64,000 nucleotides of DNA from Desulfurobacterium sp. TC5-1. GTDB lineage: Bacteria; Aquificota; Aquificia; Desulfurobacteriales; Desulfurobacteriaceae. Location: NCBI RefSeq assembly GCF_000421485.1, contig NZ_ATXC01000001.1, positions 827,087 to 891,086 on the forward strand. Reading direction: 5' to 3'. The notes under the pieces were generated by a model that searched no databases, was not told the origin of the DNA, and was given only the letters and a program-made list of their open reading frames with translations. A program made the position numbers and the translations under genes. Positions within the stretch are counted from its first letter, which is position 1. The number at the start of each line of letters is the position of its first letter. Positions 1 to 64,000 of this stretch are shown piece by piece.

Positions 1-22
1 AAGCCCGCTCAAAGCGGGCTTT
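1..22. terminator. Bidirectional intrinsic terminator after gap
   Basis: A 9-bp inverted repeat (AAGCCCGCT, loop CAA, AGCGGGCTT) lies 25 bp past the gap stop codon. On the plus strand it is followed by a short T run; on the minus strand it is the first structure after gap. It fits a terminator shared by gap and whatever gene lies to the left of the window. Confidence 0.8.
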
Positions 23-46
23 TAAAAATACTTCAATCACCTTACA

Positions 47-1066
<1,020 letters not shown>

Positions 1067-1092
1067 TTAAGCGGTTTATTTCTAACACTTAA

Positions 1093-1121
1093 ATGATAAA
1101 CTTTATTCAGTACATTTACAA
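1093..1121 (-). promoter_or_regulatory. Promoter of gap
   Basis: On the minus strand TTGTAA (1121-1116) and TATCAT (1098-1093) are separated by 17 bp, close to the sigma-70 consensus. The predicted transcription start is about 30 bp upstream of the gap start codon. Confidence 0.6.
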
Positions 1122-1138
1122 CAAAATGAGGTTTTAAA

Positions 1139-2326
1139 ATGCTTGCTCTTGCCACCATTGGACTATGTGCAGCAGGAATAGCAACAGGAATACTAACGGT
1201 TCAGCTAAGAAGAACAGCTCAAATAAAGAAAAAACTTACCGGTCTGTTTTCACTTCCCGATAAAGTAAACTGGAACGAACTTATCTACTGTATCGAAAAA
1301 GAGATTAGCGAGAGAAAAAGCCGGGATAACATTCATTTATTGTCTCAAGCTCTAAACCTCCTTAACGAAGGTCTCGTTATTATGTCACCCTCCGGGAAAC
1401 TTATATACACTAACAGATTTGCCAGAGAACTTCTCGATATAGATAAAGAAAACTACAAAGGTAGATACTTCTACCAGGTAATAAGTGACTTGGATGTAAT
1501 AACATTTATTAATGAAAATTTTGATAAAAAGTACAACGTCTGGGAAAGTAAAAAGATAAAAAACCGTTATATACAACTTGTATTCGCTGCAGATGTAGAA
1601 GAAAAAGTTTTGCTGCTCAGAGATCTCACACAAATCAAAAAGTACGAAAATCTCAAGAGAGATTTCATTGCAAATGTATCCCACGAACTTAAAACACCTG
1701 TTGCAACACTTAAACTATTAATGGAAACCCTTGAAGATGAGTGCGAAGAGAACAAAACCGCAACAGAATTTATCAAAAAAGCACAGGGAAGAATAGAATA
1801 TATGGAACAACTCATCCAAGACTTAATAACATTAACGATGTTAGAAACCAGTAAAGGCATCCCGTTTGAAAAGAAAAAAATTAAATTGAAGCCTATAATC
1901 GATAAAATAATAGAGGAAACGAGTGTAATAGCCAAAAAGAAAAATGTAGAAGTAAAATCTCACCTTCCTGAAGATCTTGAGGTAACAGGTGATGAAAGGC
2001 TTTTCTACTTCGTGTTCAGAAATCTTATAGACAATGCCATAAAGTACAACCACGAAGGTGGAAAAGTGGACATAAAATACTCAACGCTTCCTAAAGAACA
2101 AGAAATTTCTGTCTGTGATACAGGTCCTGGTATTCCAAAATCCCACCTTCCATTTATATTTGAGAGATTTTACAGAGTTGACAAGTCAAGATCCAGAAAG
2201 TTAGGTGGTACAGGGCTTGGATTGTCCATCGTCAAACTTGCCGTTGAAAAGTTAGATGGAAAAGTTGACGTTGAAAGCGAAGTTGGTAAAGGAACATGTT
2301 TTAAAGTATATTTCCCGTACCCGTAA
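1139..2326 (+). CDS. PhoR-like sensor histidine kinase
   Basis: A membrane histidine kinase of 395 residues. It begins with one hydrophobic segment (about 1-22), followed by a PAS-like sensor region (about 65-165). The dimerisation/phosphoacceptor helix contains His182 in FIANVSHELKTP. The ATPase domain shows the N box (NLIDNAIKYN), G1 (DTGPGIP) and G2 (GGTGLGLSIV). There is no periplasmic sensor loop, so the signal is probably cytoplasmic or membrane-borne. This layout resembles PhoR/WalK-type kinases. No response regulator gene is adjacent, so the partner must be encoded elsewhere. bamA starts 43 bp downstream and may be cotranscribed. The input signal cannot be deduced. Confidence 0.88.
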   Translation: MLALATIGLCAAGIATGILTVQLRRTAQIKKKLTGLFSLPDKVNWNELIYCIEKEISERKSRDNIHLLSQALNLLNEGLVIMSPSGKLIYTNRFARELLDIDKENYKGRYFYQVISDLDVITFINENFDKKYNVWESKKIKNRYIQLVFAADVEEKVLLLRDLTQIKKYENLKRDFIANVSHELKTPVATLKLLMETLEDECEENKTATEFIKKAQGRIEYMEQLIQDLITLTMLETSKGIPFEKKKIKLKPIIDKIIEETSVIAKKKNVEVKSHLPEDLEVTGDERLFYFVFRNLIDNAIKYNHEGGKVDIKYSTLPKEQEISVCDTGPGIPKSHLPFIFERFYRVDKSRSRKLGGTGLGLSIVKLAVEKLDGKVDVESEVGKGTCFKVYFPYP

Positions 2327-2369
2327 CTGTGTTATCATTGTAACCACCAATTATCTGGAGGTTTCTCCC

Positions 2370-4685
2370 TTGAGGAAAATAGCTATTGTAGTGGCATTAC
2401 TACTTTTAACTATTCCATCAGTATCAAGTGCCCAAACGTTAATCTCGGAAAACAAAACTGTACCCACAGAAAACACAACCTTACAACCGGTAATAAAAGA
2501 GATAAAAATTGAAGGAAACACCTATTTGCCAAAAGAAAGCATAATTTACAGGATATCTCTAAAGCCCGGAGAACCTTTAAACACCGAGAAAGTAGCAGAA
2601 GATATAAAAAACATCTTTTCCCTGGGATACTACAAAACCATAGAAGTCATTGAAGAAAAAGCAGGAAACCAGGTGATTCTAAAATATATACTAAAAGAAA
2701 AGCCAATAGTCGAAGCCGTGAATTTTGAAGGGAATAAACACATATCAACCAGAGAACTAAAGAAAAAAATAGAATTTGACGAAGGCAATTTTACAGGACA
2801 CGTAATATCCTACGAAAAACTCGAAAAAATAAAGAACAGAATAATTAGCGTTTATCACGAAAAAGGCTACATAAATGTTAAAGTTAACTATAATGTATCC
2901 CAAATTGAACCCCAAAAAGTCAAAGTGACATTTAAAATAGATGAAGGACAGAAAGCTTACGTCTGCAAAATCATAATAAAAGGAAATAAAGCCATAGACA
3001 CAGATGAAATAAAAGGCGTTCTCCTTACAAAGGAACGCTGTATATGGAAATTAAGATTTCATCCATCTCTCGTTAAGGAAAACCTTAAAAAAGATGTGGA
3101 AAGAATTAAAAAACTCTATGAAAGCAAAGGATATATTGATATAAAAGTTGGAAATCCCATAATAAAGAAACTTGACGGTTGCTACGAAGTCATATACCCC
3201 ATTTTAGAAGAAGGGCCACAATATTTCTTTGGAAAAATTGCGATTAGAGGAAATACCCTTTTCACATCAAAAGAACTTCTAAAGTTAGTAGATGAACTCA
3301 AACCTAAAAATCCCTATAATCCAGAATTATTAACCATATTCTCAATAAAAGTAGCAAGACTCTACGGTAAGTATGGATACATCTTTGCATCAACTACTCC
3401 CGAAACAAAAATTGACAGGAAAAACCACACGATAAATGTCACTTTTATCATTCATGAGGGAGAAAGAGCAAAAGTAAGATACATAAACATTAAAGGAAAC
3501 TACGACAGCCGCGACAGAACGGTAAGAAGAGAACTTGACATATACGAAACAGGCATATTTAACACTGAAAAGCTGGAACGCTCCATCAGAAGACTATACA
3601 ACACGGGCTACTACGAAGCTGTCAACGTAGAACCTAAAGTTGTGGACAAAAATCTTTTAGACATTGACGTAAATCTTAAAGAGCGTCTAACAGGCATCTT
3701 CTCCATCGGTATCGGATACAGCTCCATGACAAAATTGACTGCAATGCTATCTTTGAGAAAAGGTAACCTTTTCGGAACCGGTGATTCAATATTCATATCA
3801 GGTCAATTCGGTTCATCCATCACCTACTTCGACATTGGATACAACCACAAGTGGTGGCTCAATCAACCGCAAACACTTGGATTGAGAGTTTACAACCACA
3901 AAAATGAATACACAACATACACCAGCTACAAGAAAGGCTTTTCCTTCAATGTTTATAGAAGAGTCAAAAAAGATTGGAACGTTGGGATAGGCTACACTCT
4001 TGAAAAGAACACAATAAGCGACATAGATCCCAACGCAACAAGCATTGTCAAGGAAGAAGAAGGAACTTCAATTATAGGGCTCCTTTCCTCAAGAGTTACC
4101 CTCGATTTGAGAGACAACCGATTCCTTCCACACAGAGGATTTATGTTTAGTTTAAGTACAAAAGTAGCTGGTCAAGCCCTTGGTGGTGATAGCAATTTCT
4201 ACGAAGCGGTTGCAGATGTATCAAAATATATCTATCTCGATGACCTATCTGAAAATTACAAAATACCCATTGTTCTATCAGCACATCTAAAAGCAGGTTT
4301 TGCAGACACCTACGGCAAAACGGAAGAGGTTCCCATAGATTACAGATTCTTCGTTGGCGGAGATACAACTGTCAGAGGATTCCGCTGGGGTGAGGCAGGT
4401 CCTGTAGATATTAATGGCGACCCTGAAGGAGCAAACAGAGAACTTGTTATGAACTTTGAAATAGGCTACGATATATCAAATAACCTTCGTTTCATCGGAT
4501 TCTTCGACATAGGCGCAGGATGGTGGAACGAAGTTGACTTTGGAACACTTAGAAAAGCAGCAGGTGGCGGCATAAGAGTGATGACACCGGTTGGACCAAT
4601 AAGATTAGACATAGGTTACAAACTTGACAAAAAGCCCGGAGAAAGTGCTTCAGAATGGCATTTTGGACTTGGAACTTACTTCTAA
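2370..4685 (+). CDS. bamA: Outer membrane assembly factor BamA
   Basis: Central subunit of the BAM complex, inserting beta-barrel proteins into the outer membrane. I place the start at TTG 2370: it follows GGAGGT with 7-bp spacing and opens a clean signal peptide (hydrophobic VALLLLTIP, cleavage after SSAQ). An upstream in-frame start at 2256 would lie inside the kinase gene and add a non-signal extension. The mature part shows repeated POTRA domains (recurring 'I-x-I-x-G-N' strands), then a C-terminal barrel with VRGFRWGE in the loop-6 region and a C-terminal aromatic residue (GLGTYF). At 771 residues it is of normal length. It is followed by ompH and lpxD, the common envelope-biogenesis order. 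Confidence 0.95.
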   Translation: MRKIAIVVALLLLTIPSVSSAQTLISENKTVPTENTTLQPVIKEIKIEGNTYLPKESIIYRISLKPGEPLNTEKVAEDIKNIFSLGYYKTIEVIEEKAGNQVILKYILKEKPIVEAVNFEGNKHISTRELKKKIEFDEGNFTGHVISYEKLEKIKNRIISVYHEKGYINVKVNYNVSQIEPQKVKVTFKIDEGQKAYVCKIIIKGNKAIDTDEIKGVLLTKERCIWKLRFHPSLVKENLKKDVERIKKLYESKGYIDIKVGNPIIKKLDGCYEVIYPILEEGPQYFFGKIAIRGNTLFTSKELLKLVDELKPKNPYNPELLTIFSIKVARLYGKYGYIFASTTPETKIDRKNHTINVTFIIHEGERAKVRYINIKGNYDSRDRTVRRELDIYETGIFNTEKLERSIRRLYNTGYYEAVNVEPKVVDKNLLDIDVNLKERLTGIFSIGIGYSSMTKLTAMLSLRKGNLFGTGDSIFISGQFGSSITYFDIGYNHKWWLNQPQTLGLRVYNHKNEYTTYTSYKKGFSFNVYRRVKKDWNVGIGYTLEKNTISDIDPNATSIVKEEEGTSIIGLLSSRVTLDLRDNRFLPHRGFMFSLSTKVAGQALGGDSNFYEAVADVSKYIYLDDLSENYKIPIVLSAHLKAGFADTYGKTEEVPIDYRFFVGGDTTVRGFRWGEAGPVDINGDPEGANRELVMNFEIGYDISNNLRFIGFFDIGAGWWNEVDFGTLRKAAGGGIRVMTPVGPIRLDIGYKLDKKPGESASEWHFGLGTYF

Positions 4686-4705
4686 AACAAAGGGAGGAAA
4701 TTAAA

Positions 4706-5233
4706 ATGGAGAAATTTAGAAAGTTGATGTTAACCTTAATAGGAACTTTCATTATCATTGGAGTGGGAACCGTTAAGGCAAAAGCGGATAGCTTTGCAGT
4801 TTACTACATAGACATGCAAAAATTAATAAATGAGTCACCTCAGGGCAAAAAGGCAAAAACTGAATTAGAAGCAGAGATTAAAAAGGCTGAATCACAGCTC
4901 AAAAAGTTAGCAAAAGAGATTGAACAGTTAAAAAAAGAACTTTCATCACCCCTCATCAGTCAGAAAACGAAGCAACAGAAAGAGACTGAAATACAAACAA
5001 AGATTCTCCAGTACAGACAACTACAACAAAAAAGCCAAAAATTGCTTTCAAAATTTGAGAGGGAGCTTACAGCCAAAATCCTTAAGGACGTATTTAAAAT
5101 CGTTGAAAAGTACAGAATAGAACACAATATTCCAATGATTGTTGAAAAGAATGAGGCAGGAATAATATCTGCAGATCCAAAGTATGACCTAACAGATAAA
5201 ATCCTTAAACTTTATAGCAGGGCAGGCAAATAA
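4706..5233 (+). CDS. OmpH/Skp family periplasmic chaperone
   Basis: Skp-like chaperone that holds unfolded outer-membrane proteins in the periplasm on their way to BamA. ATG 4706 is chosen because AGGGAGGA precedes it by 7 bp and it begins a signal peptide ([19 protein letters not shown], cleavage near KA/DS). The remaining ~150 residues start with the family strand [15 protein letters not shown] and continue as Lys/Glu-rich coiled coil, as in the Skp tentacles. It sits 20 bp after bamA and its stop overlaps the lpxD start (TAATG). The 175-residue length is typical. The sequence supports the family but not a specific client set. Confidence 0.88.
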
Positions 5234-6252
5234 TGGAAGTTAGCATCGGTGAAATAGCAAAGTCAATTGGATGCAGAGTAAAAGGCAACCCGGATATTAA
5301 GATAAAGGGTGTAAATGAGATACAGAAAGCTAAGGAAGGTGAACTCACCTTCCTTACAAATCCAAAGTATGAAAAATTTCTCAGAACAACAGGCGCTTCT
5401 GCCGTTATCGTCGGAAAAGAGTACAACGTTCCTATAACACAATTAATCTGCGAAGAACCTTACGTAGCATTTGCAAAAATCCTATCAATGCTGATAAAAG
5501 AACCCCACCCGGAGCCAGGAATTTCAAAGACAGCTACTATTGACGAAACAGCAACTATAGGGAACAACGTCTATATAGGAGACCACGTATTCATAGGAAA
5601 AGAATGTAAAATCGGCAACAATGTTAAAATATATCCAGGCGTTGTAATAGGTAACCGTTGTGAAATAGGTGATAACAGTGTAATTTTTGCTAATGTCACC
5701 ATCTACCACGACGTTAAAATTGGCAAAAACGTAAGAATACACAGTGGAACAGTAATAGGTTCAGACGGCTTCGGATACGCATTCAGCAAAAAAGAGATGA
5801 AAATTTACAAAGTTCCCCAGATTGGAAGAGTAATCATAGGAAACGACGTTGAAATAGGCGCAAACACAACAATAGACAGAGGAACCATAGGTGATACTGT
5901 CATAGGAGATGGCACAAAGATAGACAATCTTGTCCAGATAGCACACAACGATAAAATCGGAAAAAACTGTTTCATTGTCTCTCAGGTGGGAATCTCCGGT
6001 TCTACAGAAATTGGCGACAATGTCACACTTGCAGGGCAGGTAGGCGTTGCCGGACACATTAAAATAGGAAGTAACATAACAGTCGGTGCTAAATCTGGTG
6101 TGACCAAATCCATTACAAAGCCCGGCATCTACGCCGGTTTCCCGATAAAAGATTTTAGAACGTGGAGAAAAACGGAAGCCCTGATTAATCGTCTGCCTGA
6201 AATTTACGAGAAAATTAAATCCTTTCTCTCTACGAAGGAGCAAAAAAGTTGA
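5233..6252 (+). CDS. lpxD: UDP-3-O-acylglucosamine N-acyltransferase
   Basis: Third step of lipid A synthesis: transfers a 3-hydroxyacyl chain from acyl-ACP to the 2-amino group of UDP-3-O-acylglucosamine. The 339 residues comprise an N-terminal uridine-binding domain (1-100), a left-handed beta-helix of hexapeptide repeats (about 105-290, repeated 'IG-x-N-V-x-I' units) and a C-terminal helix. The catalytic His is His238 in VQIAHND. It is translationally coupled to ompH through TAATG and overlaps the next gene by TTGA. Its presence shows that the organism makes a lipid A-type outer membrane. Confidence 0.95.
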
Positions 6253-7367
6253 AAATTGCACACATATCCGACAGCCACCTTGGATATGCACAGTACAACC
6301 TAATTGAACGGAAGGCAGACTTCTTTAAAGCTTTTGAACAGGCAATAGATAGAATCATAGAATCCAATGTTGACCTTGTAATACACACGGGAGACCTTTT
6401 TGAATCTCCACAACCTGACATGACTTCTCTTTCAAAAGCGATAAAACAGTTTAAGAAGCTAAAAGAAAAAAGAATCCCCGTAGTTGCAATTACAGGGAAT
6501 CACGACAGAACACTCAGAAAAGGGAAAATCCCACCGCAGAAAATCTTAGAAGATCTCGGACTGCTACAACTTATCTCACCTTACGGTGAAAAGGTTTTCG
6601 GCGACCTTTACATAGCAGGTATCCAGTTCATGCCTGGAAGCCATCTGAAAGAGTTATCTAAAAAAATCTTCCCTGAATTTTCTGAAAATGCAGTAAAACA
6701 CAGATTCTCAATCTTTATGTTCCACCAGGGCATAGATACCTACCTTCCGTACGAAGGCGCAGCTGAAATGAGCATGTCTGACCTACCTGAAGGATTCACA
6801 TACTATGCTGGTGGGCATATCCACAACTTTATTCACGAAACTAAAAGCTATTTCTTCAGCTACGCAGGTGTAACAGAATTTAGAACAGTAAAAGAGGCAG
6901 AAAGCACCAGCAGAGGATTTAACATAATAGATCTTGAAAAGAAGTCATTAGAGAGAATCAAACTTGAAAATTTAAGGGATTTCTTATCATTTACGATAGA
7001 GGAAGGAAAAGACGAGAACGTGAAACTGGAAGAAATAACAGAAAAGGCATCTGAATGTCCGATTCCTCCAATTGTAGTGATAAAGTACCTCTACACCGAA
7101 AAACCATTTTCAGAAACAACTGCCATCAAACGATTAAAAGAAAAAGCTCTAATAGTAAGAGTTCTTCAAAAAAACATTTCAGAAAAAGAGACAGAAAAAC
7201 TTAAAAAGACAACATCTATAGAAGAAATTGTAAGAAATTACTTTAAAGACCAGAGAAAATTTGTCCAGGATTTAAGCGTGGAATTGGCAACGTCTTCAAC
7301 CGAACACACAGCAGAAATCCTCTTAAAGTTTTTAGAGGAGAAGACAGGATTAAAGATAACATTCTAA
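6249..7367 (+). CDS. SbcD/Mre11-like DNA repair exonuclease
   Basis: Metallophosphoesterase nuclease of the SbcD/Mre11 family, expected to process DNA ends together with an SbcC/Rad50-type ATPase. Phosphoesterase motifs are intact: DSHLG (Asp8, His10), HTGDLFE, GNHD, and a GGHIH pair. The start is TTG 6249, overlapping the lpxD stop (TTGA), with GAAGGAG upstream. At 372 residues it is of normal length. The C-terminal third (about 245-372) is Lys/Glu-rich, like the capping/partner-binding part. No sbcC gene follows; instead comF overlaps its 3' end. Placement after lpxD looks like operon packing rather than functional linkage. Confidence 0.85.
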
Positions 7368-8098
7368 CTTTCATAGAAGAAACACTTTTAGACATCCTTT
7401 CACCTGAATACTGTGCCGTATGTGGAAAGTTTCTCATTGGCAAGCACAGAAAAATCACCTGTGAAGAGTGCTGGAACATCCACATAAGACCGTTTTCAGG
7501 AAAAAAATGCGCGGTATGCGGATATCCCTTAAAACTTTCGCCAGGAAGCGAACCTCTTTGCAGAGATTGTTTCGAAAAAAGCAGAAAATTTGCTTTCTCT
7601 GGCGTATCGTATTTTGGACTCTACAAAGGTCTCCTTGAAATAGCTATCAAAACCTTCAAAATCGCAAAACGCCGGGAAATCGGAAAAGAGATCGGCCAAA
7701 CGATATCCAACCACCTAAAAAAATTTCTATCTGGAAATAAAATAGACATCATCATCCCTGTTCCCCTTCATCCTGAAGAACTAAAGGCAAGAGGTTTCAA
7801 CCAGTGTCACTTAATCCTGTCCGCTGCAAATGTTCCATTCATAGATGGCGTTGAAAAGAGATTCCATGGAAGAAAACAAGCTTTACTCTCAAAACAGGAA
7901 AGGAAAGAAAACGTTAAAGGACTATTTGCTGTAAAAGAAAATGTAATACCTCAAATAAAGGGAAAAAGGATATGCCTGTTTGACGATATATTTACCACAG
8001 GAAGCACCGTCAACGAAATAGCACAAGAACTCATTAAAGCCGGTGCCGATGCCGTCTACGTTTACACAGTCGCACGCTCCATCAAAAAATCAAAATAG
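7349..8098 (+). CDS. comF: ComF family phosphoribosyltransferase, non-canonical start
   Basis: ComF-type protein linked in other bacteria to competence/DNA uptake. It has an N-terminal zinc finger (CAVCG, CEEC, CAVCG, CRDC) and a C-terminal type I phosphoribosyltransferase fold with the PRPP loop LFDDIFTTGST. The reading frame is intact to TAG 8096-8098 but contains no ATG, GTG or TTG codon anywhere. The best initiation site is ATT 7349, 8 bp after GAGGAG (7335-7340), inside the 3' end of the sbcD-like gene. It gives a normal N-terminus of 21 residues before the first Cys and a 249-residue product. Alternatives are ATT 7361, ATA 7373 or a -1 frameshift from the upstream gene. The family is clear; the start is not. 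Confidence 0.82.
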   Translation: MKDNILTFIEETLLDILSPEYCAVCGKFLIGKHRKITCEECWNIHIRPFSGKKCAVCGYPLKLSPGSEPLCRDCFEKSRKFAFSGVSYFGLYKGLLEIAIKTFKIAKRREIGKEIGQTISNHLKKFLSGNKIDIIIPVPLHPEELKARGFNQCHLILSAANVPFIDGVEKRFHGRKQALLSKQERKENVKGLFAVKENVIPQIKGKRICLFDDIFTTGSTVNEIAQELIKAGADAVYVYTVARSIKKSK

Positions 8099-8104
8099 TA
8101 TAAT
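8099..8104 (+). promoter_or_regulatory. -10 box upstream of the 226-residue secreted protein gene
   Basis: A perfect TATAAT overlaps the region just after the comF stop and lies 29 bp before the next start codon, leaving room for the GGGAG ribosome-binding site. No convincing -35 box is seen. Confidence 0.45.
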
Positions 8105-8133
8105 TTCTATAAAACCTTTTAAGGGAGACAAAG

Positions 8134-8814
8134 ATGAAAAAAATAGGATACATTATAAGTGCTTTCTTATTCTTAGTTTTTGGAACAAAAGCAATAGCTT
8201 CCGCATATACAGGTTTTAAACCTCTAAAAAAAGGTGATTGGTCAAAATACACGATAATAAGTGAAGATGGAAAGAAAACAACACTAACCTACATATACGG
8301 CGGAAAAGAGAAAGTTAATGGAAAAACTATCAACATAGTGGAGTTTTCAGGAAGGTATGGAAAAAACATGGCAGGAATAATACAGCTGTGGCTTGATGAA
8401 AAAGACCAACCGGTCAAGACTATAATGAAAACACCAGACGGACAACTTATATGTTTTGCAGGTGGCTCAACGATGGGACCTCAGGTGCAGGAAAATCCAC
8501 ATACAAAGACACCGGAAAAGTTCAAACCGACAAGACCAAAAATTCACTTTGGAACATATAAAACACCAACAGGTAAAAAAGTTCCTGTAGCAATTTTCAA
8601 AACAGAAACCGGTGAAACATGGGTGAGTAGCAATGTTCCTTTTGGCATAGTTAAACAGGTAGAAAACGGCAGAGTGACAATGTACCTAAAAGATTTTGGA
8701 ACAGGCAGAAAAACAAAAATTCCTCTCGATGAAGCAAAAAGCTGCCAACCTTTCAACTTTCCAGGATTTCCAGGAATGGTGCCTCAAAACATACCAACCA
8801 TTCCTCAATACTAA
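8134..8814 (+). CDS. Secreted protein of unknown function, 226 residues
   Basis: I do not recognise the family. The N-terminus is a signal peptide (Lys-Lys, hydrophobic core YIISAFLFLVFGT, likely cleavage after AIASA), so the product is periplasmic or surface-exposed. The mature part is basic and beta-rich, with a segment ETWVSSNVPFGIVK resembling motifs of small periplasmic proteins that bind lipophilic ligands, and a Pro-rich tail. It contains two or three scattered Cys and no lipobox. It has its own TATAAT box and GGGAG site, and ends just before the heptose adenylyltransferase gene. A role in the cell envelope is plausible but unproven. Confidence 0.7.
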   Translation: MKKIGYIISAFLFLVFGTKAIASAYTGFKPLKKGDWSKYTIISEDGKKTTLTYIYGGKEKVNGKTINIVEFSGRYGKNMAGIIQLWLDEKDQPVKTIMKTPDGQLICFAGGSTMGPQVQENPHTKTPEKFKPTRPKIHFGTYKTPTGKKVPVAIFKTETGETWVSSNVPFGIVKQVENGRVTMYLKDFGTGRKTKIPLDEAKSCQPFNFPGFPGMVPQNIPTIPQY

Positions 8815-8847
8815 GGTATAATGGCCGTAAAAGATTGCGAGGAAACA

Positions 8848-9321
8848 ATGGCTCTACTATTCTCCAGCATTGAAGAATTGAAAGCGTTTGCCGAGAGAAA
8901 AAGAAAAGAAGGCAAAAAGATAGTATTTACAAATGGCTGCTTTGACATTATCCATGCAGGTCACATTGATTACCTTGAGAAGGCAAAATCCCTTGGCGAT
9001 ATTTTGATAATAGGTGTTAACAGTGACAGCTCAATTAAAAAAATAAAAGGCGACAAAAGACCAATAGTGCACCAGCAGTATAGAATACGGGTTCTTCAGG
9101 GTTTAAAAGCGGTTGATGGAATAATTGTTTTCAACGAAGAGACACCCTTAAACGTTATAAAAGCTCTAAAGCCTGACATCTTAGTTAAAGGTGCCGATTG
9201 GCCCCTTGAAAAGATAGTAGGAAGGGAATACGCAAAAAAAGTTGAAAGGATAGAATTCGCCTACGATATATCTACATCAAAAATTATAGAAAAGGTTCTA
9301 AAAATTCACGGGTGCAAGTAA
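8848..9321 (+). CDS. D-glycero-beta-D-manno-heptose 1-phosphate adenylyltransferase
   Basis: Nucleotidyltransferase equivalent to the C-terminal half of E. coli HldE (RfaE2), making ADP-heptose for the lipopolysaccharide core. The class I signature is [12 protein letters not shown] near the N-terminus, with [15 protein letters not shown] and [10 protein letters not shown] further on. I chose ATG 8848 over ATG 8821: a GAGG lies before 8848, and a TATAAT at 8817-8822 covers the upstream ATG. The product is 157 residues, the stand-alone form of the enzyme. The kinase half (HldE1/HldA) is not in the window. It supports a heptose-containing surface glycolipid. Confidence 0.85.
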
Positions 9322-9331
9322 GAACAAAACC

Positions 9332-9360
9332 TTGACAAAACAGCAGCAGTATAGTAAATT
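9332..9360 (+). promoter_or_regulatory. Promoter of rplM-rpsI
   Basis: TTGACA at 9332-9337 is a perfect -35 box; 17 bp later TAAATT (9355-9360) serves as -10. Transcription would begin near 9367, giving a leader of about 55 nt before rplM. Confidence 0.6.
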
Positions 9361-9381
9361 CCACCTGCCCGCTACATTTTC

Positions 9382-9402
9382 GGCGTTTTTGTTAAAAACG
9401 CC
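9382..9402 (+). promoter_or_regulatory. Hairpin in the rplM mRNA leader
   Basis: A perfect 9-bp stem (GGCGTTTTT / AAAAACGCC, 3-nt loop GTT) ends 8 bp before the GGAGG of rplM. No T tract follows, so it is not a normal terminator. Ribosomal protein leaders often carry autoregulatory structures, and this one is placed to influence ribosome access. Confidence 0.5.
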
Positions 9403-9421
9403 AACTACCGGAGGATTCAGA

Positions 9422-9850
9422 ATGAAAACCTTCATGCAGAAGAAGGAAGAGGTTAAAAGAGACTGGTACGTTGTTGATGCTACCGGAAAAACTCTTGGAA
9501 GACTTGCCTCTGAAATTGCAAAGATACTCATAGGCAAGCACAAGCCCACTTACACACCCCACGTTGACGGTGGAGACTTCGTAGTTGTAGTAAACGCTGA
9601 GAAAATCTACGCCAGCGGTAAGAAGCTCAACCAGAAAATCTACTACAAGCACACCGGTTACTTTGGACATTTGAAAGAAAGAACTCTTAAAGACATGCTC
9701 AAAGAAAAGCCGGAAGAGGTAATCAAGATTGCCGTAAGGGGAATGCTCCCAAAGAATAAGCTTAGAGATAGGAGGATGAAGAGACTTAAAGTGTACGCAG
9801 GTCCAAACCATCCTCATGCTGCACAAAATCCTAAACCTCTTGAATTTTAA
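9422..9850 (+). CDS. rplM: 50S ribosomal protein L13
   Basis: Large-subunit ribosomal protein L13, an early assembly protein. ATG 9422 is chosen because it follows GGAGG by 6 bp; an in-frame upstream ATG at 9332 would read through the promoter and leader hairpin. The 142-residue product has the family landmarks [35 protein letters not shown], and the C-terminal [15 protein letters not shown]. It is followed 11 bp later by rpsI, the conserved rplM-rpsI pair. Confidence 0.97.
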
Positions 9851-9861
9851 TGGAGGATTCA

Positions 9862-10257
9862 ATGGCTGAAATGAGATATTACGGAACTGGAAAGAGAAAA
9901 ACGGCAATTGCAAGAGTCTGGATAATTCCTAACGGCTCTGGCAAGATCACCGTAAACAGACAAGATGCAAAAGACTACTTTGGAAGACTTGCTCTTCTTA
10001 AAATAATGGAACAACCCTTTGACGTTACAGGAACAAACGGAAGATTTGATGTATGGTGCACGGTAAAAGGTGGAGGAAAGTCTGCTCAGGCAGATGCTGT
10101 TAAGTTTGGTATTGCCAAAGCACTATTGGCCTTCAACCCTGAATTAAGGCCAGTTCTTAAAAAAGCAGGATTCCTCACAAGAGACGCACGTATCAAAGAA
10201 AGGAAGAAGTACGGACAGAGAGGCGCACGTGCAAGGTACCAGTGGTCAAAACGTTAA
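9862..10257 (+). CDS. rpsI: 30S ribosomal protein S9
   Basis: Small-subunit protein S9; its basic C-terminal tail reaches the P-site tRNA. ATG 9862 is used because it follows GGAGG (9852-9856); the ATG at 9850 overlaps the rplM stop and lacks a site. The 131-residue product contains [33 protein letters not shown], and ends with the invariant KR after RARYQWS. Its 3' end overlaps the argC start by 29 bp, so this ribosomal operon runs straight into arginine biosynthesis. Confidence 0.97.
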
Positions 10258-11278
10258 GATATCTATTATCGGTGCTTCAGGATATACAGGGGCGGAGCTT
10301 CTCCGCCTTCTTTCTTTTCACCCGTTCGCAAACGTAGTCTCAGTAACATCCCGCCAGTTTGAAGGAAAAAGGATAAAGGATGTCTTTCCGCACCTTTCAA
10401 GAATGAAATTTGAAAATCTAAAATTTGAAAGCTACGAAAAAGAAAAAATTGCCGAAAAATCCGACGTTGTATTTTTATGTCTTCCTCACAAAACTGCATA
10501 TCCAATAGTAAAAGAACTCTACGAAACAAAAAAGACACTTAAAATCATAGATTTCAGTGCCGATTTTAGATTTAAAAATCCGGAAATCTACGAAAAAACC
10601 TACGGCGTAAACCACACGGCAAAAGAACTTTTTCAAAAAAGTGCATACGGACTTCCAGAAATCAACAGGGAAGAGATAAAGATAAAAAATGTCATTGCAA
10701 ACCCGGGTTGCTACCCTACAAGTGTAATATTGGGACTTTACCCTGCTAAGAAAGCAGGACTTGTAGAAACCTCTTTTCCTGTAATTGCTGACAGCAAATC
10801 CGGCTTAACCGGTGCAGGCAGAAAATCAACGTTAGACTTCACATTCTGCGAAGTAAATGAGTCTTTCAAAGCCTACGCCGTAGAAGGCCACAGACATGCA
10901 CCTGAAATAGCGGAAAAGCTTGAAATTGAAAGTGTAAGATTTACACCTCATTTAATTCCTATGAACAGAGGAATTCTCTCTACCATATATTTCAAGACCC
11001 AAAGCTCAAAAGAGGAATTAAGAAGAGTCTATGAAGAGTTTTACAGTAACGAATACTTCATAAGACTTAGAGAAAAACCACCTAAAACCTCAGACGTTGC
11101 AGGAACAAACTTCTGCGACATTTACGTAACAAAAGATGAAAGTACAGGTCTGGGAATTGTGGTATCTGTAATAGACAATATTGGAAAAGGTGCTTCTGGA
11201 CAGGCCGTTCAAAACATGAACATTATCTGTGGCTTTCCTGAAACAACGGGTCTTGAGTTTCCAGGGAACTGGATATAA
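10229..11278 (+). CDS. argC: N-acetyl-gamma-glutamyl-phosphate reductase
   Basis: Third step of arginine (ornithine) synthesis: NADPH-dependent reduction of N-acetylglutamyl phosphate to the semialdehyde. The protein has the Rossmann start [16 protein letters not shown], the active-site Cys in NPGCYPTS, and the conserved His-rich GHRHAPEI. The only canonical start near the expected N-terminus is GTG 10229, inside rpsI and preceded by GAGAGG. It gives 349 residues with about nine extra residues before the first beta-strand. A terminator-like hairpin lies within its first codons (10291-10307). The assignment is secure; the exact start is moderately so. Confidence 0.93.
10291..10307 (+). terminator. 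Terminator-like hairpin inside the 5' end of argC
   Basis: A 7-bp GC-rich stem (GGCGGAG / CTCCGCC, loop CTT) is followed immediately by TTCTTTCTTTT. It lies 34 bp after the rpsI stop but within argC codons encoding AELLRLLSF. It has the architecture of an intrinsic terminator or attenuator for transcripts leaving the ribosomal protein genes. Confidence 0.45.
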
Positions 11279-11345
11279 GACTTCCTTTAACTCCCTCCAC
11301 CGCATATCTTAATTACAGAACAAAAATCCGTTCAAAGAGGTAACC

Positions 11346-12362
11346 ATGACTAAATTTATTGATAGAGCGAAAATTTACGTTAAAGGTGGCGACGGCGGAA
11401 ACGGTTGTGTCGCTTTCAGAAGGGAGAAATTTGTTCCTAAAGGTGGTCCTGCAGGCGGTGACGGTGGAAGAGGCGGAAGTGTTATTCTGGTTGCAGATAG
11501 TGGTATGCACACACTCCTCGACTTTAAATACAAGCGCCACTTTAAAGCAGAAAGGGGGAGACACGGCGAAGGAAACAAAAGAACGGGAAAAAGTGGTAAA
11601 GATTTAATAATAAAAGTCCCTGTCGGGACAGTAGTAAAAGACGCAGAGACCGGTGAGATAATAGGTGATCTGACAAAGGTCGGCGAAAAATTAGTCGTAG
11701 CAAGAGGTGGAAAAGGCGGTAGAGGTAACGCTGCTTTTGCAACACCGACACGTCAGGCCCCCGACTTTGCAGAGCCGGGAGAACCCGGAGAAGAAAGGTG
11801 GATAGAACTTGAACTAAAACTCATTGCAGATGTCGGACTCATAGGATTCCCGAATGCCGGTAAATCAACATTCCTATCACGGATCACAGCTGCAAAACCA
11901 GAAATAGCCGATTACCCATTTACCACTCTAAGGCCTATACTTGGCGTTGCAAAAGTTGACAACTTTTCTTTTGTTGTTGCTGACATTCCCGGACTCATAG
12001 AAGGGGCCCACGCCGGAAAAGGTCTTGGTCATGAATTCTTAAGACACGTTGAAAGGACAAAACTACTGCTACACCTGATAGATCTTTCAGATTTGACCAG
12101 GGAACCGGAAGAAGCCTTTGAAAAGATTAACAAAGAACTTAAACTTTACTCTCCAAAGCTTTCCGAAAAACCACAGATAGTTGTAGGAACAAAGATAGAT
12201 GCAGTAACAGATAAATCAAAAATAGAAAAGGCAAAAAGATACTTTGAAAGTAAAGGTTATCCCTTCTTTGCCATATCTTCAGTAACAGGTGAAGGCGTAA
12301 CCGAACTTTTAAGGTTTGTCTCAGAAAAGGTTAAAGAACAGAAGAAGGAGAAGGAAATTTAA
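11346..12362 (+). CDS. obg: Obg family GTPase
   Basis: Essential ribosome-associated GTPase (Obg/CgtA) acting in 50S assembly and stress signalling. The 338 residues comprise the glycine-rich Obg fold (1-158, many GG repeats such as GGDGGNG and GGPAGGDGG) and the G domain: G1 GFPNAGKST (167-175), switch [13 protein letters not shown]4 GTKID and G5 ISSVTGEG. There is no C-terminal extension beyond the G domain. AGAGGT precedes the ATG. The stop overlaps the convergent mscS-like gene by 4 bp with no room for a terminator. Confidence 0.96.
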
Positions 12363-14035
12363 CTGTCTTCTCCTTTTTCAAACTTCTCAATCTCAACCTT
12401 GAGAGAGTTTTTAAACCAGATATCGTTCTGCGGAAACGGTATTTCAACGCCGGCCTTTTTAAGTTCTCTCCACACGTTGTAGTAAAAACGGCTCCGTATC
12501 TCCTCTATTTTTATATCTCGCCGTATATCAATCCAGAAAGAGGCTATAAAGATAAGTGCACTATCTCCCAGCTCCCAGAACCAAACTGAAGGTCTTGGCG
12601 CCTTCAAAACACCAGGCATCTTCTCAAGAACAGAAAGAATAACCTTCCTAACCGTCTCAGGAGCAGAAGAGTAAGCAACACCAATGGGAATTCTCAACCT
12701 CACCAAAGGATCATGATGGGAAAAGTTAACTATTGGAGAAGAGATAAAATTAGAATTAGGAATGGCTATCTCCACGCCGTCGTTTGTCCTTATTAAAGTT
12801 GAGAGAATACCTATATCCTCTATTTTACCGAAAACGTTCCTATCCCTATTACCAAGAGTTGGAACAGAAATTGGCAACTCTACAATGTCTCCAATCTTCA
12901 ATTTCTTACTGAAAAGGAGAATAAAACCGCTCAAATAGTTATTCATGATCGTCTGAAGACCGAAACCGATACCAACACCTAAAGTACCTGCAACAGGTAG
13001 CAAAACCTTCCATGTAATACCGAGAGAGGACAAAACAACGATAAAAACAAACAAAATACCTATGTTAAAAATAAGTGCCTCTGCAGAACCACCCTCTATG
13101 CTTCTCCTCTCCTTAGGGAAATAAAGTTTTACAAGCTTTTTAAAAATGTTAAGGAGAGAGATAAGCAAGAACGCATAATAAACGGAAAGGACAATGTTAT
13201 AAAGACTTATCCTCAAAAGGTCCGTCTCTATAAAATAGACATTCTTTAAAATTTTAAAAAATTTATCAATCCCAAAAAACTGTTCAAGAATGGCTTTCAA
13301 AACAACAATAAAAAGCAGAGTGACAAACAGTCTAAGATTTTTAATCAAAATAAGAGCATCTCTTTTCCTGAAAAAATGTTTTTCAAAGTAAGTAAAAGCA
13401 TACTCCATACCCCTCGTTTCCAGAAAGCTGTAAAAAAGACTAACAATTGCAACCAGGCCTATACCTATCAAAGCCTTCATATCAAAAGCGATAAATCCTG
13501 AAAGCCAAAGGGCTGAAACGGTAATATAAAAAACAAGAAGGGCCGTAAAGGCTATGCTACGAAGCGTCCCTTTTAAGAGGGAAGATAGCGTCCCTATCAG
13601 CGGTAGAAAGGAAAGAACAACAAAAAACTTCTTTATAAAATAAAGAACATTCTCATCAAGCCTCAAAATGTTTAAATGGCTCAAAGTTGAAGTCAAAAAT
13701 GCACAGACTAGGAAGAAAAATGTCATTATTCTGGGAAAGGAGGAAGCTTGTTCAGCTATAAAAACAGCTCTGGTGAGGTAAACAGAACCTATCAGGATTG
13801 AAAAATCTTCAAATATTAACTTTAAAATGTGGCTGGAAACTACTTTTGACAGCGAAAATCCCGCAACAAAAAAGAGAATGCCGCTTAAACTTTCAACAAG
13901 CGCTTTCAAAAACCTGTTTTCTATACGTTTTTGAACTAAAACCTTAATAAGCTGAATAAAGGCAAGCAGAGAAAGAGTAAAAGCAATAAGATAAATATCA
14001 CCACCTGTAATCTCATTCCTGTGAAAAAATAGCAT
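12359..14035 (-). CDS. MscS family mechanosensitive ion channel
   Basis: Inner-membrane channel that releases solutes under osmotic downshock. The 558-residue protein is larger than MscS (about 286). It has roughly 340 N-terminal residues with many membrane segments, then the diagnostic pore helix with Gly/Ala packing (about 345-375, [14 protein letters not shown]). The cytoplasmic beta domain ([21 protein letters not shown]) and the C-terminal alpha/beta domain follow. The extra membrane segments resemble MscK/YbdG-type channels. It lies 8 bp after murA in the prmC-murA-mscS run, so it is probably cotranscribed. Confidence 0.9.
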
Positions 14036-14043
14036 TCAGTACC

Positions 14044-15312
14044 TCAATAAGGTCTATCACTTTTTACTCTCTCTATATCAGCACCAAGTGCTGACAACTT
14101 CTTTTCAAGATTCTCATAGCCTCTCTCAAGGTGGTATATCCTGTAAATTTCTGTCGTATTTTCGGCAGCAAGTCCGGCAACCACAAGGGAAGCACTTGCC
14201 CTGAGATCAGTAGCCATAACCTTTGCACCTATAAGTTTCTCCACTCCCCTAACAACAGCGGCATTTCCCTCTATTTTTATATCTGCTCCAAGTCGCTGAA
14301 GCTCAAGAACGTGCTGAAATCTATTTTCAAATATAGTCTCTTTTATGATAGAAACACCGTCTGCAAGGCACATGGCAGCCATAAACTGAGCCTGCATGTC
14401 AGTTGGAAATCCCGGATAAACCTCCGTAGTGATGTCAGTTCCAACCAGCCTGCCATTGCTTTTAACAAAAACGGTCATCTCATCAACCTTTTCAATAGTG
14501 ACACCTGCATCCTTAAATTTATCAATCACAGCTCCTAAAACATCATAAGGGAACTCTTCTATTACAAGTTCACCACCGGCAGCCGCAACGCAGGCAACAA
14601 ATGTTCCTGCTTCAATCCTATCAGGCATAACCGTATAGTCTATAGTCCCTATAGATTCAACACCTTCAACTTCTATCGTGTCGGTTCCCTCTCCCTCTAT
14701 AACCGCACCTGCTTTTCTCAAAGCACAAGCAAGGTCAACAATTTCAGGTTCCTTTGCAGCATTCCTTATCACGGTCTTTCCCTTGGCTAAAACTGCTGCC
14801 ATCAAAAGATTTTCCGTACCCCCAACAGTGGGAAAGTCAAAAACAACTTCAGCACCTTTAAGTCCACCCGGTGCAACAGCATTTATGTAACCGTGTTCTA
14901 TCCTTATATCAGCTCCAAGCTTTGAAAGGGCTTTAAGATGAAGGTCAACCGGCCTGGCACCTATTGCACAACCACCTGGCAGAGAAACCCTTGCCTTTCC
15001 AAATCTTGCAAGAAGAGGACCAAGTGTAAGGACGGAAGCCCTCATAGTTCTAACAAGCTCATAGTCTGCTTCCGTCTTTATGTTAGTTCCCTTAGCAACC
15101 TTCAACCTATTTCCTTCAAACTCTGCTTCAAATCCCATATCTGTCAGCAGTGAAATAGCTGTTCTGGTATCTCTTAAGTCAGGAACGTTCGAAATAACAG
15201 CATCTTCTGTTAAAATAGCAGCAAAAATAATGGGAAGACTTGCATTTTTTGAACCTGAAACCCTAACCTTCCCCTTTAACGGTTTTCCACCTTTTATAAC
15301 AAATTTATACAT
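14044..15312 (-). CDS. murA: UDP-N-acetylglucosamine 1-carboxyvinyltransferase
   Basis: First committed step of peptidoglycan synthesis: transfers enolpyruvate from PEP to UDP-GlcNAc. The 422-residue protein matches the family length. Cys115 in LPGGCAIGARP is the residue attacked by fosfomycin, so the natural target residue is present. Other landmarks are SGSKNASLP near the N-terminus and GFPTDMQAQFMA. AAGGAGT precedes the ATG. It lies 3 bp after prmC and 8 bp before the mscS-like gene. Confidence 0.97.
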   Translation of the reverse strand: MYKFVIKGGKPLKGKVRVSGSKNASLPIIFAAILTEDAVISNVPDLRDTRTAISLLTDMGFEAEFEGNRLKVAKGTNIKTEADYELVRTMRASVLTLGPLLARFGKARVSLPGGCAIGARPVDLHLKALSKLGADIRIEHGYINAVAPGGLKGAEVVFDFPTVGGTENLLMAAVLAKGKTVIRNAAKEPEIVDLACALRKAGAVIEGEGTDTIEVEGVESIGTIDYTVMPDRIEAGTFVACVAAAGGELVIEEFPYDVLGAVIDKFKDAGVTIEKVDEMTVFVKSNGRLVGTDITTEVYPGFPTDMQAQFMAAMCLADGVSIIKETIFENRFQHVLELQRLGADIKIEGNAAVVRGVEKLIGAKVMATDLRASASLVVAGLAAENTTEIYRIYHLERGYENLEKKLSALGADIERVKSDRPY

Positions 15313-15315
15313 TTT

Positions 15316-16170
15316 TCACTCCTTTTTAAAACCTACGATAATCCTGTCTTTCCCTGAAAGATCTTTAAAAATCTTAATAGTGCTAAAACCTGCTCTTTCA
15401 AATATATCTCTAACCTTTTCTGACTGCCCTTCCCCAAATTCAACCGCCAAAAATCCTTCCGGTTCAAGTTTGTCAAACGACTGAAAAGCAAGACGTTCTA
15501 TAACTTCTGTTCCCTTTTTACCTGCGTAGAGGGCAACTGACGGTTCAAACATTTTAACGCTGCTCTCAACCCGCCTATCAGAATAAGCTATGTAGGGTGG
15601 ATTAGAGACAACTGCAGAAAATTTTCCTTCTACTCCTTCCAGCAAATCCGCCTTTAAAAACTTAACCTTGCAACCGTGTAATTCTGCATTTTCAACGGCA
15701 ACATCAAGAGCTTTTCTGGAAATATCCGTAGCAAAAAACTCCGCATCTTTTTTAAGCAGCTTTGCAATTGAGATGATTATGCAACCACTTCCCGTTCCGA
15801 CATCAACAATTTTAAGCGTTTCTTTCGACATTGATTTAAGCAGTTCAACACTCTTTTCAACTAAAAGCTCCGTTTCTGGACGGGGAATCAAAACGGCAGG
15901 TGTCACTTTAAACCTAAATCCAAAAAACTCTTTTTCTCCAGTGATATAGGCAACCGGTTCACCTTTAACCCGCCGCTTTATAAGCTGACGGTAAGCCTCC
16001 ACCTCTTCCGCCGAAAGGGGTCTATCGTAGGCAGTATAAATTTTAACCCTATTATCCCATCCCAATAAACAACACATAAGAAGTTCTGCATCAAGGCGAG
16101 GTGACGGAATTCCTCTCTCAGACAGAATTTCAGAAGCTCTTTTAACAAGTGTCATAACTGTCCATTTCAT
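15316..16170 (-). CDS. prmC: Peptide chain release factor N5-glutamine methyltransferase
   Basis: Methylates the GGQ glutamine of release factors RF1/RF2 using S-adenosylmethionine. The 284-residue protein has an N-terminal helical domain, the AdoMet motif VDVGTGSGC (about 123-130), and the catalytic NPPY at 190-193. A perfect TATAAT (16182-16177 on the minus strand) ends only 6 bp before the first ATG. The transcript would therefore start at or next to that codon, leaderless, or initiation occurs at Met6 (16155) with a 15-nt leader. It heads the prmC-murA-mscS operon and is divergent from feoA. Confidence 0.93.
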   Translation of the reverse strand: MKWTVMTLVKRASEILSERGIPSPRLDAELLMCCLLGWDNRVKIYTAYDRPLSAEEVEAYRQLIKRRVKGEPVAYITGEKEFFGFRFKVTPAVLIPRPETELLVEKSVELLKSMSKETLKIVDVGTGSGCIIISIAKLLKKDAEFFATDISRKALDVAVENAELHGCKVKFLKADLLEGVEGKFSAVVSNPPYIAYSDRRVESSVKMFEPSVALYAGKKGTEVIERLAFQSFDKLEPEGFLAVEFGEGQSEKVRDIFERAGFSTIKIFKDLSGKDRIIVGFKKE

Positions 16171-16176
16171 GGTGAA

Positions 16177-16182
16177 ATTATA
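16177..16182 (-). promoter_or_regulatory. -10 box of the prmC-murA operon
   Basis: TATAAT on the minus strand, 6 bp upstream of the first prmC ATG. No clear -35 box. It predicts a very short or absent 5' leader. Confidence 0.45.
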
Positions 16183-16271
16183 CCCTACTTATAGAAGTTA
16201 AAACATCTTATAATTGATGTGGTTTTTTAAAACAACGAACGGATGACAGAAGGTGCTAAATATGATTTTCC

Positions 16272-16300
16272 TTGACTTTCAGAGAAAAAGTTAATATATT
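16272..16300 (+). promoter_or_regulatory. Promoter of feoA-feoB
   Basis: TTGACT (16272-16277), 17 bp spacer, TATATT (16295-16300): the best sigma-70-like promoter in the window. The start would lie near 16307, about 22 nt before feoA. I could not make out a Fur-box palindrome over it. Confidence 0.65.
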
Positions 16301-16328
16301 CTAACAATCAAAGGTTGAGGGTAGAAAA

Positions 16329-16544
16329 ATGAGAACGCTTCTTGATATAGAAGAGGGACAAACCGTTGAGATAAAAGAGATAAAAGGCGGACCCTGTTTC
16401 AAAAGGCGTTTAGCCGCAGTGGGCATATTTCCCGGCAGCAACGTACGAGTTGTAAAAAATGCTCCAGGACCTATTATTGTGGAAGTGGAAAAGAGCCGTT
16501 TTGCCCTCGGAAGGGGAATGGCACGAAGAATAGTTGTGAGGTAA
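16329..16544 (+). CDS. feoA: Ferrous iron transport protein A
   Basis: Small SH3-like cytoplasmic protein that works with FeoB in Fe(II) uptake. The 71-residue product has family features: an N-terminal leader to a glycine-rich strand, 'L-A-A-V-G-I-F-P-G' in the centre, and a terminal 'G-R-G-M-A-R-R-I-V-V'. It is followed 3 bp later by feoB and has a strong promoter just upstream. There is no feoC. Confidence 0.9.
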   Translation: MRTLLDIEEGQTVEIKEIKGGPCFKRRLAAVGIFPGSNVRVVKNAPGPIIVEVEKSRFALGRGMARRIVVR

Positions 16545-16547
16545 CCG

Positions 16548-18554
16548 GTGAAAAAAGAACTCATTGCCGCTCTCGTTGGAAACCCAAACGTTGGTAAAAC
16601 AGCAATAATGAACATGCTCGCGGGAACAAAAGCCAAGGTTGGAAACTGGCCCGGTGTAACTGTTGAAAGGAAAGAGGGAAAATATTCTTTTAGGGGATTT
16701 GAAATAAAACTGATAGATTTACCGGGAATTTACAGCCTCACTTCCTACACGATTGAAGAACGTGTAACAAGAAACTTCCTGCTTAGTGGAAAGTACGATG
16801 TCGTAGTAAATGTTATAGATGCCACCCTCCTTGGCAGAAACCTATATCTCACCCTTGAACTTCTTGAGATGGGCGTTAAACCAATACTCGCACTTAACAA
16901 AATTGATGACATAAAGAGGTTCTCCATAAATTTCGAAAAACTATCCGCAATATTCAACTTGCCGGTTGTATCCGTAAGTGCCTATAGAAACACAGGATTT
17001 TCAGAACTTTCTGAAAAAATAATTGAAGTAGGACTGAACGGAATCAGTAAAGAAGTTTTTAGGCCAACATATTCTGACCTTTTAGAAGCAGCCATATTGG
17101 AAGTTTCTATGATAATAAAAGAAGATGAGCGGTTCAAAAAAAATACGCGCTGGTTTGCTATAAAACTTCTTGAAGGTGACCCAGAAATCACTGAAATGGC
17201 AGAAAACTCAAGAATATACAACTCTTTATCAAAATCTCTTCAAAAGATAAAAAAGGAATTTTATGAACGCGCGGGAGAAGAAATATCATCGGCAATACCA
17301 AAAGAACGATTCTTAATGGCTTCCCGCATTGCAAGAACTGTAATTGAGACAGACTACATAGCAGAGGAAGAGGAAGACTTCAGGGATAAAGTTGACAGAT
17401 TTATAACCACACCGATTACAGGAATACCAATATTTTTTGCCATAATGGCAGCAGTTTTCAAGTTAACCTTTACATTCAGCACACCGTTTGTTGAGTGGAT
17501 AGGCCACCTATTTGGCGAAACTCTGCCCGCAATGGTAGAAGCATTCTCCTTTCCTCAAACAATAGAATCACTTTTAAACAACGGTGTATTGGCAGGTGTA
17601 GGTTCTGTTTTATCTTTCCTTCCCATTCTTTTTGTCCTATACATACTCCTTTCAATTTTAGAAGATACAGGTTACATGGCAAGAGCAGCAGCACTCTGGG
17701 ATAACTTTATGAGGCACTTTGGATTGTCAGGTTCTTCCGTTATCCCCCTTATCTTGGGATTCGGCTGTAACGTTCCTGCAATTTATGCAACAAGGGCAAT
17801 GCGCTCGCCGGTTCACAAGCTTATAACAATGACGATAATTCCGTGGATGTCATGTAGTGCAAGACTCGCCGTTTACAGCGTTTTCATAGCAGCCTTTTTC
17901 AGGGACGAACGAACACTTATTGTATTAAGCCTATACACAATAGGCATTATAATGGGACTTATATTTGCAAAGGCTATGTCTATATTTTTGATTGATGAAG
18001 GGGAAGGTGAATTTTTCATAGAGCTACCTTCATATAAATTCCCTTCACTAAAAGTGGTTTTTAACCAGACTGTCATTGAGGTAAAGGACTTCCTCTCAAA
18101 AGCTGGAACAATTATCCTTTTTGCCTCTCTAATAATATGGGTCCTTGCAAGCTTTCCAGCCGGCGTTAAATACGCCGGCGAACACTCCGTAGCCGGAATG
18201 GCAGGAAAATGGCTTTTACCCCTGTTTAAACCGTTAGGGATAAATGACTGGAAACCTGTTGTTGCTCTGATTTTTGGCGCCGTTGCAAAAGAAGTAGTTG
18301 TAGGTACAATGGGAACGCTATACGGAAACGCAGAGATGCTGTCAGCGGTGCTTAAAACAACGTTTACTCCTGCATCTGCCTTTGCCTACATAGTTTTTGT
18401 TCTTCTCTATATCCCATGTATAGCTACAATTTCAGCAATATACCAGGAAAGCGGTTCTAAAAAGTGGGTGGGTTTTATACTAACGGTAGAGCTTGTTGTA
18501 GCATGGATTACTGCTTTTGTCTTCTATCACGGAATCAGGCTCTTCGGCGTATAA
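16548..18554 (+). CDS. feoB: Ferrous iron transporter B
   Basis: Inner-membrane Fe(II) transporter with an N-terminal GTPase. G1 is GNPNVGKT (11-18), followed by DLPGIYSLT and the G4 motif NKID. Next come a helical linker and a polytopic membrane domain carrying the two inverted Gate segments; LILGFGCNVPA is the conserved Cys region and WMSCSAR follows. The start is GTG 16548 just after the feoA stop. At 668 residues it is slightly short but complete. It ends 2 bp from the convergent thiamine-binding gene. Ferrous uptake fits an anaerobic, iron-rich habitat (inference). Confidence 0.96.
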   Translation: MKKELIAALVGNPNVGKTAIMNMLAGTKAKVGNWPGVTVERKEGKYSFRGFEIKLIDLPGIYSLTSYTIEERVTRNFLLSGKYDVVVNVIDATLLGRNLYLTLELLEMGVKPILALNKIDDIKRFSINFEKLSAIFNLPVVSVSAYRNTGFSELSEKIIEVGLNGISKEVFRPTYSDLLEAAILEVSMIIKEDERFKKNTRWFAIKLLEGDPEITEMAENSRIYNSLSKSLQKIKKEFYERAGEEISSAIPKERFLMASRIARTVIETDYIAEEEEDFRDKVDRFITTPITGIPIFFAIMAAVFKLTFTFSTPFVEWIGHLFGETLPAMVEAFSFPQTIESLLNNGVLAGVGSVLSFLPILFVLYILLSILEDTGYMARAAALWDNFMRHFGLSGSSVIPLILGFGCNVPAIYATRAMRSPVHKLITMTIIPWMSCSARLAVYSVFIAAFFRDERTLIVLSLYTIGIIMGLIFAKAMSIFLIDEGEGEFFIELPSYKFPSLKVVFNQTVIEVKDFLSKAGTIILFASLIIWVLASFPAGVKYAGEHSVAGMAGKWLLPLFKPLGINDWKPVVALIFGAVAKEVVVGTMGTLYGNAEMLSAVLKTTFTPASAFAYIVFVLLYIPCIATISAIYQESGSKKWVGFILTVELVVAWITAFVFYHGIRLFGV

Positions 18555-18556
18555 AA

Positions 18557-18856
18557 TTACTGTAGGGATTTTTTCAGCTTATTAACCTTACCCTCAACCG
18601 TTAACTTCGTATCTTTCCTCTCGTCTATTTTTATCGCTGTCACGACCCTTAAAGCGCCTTTCTCAAAAGGCCTTCTATGAATCTCAAGAGCCAATTGAAG
18701 CAGCTCCTCAACTTCACCTTGAACGATAACGCCCATCGCAGTAAGCTGAAAATGATAGCCTTTTTCTTTCAAAAACTTATAAGCATAGGAAACGTATTCA
18801 CTAACACACGGATCTCCCGTACCTACAGGAACAACAGAAATCTCCATAACTGCCAT
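18557..18856 (-). CDS. MTH1187/YqgV-type thiamine-binding protein
   Basis: Small (99-residue) ferredoxin-like-fold protein of the MTH1187/YqgV family (formerly DUF77), reported to bind thiamine or hydroxymethylpyrimidine. Landmarks are ISVVPVGTGDPCVSEYV at the N-terminus, a central LTAMGVIVQGE, and RVVTAIKIDERKD near the end. Its ATG overlaps the stop of the upstream bifunctional nuclease gene, so translation is coupled. It ends 2 bp from feoB. Its cellular role is not settled; thiE occurs elsewhere in the window. Confidence 0.82.
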   Translation of the reverse strand: MAVMEISVVPVGTGDPCVSEYVSYAYKFLKEKGYHFQLTAMGVIVQGEVEELLQLALEIHRRPFEKGALRVVTAIKIDERKDTKLTVEGKVNKLKKSLQ

Positions 18857-19344
18857 TACTCTTCTTCTCCCTCTTCAAAAAGATACTTTAAAAGTTCTTC
18901 AAACTCTGCCTTTTGCTCACTCGTGTAGTGAGGGTTACCGTCAAGGGATATAATAGAAACTCTCTGAATAACATCTTTCGTCACATATATGGGGGCACCC
19001 AGCCTTACAGCAACATTAATTGAATCACTCGGCCTTGCATCTATGTTTATAACTTCACCATCGTAACGTCTAACTACAATGGTGGCAAAGTAGATTCCAT
19101 TGTCAAAGTCATTAATAATTACCTTCTCCACCTCTCCTCCAAGAGCCTGAATCATGTCACATATAAGGTCGTATGGAAAAGGTCTCGGTGCAACAGCTCC
19201 CAAAAGGTGCGTTTCAAGAAGCTCCGCTTCGTATTCACCTATCCAGATAGGTATTGCAAAGTTCTCCTCGACGTTCCCCAAAATAATGATAGGAAGACCG
19301 CTCAACCTATCGTGTGTTATTCCTATAACAGACACCTCTACCAT
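18856..19344 (-). CDS. Bifunctional nuclease family (DUF151) protein
   Basis: BFN/DUF151 protein of 162 residues. Characteristic features are LPIIILGNVEENFAIPIWIG, RPFPYDLICDMI, the nuclease-domain strand YFATIVV, and DARPSDSINVAVRLGAPIYV. Family members have been described as DNases/RNases in plants and mycobacteria, but most bacterial members are uncharacterised. It overlaps miaB at its start by 7 bp and the thiamine-binding gene at its end by 1 bp, within a compact four-gene minus-strand unit. Confidence 0.88.
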   Translation of the reverse strand: MVEVSVIGITHDRLSGLPIIILGNVEENFAIPIWIGEYEAELLETHLLGAVAPRPFPYDLICDMIQALGGEVEKVIINDFDNGIYFATIVVRRYDGEVINIDARPSDSINVAVRLGAPIYVTKDVIQRVSIISLDGNPHYTSEQKAEFEELLKYLFEEGEEE

Positions 19345-20678
19345 CTCTCCACTCCTGCCAGCTGTTTTATTACTTTACCCCTCATGTAAAACGGTGTTGC
19401 CTCCTCTATCTCAACGTTTATAAGATTACCAATGAGAGAATCGTTCCTATCCACTATAACTATCTTATTATTCCGCGTCCGTCCTATCATCTTCTCACTG
19501 GTTGAAGGACTCAGGCCCTCAACTAAAATTTCCTGAACAGATCCAAGAAGGGCAAGGTTTCTCTCTTCCGCCTGCCTCTTCAGAAGGTTATTTAACTCAG
19601 TAAGCCTTCTGTTCTTTTCCTTTTTAGGAACATCATCTTCAAAAGAGAACGCCCGCGTTAAAGGTCTTGGAGAATATTCAAAGACAAAAGCCTGATCAAA
19701 AACACAGGTTTCTACAAGAGAAAGCGTTTGTTCAAAGTCTTCAACTGTCTCACCGGGAAATCCAACAATAAAGTCACCTGAAAGTGCTACGTTCGGCACC
19801 TCCTCTTTCAGCATCAAAACCTTCTCTATGTACTCTTCCCGGGTGTATCCCCTATTCATCTTCTCAAGAATTTTATTGGAACCACTCTGAGGCGGTAGGT
19901 GAACATACTCACAAACCTTCGGAATCTCTTTTATTGCTTTTATAATGGAAATATCAAAACCGGCAGGATGAGAAGTTGTAAACCTCACCCTTTCAATACC
20001 TTCAACCTGAGAGACCATGTAGAGTAAATCTGGCAGCCTGACACCGTTGTAATCGTAAAAGTCAACATTCTGACCAAGTAAGTGCACCTCTTTAACACCC
20101 TTTTCCGCAAGTCTTTTCACCTCATCTACAACATTTTCAGGCGGTACGCTCCTCTCTCTCCCTCTAACGTATGGAACGATACAGTAGGTACAGAACCTGT
20201 TGCAACCACGCTGAACCGTTACGTAAGCAACAAAAGGATTGGTTAAAAGCGGCTCTATTGAAGGAACAACTTCGCCCTCATTTTCAAGGAACGTATCAAG
20301 TATTTCTACAGATGGCCTTTCCAGGGCCTCAATGAAATCAAGAATCTTGTGAAAGTTGAATGTGCCCAAAATAATGTCAACATGAGGATATCTATCGAGA
20401 ATAAATTTCCAGTCCCTTTGAGGAACACAGCCCGTAACAGCTATGACAAGCTCAGGCTTTTCTTTTTTTAATTTTTTAAGTTCACCAATAAAACTGTAAG
20501 CCTTGTTATCAGGCTTTGCTCTAACACTACAGGTGTTGACAATGACGATGTCAGCCTCTTTTAAATTTTCCGTCTTCTCGTATCCGGCAGAGGTAAGTAT
20601 TCCTGCCATCTTTTCCGAATCGTTAACATTCATCTGACAGCCGAAAGTCTTTACAAAAAACCGCTTTCCTTTCATCAT
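19338..20678 (-). CDS. miaB: tRNA-2-methylthio-N6-dimethylallyladenosine synthase
   Basis: Radical-SAM methylthiotransferase that adds a 2-methylthio group to i6A37 of tRNAs reading codons that begin with U. The N-terminal domain supplies three Cys (FGCQMNV, NTCSVRA, TGCVPQR), the radical-SAM cluster is CNRFCTYC, and a TRAM domain ends the protein. I start at ATG 20678 because it overlaps the upstream stop as ATGA; an in-frame GTG at 20690 is the alternative. The product is 446 residues, normal for MiaB. RimO is excluded as less likely on overall pattern. Confidence 0.92.
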   Translation of the reverse strand: MMKGKRFFVKTFGCQMNVNDSEKMAGILTSAGYEKTENLKEADIVIVNTCSVRAKPDNKAYSFIGELKKLKKEKPELVIAVTGCVPQRDWKFILDRYPHVDIILGTFNFHKILDFIEALERPSVEILDTFLENEGEVVPSIEPLLTNPFVAYVTVQRGCNRFCTYCIVPYVRGRERSVPPENVVDEVKRLAEKGVKEVHLLGQNVDFYDYNGVRLPDLLYMVSQVEGIERVRFTTSHPAGFDISIIKAIKEIPKVCEYVHLPPQSGSNKILEKMNRGYTREEYIEKVLMLKEEVPNVALSGDFIVGFPGETVEDFEQTLSLVETCVFDQAFVFEYSPRPLTRAFSFEDDVPKKEKNRRLTELNNLLKRQAEERNLALLGSVQEILVEGLSPSTSEKMIGRTRNNKIVIVDRNDSLIGNLINVEIEEATPFYMRGKVIKQLAGVERW

Positions 20679-21391
20679 CTCTGTCCACACACATTATCAA
20701 CGTACATATTTTCAGGATAGACGTAAACTTCAACACGCCTGTTGGCTGCCCTTCCATCAACCGTACTATTGGGCGCTATTGGCTTAGAAGATCCACAACC
20801 AAAGGCTAAAATTCTATAAGATGGAATACCTAAGCTTTCAAGTTCTTTTTTAACAGCTTCCGCTCTTCTTTCAGTAATAAGATTGTTAAAATCATCAGTC
20901 CCCGTGCTATCAGAAAAACCAGCAATAACTAAAAGAGAGTTCTTACCGTTAAAGGACTGTGCAATCGCCTTTATAACAGAATCGTTGACAATCCTATCCC
21001 TGTTAAGTTCAAAAATAAGTGAATCCTTAATGATTATTCTCACTCTTTGAGGCTCTTCAACCACCAAAAGGTCACCTTTAATAGACGGTAAATGACCAAA
21101 CAGCGGTACAGAAGCAATAACCTTTGCTCCGGTTAAATCTCTAAACGCCTTTACTTCGTTTTCAAATATATACTTTGAAACCTCAATCTGAGGCTCCTTT
21201 CCTTCAGCTTCTTTCAAAGCTTCCTCTTCACGATTGACAGAAGGAACACTAACCTTAACCTCTGGAACTGCCTTTTTCGGTGGAATTGTAATCGTTACAC
21301 CCGTGTTAACGACCGTCTGACCACATCCAGAAAGAACAACAATCGTTGAGATAGTGGCCAATAATGGTAAAATTTTTATCCTCACAGACAA
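20675..21391 (-). CDS. OmpA/Pal-type peptidoglycan-binding lipoprotein
   Basis: Lipoprotein precursor with a signal peptide ending in the lipobox LSGC (Cys23), so it should be lipidated and sent to the outer membrane. After a low-complexity linker (about 30-70) and an unknown middle region, residues about 120-238 form an OmpA-C domain. The peptidoglycan-binding pattern there is GFSDSTGTDDFN, ERRAEAVKKEL, and AANRRVEVYV. At 238 residues it is larger than classical Pal. No tol genes are nearby. It is the first gene of the unit with miaB. Confidence 0.87.
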   Translation of the reverse strand: MSVRIKILPLLATISTIVVLSGCGQTVVNTGVTITIPPKKAVPEVKVSVPSVNREEEALKEAEGKEPQIEVSKYIFENEVKAFRDLTGAKVIASVPLFGHLPSIKGDLLVVEEPQRVRIIIKDSLIFELNRDRIVNDSVIKAIAQSFNGKNSLLVIAGFSDSTGTDDFNNLITERRAEAVKKELESLGIPSYRILAFGCGSSKPIAPNSTVDGRAANRRVEVYVYPENMYVDNVCGQR

Positions 21392-21445
21392 CCTCCGGTG
21401 AGCAAATGCCTGTAATTAATTTAAAACTGTTGGAGGAGGATATCA

Positions 21446-22693
21446 ATGGAAATAAGAAAAATTGCTGAAGAAGCAAAAAAGGTCAGCTATAAACTGACAG
21501 GTATATCAACGAACGTGAAAAACAGAACACTGCTCAAAGCAGCGGAACTGATCGATGCAAAGAGAGACCTTATAAAAGCCGAAAATGAAAAAGATCTAAA
21601 AGCTGCAGAAGAAAAAGGCCTGTCAAAAGCCATGATTGACAGGCTCCTTTTAAACGAAAAAAGGATAAAAGGGATGATCGACGTCCTCCATGATGTTGCG
21701 AAAATGGAAGACCCTGTCGGTTCTGTGATAAAGATGTGGAAGCGCCCAAACGGTATAAAAATAGGGAAAATGAGAGTTCCGTTAGGTGTTGTGGGAATAA
21801 TATACGAATCAAGGCCAAACGTCACAGTAGAGGCAGCTTCCCTCTGTATAAAAAGTTCAAACGCAATAATCCTGAAGGGCGGTAAAGAGGCGATAAACTC
21901 AAACAGGGTACTTGTAAACATCTTAAAGGAAGCTGCTGAATCTGAAGGATTCCCACCTGAGGCAATCCAGTTTGTTGATACAACCGACAGAAGCATCGTT
22001 AAAGAGATGGTTCAGTTAGACCAGTTTATAGATGTGATAATCCCGAGAGGCGGTGAAGGATTGATAAGATTTGTTGCAGAAAACTCAAGAATCCCTGTAA
22101 TAAAACACTACAAGGGTGTCTGCCACGTGTTCGTTGACAAGTTTGCAGACCTTGAGAAAGCGTGGAACATCTGTTTCAATGCAAAGGTTCAAAGACCGGG
22201 TGTGTGCAACGCAATGGAAACTATGCTCGTTCACAGCGAAATAGCAGACGGATTTATGCCGGAAATGATAGAAAGGTTTAAAAAGGCCGGCGTTGAACTT
22301 AGAGGATGCGAAAGGGCAAGAGCTTACGACCCGGAATACATAAAAGAAGCGACAGAAGAAGACTGGTACGCCGAATACCTTGACCTGATACTTGCCGTCA
22401 AAATCGTTGATTCTCTTGAAGAGGCGATAGAACACATAAACACCTACGGCTCTCACCACAGCGACGCCATAGTAACAGAAAACTATACAAACGGCATGAA
22501 ATTTCTCAACGACATCGATTCTGCTGCCGTTTACATAAACGCCTCAACCCGCTTCACAGATGGAAACGTTTTCGGCCTCGGTGCAGAGATGGGAATCTCT
22601 ACCGACAAGATACACGTGAGAGGACCTATGGGACTTGAAGACCTTACAATTCCAAAATACATAATCTTTGGCAACGGACAGATAAGGGAGTAA
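21446..22693 (+). CDS. proA: Gamma-glutamyl phosphate reductase
   Basis: Second step of proline synthesis: NADPH reduction of gamma-glutamyl phosphate to glutamate semialdehyde. The 415-residue protein shows the ALDH-fold landmarks VPLGVVGIIYESRPNVT, ILKGGKEAINSN, IPRGGEGLI, and the catalytic Cys in RPGVCNAMET. GGAGGA precedes the ATG. proB is not in the window. A 38-codon ORF and nadD follow in a tightly coupled series. Confidence 0.97.
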   Translation: MEIRKIAEEAKKVSYKLTGISTNVKNRTLLKAAELIDAKRDLIKAENEKDLKAAEEKGLSKAMIDRLLLNEKRIKGMIDVLHDVAKMEDPVGSVIKMWKRPNGIKIGKMRVPLGVVGIIYESRPNVTVEAASLCIKSSNAIILKGGKEAINSNRVLVNILKEAAESEGFPPEAIQFVDTTDRSIVKEMVQLDQFIDVIIPRGGEGLIRFVAENSRIPVIKHYKGVCHVFVDKFADLEKAWNICFNAKVQRPGVCNAMETMLVHSEIADGFMPEMIERFKKAGVELRGCERARAYDPEYIKEATEEDWYAEYLDLILAVKIVDSLEEAIEHINTYGSHHSDAIVTENYTNGMKFLNDIDSAAVYINASTRFTDGNVFGLGAEMGISTDKIHVRGPMGLEDLTIPKYIIFGNGQIRE

Positions 22694-22694
22694 T

Positions 22695-22811
22695 ATGAGA
22701 GAACAGATTTTCAATTACATATTTCTGTTTTTACTGGTAGTGTTTCTGGTAAACATATTTGTCTGGATTCCGGTAACTTTAATAAAGAAGTTTAAAAGTG
22801 AGAAAAGATGA
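22695..22811 (+). CDS. Small single-span membrane protein, 38 residues
   Basis: A short ORF between proA and nadD. ATG 22695 is preceded by AAGGGAG (22684-22690) and its TGA overlaps the nadD ATG as ATGA. The peptide begins MREQIFNY, has one hydrophobic helix (about 8-29, rich in F, L, V, I with a single Trp) and ends in a basic tail (KKFKSEKR), the topology of an Nin-Cout or small membrane subunit. The good ribosome-binding site and translational coupling argue it is expressed. I recognise no family. Confidence 0.6.
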   Translation: MREQIFNYIFLFLLVVFLVNIFVWIPVTLIKKFKSEKR

Positions 22812-23461
22812 AAGCCCTGTTTGGCGGAAGCTTTAACCCGGTTCACATAGGGCATCTCGTCATAGCGCGGGATGTCCTTGAATCCTTTAGCTTCTCGGAA
22901 ATCGTCTTTGTTCCTGCAAAAATCCAGCCTTTAAAAGGGAAACTGTCAATTCCACCGGAGGTTAGATTAGAACTTTTAGAGTTAGCAGTCAGAGAAATAC
23001 CCTACTTTAAGGTATGGGATTACGAAATAAAAAAGGAAGGTGTTTCTTACACGATAGATACGCTTAAAGCCTTTAAGCAGAATGAAAAACAACCTCCCGT
23101 ATTTATAATGGGCGCCGACTCTTTCCTAACATTTCCAAAATGGAAGGAACCAAAAAAAATCCTTGAAACAGCTAAAATAATCGTGGTCAAAAGGCCTGAA
23201 TACAACCTTAAAGCAGAAGAAATCCTGAAGCAGTTAAACGTAAAGAAAAAAATACAAGAGGGAACGTTAAAAAAACCTAACGACATCAACTCGGCAGATA
23301 TCTTCATAATGAACGGAAGACTTATAGAGATAAGCTCAACGGAAGTAAGAAACCGCCTAAAGCAGGGGAGGGACGTCCGCTTTCTCGTTCCGGATACCTG
23401 TGCTAAAAAACTGAACGAATTAATAAAAACCGGAAAACTTTTCAATATCTCTCTTAGTTAG
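22808..23461 (+). CDS. nadD: Nicotinate-nucleotide adenylyltransferase
   Basis: Makes deamido-NAD from nicotinate mononucleotide and ATP in NAD synthesis. The nucleotidyltransferase signature is GGSFNPVHIGHL at the N-terminus, with FIMGADSFLTFPKW in the centre and the C-terminal ISSTEVRNRL motif. The 217-residue length is typical. Its ATG overlaps the stop of the small membrane ORF. The proA-nadD neighbourhood is seen in many bacteria. Confidence 0.94.
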   Translation: MKALFGGSFNPVHIGHLVIARDVLESFSFSEIVFVPAKIQPLKGKLSIPPEVRLELLELAVREIPYFKVWDYEIKKEGVSYTIDTLKAFKQNEKQPPVFIMGADSFLTFPKWKEPKKILETAKIIVVKRPEYNLKAEEILKQLNVKKKIQEGTLKKPNDINSADIFIMNGRLIEISSTEVRNRLKQGRDVRFLVPDTCAKKLNELIKTGKLFNISLS

Positions 23462-23521
23462 CATATCCTCACTTTTCCTCTGAAACACCACTAAAAACGC
23501 CATTTTCTTTCATCAAAGAGG

Positions 23522-23551
23522 TTGACATTTATTGTAAAATTGCAATATTTA
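23522..23551 (+). promoter_or_regulatory. Probable promoter of the ACR3-like transporter
   Basis: A perfect TTGACA (23522-23527) is followed 18 bp later by TATTTA (23546-23551). The spacer ends in an 8-bp palindrome ATTGCAAT (23539-23546) that could be an operator. The start codon lies about 30 bp downstream. Confidence 0.45.
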
Positions 23552-23581
23552 TATGAACAGATAGAAACAGGAGGTGAGGTG

Positions 23582-24619
23582 ATGAAAACACCACTTAAAG
23601 CGATGCAGTTTATAAAGAAAAATGTTCACTATCTTATAGTAACTGCAATCGTTGCAGGCCTTTTAAACGTTTACTTTACAGGTGGATGGAAAGTGCCAAA
23701 AACGGTGATTCTCTCGGTAATGATGTTTCTGGTAATTCTGCCTGTAATGATAAATCTGAAGATAGATGAAGTTTTCAAGCACCTAAAAGAACCAAAGGTG
23801 CTCTTTTTAAGCCTTGTAGTAAACTTTACAGTATCTCCGCTTATAGCATACGTTCTGGGAAAAATCTTCTTTGCCAACCACCCTGAACTTTTCGTTGCAC
23901 TGACAATTCTATCTTTTATCCCGACAAGTGCCATGACGGCAGCATGGACCAGCATTTCAGGTGGCAAAGTCGAAACGGCAATGTTTCTGATTCCTGCCAA
24001 CCTGCTCTTTGCAGCGTTCGTAGCTGTTCCTTTTATACTTCCAAAGGTAATCGGAAGCCAGATGACAATAAGTTCCTTTACGTTCATCAAAAGCATTCTC
24101 ATAGTGTTCTTTATACCGCTCCTTGTGGGTCTTGTAATAAGAACACTCCTCATAAGGAAGTTTGGAATTGAAACATTCAACAGAGAAATCAAACCCGAAT
24201 TGTCTGGAATAAGCAGTATCGGTATTGTTATTCTCTCATTTTTAGTCCTTTCAATGAGCAGAACGAAGCTTCTCTTTTCTCATCCGGACATCGTGCCTGT
24301 AATCGTTATTCCGCTTATCATCTACTACATCTCAATGCTGATATTCAGCACCATATATGCAAAGTTCTTAGTCGCAAGGAAGATATTAAAGCCTGAAGAG
24401 GCAATCGTTGTTGCTTTTGCATCAGCAGTAAGGCACCTTAACATAACACTTGCAATAATTCTCATAACATTCCCTGTGGACAAGGCAGCTTTGATGGTGC
24501 TATTCGTCGTGTTAGGGTTTATCATCCAGATTCCTCTCCTTGGATTCTACGTCCAGCACTACGCAAAAGATTTCGTGGCAAACCACCAGGAAAGAGAACT
24601 GCAAAAGGCCACAGCTTAA
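23582..24619 (+). CDS. ACR3-like transporter of the bile acid/arsenite superfamily
   Basis: Polytopic (about ten segments) inner-membrane permease of 345 residues. ATG 23582 is used, 4 bp after a strong AGGAGGTGA; the in-frame 23522 start would include the promoter. The order of segments and the block IPTSAMTAAW (about 113-122) match the ACR3 arsenite-exporter region normally written APCTAMVFVW. The Cys essential for arsenite transport in studied ACR3 proteins is Thr115 here. No arsR or arsC is adjacent. It may export another anion or organic acid; I would not annotate it as an arsenite pump. Confidence 0.75.
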   Translation: MKTPLKAMQFIKKNVHYLIVTAIVAGLLNVYFTGGWKVPKTVILSVMMFLVILPVMINLKIDEVFKHLKEPKVLFLSLVVNFTVSPLIAYVLGKIFFANHPELFVALTILSFIPTSAMTAAWTSISGGKVETAMFLIPANLLFAAFVAVPFILPKVIGSQMTISSFTFIKSILIVFFIPLLVGLVIRTLLIRKFGIETFNREIKPELSGISSIGIVILSFLVLSMSRTKLLFSHPDIVPVIVIPLIIYYISMLIFSTIYAKFLVARKILKPEEAIVVAFASAVRHLNITLAIILITFPVDKAALMVLFVVLGFIIQIPLLGFYVQHYAKDFVANHQERELQKATA

Positions 24620-24623
24620 ACCA

Positions 24624-24645
24624 GGCGGGGAAATCCCCGCCTTTT
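24624..24645. terminator. Bidirectional terminator
   Basis: GGCGGGG AAAT CCCCGCC followed by TTTTATT lies between the convergent transporter and nucleotidyltransferase genes, ending both transcripts. Confidence 0.85.
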
Positions 24646-24646
24646 A

Positions 24647-27289
24647 TTAAACAAGCTCAAGCTTTTTCTCTCTTAAAATTTTCTTCACTTCTTCTTCCAA
24701 AGCGTCATATTCATTCTCAACCTTTCCATCCAAAATTCTGTGCTTTAATTCCGTCAGCACCTCCTTAAAAACAGGGCCTGGTTTTAACCCCATCTCTTTA
24801 AGGTCATTTCCTGTTATGGCAAGTTTTAAATCTCTCCACTCTTTAAGATACTGCAACAACCTGTGCTTTAATTCCTCTTTCGTAGTTCTTGCAGCGACAT
24901 AGAGAATCATTTCCTCTTTTTCTCTTTTCAATGTCTCGAAAAGCTCACTGTTGGTAAAACTACCTTTCTCAAGTTTTGTCGTAAGCTGCTTTCCGCGATA
25001 TATGAGATTTTTAATGAGATTTGCCTCATCTTCCGGAACAGAAAAATCCTTCAAAAGCCTGTCTATCTCCTCTGCAGGAAGACTTTCAAAGAAAGCGGCA
25101 AAGTAAAGAATCGGATAATCGACCCTGCTTCTGCTGAAAGTCAACCTGTGCCAATTAATTATCTTCCTTATCCTATCGAAAAAGTCCCTCTTTTTTTTGT
25201 TCCATATAAACCGCGGGCTAAAAGCCTTAAGTATTCCATATTCTTCCATTCGGTTTACAATCCTCAGCGGATTATCCTCTTCAAAAATATGTTTAAGCTC
25301 AAGGTAAACCCTTTTCCCTTCAACCGTTCTAAAGAGATTTTTCTGAACAGCAATCTTTAAAAGCTTCTCGGTATGTTTTCCTATATCAAAGCGATAACGA
25401 ACGGCAAACCGCAAAGCCCTCAAAATCCTTGTAGGATCCTCAACAAAACTTAAAGCGTGAAGAACCCTTATCTTCTTTTCCTTTATGTCCTTCAAACCAT
25501 TAAAGAAATCTACCAGCTTCCCGAATTCCCTGCCGTTAAGCTTAACGGCAAGTGTATTAATGGTGAAATCCCTCCGGAAAAGATCCTTTTTCAAAGGTGC
25601 CGTATCCACCTCTGGAAGAGCACCGGGTGCACGATAAATCTCCGTCCTTGCAGAGGCAAAATCCACCTTAAAGCCATCTAAAAGCGTAACCGTAGCCGTT
25701 TTGAACTTATCAAAAACGTGAACTTTTCCTCCCACCTCCTTAGCAAATGCCTTTGCCAGCTTTGTTGCATCGCCCTCAACGACAATATCAACATCAAGGT
25801 TTTTTCTTCCTATAATTAAATCTCTGACAAAGCCACCTATAACGTAAGCACTTATACCTTTTTCCGTCGCAACTTCACCAACCTTCTTCAAAAGTTCATA
25901 AACCTTTCCCGGAAGCCTTTCCTTTAACATCTGTTTCACATTTTTAAAGTGAGGCGAAGATGAACGCCTCATATAAAACTTTTCCGACTCATCTATCTCA
26001 TCACGATAAAGATTCGTTAGAACATCCGTTCTCGTTATGACACCGACCACTTTACCCCTGTCTATGACAGGAACAAGCGTCTGCTGGTTTGAAACTATAA
26101 TCTCCTCAATTTCACTTACAGGTGTATCCGGAAAAACGCAAGAAAACTCTCTCTCCATTACCGTTGAAACAGGTTCATCGTCCATTCCCATGTAATATGC
26201 TTTATCGGTTAAGCTCCTGTTTATGATACCTACAAGCATCCCCCTATCATCAAGGACAGGCGCAGCGTTTATTCCCTGCTTCATAAGAAACGAAAGACAC
26301 TCTTTTACGGTCATATCCTTTCTAACAGTTTGTGCCGGTGAAGACATAATGTCTCCCGCCACCTTTGCCGGATAAACAATATCTTTAAGCACTTCTATCA
26401 CTTTCTCTTTCACTTCGTAAACCGTCTTATCCCGAATTACTGCCGAAGCTGCCTCCGAATGCCCTCCACCGCCAAGTTTCTCTGCAAGTCTTGACACATC
26501 CACAAGGGGCGTTTTTGACCGACCTATTACAAATACTGTCCCTTCAACACCTGCCACGGCTATCAAGGCAGGATAGTTGTTGATGTCAAGCAGTTTACTG
26601 ACGAGGTGGGCAATATCTCCCACGTATTTATCAAACTGCACAGTGGTAAGAGCTATCCTGTTACCGTTAATCTCAAGAATTTCAACGTTATCCTTTAAAA
26701 CCTTCAAAATATCAATCTCTTCCGGTGAAAACTCCCTTGGAAGATAGTGTTTTATTATTTCCGGATTGGCGCCGATTGAAAAGAGATAACCGGCCGCTAT
26801 GTGATCAAGGGAGGACGTGCCTGGAAAAAGAAAACTTCCCGTATCAGAATAGATTCCTAAAGCCATTATTGAAGCTTCAAGTGGCGAAGGGATTATTCCC
26901 TTACCCTTTAGAATCATAGTAAGAAGGGAAGTTACCGCTCCAGTTTCCTTAAAGTAAAGCCTTACGTTTTTAAACCCTGAAGTTTCCCGTGTGTGGTGGT
27001 CATAAATAATCACGGGAACATCTTTCCCCGCTATTTTATCCTTAACCACTTCAGGTATTCTCTCTATGTCCGACGTGTCAACGACAATCAGCTTTTCTAT
27101 TTCACCGTTAAAACCTGTCTCATCAACGTAATCAAGCAGTTTCGGATTCTCTTCAAGAACCTTAATAACATCTTTACCTTTCGTCCCCGGAAGGACGACA
27201 ACCGCATCAGGATAAAGTTTCCTAACTGCAATGACAGCTCCAAGAGCATCAAGATCCATATTCTTATGAGCAGTTATAACGATAGCCAT
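24647..27289 (-). CDS. DHH-CBS-tRNA nucleotidyltransferase fusion (A-adding type)
   Basis: An 880-residue three-part protein. Residues 1-300 form a DHH/DHHA1 phosphoesterase-like domain (VVDTSDIER, YDHHTRE, GGGGHSEAAS). Residues about 310-430 are a pair of CBS domains. From about 465 on comes a class II tRNA nucleotidyltransferase head (YVIGGFVRDLI, DVDIVVEGD, RRDFTINTLA, DPTRILRALRFAVRY). The same domain order is known in the A-adding enzyme of Aquifex aeolicus, which completes tRNA 3' ends after a separate CC-adding enzyme. No CC-adding partner is in the window. The DHH part may give nuclease or phosphatase activity. It lies alone on the minus strand, ended by a shared terminator. Confidence 0.85.
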   Translation of the reverse strand: MAIVITAHKNMDLDALGAVIAVRKLYPDAVVVLPGTKGKDVIKVLEENPKLLDYVDETGFNGEIEKLIVVDTSDIERIPEVVKDKIAGKDVPVIIYDHHTRETSGFKNVRLYFKETGAVTSLLTMILKGKGIIPSPLEASIMALGIYSDTGSFLFPGTSSLDHIAAGYLFSIGANPEIIKHYLPREFSPEEIDILKVLKDNVEILEINGNRIALTTVQFDKYVGDIAHLVSKLLDINNYPALIAVAGVEGTVFVIGRSKTPLVDVSRLAEKLGGGGHSEAASAVIRDKTVYEVKEKVIEVLKDIVYPAKVAGDIMSSPAQTVRKDMTVKECLSFLMKQGINAAPVLDDRGMLVGIINRSLTDKAYYMGMDDEPVSTVMEREFSCVFPDTPVSEIEEIIVSNQQTLVPVIDRGKVVGVITRTDVLTNLYRDEIDESEKFYMRRSSSPHFKNVKQMLKERLPGKVYELLKKVGEVATEKGISAYVIGGFVRDLIIGRKNLDVDIVVEGDATKLAKAFAKEVGGKVHVFDKFKTATVTLLDGFKVDFASARTEIYRAPGALPEVDTAPLKKDLFRRDFTINTLAVKLNGREFGKLVDFFNGLKDIKEKKIRVLHALSFVEDPTRILRALRFAVRYRFDIGKHTEKLLKIAVQKNLFRTVEGKRVYLELKHIFEEDNPLRIVNRMEEYGILKAFSPRFIWNKKKRDFFDRIRKIINWHRLTFSRSRVDYPILYFAAFFESLPAEEIDRLLKDFSVPEDEANLIKNLIYRGKQLTTKLEKGSFTNSELFETLKREKEEMILYVAARTTKEELKHRLLQYLKEWRDLKLAITGNDLKEMGLKPGPVFKEVLTELKHRILDGKVENEYDALEEEVKKILREKKLELV

Positions 27290-27321
27290 ATTTCCCCTTT
27301 ATTCACACGCTGTTTTATAGG

Positions 27322-27327
27322 TATAAT
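27322..27327 (+). promoter_or_regulatory. -10 box of the folP-cdaA-glmM operon
   Basis: Perfect TATAAT in the 77-bp gap between divergent genes, 40 bp upstream of folP. No clear -35 box. Confidence 0.45.
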
Positions 27328-27366
27328 TTAACTCATCATCTTCTATTTTAAACTACGGGGCAAACT

Positions 27367-28563
27367 ATGTTCGTAACAATAAGAAAATTTACAAAAAGTA
27401 AACTTAAAGAGTTCTTGCTTACCATCGGAAACACACCTGAAGGTGCCGACATTCTCTCAAAAAAGGGCATTCTATATACGTTTGTAATAGAAGGAATAGA
27501 CACAAGGGCAGCCAACATTCTAAAGCAGGACGCAATAGCTTCAGGAGGCGACTGCGCCCTACCAAGAGAAGCTTCTTCTTTCACATGTAAAACGTGCACA
27601 GCTGTCCTTATCGGTTCTCTCAGAACTATTGAAAAACTCCTTGAAAGAATGAAAAAGCAACCTTTCGGACTTAAAAAACTTGCTGACGAAATAAAGAGGC
27701 TGATAGAGGCCGATTCCAACACAAGGTTTGAGCTTAAAGCAAACGGAAAAACGCTTTCTCTTGAAAAGCCTACAATCATGGGCATTTTGAACACGACCCC
27801 CGATTCCTTTTCTGACGGCGGGAAGTGGACAACCGTCGATAGAGCCCTGAAGCACGCGGAGGAAATGATAGAAGACGGAGCGTCAATAATTGACGTTGGC
27901 GGTGAATCTACAAGACCTGGCGCCGAACCTGTCCCACTTGAAGAAGAGATGAGAAGAGTTGTTCCAGTGATAGAAGCAATAAGAAAAGAGTTTCCGGGCG
28001 TTTTTATATCCGTTGACACTTACAAATCAAAAGTAGCGGAGGAAGCCTTAAACGCAGGTGCCGACATAATAAACGACATAAGCGGTTTCCACTTTGACAA
28101 CAGAATGGCAGAACTGGTAGCTGAAAGAAACGTCCCGGCCGTTCTCATGCATATAAAAGGAACACCGAGAGACATGCAGAAAAACCCCTACTACGAAGAC
28201 GTAATAAAAGAGTTATGCCAATACTTTGAAGAGACCATAAAAGAAGCTAAAGAGAAAGGGGTTAAAAAGGAACAGATAATCATAGACCCGGGAATAGGTT
28301 TTGGGAAGCGGCTTGAAGATAACCTTACAATTCTTAAAAGGATTAACGAATTCAAAAGGTTTGGCGTTCCAATTCTGCTTGGCACTTCAAGAAAAAGTTT
28401 CATAAAAATGGTAACAGGCGAAGAAAATCCGGAAAAAAGAGTCGCCGGCTCTTTAGCCTCAATAGTTAAAGGCGTTTTAAACGGTGTGAAAATTGTAAGA
28501 GTTCACGATGTAAAAGAGACGAAGCAGTTTTTAGACATACTACTTGCCATAGAGGACGCTTAA
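27367..28563 (+). CDS. folP: Dihydropteroate synthase with N-terminal extension
   Basis: Joins p-aminobenzoate to hydroxymethyl-dihydropterin pyrophosphate in folate synthesis. The TIM barrel starts at about residue 135 with MGILNTTPDSFSDGG and has DVGGESTRPGA, NDISGF, LMHIKGTP, DPGIGFGKR and GTSRKSFI, all intact sulfonamide-target motifs. An additional 134 residues precede the barrel (usual length about 280, here 398), including Cys63 and CKTC, with no family I can name. It opens the operon, with cdaA starting directly after its stop. Confidence 0.94.
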   Translation: MFVTIRKFTKSKLKEFLLTIGNTPEGADILSKKGILYTFVIEGIDTRAANILKQDAIASGGDCALPREASSFTCKTCTAVLIGSLRTIEKLLERMKKQPFGLKKLADEIKRLIEADSNTRFELKANGKTLSLEKPTIMGILNTTPDSFSDGGKWTTVDRALKHAEEMIEDGASIIDVGGESTRPGAEPVPLEEEMRRVVPVIEAIRKEFPGVFISVDTYKSKVAEEALNAGADIINDISGFHFDNRMAELVAERNVPAVLMHIKGTPRDMQKNPYYEDVIKELCQYFEETIKEAKEKGVKKEQIIIDPGIGFGKRLEDNLTILKRINEFKRFGVPILLGTSRKSFIKMVTGEENPEKRVAGSLASIVKGVLNGVKIVRVHDVKETKQFLDILLAIEDA

Positions 28564-29391
28564 ATGCTAAACATTCTACCTCAAATAACAATCAGGGACC
28601 TGATAGATATAGGACTTGTCTCTTTCCTTATATACAGAGTTTTAATCTATCTATCCAAAACGCGGGCGATACAGATCCTCTTTGGAATAATGACAATCGT
28701 TATGTTAAGCGTCCTGGCAAGAATCCTCGACCTCTACACTCTTTCTTTCCTCTTGAACAATGTTCTAACCATCGGAATATTTGCCCTCATCGTGATATTC
28801 CAGCCTGAAATAAGAAAACTGCTTGCAAGACTTGGCGAAGGGCAGATGGGACTGTTTGCCCAGAGATACGAAGCAGAAAAGGTCATTGACGAAATTGTCA
28901 GGGCTTCTGCCACCATGTCAGAGGACAAAATAGGAGCGCTAATAGTCATTGAAAGAGACGTAAAGACGGACAGCTACGCAGAAGCCGGAACAGAAATTGA
29001 CGGTGAGGTATCAAAAGAACTGCTAATAACGATATTCTGGCCGGGAACGCCGCTACATGACGGCGCAGTCATTGTAAGGGAAGACAGGATAAAAAAGGCC
29101 GGCGTCTTTTTACCATTAACGTTAAACACCAAACTTCCACAGGTGGTGGGAACAAGGCACAGAGCAGCTATGGGAATAACGGAAGAGACCGATGCAATAG
29201 CCGTTATCGTTTCTGAAGAAACGGGAAACATATCAATAGCTTACCATGGAAAACTGATTAAAAACCTTGAACCCCAGAGGTTGAAAAGAATCTTGAAGTC
29301 ACTTCTTGTAAAAGAGATAGAAACGAAAAATGCGCTGAAAGAACTACTTACCACTTTTTTGAAGGGCGAAAATGCTGAAAAAGATAGTTGA
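28564..29391 (+). CDS. cdaA: Diadenylate cyclase CdaA
   Basis: Membrane diadenylate cyclase that makes the second messenger c-di-AMP from two ATP. The N-terminus has three membrane segments (about 13-80); the DAC domain follows with the DGA motif at 166-168 (HDGAVIVRED) and the RHR motif at 198-200 (GTRHRAAMGI). At 275 residues it matches CdaA/YbbP. It begins directly after folP and overlaps cdaR. The order cdaA-cdaR-glmM is conserved across many bacteria and links c-di-AMP to peptidoglycan precursor supply. Confidence 0.95.
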   Translation: MLNILPQITIRDLIDIGLVSFLIYRVLIYLSKTRAIQILFGIMTIVMLSVLARILDLYTLSFLLNNVLTIGIFALIVIFQPEIRKLLARLGEGQMGLFAQRYEAEKVIDEIVRASATMSEDKIGALIVIERDVKTDSYAEAGTEIDGEVSKELLITIFWPGTPLHDGAVIVREDRIKKAGVFLPLTLNTKLPQVVGTRHRAAMGITEETDAIAVIVSEETGNISIAYHGKLIKNLEPQRLKRILKSLLVKEIETKNALKELLTTFLKGENAEKDS

Positions 29392-30016
29392 TACAATATT
29401 TAAAAACTTTCACTACAAACTGCTGGCAGTGATATTCTCTTTTCTGCTGTGGTTCTTAGCTGCCAAGCAGGAATTCATCGTTTTAACTGTAAAACTGCCC
29501 GTAAAAATAATAACACCGGCAACCGTAAATGTGGCAAGCTACAAACCGGAAAAATTAACAGTCGAAGTTGAGGGAACAAAAAAATCCATAGAATTTATTA
29601 AAAAAGAGGGAGAACTCTACATAAACCTACCCGCTCACTTCACTAAAGATAACGGAACGATAACCTTACCCGTTAACCTTTCAATGTTAACACTTAAACC
29701 GCAACTTCCGGACATTTCTATCAGAAGTGTTAAAACAAAAACCATTACATTAAAACTTGAAAAAGTCATAGAAAAACTCACTCCGGTAAAAGTTGTCCTA
29801 ACTGGCAAAAACAGACACAAATTCAAAGCCAAAATAGTAACACCCAACTACGTAACCGTTTACGTGCCTCAATCAAAAGCGGCAGAAGTAAAATTGGTAA
29901 AAACAGAACCCATAAACACGGACAACCTGAAAACAAGCGCAACTATTTACGCTAAAATAGAATCCCCTTACAGAACTTTCCCGGAAAGCGTGAAAGTGAA
30001 GCTGATCAGGAGGTAA
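29372..30016 (+). CDS. cdaR: YbbR-domain protein, probable CdaA regulator
   Basis: Membrane-anchored YbbR-domain protein expected to bind and modulate CdaA. It has one N-terminal membrane segment (about 15-35, LLAVIFSFLLWFLAA) and then about 175 extracytoplasmic residues with recurring YbbR-like beta strands (for example VKLPVKIITPATV, KVVLTGK). Its ATG overlaps the 3' end of cdaA by 20 bp, and glmM starts 2 bp after its stop, so position supports the name. The 214-residue size implies about two YbbR repeats, fewer than in Bacillus. Confidence 0.82.
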   Translation: MLKKIVDTIFKNFHYKLLAVIFSFLLWFLAAKQEFIVLTVKLPVKIITPATVNVASYKPEKLTVEVEGTKKSIEFIKKEGELYINLPAHFTKDNGTITLPVNLSMLTLKPQLPDISIRSVKTKTITLKLEKVIEKLTPVKVVLTGKNRHKFKAKIVTPNYVTVYVPQSKAAEVKLVKTEPINTDNLKTSATIYAKIESPYRTFPESVKVKLIRR

Positions 30017-30018
30017 TA

Positions 30019-31362
30019 ATGCCGAAGAAGAAACTTTTTGGAACTGATGGTATCCGCGGCGTGGCAAACGAATTTCCTTTAACCTGTGAAATGACGCAAA
30101 AAATCGGCGTGGCAGCAGGATGCTACCTTAAAGCCAAGTATCCCGACAAAAAACATACAGTTGTGATTGGAAAAGACACCCGCGCCTCTTCTGATATGAT
30201 AATTTCAGCCCTCATATCAGGACTGACCGCTACAGGCATTGACGTTACGTATCTTGGAACGACAACAACACCTTCTATTTCATACATGGTGAAAAACTTT
30301 TCCCTATCAATGGGCATTATGGTCTCTGCATCCCACAACCCCGCAGAGTACAACGGTATAAAGTTCTTTAATCGGGAAGGAAAAAAGTTTTCAGAGATGG
30401 AAGAGGCCTCCCTCGAGCTTGTAATATTCAACAAGTACGAACTTCCAAAAGCATCAGCTCTTGAAATAGGCAGAATCTTTGATGGAAGAGGACTTCTTGA
30501 AAGCTACGCAAAATTCCTTGAAGAAGCCGGAACATACCTTGCAGGACTTAGAATAGCCCTTGACTGTGCCAACGGTGCAGCCTACATGATAGCACCGGAA
30601 GTTTTTAAAGCTTTAGGCGCAAAAGTGTTCATTTACAACGCAGAACCTGACGGCCTCAATATAAACAGAAACTGCGGCGCTACACATCCTGAATTTCTCG
30701 CAGAAAAGGTAAAAGAGATAAAAGCAGATGTCGGATTTGCCTTTGACGGCGACGCTGACAGGTGTGTTGCAGTTGACGAAAAAGGAAACATTATAGACGG
30801 CGATGAAATAATAGCCCTTCTATCTGATTACTTTGGTGAATCAGAACCTGTTGTTGCAACGGTTATGAGCAATCTTGGACTTGAAAAATATATAAGGTCG
30901 AAAGGCATAGAGTTTTACAGAACACCTGTTGGCGACAGACACGTATCGGAAAAGATGGAAGAAGTAGGCGCTATCATAGGTGGTGAACAGTCCGGCCACA
31001 TAATAATAAGAAGGTTCATGGAAACGGGCGACGGCGTTCTGACAGCAATCCTTCTTGCCTCAATTCTTAAAAAGAGCGGCAAAACGTTCAGTGAACTTAC
31101 AAACGTGTTTAAAAAGTATCCCCAAAAGCTTGTAAACCTTAAAGTTAAAGAGAAAAAACCTATAGACAGGTTAGAAGAGGTCAAAAAGGCAATCGCCGAT
31201 GCAGAACTTACACTTGAAGACAGGGGAAGGATCCTTGTAAGGTATTCGGGAACAGAACCTCTGGTCAGAATAATGGTGGAAGCCGAAAGTGAAGACCTGA
31301 TAGAAAAAACCATTTCAACAATTGAAGAAGCATTTAAAAGAGAGGGCATTGTTGAAGAATAA
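30019..31362 (+). CDS. glmM: Phosphoglucosamine mutase
   Basis: Interconverts glucosamine 6-phosphate and glucosamine 1-phosphate on the way to UDP-GlcNAc, the precursor for MurA and lipid A. The active-site phosphoserine is Ser105 in VSASHNPAEYN, the metal loop is DGDADR, the sugar loop is GEQSGH and the phosphate loop is RYSGTEP. At 447 residues it is of normal length. AGGAGG precedes the ATG. In firmicutes CdaA and GlmM interact physically, and this operon fits the same wiring. Confidence 0.96.
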   Translation: MPKKKLFGTDGIRGVANEFPLTCEMTQKIGVAAGCYLKAKYPDKKHTVVIGKDTRASSDMIISALISGLTATGIDVTYLGTTTTPSISYMVKNFSLSMGIMVSASHNPAEYNGIKFFNREGKKFSEMEEASLELVIFNKYELPKASALEIGRIFDGRGLLESYAKFLEEAGTYLAGLRIALDCANGAAYMIAPEVFKALGAKVFIYNAEPDGLNINRNCGATHPEFLAEKVKEIKADVGFAFDGDADRCVAVDEKGNIIDGDEIIALLSDYFGESEPVVATVMSNLGLEKYIRSKGIEFYRTPVGDRHVSEKMEEVGAIIGGEQSGHIIIRRFMETGDGVLTAILLASILKKSGKTFSELTNVFKKYPQKLVNLKVKEKKPIDRLEEVKKAIADAELTLEDRGRILVRYSGTEPLVRIMVEAESEDLIEKTISTIEEAFKREGIVEE

Positions 31363-32137
31363 ACCTCCAAGACTTAAAAAATCCCTCGGACAGCACTTTT
31401 TAAAAGATAGAAACATCATAAAAAAGATAGTTGATGCCGCCGGGATAGAAACAGACGATACGGTCGTTGAAATAGGTCCCGGCGGCGGTGCCTTAACGGA
31501 AGAGATTTTAGAAAGAAACCCCCAATCCCTCGTATGCGTTGAAATAGACCCTGAAATGGTGGAATTTTTAAAAGAGAAGTTCAAAACCCGTAAAAACTTC
31601 ACAATTTTAAACGAAGATGCAAAAAAATTTGACCTGTCACAGGTGGGAAGCAACCTGAAAGTTTTAGGCAACCTTCCCTACAATGTTTCCACCGCAATAA
31701 TAAGAAACCTTTTAAACTACATTGACAGCGTTCAGACAGCCATCTTTATGACTCAAAAAGAGGTGGCACAAAGGCTAACCAGCACCGTGGGAAAAGATTA
31801 CGGCTACCTGCCGGCGCTGCTTCAAAACTTTTTCAAAATAGAGAAACTTTTTGACGTCCCGCCTGGTGCCTTTGTTCCGCCGCCTAAAGTCTGGTCAACC
31901 GTTTTTAAGATGACCCCTTTAGGTTTTAGAATGGAAGAAAAAGAACTTAAAAAATTTGAAAGCTTTTTGAAAAAAGCCTTCTCAAACAGGCGGAAAAAGC
32001 TGAAAAACAACATAGGAAAACCGCCTTCAGCAGAATTGGAAGAGATGTTCCAAAAGAGAGCCGAAGAGATACCGCCAACTGAAATGCTGTCTCTTTTCAG
32101 AAAAATCCGGCAAATAGCACCGAAACAAAATTTTTAG
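31352..32137 (+). CDS. rsmA: 16S rRNA (A1518/A1519) dimethyltransferase
   Basis: RsmA/KsgA dimethylates the two adenines in the helix-45 loop of 16S rRNA. Motifs are KSLGQHFLKD, the AdoMet-binding EIGPGGGALT and NLPYNVSTAI. I prefer TTG 31352, 5 bp after AGAGGG, which gives 261 residues starting MKNKPPRLKK and an 11-bp overlap with glmM; TTG 31322 would extend deep into glmM. The C-terminal helical domain (FSNRRKKLKNN) is complete. It is followed 12 bp later by comM. Confidence 0.92.
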   Translation: MKNKPPRLKKSLGQHFLKDRNIIKKIVDAAGIETDDTVVEIGPGGGALTEEILERNPQSLVCVEIDPEMVEFLKEKFKTRKNFTILNEDAKKFDLSQVGSNLKVLGNLPYNVSTAIIRNLLNYIDSVQTAIFMTQKEVAQRLTSTVGKDYGYLPALLQNFFKIEKLFDVPPGAFVPPPKVWSTVFKMTPLGFRMEEKELKKFESFLKKAFSNRRKKLKNNIGKPPSAELEEMFQKRAEEIPPTEMLSLFRKIRQIAPKQNF

Positions 32138-32149
32138 TAAAATCAATTT

Positions 32150-33664
32150 ATGGTTTCCAACGTTAAAAGCTACACGCTAATAGGTGTTAATGCAGTTGAG
32201 GTTCTGGTTCAGGTTGATGCCGGCAGAGGTATGCCGGGCACCATCGTTGTTGGACTTCCGGATTCTGCCGTAAAAGAAAGCAGAGAAAGGGTAAAAGCGG
32301 CAATCGTAAATTCGGGCTATCCCTTTCCTGCAAAGAAAATAGTGATAAATCTTGCGCCGGCAGATGTCAAAAAAGAGGGAACGATATACGACCTTCCGAT
32401 ATCAATCGGCATATTGGTGGCACAGAACATCGTTTCAGGCAAAAGGCTAAACGAATATCTGATAGCCGGCGAACTTGGTCTCAAAGGTGAGATAAGAAAA
32501 GTAAAAGGTGCCCTTGCTGCAGCTATACTTGCAAAAAAGAAAGGTTACAGAGGGATAATTTTACCTTCAGAAAACGCTGAAGAGTCTTCTTTAATAAGCG
32601 GCATTGAAATAATCCCGATTAAGCACCTTTCAGAAGCAGTTGCCTTTTTAAACGACGACATCAAAATAGAACCTGTTAAAAAAAACTTAACAGAAAATAA
32701 CTTCAGCTTTGCCGTTGACATGTCAGACATTGCCGGCCAGTATCACGCCAAAAGAGCCGTTGAAATAGCGGCAGCCGGCGGGCACAACATACTTTTCGTA
32801 GGACCGCCGGGCTCAGGAAAAACAATGCTTTCAAGGAGAATCCCGACAATACTGCCGCCAATGACAGAAAAGGAAATCATAGAAACGACACAGATATACA
32901 GTGCCGCAGGAATGTTAAGCGGCATAATAACGAAAAGACCCTACCGTGCGCCGCATCATACCGTATCAGATGTAGCACTGATAGGTGGGGGAAGCAGTAT
33001 CAGACCCGGCGAGGTGAGCCTTGCCCACAACGGCGTTCTCTTTCTTGATGAATTTCCAGAGTTTAAACGTTCTGCCCTTGAAGCCTTGAGACAACCGATA
33101 GAAGACGGAGAAGTTACAATCTCAAGAATTTCAGGAAGCATAACCTTCCCGGCAAAATTCATGCTTGTAGCAGCCATGAATCCCTGTCCCTGCGGTTTTT
33201 ACGGATTTGAAGACGGTGTTCACTACTGTACATGTTCACCTGCCCAGGTTAAACGCTACCGTTCAAAGGTTTCAGGACCGATACTTGACAGGATAGACAT
33301 TCACGTATCTTTACCTGCCGTAAAGCCCGAAGAGCTTGCAAAGATGGAAAAGGGCGAATCCTCTGAAAAAATCAGAGAAAGAGTCACAAAAGCCCACGAA
33401 AGGCAAAAAGAGAGATTTAAAGGACTGCCGTTTTCGTTCAACGGAAAGATGGACTCAAAAGCCATAAAAAAATTCTGTAAACTTACAGATAAGGCAGAAG
33501 AGATACTAAACCGCGCCGTTAAAACCTATGCACTATCTGCGAGAGCTTACAATAGAATCCTAAAACTCTCGTTAACAATAGCAGACCTTGATGAATCAGA
33601 TATAATCCAGCCAAAACACATCATTGAAGCTCTGGGATTTAGAGAAAACATCTCGGCAAACTAA
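32150..33664 (+). CDS. comM: YifB/ComM family AAA+ ATPase
   Basis: Mg-chelatase-like AAA+ protein; ComM homologues drive branch migration of incoming DNA in natural transformation. The 504 residues comprise a Lon-protease-like N-terminal domain (1-180), Walker A GPPGSGKT (218-225), Walker B GVLFLDEFPEF, and a Cys-rich insertion (NPCPCGFYG followed by CTC). The C-terminal helical domain contains LSARAYNRILKLSLTIADL. With comF elsewhere in the window this hints at transformation capacity, but both families are widespread. Confidence 0.93.
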   Translation: MVSNVKSYTLIGVNAVEVLVQVDAGRGMPGTIVVGLPDSAVKESRERVKAAIVNSGYPFPAKKIVINLAPADVKKEGTIYDLPISIGILVAQNIVSGKRLNEYLIAGELGLKGEIRKVKGALAAAILAKKKGYRGIILPSENAEESSLISGIEIIPIKHLSEAVAFLNDDIKIEPVKKNLTENNFSFAVDMSDIAGQYHAKRAVEIAAAGGHNILFVGPPGSGKTMLSRRIPTILPPMTEKEIIETTQIYSAAGMLSGIITKRPYRAPHHTVSDVALIGGGSSIRPGEVSLAHNGVLFLDEFPEFKRSALEALRQPIEDGEVTISRISGSITFPAKFMLVAAMNPCPCGFYGFEDGVHYCTCSPAQVKRYRSKVSGPILDRIDIHVSLPAVKPEELAKMEKGESSEKIRERVTKAHERQKERFKGLPFSFNGKMDSKAIKKFCKLTDKAEEILNRAVKTYALSARAYNRILKLSLTIADLDESDIIQPKHIIEALGFRENISAN

Positions 33665-33666
33665 AA

Positions 33667-34530
33667 ATGATAGAGATAAAAAAGAGACCCAAAGATTTTA
33701 TAGTCATTGAAGAAGCTTCTTTTGAAATAGATGAAAACGGAACACACTTTTTATACCTTTTAACAAAGAAGAACCTCACAACGAGAGAGCTTGCATCCCT
33801 TTTAGGCTTTTCCTACGCAGGACTCAAAGACAAAACAGCCGTGACAGTTCAGCACGTTTCATTCCCGGAATTTAAAGGCAACTATGTAAGAGAAAATTTA
33901 AAAGACGGTGCTTATTTTCTGAAATTTATCGGAAAAATTCCAAAGAAAATAAAAATCGGACACCTGAAGGGAAACCGATTTTACATAAAATTGCACGGGC
34001 AAAAGGTTAAACCTGCCAATTACTTCATAAACTTTTACGGAATCCAGAGATTAAAGGGAAACGTTTATAAAGGGGAAAAACTTTTTAAAAAGCTTATGGA
34101 AAAACCAGGAAAGCTAAAGTGGCGGGAAAATTTTTTAATAGATGCCTTTCTCTCATTCTTGTGGAATGAAACGCTAAAACTTTACTTATCCGAAACGGTG
34201 GAAGGAAAATTTAAAAACTGTGAAGGTTTCCACTTTTTTATACCTTCAGAATCTCTTGAAAAAATCAGAGAAAAAGTCCCAAAATTCTGGACAATTGCAG
34301 GTTATAAAAAAGACTACAGGGAAAGTCTGCCCTTCTACAAAAAAGTGCTGTCAGAGAAAGATATCTCAATGGACGATTTCATCAGAACTTTAAAGAATTT
34401 GAGAATCAAAGGTGATTTCAGGAAAACTTACCTTCCGGTTAAAGCAGAAATTAAAAACGACTTTATATCTTTTTCCCTTCCGAAAGGCGCCTACGCAACA
34501 GTTTATCTAATTTTTTGTGATTTTAGATAA
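33667..34530 (+). CDS. truD: tRNA pseudouridine synthase D family, short form
   Basis: TruD-family pseudouridine synthase, which in E. coli modifies U13 of tRNA-Glu. The catalytic Asp is Asp55 in GLKDKTAVTVQ, and the family motifs RPKDFIVIE, NRFYIKLHG and NYFINFYGIQR are present. The product is 287 residues against roughly 340 usual, with the insertion domain between conserved blocks reduced. It starts 2 bp after comM and ends the plus-strand operon with a small hairpin beyond its stop. Confidence 0.88.
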   Translation: MIEIKKRPKDFIVIEEASFEIDENGTHFLYLLTKKNLTTRELASLLGFSYAGLKDKTAVTVQHVSFPEFKGNYVRENLKDGAYFLKFIGKIPKKIKIGHLKGNRFYIKLHGQKVKPANYFINFYGIQRLKGNVYKGEKLFKKLMEKPGKLKWRENFLIDAFLSFLWNETLKLYLSETVEGKFKNCEGFHFFIPSESLEKIREKVPKFWTIAGYKKDYRESLPFYKKVLSEKDISMDDFIRTLKNLRIKGDFRKTYLPVKAEIKNDFISFSLPKGAYATVYLIFCDFR

Positions 34531-34546
34531 GGGGAAACCTTCCCCT
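34530..34546. terminator. Possible weak terminator between truD and the zinc ribbon gene
   Basis: AGGGGAA ACC TTCCCCT, a perfect 7-bp stem between convergent genes. No T tract follows on either strand, so it may only slow polymerase or protect mRNA ends. Confidence 0.35.
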
Positions 34547-34557
34547 GTAAATCAGCC

Positions 34558-34713
34558 TCAGCCAAACGGTGAACAGATATTGATGATGTTTATCACCTCA
34601 ACATCATCAGAACCGCATTCGGGACACTTAACATCAAGAACCTGAAGCGGTGCAAAGATTTCAACTTCAAACTCTTTCCCGCACTCATTACACTTAAAAA
34701 CGTAAATCTGCAT
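34558..34713 (-). CDS. FmdB/CxxC-CxxC zinc ribbon protein
   Basis: A 51-residue zinc ribbon protein: YVFKCNECGKEFE supplies the first CxxC and VKCPECGSDDV the second. FmdB-type proteins of this pattern are common; some lie near formamidase genes but most have no known role. The start is ATG 34713, which follows GCAGGAGGA; an in-frame upstream ATG at 34746 has no site. It is alone between truD and the EamA gene. Confidence 0.82.
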   Translation of the reverse strand: MQIYVFKCNECGKEFEVEIFAPLQVLDVKCPECGSDDVEVINIINICSPFG

Positions 34714-34800
34714 TCTTCCTCCTGCAAAACAGAGAAACAAAAACATATTCTTTCAATTGTATCTGTAAATATATGACAAATACAATGTTAATGGAAGCAT

Positions 34801-35664
34801 CTACGCCGTTTTTCTCTTCCTGACTTCAACATTTACTTCTTTCAGAGAAATCAAAACGCCTGCTGACACAATCAGAACAGCGCCCAAAATCTGACGCTCC
34901 GTCGGAACTTGAGAGAGGAAAATATAGGCAAGAATAACGGCAAAAACGATATCAAGATACTGCAGGATAGAAGCAAACGAAACCTTAATGTAATTAAGAG
35001 AATCATACCAGAGGAACAGGGCAAGTGCCGTGTGAACAACACCTGCAAAAAGAGTAACCAAAAAACCGTTCACGGTAAAATGCCAGTCTGCTAAAAACAG
35101 AAAAGGAAGGGTAATAAAAATTGATATAAGTACCTGCCAGGCAGTAACTGTAACTGCTTTATGGTGAATTGTGGAAACCTTTGAGAAAAACCCGAGAAGC
35201 CCGTAACTGACAGCGGCAAGCAGTGCAATAAGTGCACCTTTATCTATATTAAATCCGCCGCTGCTGACAGCGACACCGGCAAAGGCTAAAAAGATAGAAA
35301 GCACTGTAAAAACATTCATCTTCTCTTTCAAAAAGAGAGCCGCTAAAAGAATGGAAATAACAGGACCTGCATAGTAGATGGTTACAACGGTTGCAACATC
35401 TGTAACCTTAACTGCCCAGAAAAAGAAAATCCAGTTAACGCCGAGCATAACACCGCTTAAAAGCAGAGGCCAGAACGGTTTAAGACTGAAAAAACTTTTC
35501 AGAGAATCCTTTTTAACTGCAAAGTAAAAGACAAACGGAAAGGCAAAGAGAACTCTAAAAAACACGAAAACCCCGCTCGGCAGTCCTGACCATATACCCA
35601 TCAGAGGAACGCTACCCCATATAGAAGTAGCACCTAACATTTCAAGCAAACCCTTAACTTTCAT
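34801..35664 (-). CDS. EamA/DMT family transporter
   Basis: Drug/metabolite transporter superfamily permease with two EamA repeats, about ten membrane segments over 287 residues. Family features include the N-terminal ATSIWGSVPLMG, the segment end AKVTDVATVVTIYYAGPVISILLA, and in the second half YILKVSFAS-like and PVLAVILAYIFL-like blocks. It probably exports amino acids or other small metabolites; the substrate cannot be told from sequence. The upstream region holds the distal end of the CRISPR array, with only about 50 bp between. Confidence 0.85.
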   Translation of the reverse strand: MKVKGLLEMLGATSIWGSVPLMGIWSGLPSGVFVFFRVLFAFPFVFYFAVKKDSLKSFFSLKPFWPLLLSGVMLGVNWIFFFWAVKVTDVATVVTIYYAGPVISILLAALFLKEKMNVFTVLSIFLAFAGVAVSSGGFNIDKGALIALLAAVSYGLLGFFSKVSTIHHKAVTVTAWQVLISIFITLPFLFLADWHFTVNGFLVTLFAGVVHTALALFLWYDSLNYIKVSFASILQYLDIVFAVILAYIFLSQVPTERQILGAVLIVSAGVLISLKEVNVEVRKRKTA

Positions 35665-35713
35665 TTAATCACCAGTGAGAATTTTCAAATTATTTAAACA
35701 CTTCTTACAAAAC

Positions 35714-36505
35714 ACATCAACCCCTCACACTTATCAGGGCATTTCAATACATAAGCCAAACGGAAGGAAAACCCCTTCCTCCTGATAAGTCGCAATCCCT
35801 CTCATTTATCAGGGCATTTCAACAGACAATAAGAGTCAAATCCGACCTCAATTCCCTTTCTAGTCGCAATCCCTCACATTTATCAGGGCATTTCAACTTA
35901 ATGAAATAACACATTACTTCAATAATGATTTTCAATTGTCGCAATCCCTCTCTTTTATCAGGGCATTTCAACGACGGCGTAGAGATTGGCTATGAAAGTA
36001 TCATCGAAGATTGGCTTGTCGCAATCCCTCTCTTTTATCAGGGCATTTCAACAAAAAAATAGACAATTTTTCTTTCCAACATCCAGAAGGTCGCAATCCC
36101 TCACATTTATCAGGGCATTTCAACAAATCGTATCCCTTATAAAAGAGGCTAAAAAGGAAAAACTCGTCGCAATCCCTCACATTTATCAGGGCATTTCAAC
36201 CCTCAGGAGGTCCGGCCTCTTGGGGATACTGTGGATAGTCGCAATCCCTCTCATTTATCAGGGCATTTCAACAGGACGATGGAAAGGATTGCGAAAAGGC
36301 TTCTTCCTTTGGAGTCGCAATCCCTCTCTTTTATCAGGGCATTTCAACATTAATTTATCTGCAATAAAAGAAGAGACTAAATGGGTTGAGGAGGTCGCAA
36401 TCCCTCTCTTTTATCAGGGCATTTCAACGGGAAGTATGTTTCTCTCTGTGTGTCAGGACAGGATGTAGTAGTCGCAATCCCTCTCTTTTATCAGGGCATT
36501 TCAAC
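35714..36505 (-). CRISPR. CRISPR array, 11 repeats, 10 spacers
   Basis: 35-bp repeats begin at 35714 (degenerate), 35789, 35863, 35938, 36018, 36090, 36166, 36238, 36314, 36394 and 36471. On the plus strand each starts GTCGCAATCCCTC, has a variable loop (repeat positions 14-16), and ends TATCAGGGCATTTCAAC. Spacers are 37-45 nt. Read on the minus strand the repeat ends ATTGCGAC, like the 8-nt 5' handle of type I-B/III crRNAs, so transcription probably runs leftward. The leftmost repeat has about seven mismatches, typical of the leader-distal end. CCCT and AGGG within each repeat allow a short hairpin. No cas gene occurs in the window. Confidence 0.96.
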
Positions 36506-36661
36506 AGCACCGAATTTCAACCGTTGACTCTCTATCTCTTCAGAACTTAAGTTCTTTACAATAAACTAATAAGCCTTGCAACGCAACCACTCTGAACATA
36601 CAATTTTTTTAAGAGGTTTTCGCCTATTCAGATGTAAAAGACCTTACCGGGAATTATTATA
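36506..36661 (-). promoter_or_regulatory. CRISPR leader and probable promoter
   Basis: This 156-bp gene-free, AT-rich stretch lies next to the leader-proximal repeats. On the minus strand a TATAAT (36661-36656) directs transcription into the array. A perfect 14-bp palindrome AGAACTTAAGTTCT lies at 36542-36555, and a partial repeat copy (ATTTCAAC, 36514-36521) lies 16 bp outside the first repeat. These fit a leader with adaptation or transcription signals; the assignment is by position and repeat orientation. Confidence 0.6.
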
Positions 36662-38941
36662 CTATTTCAGCTCCACAATCGTAACACCGTCACCGCCTTC
36701 TTCTATTCTTCCACCGCGGAAAGATTTAACATAAGGTGAATCTTTTAGATATGTCCTGACAAGCCGCTTTAAAATGCCTGTTCCGTGACCGTGAACGATT
36801 TTTACCCTGTGAAATCCCGCAAGTCTTGCATCATCAAGGAATTTTTCAACAGCATCAAGTGCCTCATCGCCTCTCATTCCAAGCAGTTTAATTTCAGGGA
36901 AAAAGTTTTGAGGCACCTTTGCGTCTATCCTTATTTTTTTCTTTTCGGCAACGGTTTCAATAACAGGCTCAAGCTGATTTAACTTCATATCTATTTTTAA
37001 AGCACCTATCGCAACCTTTGCTATACCTCTTTCTGTATCAACAGTTATAACTGTTCCTTTCCTTCCTGTTTTCTTGATCTTTACAATCATGCCGGGCTTT
37101 ATTTCCGCGGCAGCTCTTTTTATCTCTTTTTCTTCCGCCGCTTCCACTTTCTTTTTAGCTTCCTGTATCAGCGCCCTTACCTTTTTCCTGAGCCTTTCGT
37201 CCTGAATTTCAGAAAGAAGCTTTTCACTCTTTTCTCTAAATTCCCTTATGTAAGCCTGAAGGTTCTCAACACCTCTCTCTTTTAAAAGTTCTTTTTCTTT
37301 TTCAAGCTTTTCTCTTTCTCTTTCAAGCTCTTCTTTTAATTTTGCAACCTCTTCCCTTTCATTTTGAAGGGCTCTATATTCAGACTCGAGGGCTGCAACA
37401 ATCTCAGATGCAATCCTATCCTCTGAAGATAGAAGCTTCTGCGCCTTTTCTATAACAGCATCAGGCATTCCGTAACGTTTCGCTATGATAAATGCGTAGC
37501 TTCTGCCTATGACACCGTAAGCAAGGCGGTATAGAGGTTTCAAACTCTTTTCATCAAAGAGAACAGATGCAACCTCATAATAGTCGTCCTTATAAGCGTA
37601 AAGTTTTATCGGCGTAAAGTGGGTCGTTATGATTGAAACGGCGCCTTTTTCTTTTAAGTATTCAAGTATCGCAACACCAAGGCTTGAACCTTCTACCGGA
37701 TCTGTTCCGGCACCGAGCTCATCAAGAAGAACGAGGGTATCTTTATCAGCCTCGCTAAGAATCTCAGAAATGTTCTTAACATGGGCACTGAAAGTGCTCA
37801 AACTCTGTTCAATGCTCTGTTCGTCGCCTATGTCTGCCCTTACTTTTTTAAAAATACGGATTTTACTGCCTTCCGCAGCAGGTATGAGAAATCCCGATTG
37901 AAACATCAAAACGGAAAGCCCCAGAGTCTTGAGTATTACCGTTTTACCGCCGGTATTGGGACCTGTAATGACAAGGCCTTTTTCAACCTTTACATCAACA
38001 GGAATAACTTCTTTCTGTGAAAGGACGAGAAGCGGATGTCTTGCATCTTTAAGTTCTATCCTGTCCGAAATCTCAGGAAGCGTGCCTTTCAATCTGCGGC
38101 TCATCTCAGCAGTTGCGTACCGTCTATCAAGTTCAACAAGTGTGGAAAAAGCCGCAGAAATGCGGAATCTGTTTTCCCTTATCTTCTTGCTTATGTAGGC
38201 AAGAATCCTCTTTATCTCTTTTTCCTCTTCCGCTGCAAGCTCCCTCAACCTGTTGTTATCGTCAACAACAAAGGCAGGTTCAACATAGACAGTCTGTCCC
38301 GATATCGAACGGTCGTGAACGATGCCTGAAAACCGCTTTTTGTAACTGTTTTTGGCAAGGACAACGTATCTACCGTTCCTTATCGTTATAATCTGGTCGG
38401 GACATATATCTTCGTTCCTTCTAACAAGGGATTCAAGACGTTTCTTTATGCTGTCGGCTATCTGTCTCTTTTTCTCCCTTATCATTCTAAGGTTAGAAGA
38501 AGCAGTATCAAGAATCTCACCGCTTTCGTCAATGGAAGTGTCAATAAGTTCTCTCAATTCAAGAAAACTTGAGAGAGAACCGGAAAAAGCTGAAAGCCTC
38601 GGAAACCTTTCTCTTATGTCGTTAAGAAACTTCTTTACAATCTTTGACTGGCAGCAGACAGTGTAAACAGACAGGATTTCCGGAATTGAAAATACTGCAC
38701 CTTCAACCTTTGCCTTTTTTATAACCGATGAAATATCGGGAAAAGCTTCAAGGGGAAAAGACCTTTCTGTTAAAAGCCTTACAAATTCAAATGTAATAAG
38801 TGTCTCTTCCGTTATCTCCGAAACATCGGTGGAAGGTGTAATAGAGAGAACAGCCCTTCTGCCCGGTTCACTTCGGGCAAGGGAGGCAGTTTTCTCAAGA
38901 AGAGTATCAAAATCAAGGTGGCGCCACACTCCTTTGAACAT
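36662..38941 (-). CDS. mutS2: Endonuclease MutS2
   Basis: MutS2 suppresses recombination and in firmicutes splits collided ribosomes. The product is 759 residues from ATG 38941, which follows GGAGGGGG; an in-frame TTG at 38962 would contain that site. It has the MutS core with Walker A TGPNTGGKT and the ABC-type DELGAGTDPVEG, a long Lys/Glu-rich coiled coil (about 505-600), a KOW-like region and a C-terminal Smr nuclease domain (LLGMRGDEALDAVE, IVHGHGTGILK). Codons 2-8 form one arm of a strong hairpin around the start. It follows yqeY on the rpsU unit. Confidence 0.94.
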   Translation of the reverse strand: MFKGVWRHLDFDTLLEKTASLARSEPGRRAVLSITPSTDVSEITEETLITFEFVRLLTERSFPLEAFPDISSVIKKAKVEGAVFSIPEILSVYTVCCQSKIVKKFLNDIRERFPRLSAFSGSLSSFLELRELIDTSIDESGEILDTASSNLRMIREKKRQIADSIKKRLESLVRRNEDICPDQIITIRNGRYVVLAKNSYKKRFSGIVHDRSISGQTVYVEPAFVVDDNNRLRELAAEEEKEIKRILAYISKKIRENRFRISAAFSTLVELDRRYATAEMSRRLKGTLPEISDRIELKDARHPLLVLSQKEVIPVDVKVEKGLVITGPNTGGKTVILKTLGLSVLMFQSGFLIPAAEGSKIRIFKKVRADIGDEQSIEQSLSTFSAHVKNISEILSEADKDTLVLLDELGAGTDPVEGSSLGVAILEYLKEKGAVSIITTHFTPIKLYAYKDDYYEVASVLFDEKSLKPLYRLAYGVIGRSYAFIIAKRYGMPDAVIEKAQKLLSSEDRIASEIVAALESEYRALQNEREEVAKLKEELEREREKLEKEKELLKERGVENLQAYIREFREKSEKLLSEIQDERLRKKVRALIQEAKKKVEAAEEKEIKRAAAEIKPGMIVKIKKTGRKGTVITVDTERGIAKVAIGALKIDMKLNQLEPVIETVAEKKKIRIDAKVPQNFFPEIKLLGMRGDEALDAVEKFLDDARLAGFHRVKIVHGHGTGILKRLVRTYLKDSPYVKSFRGGRIEEGGDGVTIVELK

Positions 38942-38987
38942 TATTATGAATACCCCCTCCAATAGACCAAAGGAGTGCCAGCGCCAC
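38918..38987 (-). repeat. Inverted repeat enclosing the mutS2 start
   Basis: Arms 38918-38936 and 38968-38987 pair over 17 bp (10 + 7, with a 2x3 internal loop). The 31-nt loop holds the ribosome-binding site GGAGGGGG and the ATG of mutS2. In mRNA this would be a very stable hairpin around the initiation site. Confidence 0.75.
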
Positions 38988-39005
38988 GATTATAAGCCAT
39001 GGTAA

Positions 39006-39458
39006 TTAACCTTCTCCTGAGAGAAGTTCTCTTGCAATCCTGTTAACAACAGAACCGTCAGCCTTTCCTTTTACCTTTGGCATTACAACCTTCATAACCT
39101 TACCTAAATCCTTCGGTGAAGAAGCTCCCGTTCCAGCTATGGCTTCCTCAACTATCCTGCGAATCTCATCTTCACTCATCTGCTCTGGAAGGTAAGACTC
39201 AACAATGGCAAGCTCTGCCTTTTCCTTCTCTACGAGATCCTGCCTGCCACCTTTTTCGTAGAGTTCTATGGACTCACGTCTCTGCTTTGCGTACTTTTGA
39301 AGCAGAGAAACAATCTCTTCGTCTGTAAGTTCGCCGCGCTTGTCTATCTCAGCGTTTTTTATAAGAGAGTTTATCATTCTTATGGTGCTGAGTTTAACCT
39401 TATCCCTGGCCTTCATGGCCTCTTTCATGTCTTTAATGAGTCTCTCTTTTAATCCCAT
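39006..39458 (-). CDS. GatB/YqeY domain protein
   Basis: Stand-alone YqeY protein of 150 residues, related to the tail domain of the GatB amidotransferase. Landmarks are MKEAMKARDKVKLSTIRMI at the start, the central ELAIVESYLPEQMSEDEI, and the terminal GKVMKVVMPKVKGKADGSVVN (spread across several short blocks). Its function is unknown. The neighbourhood with rpsU is conserved in many bacteria (rpsU-yqeY-dnaG); here mutS2 takes the third position. Confidence 0.9.
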   Translation of the reverse strand: MGLKERLIKDMKEAMKARDKVKLSTIRMINSLIKNAEIDKRGELTDEEIVSLLQKYAKQRRESIELYEKGGRQDLVEKEKAELAIVESYLPEQMSEDEIRRIVEEAIAGTGASSPKDLGKVMKVVMPKVKGKADGSVVNRIARELLSGEG

Positions 39459-39478
39459 CAGTAATGCCTCTTAAACAA

Positions 39479-39706
39479 TTACTTTTTCTTCTTCTTACCT
39501 CTTGGCGGAAGAAGACCGCGCTTCTTGAGAGCCTTGATAAGACGCTTTCTTGCAGCCATAGCCTTTCTCTTTCTCTTTTCACTTGGCTTCTCGTAGTATT
39601 CTCTCCTCTTAATCTCAGTAAGAATACCCTCCTTTTCGCACAGCTTCTTGAATCTCTTTAGCGCCTTCTCGAATGGCTCTCCGTCACGGACGTAAATTGT
39701 TGCCAT
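39479..39706 (-). CDS. rpsU: 30S ribosomal protein S21
   Basis: Small basic protein S21 of 75 residues: [20 protein letters not shown] at the N-terminus, then [15 protein letters not shown], and a Lys-rich C-terminus. In many bacteria S21 assists base pairing with the Shine-Dalgarno sequence. AAGGAGG precedes the ATG, and a strong promoter is directly upstream, so rpsU heads the rpsU-yqeY-mutS2 unit. Confidence 0.95.
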
Positions 39707-39744
39707 TAAGCATCGCCTCCTTTGGTGGTAATTTTGCTACTGCC

Positions 39745-39773
39745 ATTATATTACCACGATTACCGATTTGCAA
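39745..39773 (-). promoter_or_regulatory. Promoter of rpsU
   Basis: On the minus strand TTGCAA (39773-39768), exactly 17 bp, and a perfect TATAAT (39750-39745). It lies about 40 bp before rpsU, in the gap after selB. Confidence 0.65.
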
Positions 39774-39826
39774 CTGTTTTCAAAAGCTTCAGAGTGAAGA
39801 TTAGAAAATTTTCAAAAGGAAAATGG

Positions 39827-41695
39827 TCACTTGTGCAACTTTCTCTTCCCATTCGAATCTCTAACAGTTACACCTTCAGCGTCAAGGAGTTCAAGGAATG
39901 GAATGGCGTGTTTCCTTGAAAGGTTAAAGAGATTTTTAAAATCGCCAACTGTTATTTCACCTTTCTCCTTCAAAAGATTAACTGTCTTCTCTTTAATCTC
40001 TTTAAACATCTCCGGTAAAAGCAGAAAATCTCCTGCCGTCCTGTAACCTTCCCTCTTTAAAAATGATAAAAGCATGTAAAACTCATCGGATGGTACGTTT
40101 AACTTTTCCTTTAAAGTGCTCAGAGTAGGCACTGACAGGCCGCTCTTTTCAAGTTCTGCATCTATGTCCTCTTTTAGTTTTGAAAATTTTTCATCAAGGT
40201 GAGGGCTGAAATCTTCTAACTTTATAACTTTTCCGTTCTCTTCAAGTCCTGCTGAGGAAATAATATTTAAAAAGAGTTCATCTCCCACGTTCAAAAGGCT
40301 CTTCAGTGTCTCTCTATTTATTCCGTCTGCAACGGGATACTCTTCGTGATAGTCAGCAACAAGTTCTAAAGCCCTGTTTACCAGCAATTTAAAAGTTTCA
40401 ACCGTGTAGATAAGCCCATCTGCAACGATAACTTTTCCTTCTTTTTTAAACTTTTCAACAAGTGTTTTCGCTTCATCTAAAGAAAGATTTAACAGCTGAG
40501 GTAAAAGCTTAATTTCAAGAGGTTCAAACTCCCCAACAAATTCCATGAACGCCGATTCCTTCCCTTTATAAAGGGCATTCAGCTTCTCTATAAACTTGTC
40601 TGCAAACTTTTTACGATAACGTCTCGTTTCAAGAGGATGAAGAATCGTACCGCCACCTATAACCCTGCCCGGTGAAATCGTCCTGACAACAAAGTTATCG
40701 CCGTAAACCGGATAAATATCCCTGTCAAAAATCACCTGTGCAAAGCAGGTTTCACCGGGATTTAAAATGTCCCTATCTACAAGGACAATTTCCGCCTCAG
40801 CCATAAGGGTAAGGTAGTGGAAGTGAACCTTCTGCCTCTTTTTAACCGCAGGTGCAGATTTTGAAAGTGTAAAAGTTACATCAACAATCCTTGAAGACCT
40901 TAAAGTTCCAGGTACCGTTAAGATATCACCTCTGTGAACCTTTTCTTTCGGCACTGTTAAATTTGCAGCTGTCCGCTGCCCTGGAAAAGCTTTATCTACG
41001 TCTTTACCTGCCGTCTGAAGATTCTTTATTTTCGTCTCTATTTTAGAAGGCAGAATCTCAACCGTATCGCCCTTTGAAAGTTCACCATCCGAAAGCGTGC
41101 CTGTAACGACAGTGCCAAAACCCTTTACAGTAAAAACTCTATCAACAGGCAGGCGGGGAAAGCTTCTTCCTTTCCGTACATCAAGAGATTCAACTAACTT
41201 TTTCAGTTCATCCTTTAAAACATCAAAACCTGCACCGGTTTTTGAAGAAACCTTTACAAAAGGTGCCTTTTCAAGGAAAGTCTCTTTCAGAAAATCCCTG
41301 ACATCTTCTTCAACAAGCTCAAGCCACTCTTCATCAACAGTGTCAACCTTCGTAAGAACGACAATACCCTTTTCTATTCCAAGCATCTGACAGACAGTAA
41401 GGTGTTCCTCTGTCTGCGGCATTACTCCCTCATCAGCTGCAATCACAAAAAGAACACCGTCTATGCCGTGAGCACCGGCAACCATGTTTTTTATAAATTT
41501 TTCATGCCCGGGAACATCAACAATGCTTATCAGGCAGTCATCAAGGAAGAAATGGGCAAAACCGGGTTCTATGGTCATGCCTCTCTCTTTTTCTTCTTTC
41601 AAACGGTCCGTATCAACACCCGTAAGCCTTTTTACCAGAGAGGTTTTGCCGTGGTCTATATGTCCAGCAGTTCCTATTGTTACTACCTTTTTCAT
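39827..41695 (-). CDS. selB: Selenocysteine-specific translation elongation factor
   Basis: EF-Tu-like GTPase that delivers Sec-tRNA to UGA codons followed by a SECIS hairpin. The 622-residue protein has G1 GHIDHGKT (11-18), [20 protein letters not shown] (spread over the switch region), the NKXD-equivalent TKVD, EF-Tu domains 2 and 3, and about 250 C-terminal residues of winged helices that bind SECIS. Its presence implies selenoproteins such as formate dehydrogenase or hydrogenase; selA, selC and selD are not visible here. It overlaps gpsA by 4 bp and ends the thiE-to-selB run. Confidence 0.93.
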
Positions 41696-42663
41696 TCTTC
41701 CTTCACCGGCCTTGATAGCAGATTAAGCATTATTTCGGAAGGATTTTTTCTTTCATACACAACATCATAAACCGCCCGCGTTATAGGCATCTCAACATTC
41801 AATTTCTCCGAAAGTTCAACGGCCGCTTTCACCGTATGAACACCTTCAACCACGTACTTTTTATCAACCTCTCCCTCACCTCTTCCAATGGTCAGGCCAA
41901 ACTGCCTGTTTCTTGAAAGGTTACCCGTGCATGTAAGAATTAAATCTCCCATTCCTGAAAGGCCGTAAAAGGTCTTTTCTTTACCACCAAGCTTTAATCC
42001 AAGCTTCTTAATCTCATGAAGTCCCCTTGTTATCAAGGCTGCTCTGGCATTGCTCCCGAGTTCCATACCGTCGGATATACCTGCTGCAATGGCTATGACG
42101 TTTTTCATTGCACCGCCTGTTTCAACACCGATAACATCGTCAGAAGCATACAGACGGAAAAGTTTCGTGTTTAAAAGATTAACCATTTCAAAAGTCTTAT
42201 CTATGTCTTTGCCGGCGAGAACCGCTGCAGTGGGCCTTCCAAGGGCAACTTCCCTTGCAAATGTGGGACCTGAAAGAACAAAGTAGTCACCTCCAACGGC
42301 TTCAGCGTAAACCTGAGAAAGCAACTTTAGAGAAGAAATCTCAATCCCTTTACTCGCACATATAACCTTTCTCTTTGAAAGAAACTCTCTGTGCCTCCTC
42401 CAGAAATCACCTGTGAACTGTGCAGGAATAACTGAAAAGACAACATCCTTAACCTTCTTAAAGAAAACTTCTATGTCAGAAACCGCCTCTACAGAATCGG
42501 GATAAGAAACACCATTAAGATACTTTTTGTTTTCCCTTTCCCTGTTTATAGAGTTAGCAACATCCCCCTCACGGCACCACTGAACTACGTTAAACCCGCT
42601 TCTCCCAAAATGTATTGAGAGAGCAGAACCCCAGCTCCCGGAACCAAGAATACCTATAACCAT
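41692..42663 (-). CDS. gpsA: Glycerol-3-phosphate dehydrogenase [NAD(P)+]
   Basis: Reduces dihydroxyacetone phosphate to sn-glycerol 3-phosphate, the backbone of bacterial phospholipids. The Rossmann motif [12 protein letters not shown] opens the protein and the catalytic Lys is in [27 protein letters not shown] is another family block. At 323 residues it is of normal length. It starts 3 bp after the PHP gene and overlaps selB, so it belongs to the same transcript. Confidence 0.95.
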
Positions 42664-42666
42664 AGC

Positions 42667-43515
42667 TTACACTCCAGCAAAAACGCCAAAATTGAGATCC
42701 TTCATTTTAATTTTAAGCATTCCAATGTCTATGTCAGGCTTATTATACCCGTGATAATCACTGCCACCTGTGGTGTAAAGGCCGAGTTCTTTTGCCATCT
42801 CTTTAAAATTAACAACCATAGAGGGGGTGTGTTCTGAATGAATAACCTCAATACCTTCAAGCCCTTCTCTCTTAAGCTGTGAAACGAACTTGTAAAGTCT
42901 GGAGCATCCCAACTTCAACGTATAGGGGTGTGCGAGAACGGGAATACCTCCGGCTTCTTTTATCAACCTGAAAATCTCCCGGTAATCAAGCTTCCTTCTT
43001 TTCACCTTCAGCCGTCTTAAAAGGGCAAAAGCTTTCTTTCTGGAAGAAACCATCTGTTTTTTAACAAGCATCGTTACTATATTCGGCTTTCCAAAGTTTT
43101 TACCGAAAACTTTTTCAAGTTCATCATAAGTTATATTAAATCCTTCTTCGCCAAGACGCTCAATGAGAATCCTGTTTCTCTCTTCTCTTGATTTTGAAAA
43201 AAAGTCCACAAGCTCAAGAATTGAAGGCGAATCGGGATTAATAAAGTAGCCGAGAACGTGAAACTCGGCAGATGCAGGAAGCATGGATGTATCGGCTGTT
43301 ACCTCTATCCCAGGAATCACCTCAACACCATATACTTTTCCGGCATTGACAGCACTTTCAAGACCTGAAACTGTATCGTGATCGGTTATACTTATAAGAG
43401 AAAGACCTTTTAGAGACGCAAGTTTAACGACTTCTTCCGGTTTATCTGTTCCGTCAGAACAGGTCGTATGAACATGAAGATCAACCATTATTTCATTGCT
43501 GCTATAGCTATCCAT
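42667..43515 (-). CDS. PHP-domain phosphoesterase
   Basis: PHP-domain protein of the YciV/TrpH (RNase AM) group, 282 residues. Metal ligands are in DLHVHTTCSDGT, ITDHDT, PGIEVT, a central AHPYT and a C-terminal GGSDYHG. Related proteins are 5'-3' exonucleases acting on RNA or on 3',5'-phosphoadenosine phosphates; the substrate here is not decidable. ATG 43515 has AGAAGGG upstream and gives a 28-bp overlap with prmA; Met10 (43488, overlapping the prmA stop as TAATG) is an alternative start. Confidence 0.85.
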   Translation of the reverse strand: MDSYSSNEIMVDLHVHTTCSDGTDKPEEVVKLASLKGLSLISITDHDTVSGLESAVNAGKVYGVEVIPGIEVTADTSMLPASAEFHVLGYFINPDSPSILELVDFFSKSREERNRILIERLGEEGFNITYDELEKVFGKNFGKPNIVTMLVKKQMVSSRKKAFALLRRLKVKRRKLDYREIFRLIKEAGGIPVLAHPYTLKLGCSRLYKFVSQLKREGLEGIEVIHSEHTPSMVVNFKEMAKELGLYTTGGSDYHGYNKPDIDIGMLKIKMKDLNFGVFAGV

Positions 43516-44309
43516 TCACCTTCCCTTCTAATCTCATTAATAACAAGGCCGTTAGTTTTAAGCTCTTTAACCATGTCCTCTTCCTGACTTTTCAAAACAC
43601 CGGAAACAAGGAGATACCTTTCAGTCCTTTTAACCAGGTCGGGAATTAGTGGCTCCAAAAGATGCTTTTCTATGTTTGCAGCAACCATGTCAAAAGTGCC
43701 TTCAACAGCATCAACACTTCCAGGAACAAACTCTATACCTGAAATATTGTTTATTGCCATGTTAAGTTCAAGTTCATCTTCAACCTCTTTTTGAATATCA
43801 CAGGCAACAACCTTTTTCGCACCAAGTTTTTTAGCTAAAATGGAGAGAATACCACTACCACAACCAACATCTAAAAATGAAAAACCCGGAAGCATAAATT
43901 CTTCTATAAGTTCCATAATCAACTTTGTAGTTTCGTGAGTACCTGTACCAAAGGTTTGACCCGGATATATGTAAATAGGTATCCTGTCACCTGGATTAAA
44001 CTCGTCCTTCATCCAGGAAGGAACAACGACAATTTTTTTTCCAATTGGTGTCGGCTTGAAGTGCTTTTTCCAGTTTTCGTTCCAGTTCTGCTCTTCTATT
44101 CTAAAAGAACCAAGGAGATAATCCTTAAGCGGTGAGGCCTGGGGATTAAAGTCGGTATCACCGTCAAAATACACACGAATGTAGGATATTCCGTTTTCCT
44201 CTTTTAAATCTTCTATCCCCTTGCATCCCGCTTCAAAAAGTATGCAGTCTGCCTTGTCCCTCTCTTCGTTTGGAATGGCAAAGTCAAAAGCCATGTAGTA
44301 CCTTTCCAT
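43488..44309 (-). CDS. prmA: Ribosomal protein L11 methyltransferase
   Basis: Trimethylates amino groups of ribosomal protein L11. The 273 residues comprise an N-terminal substrate-recognition domain and a Rossmann methyltransferase domain with the TFGTGTHETT block before the AdoMet motif FLDVGCGSGIL, then VAANIEKHLLEPL. The length is normal. It lies 17 bp after alr and overlaps the PHP gene. Such mixed housekeeping operons are usual in this kind of genome. Confidence 0.93.
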   Translation of the reverse strand: MERYYMAFDFAIPNEERDKADCILFEAGCKGIEDLKEENGISYIRVYFDGDTDFNPQASPLKDYLLGSFRIEEQNWNENWKKHFKPTPIGKKIVVVPSWMKDEFNPGDRIPIYIYPGQTFGTGTHETTKLIMELIEEFMLPGFSFLDVGCGSGILSILAKKLGAKKVVACDIQKEVEDELELNMAINNISGIEFVPGSVDAVEGTFDMVAANIEKHLLEPLIPDLVKRTERYLLVSGVLKSQEEDMVKELKTNGLVINEIRREGEWIAIAAMK

Positions 44310-44326
44310 CGCTCCCCTCTCAAATC

Positions 44327-45385
44327 CTATTCTTCTAAGAATACCCTTTTTACTCTGGGGCTAATATCACACATAATTTCGTAAGAAATCGTTCCCGCCT
44401 CTTCTGCCATTTTATCAAAGGTAAGCTCCCTGTCAGTAATAACAACCTCATCACCGGGACGGGCATCAACCCCTTCGAGAGAAACAACTGTCATATCCAT
44501 GCAGATTCTTCCCCTGACCGGGCACTTTTCACCGTTTACCTTTACATACCATTTTCCGGAAAGGCTCCTCATCAACCCATCTGCATATCCAAAGGCAACT
44601 ACACCAACTTTTTCCTTTGAAGAGGTAACATAAGTTCTACCGTAAGAGATACCCCATCCTTCGGGCAACGTCTTAACCTGTATAAGTCTCGACTTTATCT
44701 CCATAACCTGTTCAAGCTTTATCGGAAAGTCAGGACCTGGTTTACTTCCATATAAAGCAAGTCCTATCCTTGAATGTGTAAGCAAAGAATCAAAATGGTA
44801 CGGTACCGCAGCACTGTTATCAACATGAACAGCAATATCGCTGTTTACCTTCAAAGCTTCCTTCACAAACCTCATAAAAAACGAAAACTGCTGTCTGGTA
44901 AAAGTCTCGTCCTCGTCAGAAACGGGGAAATGGCTCATGATACCTTTGAACAGAGGTGAAGAAAAAAACTCCGTTAACTTTTGAAAATCGTCCGGCATAA
45001 ATCCGAGTCTCCCCATGCCGGTATCTATCTTCACATGAAAAGGAATTCCCATTTCAATAGCAATACCAAGACTTTCAAAATCAAAAACTACAGGTATCAA
45101 GTCATACTCTAAAAAATTCCTGGCACTCTCAAAGAGAGGATTACTCATAACAATAATAGGACTTTTTATACCGCCCTCTCTAAGTTCTATCCCTTCAAAT
45201 ACAGTAGCAACGGCAAAAGCAGAAACATCTGTCTTTCTCTCTAAAAAAGAAGCGACTGCAACACTTCCGTGACCATAAGCATTCGCTTTAACAACAGCAA
45301 TAATCTTCTTATTTCCGGCAAACCTTTTCAAACTTTCATAATTTCTTTTTAATCTATCAAGGTAAACTTCTGCCCATCTCAGCAT
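44327..45385 (-). CDS. alr: Alanine racemase
   Basis: PLP enzyme making D-alanine for peptidoglycan. Lys33 in VVKANAYGHG forms the PLP Schiff base; the second catalytic residue, a Tyr, is in GISYGRTY. RICMDMTVV and the C-terminal YEIMCDISPRVKR complete the family pattern. At 352 residues it is slightly short but intact. Its start overlaps the end of thiE by 29 bp. Confidence 0.95.
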   Translation of the reverse strand: MLRWAEVYLDRLKRNYESLKRFAGNKKIIAVVKANAYGHGSVAVASFLERKTDVSAFAVATVFEGIELREGGIKSPIIVMSNPLFESARNFLEYDLIPVVFDFESLGIAIEMGIPFHVKIDTGMGRLGFMPDDFQKLTEFFSSPLFKGIMSHFPVSDEDETFTRQQFSFFMRFVKEALKVNSDIAVHVDNSAAVPYHFDSLLTHSRIGLALYGSKPGPDFPIKLEQVMEIKSRLIQVKTLPEGWGISYGRTYVTSSKEKVGVVAFGYADGLMRSLSGKWYVKVNGEKCPVRGRICMDMTVVSLEGVDARPGDEVVITDRELTFDKMAEEAGTISYEIMCDISPRVKRVFLEE

Positions 45386-45992
45386 CTATCTTCTCTCTCA
45401 GTTTTCTGGCATTTACGAAAGGATCACCATCAAAAATAGCCCTGACAACGGCAATACCTGCAGGTTTACAGGCAAGAACACTACCGATATTATCCGAATT
45501 AATTCCTCCAATTGCAACAACCGGATGAAAAGAGTTTTTAACTGCCTGAGAAAGACCGTCCACTCCAACTACAGGATCAGGTTTCTCTTTTGTATTCGTT
45601 GGAAAAACAGGACCAAACCCTATGTAATTAACCTCTTCTTCGTTTGCCCTTTCAACCTGAAACAGATTGTGAGTAGAAAGTCCTATGATGAAATGTTCCC
45701 CGACAATCTTTCTGATTATAGAAACCGGCAAATCACTCTGCCCGACGTGAACGCCATCGGCAGAAACGGCAAGGGCTATGTCAAGCCTGTCATTAACAAT
45801 AAAGGGAACCCCATACCTTTTAGTAACATTCCTTACAATCAACGCTTCACGATACATATTAAGAGAATCTTTTTTCTTCGCCCTGTACTGAATGATGGAA
45901 ACACCACCCTCTATTGCCGCAGCCACTTTATCGGCTATATTGGTTTCATCCATAAAACGCTCATCGGTAATTGCATAGAGTTTTAAATCCAT
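45357..45992 (-). CDS. thiE: Thiamine-phosphate synthase
   Basis: Couples hydroxymethylpyrimidine pyrophosphate and thiazole phosphate to thiamine monophosphate. The TIM-barrel motifs are IIQYRAKKKD, VNDRLDIALAVSADGVHVGQ (metal and pyrophosphate binding), GFGPVFPTNTK and VAIGGIN. At 211 residues it is typical. It is the first gene of the minus-strand series thiE-alr-prmA-PHP-gpsA-selB and is divergent from ftsY. No thiamine riboswitch is visible in the 93-bp gap. Confidence 0.94.
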   Translation of the reverse strand: MDLKLYAITDERFMDETNIADKVAAAIEGGVSIIQYRAKKKDSLNMYREALIVRNVTKRYGVPFIVNDRLDIALAVSADGVHVGQSDLPVSIIRKIVGEHFIIGLSTHNLFQVERANEEEVNYIGFGPVFPTNTKEKPDPVVGVDGLSQAVKNSFHPVVAIGGINSDNIGSVLACKPAGIAVVRAIFDGDPFVNARKLREKIDAEMGRSLP

Positions 45993-46040
45993 ACCAGTAC
46001 CCTTTGTGGAAGAGAAAATGTGGAAAAATCAAAGTAATAG

Positions 46041-46046
46041 TATAAT
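46041..46046 (+). promoter_or_regulatory. -10 box upstream of ftsY
   Basis: Perfect TATAAT 39 bp before the ftsY ATG, in the divergent gap with thiE. No clear -35 box. Confidence 0.45.
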
Positions 46047-46085
46047 TTAGTATTACCAGACGTTCAATAGTTAAAGGAGTAGAGT

Positions 46086-47474
46086 ATGCTCGGTTTCTTT
46101 AAAAGAAAAAGCCTTAGAGATGAGCTTAAAGAGAATCCTAATCAACCGGAAAAATGGCTTAAGTTAGCAGAAAAAGAGAGTGACGGTGAAGCCCTTGCTA
46201 ACGCGTTGATATACAGCGACGGAAGCCTTATCATTGAAGCTCTTAAGCTTGCAAAAGAGAAAAATCTTATAGAAGAAACTTTAAAGCACCTACCTGAATC
46301 TGAAAAAGAGATAAAAGCTTTATTTGCGGGTTTAAACGAAAAGAAAAACAACAACCTTTCAAGGGCCCGTAATTTTTTTGAAACGGCTGCCCAATCAAAA
46401 AATGGAAAAGTCCGGTTCCTTGCAAGCTACAACATAGCAGAGATACTGAAACAGGAAGGACTGTACAACGAAGCCCTTAAAAAGGTAGAAGAGATTGAAC
46501 CAGCTGTTCCTGAAAGCGAAAAGAAAACTTTACAAAAATTAAAGAAAGAACTTGAAGAAAAAACGGGAAAAAGAAAAACGGGATTTTTTAAAAGCTTCAA
46601 AGAGGGATTAAAAAAGACACGAGAGGCCCTAAACTTTTCCGTTTTTAAAGGAAGAGAGATAGACGAAGAACTCTTTGAAGAGCTTGAAGAAAGACTCATA
46701 CTTGCAGACATAGGTGTAAAAACGAGCCTTCAACTTATAGAAGAGCTTAGAAAAGAAACGAAAAAGAGAAAGCTTAAAACATCTGACGAACTTCTTGAAG
46801 TCCTTAAAGAGAAACTGAAAAGTCTCCTTTCCCAATACGCAGGAGAACTAAAAATAGAAAATCAACCATCGGTCATTTTAGTTCTTGGCGTTAACGGAGT
46901 GGGAAAGACAACAACCATAGGAAAGCTTGCAAAACAGCTTAAAGATAGAGGGAAAAGTGTTCTCCTTGCCGCAGCAGACACGTTTAGAGCAGCTGCAATA
47001 GAACAGCTCGAAGTATGGGCTGAAAGGGCAGGTGTAAGAATAGTAAAGGGAAGCGAAGGAGCAGATCCTGCTTCTGTGGTGTTTGACGCTGTTCAGAGCC
47101 TTAAAGCTAAAGGAGAAAACATTCTTATTGTTGATACAGCAGGTAGACTTCACAATAAAGACAGATTAATGAAAGAGATTAAAAAGATTAAAAAAGTTAT
47201 CAGCAGAGAGATACCGGGTGAACCGTCTGAAATTCTTCTTGTTCTTGACGCAAACACGGGACAGAACGCAATATCTCAGGCAAAAGCCTTCAAAGAGATA
47301 ACAGATGTTACAGGAATTGTGCTTACCAAACTTGACGGCACAGCAAAAGGCGGAATAGTAATTGCCATAGCAAGTGAGCTGAAAATACCGATAAAGTACA
47401 TCGGAATAGGTGAAAAAATAGAAGATTTAAGACCGTTCAACCCTGAAGAATTCGTTGAAGGACTTTTCAGTTAA
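46086..47474 (+). CDS. ftsY: Signal recognition particle receptor FtsY
   Basis: Membrane-associated SRP receptor GTPase that receives Ffh-ribosome complexes. The NG domain runs from about 185 to 462, with GVNGVGKTTTIGKL, DTFRAAAIEQL, DTAGRLHN and TKLDGTAKGG all intact. The N-terminal 180 residues differ from the acidic A domain of E. coli. They begin LGFFKRK, a short basic/hydrophobic anchor, followed by TPR-like helix pairs (for example ARNFFETAAQSKNGKVRFLASYN, split in the protein by a turn, and GLYNEALKKVEEIEP). AAAGGAGT lies before the ATG. Identification as FtsY is secure. Confidence 0.94.
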   Translation: MLGFFKRKSLRDELKENPNQPEKWLKLAEKESDGEALANALIYSDGSLIIEALKLAKEKNLIEETLKHLPESEKEIKALFAGLNEKKNNNLSRARNFFETAAQSKNGKVRFLASYNIAEILKQEGLYNEALKKVEEIEPAVPESEKKTLQKLKKELEEKTGKRKTGFFKSFKEGLKKTREALNFSVFKGREIDEELFEELEERLILADIGVKTSLQLIEELRKETKKRKLKTSDELLEVLKEKLKSLLSQYAGELKIENQPSVILVLGVNGVGKTTTIGKLAKQLKDRGKSVLLAAADTFRAAAIEQLEVWAERAGVRIVKGSEGADPASVVFDAVQSLKAKGENILIVDTAGRLHNKDRLMKEIKKIKKVISREIPGEPSEILLVLDANTGQNAISQAKAFKEITDVTGIVLTKLDGTAKGGIVIAIASELKIPIKYIGIGEKIEDLRPFNPEEFVEGLFS

Positions 47475-47495
47475 AGCCTTTAAAGGGAGAAGGCA

Positions 47496-48095
47496 ATGGA
47501 ATTTCTCATAACGGGTGCTCTAAACGGAAACGGAGAAAGGTTAAAAGGATTGTTAGAAGTTTCAGGTGCAGACATAAGCATTTCGCTGGGACCTTTAAAC
47601 CTGAAAGAACCTCTAATTCTTAAAAGAACCTGGTTCTACATTCACGGAAAAGAAAAAGACTATGAGGTTCTTTCAAAGAGTGACGGCGTTGACATAATGT
47701 CAAGAATATTCAAGTACAAAGGTATTTTTTTTAGCGGTATCAGCGGCGTTTACCATCCACAAACGTGGAAATTTACCAGAAAAGAGTGGGCCAAAAGGTA
47801 TGGCGGAAGATTCCCTAAAAAAGATACAGGATACATATTTGCTGAGGACATCGCCGCCCTTTTTGCAACTTTCCAAAAACTAAAACTTGAAAGGGTAAAT
47901 ATCTTTGTCTCCAATCTAAAACCGGGAAACCGCATATTTGAAGAGATTGTAAAAACGATTAAACCAGAATACTGCCTCTTCCCATCACACACCTTTGAAA
48001 AGTTCAAGGAAAATGGAACAAAATTTGTGGGACTTGAAGAGGCATCATCCTTTAACGGAAAGTACATAATTCATTTTCAGGAGAAAGAGGAATGA
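47496..48095 (+). CDS. Degenerate calcineurin-like phosphoesterase, 199 residues
   Basis: No firm family. The opening FLITGALNGNGERLKGLL and ADISISLGPL resemble the metallophosphoesterase pattern (DIHGN ... LSLGD), but the metal ligands are replaced (DxH by AxN, GD by GP). The GNHD equivalent appears as YIHGKEKDYEVL. A later region GYIFAEDIAALFATFQKLK and NIFVSNLKPGNRIFEEIV could correspond to the later phosphoesterase strands. It looks like a phosphoesterase fold that has lost catalysis. AAAGGGAGA lies before the ATG. Its TGA overlaps the gltB start as ATGA, so the two are coupled. Confidence 0.6.
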   Translation: MEFLITGALNGNGERLKGLLEVSGADISISLGPLNLKEPLILKRTWFYIHGKEKDYEVLSKSDGVDIMSRIFKYKGIFFSGISGVYHPQTWKFTRKEWAKRYGGRFPKKDTGYIFAEDIAALFATFQKLKLERVNIFVSNLKPGNRIFEEIVKTIKPEYCLFPSHTFEKFKENGTKFVGLEEASSFNGKYIIHFQEKEE

Positions 48096-51000
48096 AACAC
48101 AAAGACTCTTGTGGCGTCGGATTTATAGCCAACATCAACGGTGAGAAAAGTTACAAAATACTGGAAAATGCACTTAAAGCTGTTTCCAACCTGACACACA
48201 GAGGGGCTGTTCTCTCTGACGGAAGAACAGGAGACGGTTCAGGCGTTCTATTCCAGCTTCCTGAAGAGTTTTTCAAAAAAGAGGCGAAAAAAAGCGGAAA
48301 AGATTTTGAAAACAGCGACATTGCAGTCGGAACGATATTCATAGACAGAAAAAAAGTTGACAGTTCAATAAAAAAAATTGAAACGCTTTTAAGAGAGGCC
48401 AAGGTAGAATTTGTACTCCGTGAAGTTCCCGTAAGAGAGGAAGAATGCGGCGAGATAGCAAGAAAATCAATGCCGTTCATCGTTCAAATAATCATTCCGT
48501 TTTTAGGTGACATAGGGCTCTACATTTTAAGGAGAAAGCTTGAAAAAGCTCTAAAAGATGTCTCTAACGAAACTTATGTTCTTTCACTTTCAAACAGACT
48601 TATAGTTTACAAGGGAATGCTGCTTGCACCAGACCTTGAAAAGTTTTATCCTGACCTTGAAAATGAAGAGTTTAAAACGGCAATTGCTCTTTTCCACCAG
48701 CGATACTCAACAAACACAAATCCTGAATGGCGACTGGCACAACCTTTAAGAATGCTCGCACACAACGGTGAAATTAACACAATAACGGCAAACAGAAACT
48801 TTATAAAAATCGTTGAACCGATAATAAAAAGTTCTCGTTTTGGAACGCAGATAAAGGAAATACTACCTCTCGTTGACTTCAACGAAAGTGATTCCACATC
48901 TCTTGACAGAGTGTTTGAACTTATGGTGCTTGCTGGATACCAACCAGAAGAAGCTATAAGCGTCCTCATACCACCTGCGTATGAGATGCTTGATCTTGAC
49001 GAAGATGAAAGGGCGTTTTTCCTCTACCACCTCCTTCTCATGAAACCGTGGGACGGACCTGCCGCAGTAGTATTTACAGATGGAAAGATAGTCGGCGGAA
49101 AGCTTGACAGAAATGGATTAAGGCCGGCAAGGTATCTAATAACAGAAGATAACCTGATTGTATTCGGTTCTGAAGAAGGAATGATTGAGATTCCCGAAAG
49201 CAAAATCATTTCCCACAATAGACTGTCACCTGGAGAAATCCTTGTAGTAAATACAGAATTTGGAACGGTTGAAACAAACGAAGAAGTTCTCAAAAGGATA
49301 GCACTTCAACGAAACCTCAAAAAAGAGATAAGAAGAAAACTCTTTAAACTCTCCGACTTTTCAACACCATGCACGTTTGAAAAACCGGAAGAGAAGAAAC
49401 TAAAAAAAGAACTCCTCAAGTTTGGCTTCTCAAAGGAAGACCTTGAATTTGTCGTGGATGAAATGGCAGAAGAGGCAAAAGAACCCGTTTACTCAATGGG
49501 AGACGACACACCGCCTCCTTTCATGTCAGCAAATCCGTGTTCACTCTTTTCCTGCTTCAAGCAGAAGTTTGCCCAGGTTACAAATCCGCCGATAGACCCG
49601 ATTAGAGAAAGAGTTGTTATGTCTCTAAAAATGAGATTGGGCGGAAAGGTCAACTTCCTTGAAAGAGAGGGAAAACTGCCAAGGAGAGTTGAACTTGAAT
49701 CACCACTTCTAACACCGTCAGAGTTTAAAAGCCTTAAAAACCTTGAATTCATGAAGACGGCAACATTTAAAATGGAATTTGACAGCGACCTTAAAGAAGG
49801 GCTTTATAACCTGTTTGAAACGGTAGCAGATGAAATCAAGAAAGGTGCTGACATAGTAATTCTTTCTGATAAAGACGTTAATAAGCCAATCCCCTCACTA
49901 CTTGCAGTATCAGGACTGGTTAACTTTCTGAAAAAGCAGGAACTCATGCACAAAGTTTCTATCGTCGTTGAAACGGGAGAGGTAAAAAACACCCACGAAA
50001 TTGCTGCACTTATAGCTTTCGGTGCAAGTGCAGTTTATCCCTATCTGGTTTACAAATACCTTAAAACAAGAGAGATTGAACTTAACCTGCCATTTGAAAC
50101 GCTTGTCAAAAACTATAAAACCGCCGTTGAAAAAGGACTTCTAAAGATAATGTCCAAAATGGGTATATCTCTTATATCCTCTTACCACCTTGGACAAAAC
50201 TTTGACATTATTGGACTGTCCCAAGAAGTTATTGACGAATTCTTCCCGAACATGCTCTCACCTACAGGTGGAATGACATTAAAAGACATTGAAAAAGAGA
50301 TAAACAGAAGGATAGAAATTGCTGAAAAACTTGATGAAATTCCTGAAAGCGGCGAGCTTTACTACCGCCCGGGAAAGGAAAAGCACGGATTTTCAGTTCA
50401 GGTCGTAAGAGCCATCTTAAAATCCTCAAAGACGGGAAAATTTGAAGATTACGAGAAGATTTATGACTACTACAGGGAAAACCCTGTCTATATAAGAGAC
50501 CTTCTAAAAATAGAATCGGACAAAAAACCCATACCATTAGAAGAGGTAGAACCTGCTGAAGAGATAATGAAACAGCTCATGGTTCCCGGAATGTCTATCG
50601 GCGCACTTTCAAAAGAGGCACACGAGGTCATAGCCGAAGCGATGAACAGAATAAATTCAAAAAGCTGCAGCGGCGAAGGCGGTGAGGACCCGGAAAGATA
50701 CGGAACAATTAAAAATAGTAAAATAAAGCAAGTGGCATCAGGAAGATTTGGTGTTACACCAGCCTATCTGGCATCGGCCGAAGAAATTGAAATAAAAATA
50801 GCCCAGGGGGCAAAACCGGGAGAAGGTGGACACCTTCCCGGTAAAAAAGTTACTCCTTACATTGCATCCTTGAGATTCTCTGTTCCCGGCGTTACGCTTA
50901 TATCACCACCGCCTCACCATGATATCTACTCCATCGAAGACCTTGCACAGCTTATATACGACCTGAAACTTGCAAACCCAAAGGCTAAAATAGCCGTCAA

Positions 51001-52420
51001 GCTTGTTGCTGAATCTGGCGTTGGCACCGTTGCTGCCGGCGTGGCAAAGGCAAAAGCGGATGTTATTCAGATATCAGGATGTGACGGAGGAACCGGCGCA
51101 TCACCGATAACCTCTATAAAAGGTGCTGGACTTCCATGGGAAATAGGCCTTCCTGAAACACACAGGACCCTTATGGAAAACGGTCTGAGAGAAAATGTTG
51201 TTTTAAGAGTTGACGGTGGAATAAAAACGGGTAGAGATGTGATCATAGCGGCACTGCTCGGTGCTGAAGAGTTTGGTATAGGAACAGCAGCCATGATAGC
51301 AGAAGGCTGCGTAATGGATAGAGAGTGTCACACAAACAGATGTCCCGTTGGTATAGCAACACAGGATGAAGCACTGAGAAAAAGGTTCAGAGGAAAGGTA
51401 GAAGCTGTCATAAATTACTTCCGCCTCGTCGCCGAAGACGTAAGAAGATTTTTAGCTCAGATGGGATACAGAAGCCTAAAAGAGATAATCGGCAGAAGTA
51501 ACCTTTTAAAACCTGACAGTGAAAAAATTGAAAAATTTACAAAAGCTTCTGACCTTCACCTTGAATACATTCTCGAACCGGCACTTCCCTTTATCAGAGA
51601 ATCAATCCCCTATAACCCTGTTCAGTCACCTTTAAACGATAGAATTGTACAGGATGCAGAGCCTTACATAGAACACGGTGAGCCCTTCACAGGCAGATAC
51701 CTGATCAAAAACACAGATAGAGGCATTGGCATTCCCCTCTCCAATCTTCTTATAAAGAAATTTGGAAAAGAAATTCCTAAAAACATAGTCAGGCTCTATT
51801 TTGAAGGAACTGCAGGGCAGAGTTTCGGAGCGTTCTTATCAACAGGCATAACGCTCTTTCTCAAAGGTGTAGCCAACGACTATGCAGGAAAGGGACTTGG
51901 AGGAGGCCTCATCGTAATAACATTTCCGGAAAACTTTAAAGGGAATCCTTCAAAAAATGTAATTGCAGGCAACACGTTGCTTTATGGTGCTACGGGTGGA
52001 GCGTTGTTTGCCGCCGGCAGAGTAGGTGAACGATTTGCCGTTAGAAACAGCGGTGCAGTTGCCGTCGTTGAAGGAGCAGGGCAACACGCCTGCGAATATA
52101 TGGTAAGAGGTGTTGTTGCCGTACTTGGCGAAGTTGGAATGAACTTCGGAGCAGGAATGACAGGCGGCGTTGCCTATGTTCTTGATGAAGAGATAGAGAA
52201 AAAGATAAATGAAAACTACGTAACGGTAAAAGAATTATCAAGAAAAGATGCAGACTTTCTAAAAGTGCTACTTAATAAACACTACAGATTTACAAAGAGC
52301 GAAAGAGCCGCCGAAATCCTTGAAAATAACTTTATGTTTGAACGCATCAGGAAAATTGTTCCCATAGGGGCGAAGGAAGTTGAGCTTGTAACAATAGGAA
52401 CAACAGGACTGCCGGATTAA
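48092..52420 (+). CDS. gltB: Glutamate synthase large subunit
   Basis: Transfers the amide of glutamine to 2-oxoglutarate, giving two glutamate. The 1442 residues comprise a class II glutaminase with Cys7 as nucleophile after removal of MKHKDS, a central domain, an FMN-binding synthase barrel (PISSIKGAG-like PITSIKGAGLPWE, SGCDGGTGASP), and the 3Fe-4S Cys in CVMDRECHTNRCPVG. A GXGXG beta-helix forms the C-terminus. No gltD small subunit follows, so reductant may come from ferredoxin or an unlinked GltD. It overlaps the upstream gene as ATGA. Confidence 0.95.
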   Translation: MKHKDSCGVGFIANINGEKSYKILENALKAVSNLTHRGAVLSDGRTGDGSGVLFQLPEEFFKKEAKKSGKDFENSDIAVGTIFIDRKKVDSSIKKIETLLREAKVEFVLREVPVREEECGEIARKSMPFIVQIIIPFLGDIGLYILRRKLEKALKDVSNETYVLSLSNRLIVYKGMLLAPDLEKFYPDLENEEFKTAIALFHQRYSTNTNPEWRLAQPLRMLAHNGEINTITANRNFIKIVEPIIKSSRFGTQIKEILPLVDFNESDSTSLDRVFELMVLAGYQPEEAISVLIPPAYEMLDLDEDERAFFLYHLLLMKPWDGPAAVVFTDGKIVGGKLDRNGLRPARYLITEDNLIVFGSEEGMIEIPESKIISHNRLSPGEILVVNTEFGTVETNEEVLKRIALQRNLKKEIRRKLFKLSDFSTPCTFEKPEEKKLKKELLKFGFSKEDLEFVVDEMAEEAKEPVYSMGDDTPPPFMSANPCSLFSCFKQKFAQVTNPPIDPIRERVVMSLKMRLGGKVNFLEREGKLPRRVELESPLLTPSEFKSLKNLEFMKTATFKMEFDSDLKEGLYNLFETVADEIKKGADIVILSDKDVNKPIPSLLAVSGLVNFLKKQELMHKVSIVVETGEVKNTHEIAALIAFGASAVYPYLVYKYLKTREIELNLPFETLVKNYKTAVEKGLLKIMSKMGISLISSYHLGQNFDIIGLSQEVIDEFFPNMLSPTGGMTLKDIEKEINRRIEIAEKLDEIPESGELYYRPGKEKHGFSVQVVRAILKSSKTGKFEDYEKIYDYYRENPVYIRDLLKIESDKKPIPLEEVEPAEEIMKQLMVPGMSIGALSKEAHEVIAEAMNRINSKSCSGEGGEDPERYGTIKNSKIKQVASGRFGVTPAYLASAEEIEIKIAQGAKPGEGGHLPGKKVTPYIASLRFSVPGVTLISPPPHHDIYSIEDLAQLIYDLKLANPKAKIAVKLVAESGVGTVAAGVAKAKADVIQISGCDGGTGASPITSIKGAGLPWEIGLPETHRTLMENGLRENVVLRVDGGIKTGRDVIIAALLGAEEFGIGTAAMIAEGCVMDRECHTNRCPVGIATQDEALRKRFRGKVEAVINYFRLVAEDVRRFLAQMGYRSLKEIIGRSNLLKPDSEKIEKFTKASDLHLEYILEPALPFIRESIPYNPVQSPLNDRIVQDAEPYIEHGEPFTGRYLIKNTDRGIGIPLSNLLIKKFGKEIPKNIVRLYFEGTAGQSFGAFLSTGITLFLKGVANDYAGKGLGGGLIVITFPENFKGNPSKNVIAGNTLLYGATGGALFAAGRVGERFAVRNSGAVAVVEGAGQHACEYMVRGVVAVLGEVGMNFGAGMTGGVAYVLDEEIEKKINENYVTVKELSRKDADFLKVLLNKHYRFTKSERAAEILENNFMFERIRKIVPIGAKEVELVTIGTTGLPD

Positions 52421-52450
52421 CAAATTGTTATAATTTCAAATGGCGTATAG

Positions 52451-52456
52451 TATAAT
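52451..52456 (+). promoter_or_regulatory. -10 box of efp-accB-accC
   Basis: TATAAT 35 bp before efp; a second TATAAT stands at 52429-52434. Spacing makes the second usable as a weak -35 (TTATAA) for the first, or as an alternative start. Confidence 0.45.
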
Positions 52457-52491
52457 AGCGCAAACTTTCAGGCTGAAACAGGAGGTTAAAA

Positions 52492-53061
52492 GTGGCATCC
52501 ATAGACGTAAACCAGATATCAAAAGGTATGAAGCTGGAAATAAATGGCGACCCTTACGAAATAGTTGACTACCAGCACGTTAAACCAGGAAAAGGGCAGG
52601 CTTTTGCAAGAATAAAGCTAAAAAATCTCAGAACGGGGAACGTGGTTGAGAAAACTTACAAGGTTGGTGAAAAGCTTGAAGTAGCTGACTTTGAAGAGAA
52701 GGAAATGGAATACCTGTACAACGATGGAACATTCTACTATTTTATGGATACAAGAACATATGAGCAGATTCCGGTACCGGCAGAAAACTTAGGTGAAAAA
52801 GCAAAATTCCTTAAGGAAAATGATACCGTCCAGGTTCAATTCTACAAAGGAGAACCCCTATCTGTAAAACTTCCCAAAACGGTAATCCTCCAGGTTACAG
52901 AAACAGAACCAGGATTTAAAGGAGATACGGTAAATAACGTTCTCAAACCTGCTACTCTTGAAACAGGCGCAGTTGTTCAGGTTCCAACGTTCATAAACGT
53001 TGGAGAGTACGTGAAGATTGACACCGAAACAGGTAAGTACCTTGAGAGAGTTAACAAGTAA
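52492..53061 (+). CDS. efp: Elongation factor P
   Basis: Three-domain tRNA-shaped factor that rescues ribosomes stalled at polyproline. The 189-residue protein carries Lys34 in the loop HVKPGKGQA, the residue that is beta-lysylated in E. coli. The C-terminus has [17 protein letters not shown], the usual OB-fold end. The start is GTG 52492 after AGGAGGT. It heads efp-accB-accC, an arrangement common in many bacteria. No epmA/epmB is in the window, so the modification state is unknown. Confidence 0.96.
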
Positions 53062-53075
53062 TTTCGGAGGCTATT

Positions 53076-53531
53076 GTGATAGAAAAAATTGAAAATCTTT
53101 TAAAATCTCTTGAAAACAGCAGCATAGAAGAAGTTGAAATAGAGCTTGAAGGTCTCAAGGTAAAAGCCCGCTATTGCCGTCAAAAGACTTCTCCACCTGT
53201 AACGGTTGAAAGAGTTGTAGAAACAACAGTAGCATCGGCGCCAGCGGAACCCGCAAAGCCAGTAGCTGAAACACCGGAACCAGCAGAAAACATTCACATT
53301 GTTCGCTCACCAATTGTTGGAACATTCTATAGAGCACCTTCTCCAGGTGCCGAACCGTTTGTAAAAGAAGGGGATTTTGTTGAAAAGGGACAGACCCTTT
53401 GCATAATCGAAGCTCTAAAAGTTATGAACGAAATAGAATCCGACATATCAGGAAGAGTAGTAAAGATACTTGTAGAAAACGGACAACCTGTTGAATTTGA
53501 CCAACCGCTCTTCTACATAGAGAAAGTGTAA
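53076..53531 (+). CDS. accB: Biotin carboxyl carrier protein of acetyl-CoA carboxylase
   Basis: Carries biotin between biotin carboxylase and carboxyltransferase in the first step of fatty acid synthesis. The 151 residues have an N-terminal helical part, an Ala/Pro/Glu-rich flexible linker (about 50-72), and a biotinyl domain from about 76 with [15 protein letters not shown]. The biotinylated residue is Lys115 in [10 protein letters not shown]; the usual Met before Lys is Leu here. The start is GTG 53076. It lies 14 bp after efp and 13 bp before accC. Confidence 0.95.
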
Positions 53532-53544
53532 ACCGGAGTAGTCT

Positions 53545-54897
53545 ATGTTTAAAAAAATCCTGATAGCAAATAGAGGTGAAATAGCCGTTAGAATAATAAG
53601 AACCTGCCGCGAGCTTGGAATAAAAACGGTAGCTGTCTATTCAACCGCTGATAAAGACTCTCTACCTGTATTCCTTGCTGATGAAGCCATCTGTATAGGA
53701 AGTGAACGCCCTGCGGCAAGCTACCTTAATATTCCAGCCATCATATCGGCAGCCGAAGTTTCAGGTGCTGACGCCATTCATCCAGGCTACGGTTTCCTGT
53801 CTGAAAACCCCGGATTTGCAGAGGTGTGCAGAGCCTGCGGCGTTGAATTTATAGGACCATCTTCTGAAACGATGATAACGATGGGAGACAAAGCACAGGC
53901 AAGAGCAATAGCCCGGAAAGCTGGAATTCCAGTAGTTCCCGGCAGTGAAGCGACAAAGGACCCTGCAAAGATTCTTGAATTTGCAAAAAAGATAGGGTTT
54001 CCCGTTCTCATTAAAGCTGCCCACGGTGGTGGCGGCAGAGGTATGCGCGTCGTAGAATCAGAAGAAGGTGCAGAAGAAATAATCAGAACGGCAATGGCAG
54101 AAGCAGAAGCTGCTTTTGGCAACGGAGAAGTTTACGTAGAAAAGCTAATTTTACACCCAAGACACATAGAAATACAGATCATAGCAGACAGGCATGGAAA
54201 TATAACTGTTTTCGGTGAAAGAGAATGTTCCCTTCAAAGGAGACATCAAAAGGTGCTTGAAGAATCCCCTTCACCTTTTGTAGATGAAACTTTAAGGAAG
54301 AAACTTTATGAAGCTGCAAGAAAACTTGCGTTAGCAATTAAATATGAAGGTGCAGGAACCGTAGAATTTTTAGTTGATAAAGATAAAAACTTTTACTTTA
54401 TAGAAATGAATACAAGAATTCAGGTCGAACATCCAGTATCTGAAATGGTAACAGGAAAAGACCTTATAGCTCTTCAAATAAAAGCTGCTGAAGGCGAAAA
54501 ACTTGAAATGGCAGATCCAAAATTAAACGGTCACGCAATTGAATTCAGGATCAATGCCGAAGATTACAAGAGGAATTTCAGACCATCTCCAGGAAAAATA
54601 GAGAAACTGCTTTTACCTGGAGGATTTGGTGTAAGGGTCGATACACACGTTTATGAAGGCTATTCAATACCGCCTTACTACGATTCTCTCATAGCCAAGC
54701 TAATCGTTCACGGTGAAACAAGAGAAGAAACAATAATTCGTGGAAAGAGAGCTCTATCAGAATTTTTTATAGAAGGAAATCTTAAAACGACCATCCCGTT
54801 TCACCTTAAGCTGGTGGAAGATGAAGATTTCGTTAAAGGAAACCTTGACACAAAGATATTAGAAGATAAAATTTTAGGTAGGATAGTTTCTAATTAA
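53545..54897 (+). CDS. accC: Acetyl-CoA carboxylase biotin carboxylase subunit
   Basis: ATP-grasp enzyme that carboxylates biotin on AccB. The 450-residue protein contains [20 protein letters not shown] (N domain, split over two strands), [10 protein letters not shown], the glycine-rich ATP lid [22 protein letters not shown] and [12 protein letters not shown], all expected. Related pyruvate or acetyl-CoA carboxylase subunits of autotrophs share these motifs, but adjacency to accB and efp favours fatty acid synthesis. accA and accD are not in the window. Confidence 0.95.
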
Positions 54898-55023
54898 GTA
54901 AGTAAGAAATATAAGTTATTTGTAATCATTTCAGAAGGGTATTTAGTTGGATAGTGTGCTACATGGCCGTTTTTATCTTCTTTTTTTCTATTTTTTAAAT
55001 CCAAATACTATTCAGGAGGTGTA

Positions 55024-55527
55024 ATGTCCGCCGCTGCCAAACATGAAATGGTAAAAAACTGGATTCGACAGTACTTGAAAGAATTCGGCGAATATAACGG
55101 AACATTCGAGGAGCTTGCCAACTTAACAAAAACAAGTGCCTATCTTGTTAAAAAAGCCATAAATGAACTTGAAGAAGAAGATTTCTTAACGGCAGAATCC
55201 AAAAGAGGCAAGGGTTTAACACTCAAGCTGAATGAAAAAGAGCCTATAAAGGAGACAATTTCCGAAACGGCAGAGAAAATTGCCGAAGAAGAAAAAGAAA
55301 CAAAAGAAACAGGAGAAACAAAAACAGAAAAGAAAAAGAGAAAAACGTCCCTTCAGGACGAAGTGCTTTCATCTCTCCTTGGAAAAGACATAACTGTCTT
55401 TCTGATAAGCGGAACAAGGTTAGAAGGCCAGCTTCTTGACTTTGATAACTTCACCCTCTCTATGACGGCACCAAAAGGCAGATCATTAGTTTACAAACAC
55501 GCAATAGCAACGATAATATACGGATGA
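55024..55527 (+). CDS. Winged-helix/Hfq fusion protein 1
   Basis: A 167-residue protein with a C-terminal Hfq (Sm-like) domain. Residues 1-70 look like a helix-turn-helix/winged-helix unit (GTFEELANLTKTSAYLVKKA), followed by a Lys/Glu/Thr linker (71-107). Residues 108-167 are Hfq-like: TSLQDEVLSSLLGKDITVF, LISGTRLEGQLLDFDNF and LVYKHAIATIIYG. Gln111-Asp112 (E. coli Gln8-Asp9) and the YKHA motif (Lys56-His57) are conserved. Ordinary Hfq is about 80-100 residues with no N-terminal domain. AGGAGGTG precedes the ATG. The stop overlaps the next gene as ATGA. It may be the RNA chaperone of this organism, with an added nucleic-acid-binding head. Confidence 0.82.
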   Translation: MSAAAKHEMVKNWIRQYLKEFGEYNGTFEELANLTKTSAYLVKKAINELEEEDFLTAESKRGKGLTLKLNEKEPIKETISETAEKIAEEEKETKETGETKTEKKKRKTSLQDEVLSSLLGKDITVFLISGTRLEGQLLDFDNFTLSMTAPKGRSLVYKHAIATIIYG

Positions 55528-56024
55528 ACAGGATGAGAAGACACAAAACTCTTGAAGAACTGCAACTTGAGCTCATAGAAATGCTTGAAGAAAAAGGTGA
55601 ATTCAGAGGCTCTGTTTCAGAATTTATGAAGCTGTTAGATGTAAAGCAGGAGGTGGTAATTCCTCTCCTGAACAGCTTAAAGGCCTCCGGTGACATAAAC
55701 TACGAGGTTAATGGTGAAGATATCATAATCAGACCTGCCTCTTTTGCAACCGTACCGCAAATACTTACAGAAGAGCAAGAAAAAGAGATAAACGAAAAAC
55801 TCAAAGAAGGATACAGGTTAGTTGCATCGTCACTCCTTGGAGGCGTTCAGAGTAGAACACTGAGGAATCTCATTAATAAAAGGGTTATTGTATTCTTTAG
55901 AAACGGCTCAAAAGTTGAAGGTAAACTCAAAGGATTTGATAGGTATGTCCTCAGAATCAACTCATTCATGGGGAAAATGTTAGTCTATAAGCACGCCATA
56001 ACAACAATAATATATAAGCCGTAG
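55524..56024 (+). CDS. Winged-helix/Hfq fusion protein 2
   Basis: A 166-residue paralogue of the preceding protein, read from ATG 55524 overlapping its stop. Residues 1-70 again form a helix-turn-helix-like unit (GSVSEFMKLLDVKQEVVIPLL). A helical, acidic linker (71-108) leads to an Hfq-like domain at 110-166: LRNLINKRVIVFFRNGSKVE, GKLKGFDRYVLRINSF and LVYKHAITTIIYKP. The YKHA motif is kept, but the Gln-Asp pair of the proximal RNA site is replaced by Arg-Asn. Loss of that site plus the coupling suggests that the two proteins form a mixed ring. Function is inferred only from the domain. Confidence 0.78.
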   Translation: MNRMRRHKTLEELQLELIEMLEEKGEFRGSVSEFMKLLDVKQEVVIPLLNSLKASGDINYEVNGEDIIIRPASFATVPQILTEEQEKEINEKLKEGYRLVASSLLGGVQSRTLRNLINKRVIVFFRNGSKVEGKLKGFDRYVLRINSFMGKMLVYKHAITTIIYKP

Positions 56025-56052
56025 AGGCTCAAAACCTCTACGGCCAACTTAA

Positions 56053-56763
56053 TTATCTGCTACCTACCTTCATATTGTGGCAGGTCATACAATCCATCTT
56101 TGTCTTGTAAATACCAGGAGCACTCACGGGTTTAAAGGTTCCATTATGGTAAGCGTTAAGAAGTTCTACGGTCTTTTTCGCAACATCGGCGGTTAGCCTT
56201 GCACACCTTTCAGACCTTGCCTTGCTGTCATAGGCAAAACCTGTCTTCTCTATCCACTTCATAACGGAAACGTGACAGAGAGGTGATGTTGCAATACTTG
56301 CCGCAAAAGCCCCTTTATATTTGGCAGGATGCTTCGGATAATAGATTGGAAGCGGTGTTTCTTCATACCATCTGTAAAGAGCGTCAATCACCTTCTTCCA
56401 GCCTTTACAAGAGATAGAGATAATGGCGGCAGCACCGTTTAAAGTACCACAAATGGTTCCCCAGCCGTTTATACCACCTTTCCCGTATTCAAATAGTTCT
56501 CCCGGAATACCAAGATAAGGACCACCTACGCTCTCTTTAAGCGTATCAAGAATTGATGCAAAAACACCATAGGCGCAGTGGCCTTTTAAATAATATCTGT
56601 AGGCTTTCTCAGCTATCATATCAGGATCTATAGGCTTATAAGGATAAGGTGGTTCCATCTTTTTAGAACCTGCAACTGCGGCAGCGCCTGAAAGGCCGCC
56701 AACAACAAGACCGGCAGTTCCAATAAGGCTTTTTACGATGAATTCTCTTCTTTTGTTACCCAT
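56053..56763 (-). CDS. Exported split-Soret-like cytochrome / C_GCAxxG_C_C protein
   Basis: A 236-residue periplasmic redox protein. The N-terminus has a twin-Arg signal (KRREFIVKSL, hydrophobic 15-31). The Cys pattern resembles the C_GCAxxG_C_C family: HCAYGVFASIL (Cys63), WGTICGTLNGAA (Cys105) and Cys119. SPLCHVSV and a C-terminal CMTCH (225-229, heme c) suggest kinship with the split-Soret cytochrome of Desulfovibrio, which binds heme between subunits. GGGAGGGA lies before the ATG, with a TATAAT upstream. Electron partners are unknown; no reductase gene is adjacent. Confidence 0.78.
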   Translation of the reverse strand: MGNKRREFIVKSLIGTAGLVVGGLSGAAAVAGSKKMEPPYPYKPIDPDMIAEKAYRYYLKGHCAYGVFASILDTLKESVGGPYLGIPGELFEYGKGGINGWGTICGTLNGAAAIISISCKGWKKVIDALYRWYEETPLPIYYPKHPAKYKGAFAASIATSPLCHVSVMKWIEKTGFAYDSKARSERCARLTADVAKKTVELLNAYHNGTFKPVSAPGIYKTKMDCMTCHNMKVGSR

Positions 56764-56961
56764 AATTCCCTCCCTTATTTTATCTTATTTTCTTTTATTA
56801 TAGTACTTTTTACCGCAGAAAGAATAACCGCTCGGTTTAATATTTTTAAAATTGCTCCATTAACTACTGCAAAAGATTATTTAATAGAAACGATAATTAA
56901 GTAAACCGGCGAAAAAGAAAATAAATTTAATATTTTAAATTCCGCAATAATTTTATTTTTT
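56764..56961. other. AT-rich intergenic stretch with promoter for the cytochrome gene
   Basis: 198 bp without a coding region, over 70 percent A+T by eye. A minus-strand TATAAT (56802-56797) lies 34 bp before the cytochrome start. The rest has poly-A/T runs and no hairpin strong enough to call; the T-rich end next to the dppC stop may help termination. Confidence 0.4.
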
Positions 56962-58020
56962 TCACTTTTGAAGCTTTACGTCAAAATAATCCCTCAATCC
57001 ATCACCCAAAAGGTTAAAGGCAACTATAACCAGAAATATCGCAACCCCGGGAGCAAGGAGCCAGGGAAAAGTGGTAAGCTTAGTAACGTTTTGAGCTTCG
57101 GCAAGCATATTTCCCCAGGAAGGATAGGGTTCCTGAACACCAAGACCTATCAAACTCAATGCAGACTCCCCGAGAATGTATCCTGGAATAGATAGAGTTG
57201 CAGCAACAACAATATAAGAAAGAGTATTTGGAATTACGTGTTTCCTCACAATGTAAAAACTGCTTCCTCCCATCACCTTAGCCGCCTTCACAAAATCGTT
57301 TTCCCTTATAGAGAGAGCCATACCTCTAACAACACGGGCAAGCCCCGTCCAGCCAAGGAGCGAAAGAATAGCCACAATAATGAAAAAGACAGCAATACTC
57401 GGCATATCAACGGGAAACATGGAACGCAGTGCAAGTAAAAGATAAAAAGAAGGAAAAACCATCAAAAGTTCAACTATCCTCATCGTGACAGTATCAACTA
57501 TACCGCCGTAATAACCAGCTATTGAACCTATTACAAGTCCAAGAGAAAAAGAGATGGCAACACCTATTAAACCTATGGTCAAGGAAATCCTCGTTCCGTA
57601 AATGAGCCTTGAAAAAATATCTCTACCGACACGGTCAGTTCCTAAAAGGAAAATCTTTCCAGGTGCCTTTACCCCAAATAGATGAAGATCTGTCTTTATA
57701 AAACCAAATATGTAGTGAGGTTCCCCTCTGACGAAAAATTCAACAGGATAGGTCTCGTTCCAGCAGGTAGTATAGACTTTAAAAACGGGATCTACTAATT
57801 TATGACCATAGACAAAGGGTCTTAAATGAAAATGACCTTCTCTGTCAAAAAAGTGAATAGGTGTTGGAGGCTGGTAAGGATTGTGTCTAAACTGAATATC
57901 GTAGGGATACGGCGCAATAAAATCTGCAAAAATGGCAATGAAATAGAGAAAAATGAGAAAAACAAAGGCAACAAAACCCGGTTTATGCTTTCTATAAAGT
58001 CCTTCTAAAAACTTCCTCAC
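56962..58020 (-). CDS. ABC peptide/nickel transporter permease, DppC/OppC type
   Basis: Second membrane subunit of a dipeptide/oligopeptide-type ABC importer. The 352-residue protein has an N-terminal segment, a long periplasmic insert (about 35-110), then the permease core with LGTDRVGRDIFSRLIYGTR and the EAA-type loop VRGMALSIRENDFVKAAKVMGG. Its ATG overlaps the dppB stop by 4 bp. No substrate-binding protein or ATPase gene is near, so the transported substrate (peptide or Ni) is unknown. Confidence 0.9.
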   Translation of the reverse strand: MRKFLEGLYRKHKPGFVAFVFLIFLYFIAIFADFIAPYPYDIQFRHNPYQPPTPIHFFDREGHFHLRPFVYGHKLVDPVFKVYTTCWNETYPVEFFVRGEPHYIFGFIKTDLHLFGVKAPGKIFLLGTDRVGRDIFSRLIYGTRISLTIGLIGVAISFSLGLVIGSIAGYYGGIVDTVTMRIVELLMVFPSFYLLLALRSMFPVDMPSIAVFFIIVAILSLLGWTGLARVVRGMALSIRENDFVKAAKVMGGSSFYIVRKHVIPNTLSYIVVAATLSIPGYILGESALSLIGLGVQEPYPSWGNMLAEAQNVTKLTTFPWLLAPGVAIFLVIVAFNLLGDGLRDYFDVKLQK

Positions 58021-59000
58021 CTTCTACCCTCTACTTCCCTTTCCCGTATCCTCGGATCGTTAAGTGCAAGTAAAACATCAGCAATAAGATTTCCCACAAC
58101 GAGCATTATGCCTCCTATGTAGAGCGCCCCCATAACTACAAAAAGATCCTGAGACATAACCGCTTCAAACATCAATCTTCCCATTCCCGGCCATGCGGTG
58201 ATTATCTCAATCAGGGCAGCACCTGAAAGGAGGCCTGCTATGTCAAAACCTATCAGCGTTATAAACGGATTCATTGCATTTTTTAGAACGTGTTTAAAGA
58301 GAATAACTCTGTATGGAAGACCCTTCGCAACGGCAAGTTTAACATAATCTTTCTCAAGTTCATCAATCACGGTTCCCCTCACCAAACGAACAAGACCCGA
58401 AATACTACCGACAACCATTGCCGTAAGGGGAATCACCATATGCTTCAATCTATCAAGTATCTTTCCTGCTAAACTGAGCTTATCGTAATTTTGAGAAACA
58501 ACACCGCCAATAGGAAGAAGCCCTGTCTTAGCAGCGAAAAACATTAGAAGAAACGCAACAAAGAAACTTGGAATTGAGAGTCCTACAAGAGAAATCGAAG
58601 TTATAATTCTGTCCAAAATTTTGTTCCTGTAAAAAGCAGCAATTATTCCAAGGGGTACAGCAAGCATCCAGGTAACAAAAAAGGCCGTAACTGTAAGAGA
58701 CAGGGTGTTACCAATTCTACCGGCAATGAGAGAAATAACAGGTCTGTGGTACGCAAAAGAGTACCCAAGATTAAAGTGAATGGCGTTCCACAGCCAGAAG
58801 AAGTACTGTTTAATAACAGGCTGATCAAGACCGTAGCTTTTTCTAAGAGCCTCAATAGTCTCTTTTGAAATGGAAGGATTCATCTTCAAAGAGGTTAAAA
58901 AATCACCAGGGGCAAGTTTAATAATGAGAAAAGAAACAAAAGTCATTCCAAGGATAAGAGGTATCAGGTGAAGAAGCCTCTTTAAAATGTATTTAACCAT
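58017..59000 (-). CDS. ABC peptide/nickel transporter permease, DppB/OppB type
   Basis: First membrane subunit, 327 residues with six segments. Landmarks are the N-terminal KRLLHLIPLILGMTFVSFLI, then YGLDQPVIKQYFFWL, the EAA-loop VIDELEKDYVKLAVAKGLP, and GLLSGAALIEIITAWPGMGRL near the C-terminus. It forms a pair with dppC and probably a pore dimer with it. TTAAGG lies upstream of its ATG. A weak terminator separates it from ribD2. Confidence 0.9.
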   Translation of the reverse strand: MVKYILKRLLHLIPLILGMTFVSFLIIKLAPGDFLTSLKMNPSISKETIEALRKSYGLDQPVIKQYFFWLWNAIHFNLGYSFAYHRPVISLIAGRIGNTLSLTVTAFFVTWMLAVPLGIIAAFYRNKILDRIITSISLVGLSIPSFFVAFLLMFFAAKTGLLPIGGVVSQNYDKLSLAGKILDRLKHMVIPLTAMVVGSISGLVRLVRGTVIDELEKDYVKLAVAKGLPYRVILFKHVLKNAMNPFITLIGFDIAGLLSGAALIEIITAWPGMGRLMFEAVMSQDLFVVMGALYIGGIMLVVGNLIADVLLALNDPRIREREVEGRR

Positions 59001-59016
59001 CCTTAAACCTTAAGAA

Positions 59017-59030
59017 GGGGCAAAAGCCCC
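59017..59030 (-). terminator. Possible terminator after ribD2
   Basis: GGGGC TTTT GCCCC on the minus strand followed by TTCTT, 5-bp stem. It lies between ribD2 and dppB and probably allows partial readthrough. Confidence 0.4.
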
Positions 59031-59035
59031 GAAAG

Positions 59036-59698
59036 TTACTTTCTAACGTATTCTGTTACTACCTGATTGCCACACTGAAAGACTCTCTTAATTTCATACT
59101 TTTTAACAAGCTCAAGCTTTTTAAAACCTTCACCGGAAACAAGGGAAGGAACGTTATCACCGCCTACAACAACAGGAAGGTGAATAAGCCTTATCTCATC
59201 AACAAGATCATTTTTAATAAGTTCCCAGTTAACCTTTGAACCACCTTCAACCATCAACTTTTTAATACCGTGTCTGTAAAGTTCTGGCAGAAGTGCCACA
59301 AAATCAACTTTATCTTTTCCTGCAACTATCACATCAGCACCTTTAGCCTTAATAGCCTCTACCCTATCTTTAGGTGCCCTCTCACTTACAGCAATGATTG
59401 TAGGTGCCTTCTCAACGTTTAAAACGTTTGAATCAAGCGGGATATCAGCAGTTGAAGCGGGAATAATCCTCGTGGGATTCTCACCTTCCACATACCTTAC
59501 CGTAAGGTTTGGATTGTCTATTCTAACGGTATTGGAACCAACCATAATACCATCACATTCTGCTCTTATCTCGTGAAGGTATCTATTTGCCTCTTCGTCC
59601 ATCAACTTCATTATCTCTTTACTTGAAACGCCCTCATCAAGGGTTAACTTTCCATCAATAGTAACTTCAGAAACTATCATAACGTAAGGTCTTTCCAT
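59036..59698 (-). CDS. RibD C-terminal-type pyrimidine reductase
   Basis: Reductase of the RibD-C/archaeal ArfC family acting on 2,5-diamino-6-ribosylamino-4-pyrimidinone 5'-phosphate in riboflavin synthesis. The 220-residue protein lacks a deaminase domain. Features are MIVSEVTIDGKLTLD, DGIMVGSNTVRIDNPNLTVR, KLMVEGGSKVNWELI and LIHLPVVVGG, as in the NADPH-dependent reductase. The length and lack of a deaminase fit the archaeal order (reduction before deamination). ribE lies about 3 kb away. It is 3 bp after the CDP-alcohol transferase gene. Confidence 0.85.
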   Translation of the reverse strand: MERPYVMIVSEVTIDGKLTLDEGVSSKEIMKLMDEEANRYLHEIRAECDGIMVGSNTVRIDNPNLTVRYVEGENPTRIIPASTADIPLDSNVLNVEKAPTIIAVSERAPKDRVEAIKAKGADVIVAGKDKVDFVALLPELYRHGIKKLMVEGGSKVNWELIKNDLVDEIRLIHLPVVVGGDNVPSLVSGEGFKKLELVKKYEIKRVFQCGNQVVTEYVRK

Positions 59699-59701
59699 AA
59701 T

Positions 59702-60325
59702 TTACTCCTCGTACTCTCTTCCGTAGTGTTTGTAAAGGTAAAGAATCCTCTGCATAAGTGACATAAAGCTCATAACACCAATAAACTCAATCCCGTACTT
59801 TAAAACAGCGTGGTTAAACGGATAAAGGATGGAAGCGATAAAGAGTGTTATAAACGTTTCCGGTCTCCCAAAAAATCCTGTGCTCTCAAGGGGATCTTTT
59901 ATCTTCCCTGTCTCCCTCACCTGATACCCGATCTCCGAATAAACAACAGGTTTAATAAACGTGTGGAGCATTGATACAACAACCACAAACAGGGCTATCC
60001 AGTTGCCTGCGTACTTTAAAGCAACGCTGCCAAGTACAAATCCATCAACCCACTTATCTGCAATCCAGTCAAAAACGGCACCAAACTTTGTTGCCTTCCT
60101 GTTGTTAACGGCAACGTAACCGTCACACAGGTCAAGAATACCTGAACAGAAAAGCAGAAAAGCACCAATAACAGGATGGCCCTTATAATAGACAAAAGCG
60201 GCTATCGTTCCCAATATCAGCGCTGCAAGCGTAATAACATTGGGATGAACATTTGCCTTCGCAAAGGCATACCCAAACGGCGAGTACAGTTTCTTCAACA
60301 CATCTCTTTTGCTTGTTATATTCAT
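59702..60325 (-). CDS. CDP-alcohol phosphatidyltransferase family protein
   Basis: Integral membrane enzyme (207 residues, about six segments) that joins a CDP-linked lipid to an alcohol. The family pattern D-x2-DG-x2-AR-x8-G-x3-D-x3-D is present from Asp65 to Asp90 (LDLCDGYVA then FGAVFDWIADK), but the usual Arg after Ala is Val73. Substrate candidates are phosphatidylglycerol phosphate, inositol or related head groups; adjacency to ugd does not decide. It lies 16 bp after ugd. Confidence 0.82.
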   Translation of the reverse strand: MNITSKRDVLKKLYSPFGYAFAKANVHPNVITLAALILGTIAAFVYYKGHPVIGAFLLFCSGILDLCDGYVAVNNRKATKFGAVFDWIADKWVDGFVLGSVALKYAGNWIALFVVVVSMLHTFIKPVVYSEIGYQVRETGKIKDPLESTGFFGRPETFITLFIASILYPFNHAVLKYGIEFIGVMSFMSLMQRILYLYKHYGREYEE

Positions 60326-60341
60326 TATTTACTGCCTCTTT

Positions 60342-61676
60342 TTACGGTTTTCCTACACCTTCATACTTTTCTGTGTATCTTCTTACTATGGAAGGTTCCC
60401 ATAGGTTCCTTCCATCAATTATAACCTTATTCCTGAACCTTTCAAAATCAACGTCTTTAAACTCTAACCACTCTGTTACAAGCAACAGAGCATCAGCATC
60501 ATCAAGTGCTTCATATTTATCCTCTACAAATATAAGCTTTTCAGGATATTTTTGTAGTTCCTCTTTAAAAACTTTTTTAGCGTTTTCGATAGCAACAGGG
60601 TCGTAAGCCTTAACTGTGGCACCTTCTGACAGAATCTTTCTGATAATTGGAATTGATGGCGCTTCCCTCATATCGTCGGTGTCCGGCTTAAAGGCAAGCC
60701 CCCAAACTGCAACAGTTAAAGCTGAAAGAGAAGGATAGTACTTTTTAAGCTTCTCTACAGGTATTAGCTTCTGTCTCTCATTTACATCAAGAGTAGCCTC
60801 AAGAAGTTCAGGTTCAACATCAAGTTGCTTGGCAGTATAAACAAGAGCCTTAACATCTTTTGGAAAACAACTGCCGCCAAAACCACAACCGGCATTTAAA
60901 AAGTGTGGACTAATTCTGTGGTCAAGTCCCATACCCCTTGCAACAACAGTAACGTCAGCCCCGGCTCTTTCACAAATGTTGGCTATCTCATTGATAAAAG
61001 ATATCTTCGTAGCTAAAAATGAGTTTGAAGCGTACTTAATCATTTCAGCAGTCGGAAGGTCTGTAATAATCATTGCAGGCTGAAGCTTTTCATAAAGAGA
61101 TGCCACCATGCCGGCGTAATCTCTGTTATCGGCACCAACAACGACCCTGTCAGGTTTCATAAAGTCTTCCACTGCTTTGCCTTCCCTCAAAAACTCAGGG
61201 TTGGAAACAACCTCAAACCGTTTTTCAGGCTCTTCTATTCCCTTTTCCCTTAAAAGGTCTGCTATAAACTTTTTAGCCCACCTTCCAGTACCTACGGGAA
61301 CGGTTGACTTATTAACGATAATCTTAAAATCATCTTGCTCTATTTGCTCAACTATGCTTCTGTAGGCGCTTTCAACGTACGAAAGATCTGCCGAACCATC
61401 CTCCCGTGACGGTGTGCCAACTGCAATAAATATGAAATCTGAATTTTTAACGGCATAAGCATAATCGGTTGTAAACTCAATATTTCCATTGTCTATTGCC
61501 TGCCTCAAAATTTTATCAAGACCCGGTTCGTATATGGGAACTTCCCCCTTTTTTAGCCTCTCTATCTTATACGGGTCAATATCAAGTCCTATCACTTTAT
61601 GTCCTAAGTAGGCAAAACACGCACCGGATACAAGACCGACATAACCGGTTCCAATTACCGCTATCCTTTTTGACAT
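60342..61676 (-). CDS. ugd: UDP-glucose 6-dehydrogenase
   Basis: Oxidises UDP-glucose twice to UDP-glucuronate for surface polysaccharide or lipid A decoration. Motifs are VIGTGYVGLVSGACFAYLGH (split into the NAD site), the catalytic Cys270 in GGSCFPKD, and ATKISFINEIANICE. At 444 residues it has the typical size. The ATG overlaps ppx by 16 bp. No glycosyltransferases are next to it. Confidence 0.94.
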   Translation of the reverse strand: MSKRIAVIGTGYVGLVSGACFAYLGHKVIGLDIDPYKIERLKKGEVPIYEPGLDKILRQAIDNGNIEFTTDYAYAVKNSDFIFIAVGTPSREDGSADLSYVESAYRSIVEQIEQDDFKIIVNKSTVPVGTGRWAKKFIADLLREKGIEEPEKRFEVVSNPEFLREGKAVEDFMKPDRVVVGADNRDYAGMVASLYEKLQPAMIITDLPTAEMIKYASNSFLATKISFINEIANICERAGADVTVVARGMGLDHRISPHFLNAGCGFGGSCFPKDVKALVYTAKQLDVEPELLEATLDVNERQKLIPVEKLKKYYPSLSALTVAVWGLAFKPDTDDMREAPSIPIIRKILSEGATVKAYDPVAIENAKKVFKEELQKYPEKLIFVEDKYEALDDADALLLVTEWLEFKDVDFERFRNKVIIDGRNLWEPSIVRRYTEKYEGVGKP

Positions 61677-62584
61677 CTTTTAGCCTCCTTTAAAGCTAAT
61701 CCGTATAAAAGCCCAAGTTCACTAACGGTTATTTTCTTTACCCCAAACACTCTGCAGAAAACTTTAAAAAACGCAAGACCGGGAACTATAACATCTGCCC
61801 TTCCTTCTTCCAGACCGACAATTTTCTTTCTTTCCTCAACAGAAACAGAAGAAACCCTTTCATACCACTTATCTATAAGCTCACAGGTTACAGGATAACC
61901 GTGAACCTTTTCTGGATCGTAAACAGTCATGGCCTCTTCCATTGCAACAACAGAAGTAATCGTACCACCAACGCCAAAAACCTCAAAGGGAAACTCTATG
62001 CCAGCCCTTTTCTTAAAACCTTTCAGCTGCTCTTCAATAAATACTTCAAGGGACAGGAGCTCTTCTTTAGCAGGCGGGTCACTCTTTATAAATTTTTCAA
62101 GAAGAACGACAACGCCAAACTTTAAACTCTCATAGTAGATAAGCTCTTCACCTTTCCCATAAGCTATTTCTGTACTCCCACCGCCAAGATCAACTGTAAT
62201 AGCCGGAACGGAAGGCTTAAAGTACGAAACATTGGCTATATAAACAAGCTCCGCTTCCTCTCTGTCTGAAAGAATTTCAATATCAATACCTAAAGCTTTT
62301 ACCTGCTTTAAAAACTCATCTGCATTTTTAGCAAGACGGGCAGCTTCCGTCGTAACGGCAACAACCTTTTCAACGCTGAATTCTTCTATTTTTCGCTTAA
62401 ACTCTTTAAGGACAGCAACCGTTCTCTCCATACTCTCTTTGCTTATATAGCCGGTCTGTTTAACCCCCTGCCCCAACCTTGTGACCTTTCCTGTTTTATA
62501 GAGGGTCTCAACGGTACCGTCTTTCACTTCTGCAATAAGAATACGCGTTGAGTTCGTTCCTATGTCTATTGTGGCTATTCTCAA
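61661..62584 (-). CDS. Ppx/GppA phosphatase family protein
   Basis: Sugar-kinase/Hsp70-fold phosphatase acting on polyphosphate or pppGpp. The 307 residues match the short bacterial form without the C-terminal HD domain. Motifs are ATIDIGTNSTRILIAE, VTTEAARLAKN, LDRE-like LSDREEAELVY, VDLGGGSTEIAYG and FGVGGTITSVVAM. The start is TTG 62584 with a weak GGGGA upstream. It opens the ppx-ugd-CDP-transferase-ribD2 unit and is divergent from ribE. Exopolyphosphatase and guanosine pentaphosphatase cannot be separated by sequence here. Confidence 0.88.
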   Translation of the reverse strand: MRIATIDIGTNSTRILIAEVKDGTVETLYKTGKVTRLGQGVKQTGYISKESMERTVAVLKEFKRKIEEFSVEKVVAVTTEAARLAKNADEFLKQVKALGIDIEILSDREEAELVYIANVSYFKPSVPAITVDLGGGSTEIAYGKGEELIYYESLKFGVVVLLEKFIKSDPPAKEELLSLEVFIEEQLKGFKKRAGIEFPFEVFGVGGTITSVVAMEEAMTVYDPEKVHGYPVTCELIDKWYERVSSVSVEERKKIVGLEEGRADVIVPGLAFFKVFCRVFGVKKITVSELGLLYGLALKEAKRCQKG

Positions 62585-62602
62585 TCTTATCCCCGCAAAC
62601 GA

Positions 62603-62608
62603 TATAAT
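62603..62608 (+). promoter_or_regulatory. -10 box of ribE
   Basis: Perfect TATAAT 40 bp before ribE in the divergent gap with ppx. No clear -35 box and no room for an FMN riboswitch. Confidence 0.45.
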
Positions 62609-62648
62609 TTAAAGGTGTCTTGCAATTTTACCACGAGGAGAAAGAAAA

Positions 62649-63248
62649 ATGTTTACAGGAATAGTTGAAGAGATTGGAAAAATAAAAGAGGTCAAGCGTT
62701 CAGGTAAAGATGCAATACTAACGGTAAAGTGTTCAAAAGTAATTGAGGAAACAAAAGAGGGAGACAGCATAGCGGTAAACGGCATCTGTCTTACCGTAAC
62801 GGAGATAAAAAACAACGAGCTCTCTTTTGATGTCTCTTTTGAAACGATAAATAAAACATCTTTTAAATACCTGAAAGCCGGCGATCCTGTAAACCTTGAA
62901 AGGGCGGTGAAAGTGAACGACCGACTCGGAGGACATATACTTCAGGGACACGTTGATACCGTAAGTAAAGTCTTATCCGTAAAAAAGGTAGAAAGAAGTT
63001 ATCTGTTCACGTTCAAGCTTCCACCGGAATTTAAGCATCTTGTTGTCAAAAAAGGCTCAATAGGCATTGACGGCATCAGTCTTACAATTGCAGACCTTTA
63101 TCCTGACAGCTTTTCCGTTGCCGTCATTCCAACAACCTTCAGTGAAACGACTCTCCAGTTCAAACGGCCGGGAACAGTTGTAAACCTTGAATTTGACATT
63201 ATAGGAAAGTATGTGGAAAGAGTAATAGAAAGCAGGATAAAATTGTAA
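62649..63248 (+). CDS. ribE: Riboflavin synthase, alpha chain
   Basis: Dismutates two 6,7-dimethyl-8-ribityllumazine into riboflavin and its pyrimidine precursor. The 199 residues show two lumazine-binding repeats: MFTGIVEEIG with CLTVT at the first, and GGHILQGHVDTV with GISLTIADLY at the second. GAGGAGA precedes the ATG. With ribD2 nearby, it places part of riboflavin synthesis in this window. It is followed by metG. Confidence 0.95.
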   Translation: MFTGIVEEIGKIKEVKRSGKDAILTVKCSKVIEETKEGDSIAVNGICLTVTEIKNNELSFDVSFETINKTSFKYLKAGDPVNLERAVKVNDRLGGHILQGHVDTVSKVLSVKKVERSYLFTFKLPPEFKHLVVKKGSIGIDGISLTIADLYPDSFSVAVIPTTFSETTLQFKRPGTVVNLEFDIIGKYVERVIESRIKL

Positions 63249-63269
63249 AATAGTATGGCTAAAATTTGA

Positions 63270-64000
<731 letters not shown>

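Follow-up and report, generated by a model that had tools for sequence, protein, structure and literature searches.

Hfq is treated as a one-domain protein that is encoded by one gene and forms a homohexamer. Among the described systems that come closest to the locus analysed here, PafB and PafC are paired paralogues in which a winged helix is joined to an Sm-fold WYL domain, and published studies note the likeness to Hfq (PMC6789036), place the conserved loop that links strands 4 and 5 of WYL regulators at the position of the Hfq proximal site (PMC6789036, PMC4012209) and describe how single-stranded DNA bound at the Sm-fold WYL domains activates the winged-helix regulator (PMC11804915). Plasmids of Thermococcus and Methanocaldococcus encode zinc finger–Hfq-like fusions, described as unique to these plasmids as far as the authors knew (PMC3543421), in which a nucleic-acid-binding domain lies N-terminal to the Hfq-like domain, as in the two proteins described below; there the added domain is a C2H2 finger and the gene a single plasmid gene located by a helicase, whereas our proteins contain no cysteine (a count of 0 in both sequences) and no zinc-finger Pfam match and are encoded on a chromosome-sized contig. 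The double-Hfq proteins of Sphingomonadaceae (NF010691/PRK14091) resemble our pair in that an Hfq-type domain is encoded together with a second, diverged one, but both domains lie in one chain and there is no winged helix. Canonical Hfq, including that of Aquifex aeolicus (PMC5379935), shares with our proteins the Sm fold, the Q8/K56/H57 pocket and the YKHAI motif and differs from them in being a single domain of ~70–100 aa with the rim arginines present. Winged helices of the GntR/HutC, CtsR and CodY types, with a glycine-basic wing, resemble the predicted fold of the head of protein 1, and in our proteins Hfq replaces the usual ligand domains of these regulators.

The two genes lie in tandem on the forward strand of the window (the whole 64,000-nucleotide stretch of Desulfurobacterium sp. 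TC5-1 DNA that was analysed). The first (55024..55527) encodes protein 1, of 167 aa, with a winged-helix head, a charged linker and an Hfq domain (PF17209, 52.2 bits), and the second (55524..56024) encodes protein 2, of 166 aa, with a winged-helix head, an ordered linker and an Hfq domain (PF17209, 50.0 bits), both as modelled by AlphaFold2. The open reading frames overlap as ATGA, as the first-pass annotation had stated, but the four-base overlap may not mark the real start, as the start usual in protein 2 of the Desulfurobacteriaceae aligns with Met4 of the window protein; judging from this alignment, Met4 (window 55533) is the likelier start for the family. With the first start codon taken, a −4 overlap was found in 5 of 19 pairs, and gene 2 started between −23 and +15 nt from the stop of gene 1 in all 19 complete pairs; the tandem arrangement is probably translationally coupled. 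Relative to the nearest relative (G125), dN/dS was 0.087 for protein 1 and 0.036 for protein 2, with dS (1.2 and 1.7) near saturation, and two further comparisons were largely saturated; the values against G125 rule out a recent pseudogene or a fast-evolving paralogue. A fusion or frameshift created by annotation was also ruled out, since both the window and its relatives carry unbroken reading frames. The conservation of both genes in 20 of 22 family genomes and the low dN/dS confirm that the pair is real and more than a product of chance.

The distribution of the pair was determined in 136 genomes of the phylum, of which 22 belong to the family of the window (Desulfurobacteriaceae, a thermophilic family), 2 to a sister family and 112 to other families. 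Full-length protein 1 was found in 21 of the 22 family genomes and full-length protein 2 in 20, and the search of related genomes suggested at the outset recovered the pair in 20 of them. Neither protein was detected in G130, a genome that is 62% complete and in which no Hfq was found at all, and in G122, which lacks protein 2, the contig end adjoins protein 1. The head of protein 1, searched alone, was present in 23 of the 136 genomes (21/22 of the family, 2/2 of the sister family and 0/112 elsewhere). Named relatives with pair proteins include Desulfurobacterium, Thermovibrio, Phorcysia and Balnearium; named records of Thermovibrio ammonificans and Desulfurobacterium thermolithotrophum both carry the pair, and the nearest named protein is that of D. 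indicum (84%). All 91 protein 1 and 64 protein 2 hits belong by identity to this family with the exception of P0091, an ordinary Rhodobacteraceae Hfq. A profile search for fusions, of which the best 120 of 302 hits were considered, placed the double-Hfq proteins next after the family's own proteins among the matches listed; the double-Hfq model NF010691 (cut-off 270) gave 38.9 and 20.7 bits with the window proteins, each through one domain. Genome contigs (best 80 of 83 loci) yielded 11 full-length matches, all from Desulfurobacteriaceae. Neither the 3 phage records nor the 52 plasmid records contained a match covering 80% of protein 1, the matches listed (10 of 52 for plasmids) being to the Sm domain only, and of 18 pattern matches in viral contigs 0 were confirmed. 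An origin from a mobile element was rejected, as no full-length match was found in the plasmid, phage or viral collections.

The first-pass annotation had noted that no canonical hfq was visible, which is true of the window but not of the genome: a canonical hfq lies between miaA and hflX (G000:C1:170248-170439, 99.5 bits) and is over the NCBI cut-offs (TIGR02383, 93.0 bits; equivalog cut-off 61.7). With an ordinary hfq in the miaA-hfq-hflX context, the winged-helix pair is therefore additional, and 20 of the 22 family genomes contain three Hfq matches. A normal hfq elsewhere, combined with absence of the pair from close relatives, had been named as evidence against the fusion; the first was found, whereas the pair is present in 20/22. 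In the sister family, 0 of 2 genomes had an Hfq over the cut-off, and one of them (G113) had one weak match (E 0.009). In loci read from another family of the phylum (f4, L027-L033), the slot between miaA and hflX is occupied by a short Hfq of ~63 aa, and a second, longer Hfq is located elsewhere in the same genome; two Hfq genes per genome appear to be usual in the phylum.

The Hfq core that had been recognised by eye at both C-termini was borne out by Pfam (both scores above the PF17209 cut-off of 27 bits) and by matches to solved Hfq structures in sequence and predicted fold. The domain spans residues 110-166 of protein 1 (55351..55521; Pfam match 110-165) and residues 110-164 of protein 2 (55851..56015), and the predicted models of both contain a helix followed by the five strands of the Sm fold, with matches to Hfq in Foldseek for protein 1 and in Foldseek/VIA searches for the two together. 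At E ≤ 0.1, PF17209 matched all 80 protein 1 and all 65 protein 2 members, while the cut-off of the NCBIfam equivalog TIGR02383 (61.7 bits) was not reached by either window protein (54.4 and 48.6 bits). Site by site comparison, with Hfq positions assigned manually according to the E. coli numbering, was based on 80 protein 1 sequences (the window copy, standing for P0001, plus 79 of 90 other hits, 11 being left out) and 65 protein 2 sequences (the window copy plus all 64 hits). The proximal-pocket residues Q8, K56 and H57 were kept in 145/145 sequences. Position 9 was D in 80/80 protein 1 and S in 65/65 protein 2 sequences, so that the proposed loss of the proximal Gln-Asp from protein 2 holds only in part: protein 1 keeps both residues, and protein 2 retains the Gln (Q109) and has lost the Asp alone (S110). 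Position 41 was N in 79 of 80 protein 1 and R in all 65 protein 2 sequences, in which positions 13 and 27 were likewise always R, and the position of Q33 was E in all 145. On the rim, R16 was replaced by L/I in protein 1 and by L/I/M/V in protein 2, the position of R17 was G/N (one K) and lost in both proteins, and R19 was kept in protein 2 only; the complete rim arginine patch (R16, R17, R19) was found in neither. The Sm domain of protein 2 is strongly basic, with a net charge of +9 to +13 in 65/65 sequences, whereas a hand-picked comparison set of 43 Hfq domains ranged from −3 to +7, and this very basic domain was combined with an acidic head in all 65. According to these alignments, the two copies show fixed, opposite specialisation within the Desulfurobacteriaceae.

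The claim that each protein carries about 70 additional N-terminal residues resembling a winged helix was supported by AlphaFold2, which modelled both heads as winged helices, each protein being modelled alone. The head of protein 1 (residues 3-69, 55030..55230) was predicted as H3-21 E23-26 H28-35 H39-51 E55-60 E64-69, with the wing at R61-G62-K63-G64, in a model of modest confidence (pLDDT 67.6, pTM 0.38). Its VIA-align matches were to DNA-binding winged helices, the best of them DNA-bound regulators, and a [KR]G[KR]G wing motif was present in 78/80 protein 1 and 0/65 protein 2 sequences. The wing is basic (mean charge +3.1), and it is the only basic part of the head, which as a whole has a charge of −1 in the window copy and +0.2 on average. 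In the window protein this head scored below every curated cut-off, including that of GntR (PF00392, 16 bits against 27); PF00392 matched 37 of 80 protein 1 members at E ≤ 0.1 and is present in the precomputed domain list of one relative (P0006). The following linker (residues 73-105, 55240..55338; pLDDT <50 throughout) is charged and variable, with an aligned length of 11-47 residues across the family. The head of protein 2 (residues 10-71, 55551..55736) is acidic (mean net charge −9.0 in 65 sequences) and lacks the RGKG wing; no helix-turn-helix Pfam match was found for it in the window protein, and its alignment with the head of protein 1 by hhalign reached 94.7% (E 5.7e-8). In the fold search with protein 2, rows for the Sm domain filled the results, and the head was hardly probed. 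The linker of protein 2 contains a predicted helix and strand (residues 83-102, 55770..55829) and is 34-37 residues long in each of the 65 members. RNA binding is known for the winged helices of certain translation and RNA factors, and the pair could accordingly be read as an RNA chaperone or ribonucleoprotein scaffold whose winged heads bind RNA and which matches or holds RNAs that ordinary Hfq does not; we consider this rather unlikely, given that the wing of protein 1 resembles DNA-binding GntR-type wings, with DNA-bound regulators as the best fold matches, and that the head of protein 2 is strongly acidic.

In a tree of Sm domains (64 rows, 62 columns, bootstrap not settled, sister-family domains left out), the domains of proteins 1 and 2 fell into one group, separate from every other Hfq row (99/97), and the protein 2 domains clustered tightly (100/100) on a long branch (1.12). 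The tree shows the two Sm domains as one clade of common origin, and the simplest history would be one fusion followed by a tandem duplication, both preceding the divergence of the two families. Both events are placed before this divergence because the heads of the sister-family proteins, encoded at L025 1495-2451 (G114) and L026 833-1770 (G113), match the corresponding heads of the window family (hhalign, 99.6% for protein 1 and 95.7% for protein 2). Orthology with the sister family rests on these heads, as its Sm domains matched the window-family sets poorly or crosswise (that of protein 1 at 8.8% and 91.1% with the two sets). At E ≤ 0.001 the sister-family protein 2 was missed by a plain query with protein 2, and the profile that recovers it contains that sequence by construction. 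The tandem winged helix–Sm pair is kept in the sister family, but most of the Hfq signature is gone from its Sm domains, which possibly represent an Hfq decaying into something else. The charge split between the copies is absent there: protein 1 heads carry +5 in 9/9, protein 2 heads −1 and +1, and the Sm domains are near neutral.

Such a history would also suit two separate homo-rings, in which the duplicates act independently on different ligands and the tandem order serves only to keep them co-expressed; each Sm domain retains its Sm2 motif and its two edge strands, so that it could close its own ring, and the branch of protein 2 is long. We nevertheless regard this as unlikely, since the genes are strictly paired 1:1 in tandem in both families, which, like the fixed reciprocal differences of the proximal face, fits one complex better.

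Directly upstream of the pair are efp, accB and accC (52492..54897, forward strand; NCBIfam TIGR00038, TIGR00531 and TIGR00514, all over cut-off), and the same order was found in 20/20 family loci read, gene names having been confirmed for the window. Both sister-family genomes (2/2) have the pair behind rpe, not accC (rpe checked for one). The invariable position after accC is in line with a local or architectural DNA-binding protein, either nucleoid-associated or an efp-accBC operon autoregulator, whose Sm ring would only multimerise the heads, as is the loss of the Sm RNA-binding signature in the sister family, where the protein 1 head persists. The position behind rpe and the RNA pocket kept in every aligned family sequence speak against it, and we consider it improbable. 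The efp-accBC genes also do not suggest a regulon, which counts against reading the pair as a regulator, and no conserved operator was found. A pyrimidine-rich tract precedes the protein 1 start in the window and G125 and is absent from G124 and G126, and this U-rich leader was rejected as a site of autoregulation; a candidate promoter (TTGACA-16-TAAAAT, 54845-54872) was discounted, as 8 such sites were present with 7.3 expected by chance. Rfam gave no match within the window.

The kept single-strand pockets, the DNA-type wing of one subunit, the strict pairing and the reciprocal proximal-face differences together suggest a mixed ring, and our preferred reading, held tentatively and at somewhat less than an even chance, is an Hfq-type ring that would bind RNA or single-stranded DNA on its Sm domains and double-stranded DNA on its winged heads, with the nucleic-acid ligand controlling transcription. 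The products of both genes would assemble into one ring, in which protein 1, with its GntR/CtsR-like basic wing, would be the DNA-reading subunit and protein 2, with its basic Sm domain, would offer the strongest RNA-binding surface. The acidic head of protein 2 may act as a nucleic-acid mimic that masks the wing of protein 1 or an Sm surface until RNA binds; an acidic tail mimicking nucleic acid is described for E. coli Hfq (PMC5606850). Ordinary Hfq would retain the general sRNA-chaperone job.

By analogy, the window proteins may work like PafB/PafC, with which they share the predicted N-terminal winged helix and Sm-fold domain and the arrangement as two paralogous genes in one operon. They differ from them in having no WYL match in Pfam up to E 10 and a true Hfq signature instead, in ending 8-12 residues past K56-H57, which leaves no room for a WCX domain, and in the rings expected of them, as opposed to a heterodimer. 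Lacking both the WYL match and the WCX extension, the window proteins are not members of the WYL/PafBC group. It is possible, though doubtful, that the PafB/PafC principle has been reinvented here as a DNA-binding transcription-factor Hfq ring of two subunits, in which RNA or single-stranded DNA on the Hfq face determines which heads are free for promoters; as part of that proposal, and with the same reserve, the pair would be a bacterial equivalent of eukaryotic mixed LSm rings. The architecture had been called new at first sight, and indeed no winged helix joined to a true Hfq domain was found described in the openly licensed literature, although related fusions are known from PafB/PafC and archaeal plasmids, as cited above. 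In the same literature, no native mixed Hfq ring was recognised and no paper was found that pairs Hfq with Desulfurobacterium or Thermovibrio.

A whole bacterial family keeps a paired, specialised Hfq with predicted DNA-binding heads beside the ordinary one. If a mixed ring reads both RNA and DNA, RNA-based and promoter-based control would be joined in one particle, and an Sm ring would be seen turning into a ligand-sensing transcription factor, which would bear on how WYL-type regulators arose. Coming from a thermophilic family, the proteins are attractive targets for structural studies.

At the end of the pair, a 13-pair hairpin (56017-56045) that overlaps the protein 2 stop codon resembles a terminator of the opposite-strand gene, such hairpins being no commoner than in shuffles. 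This convergent gene (56053-56763, reverse strand) encodes a 236-aa protein that matches C_GCAxxG_C_C (PF09719, 40.5 bits) and, at 177.6 bits and below the cut-off of 400, split-Soret cytochrome c, and has a CxxCH motif at its end.
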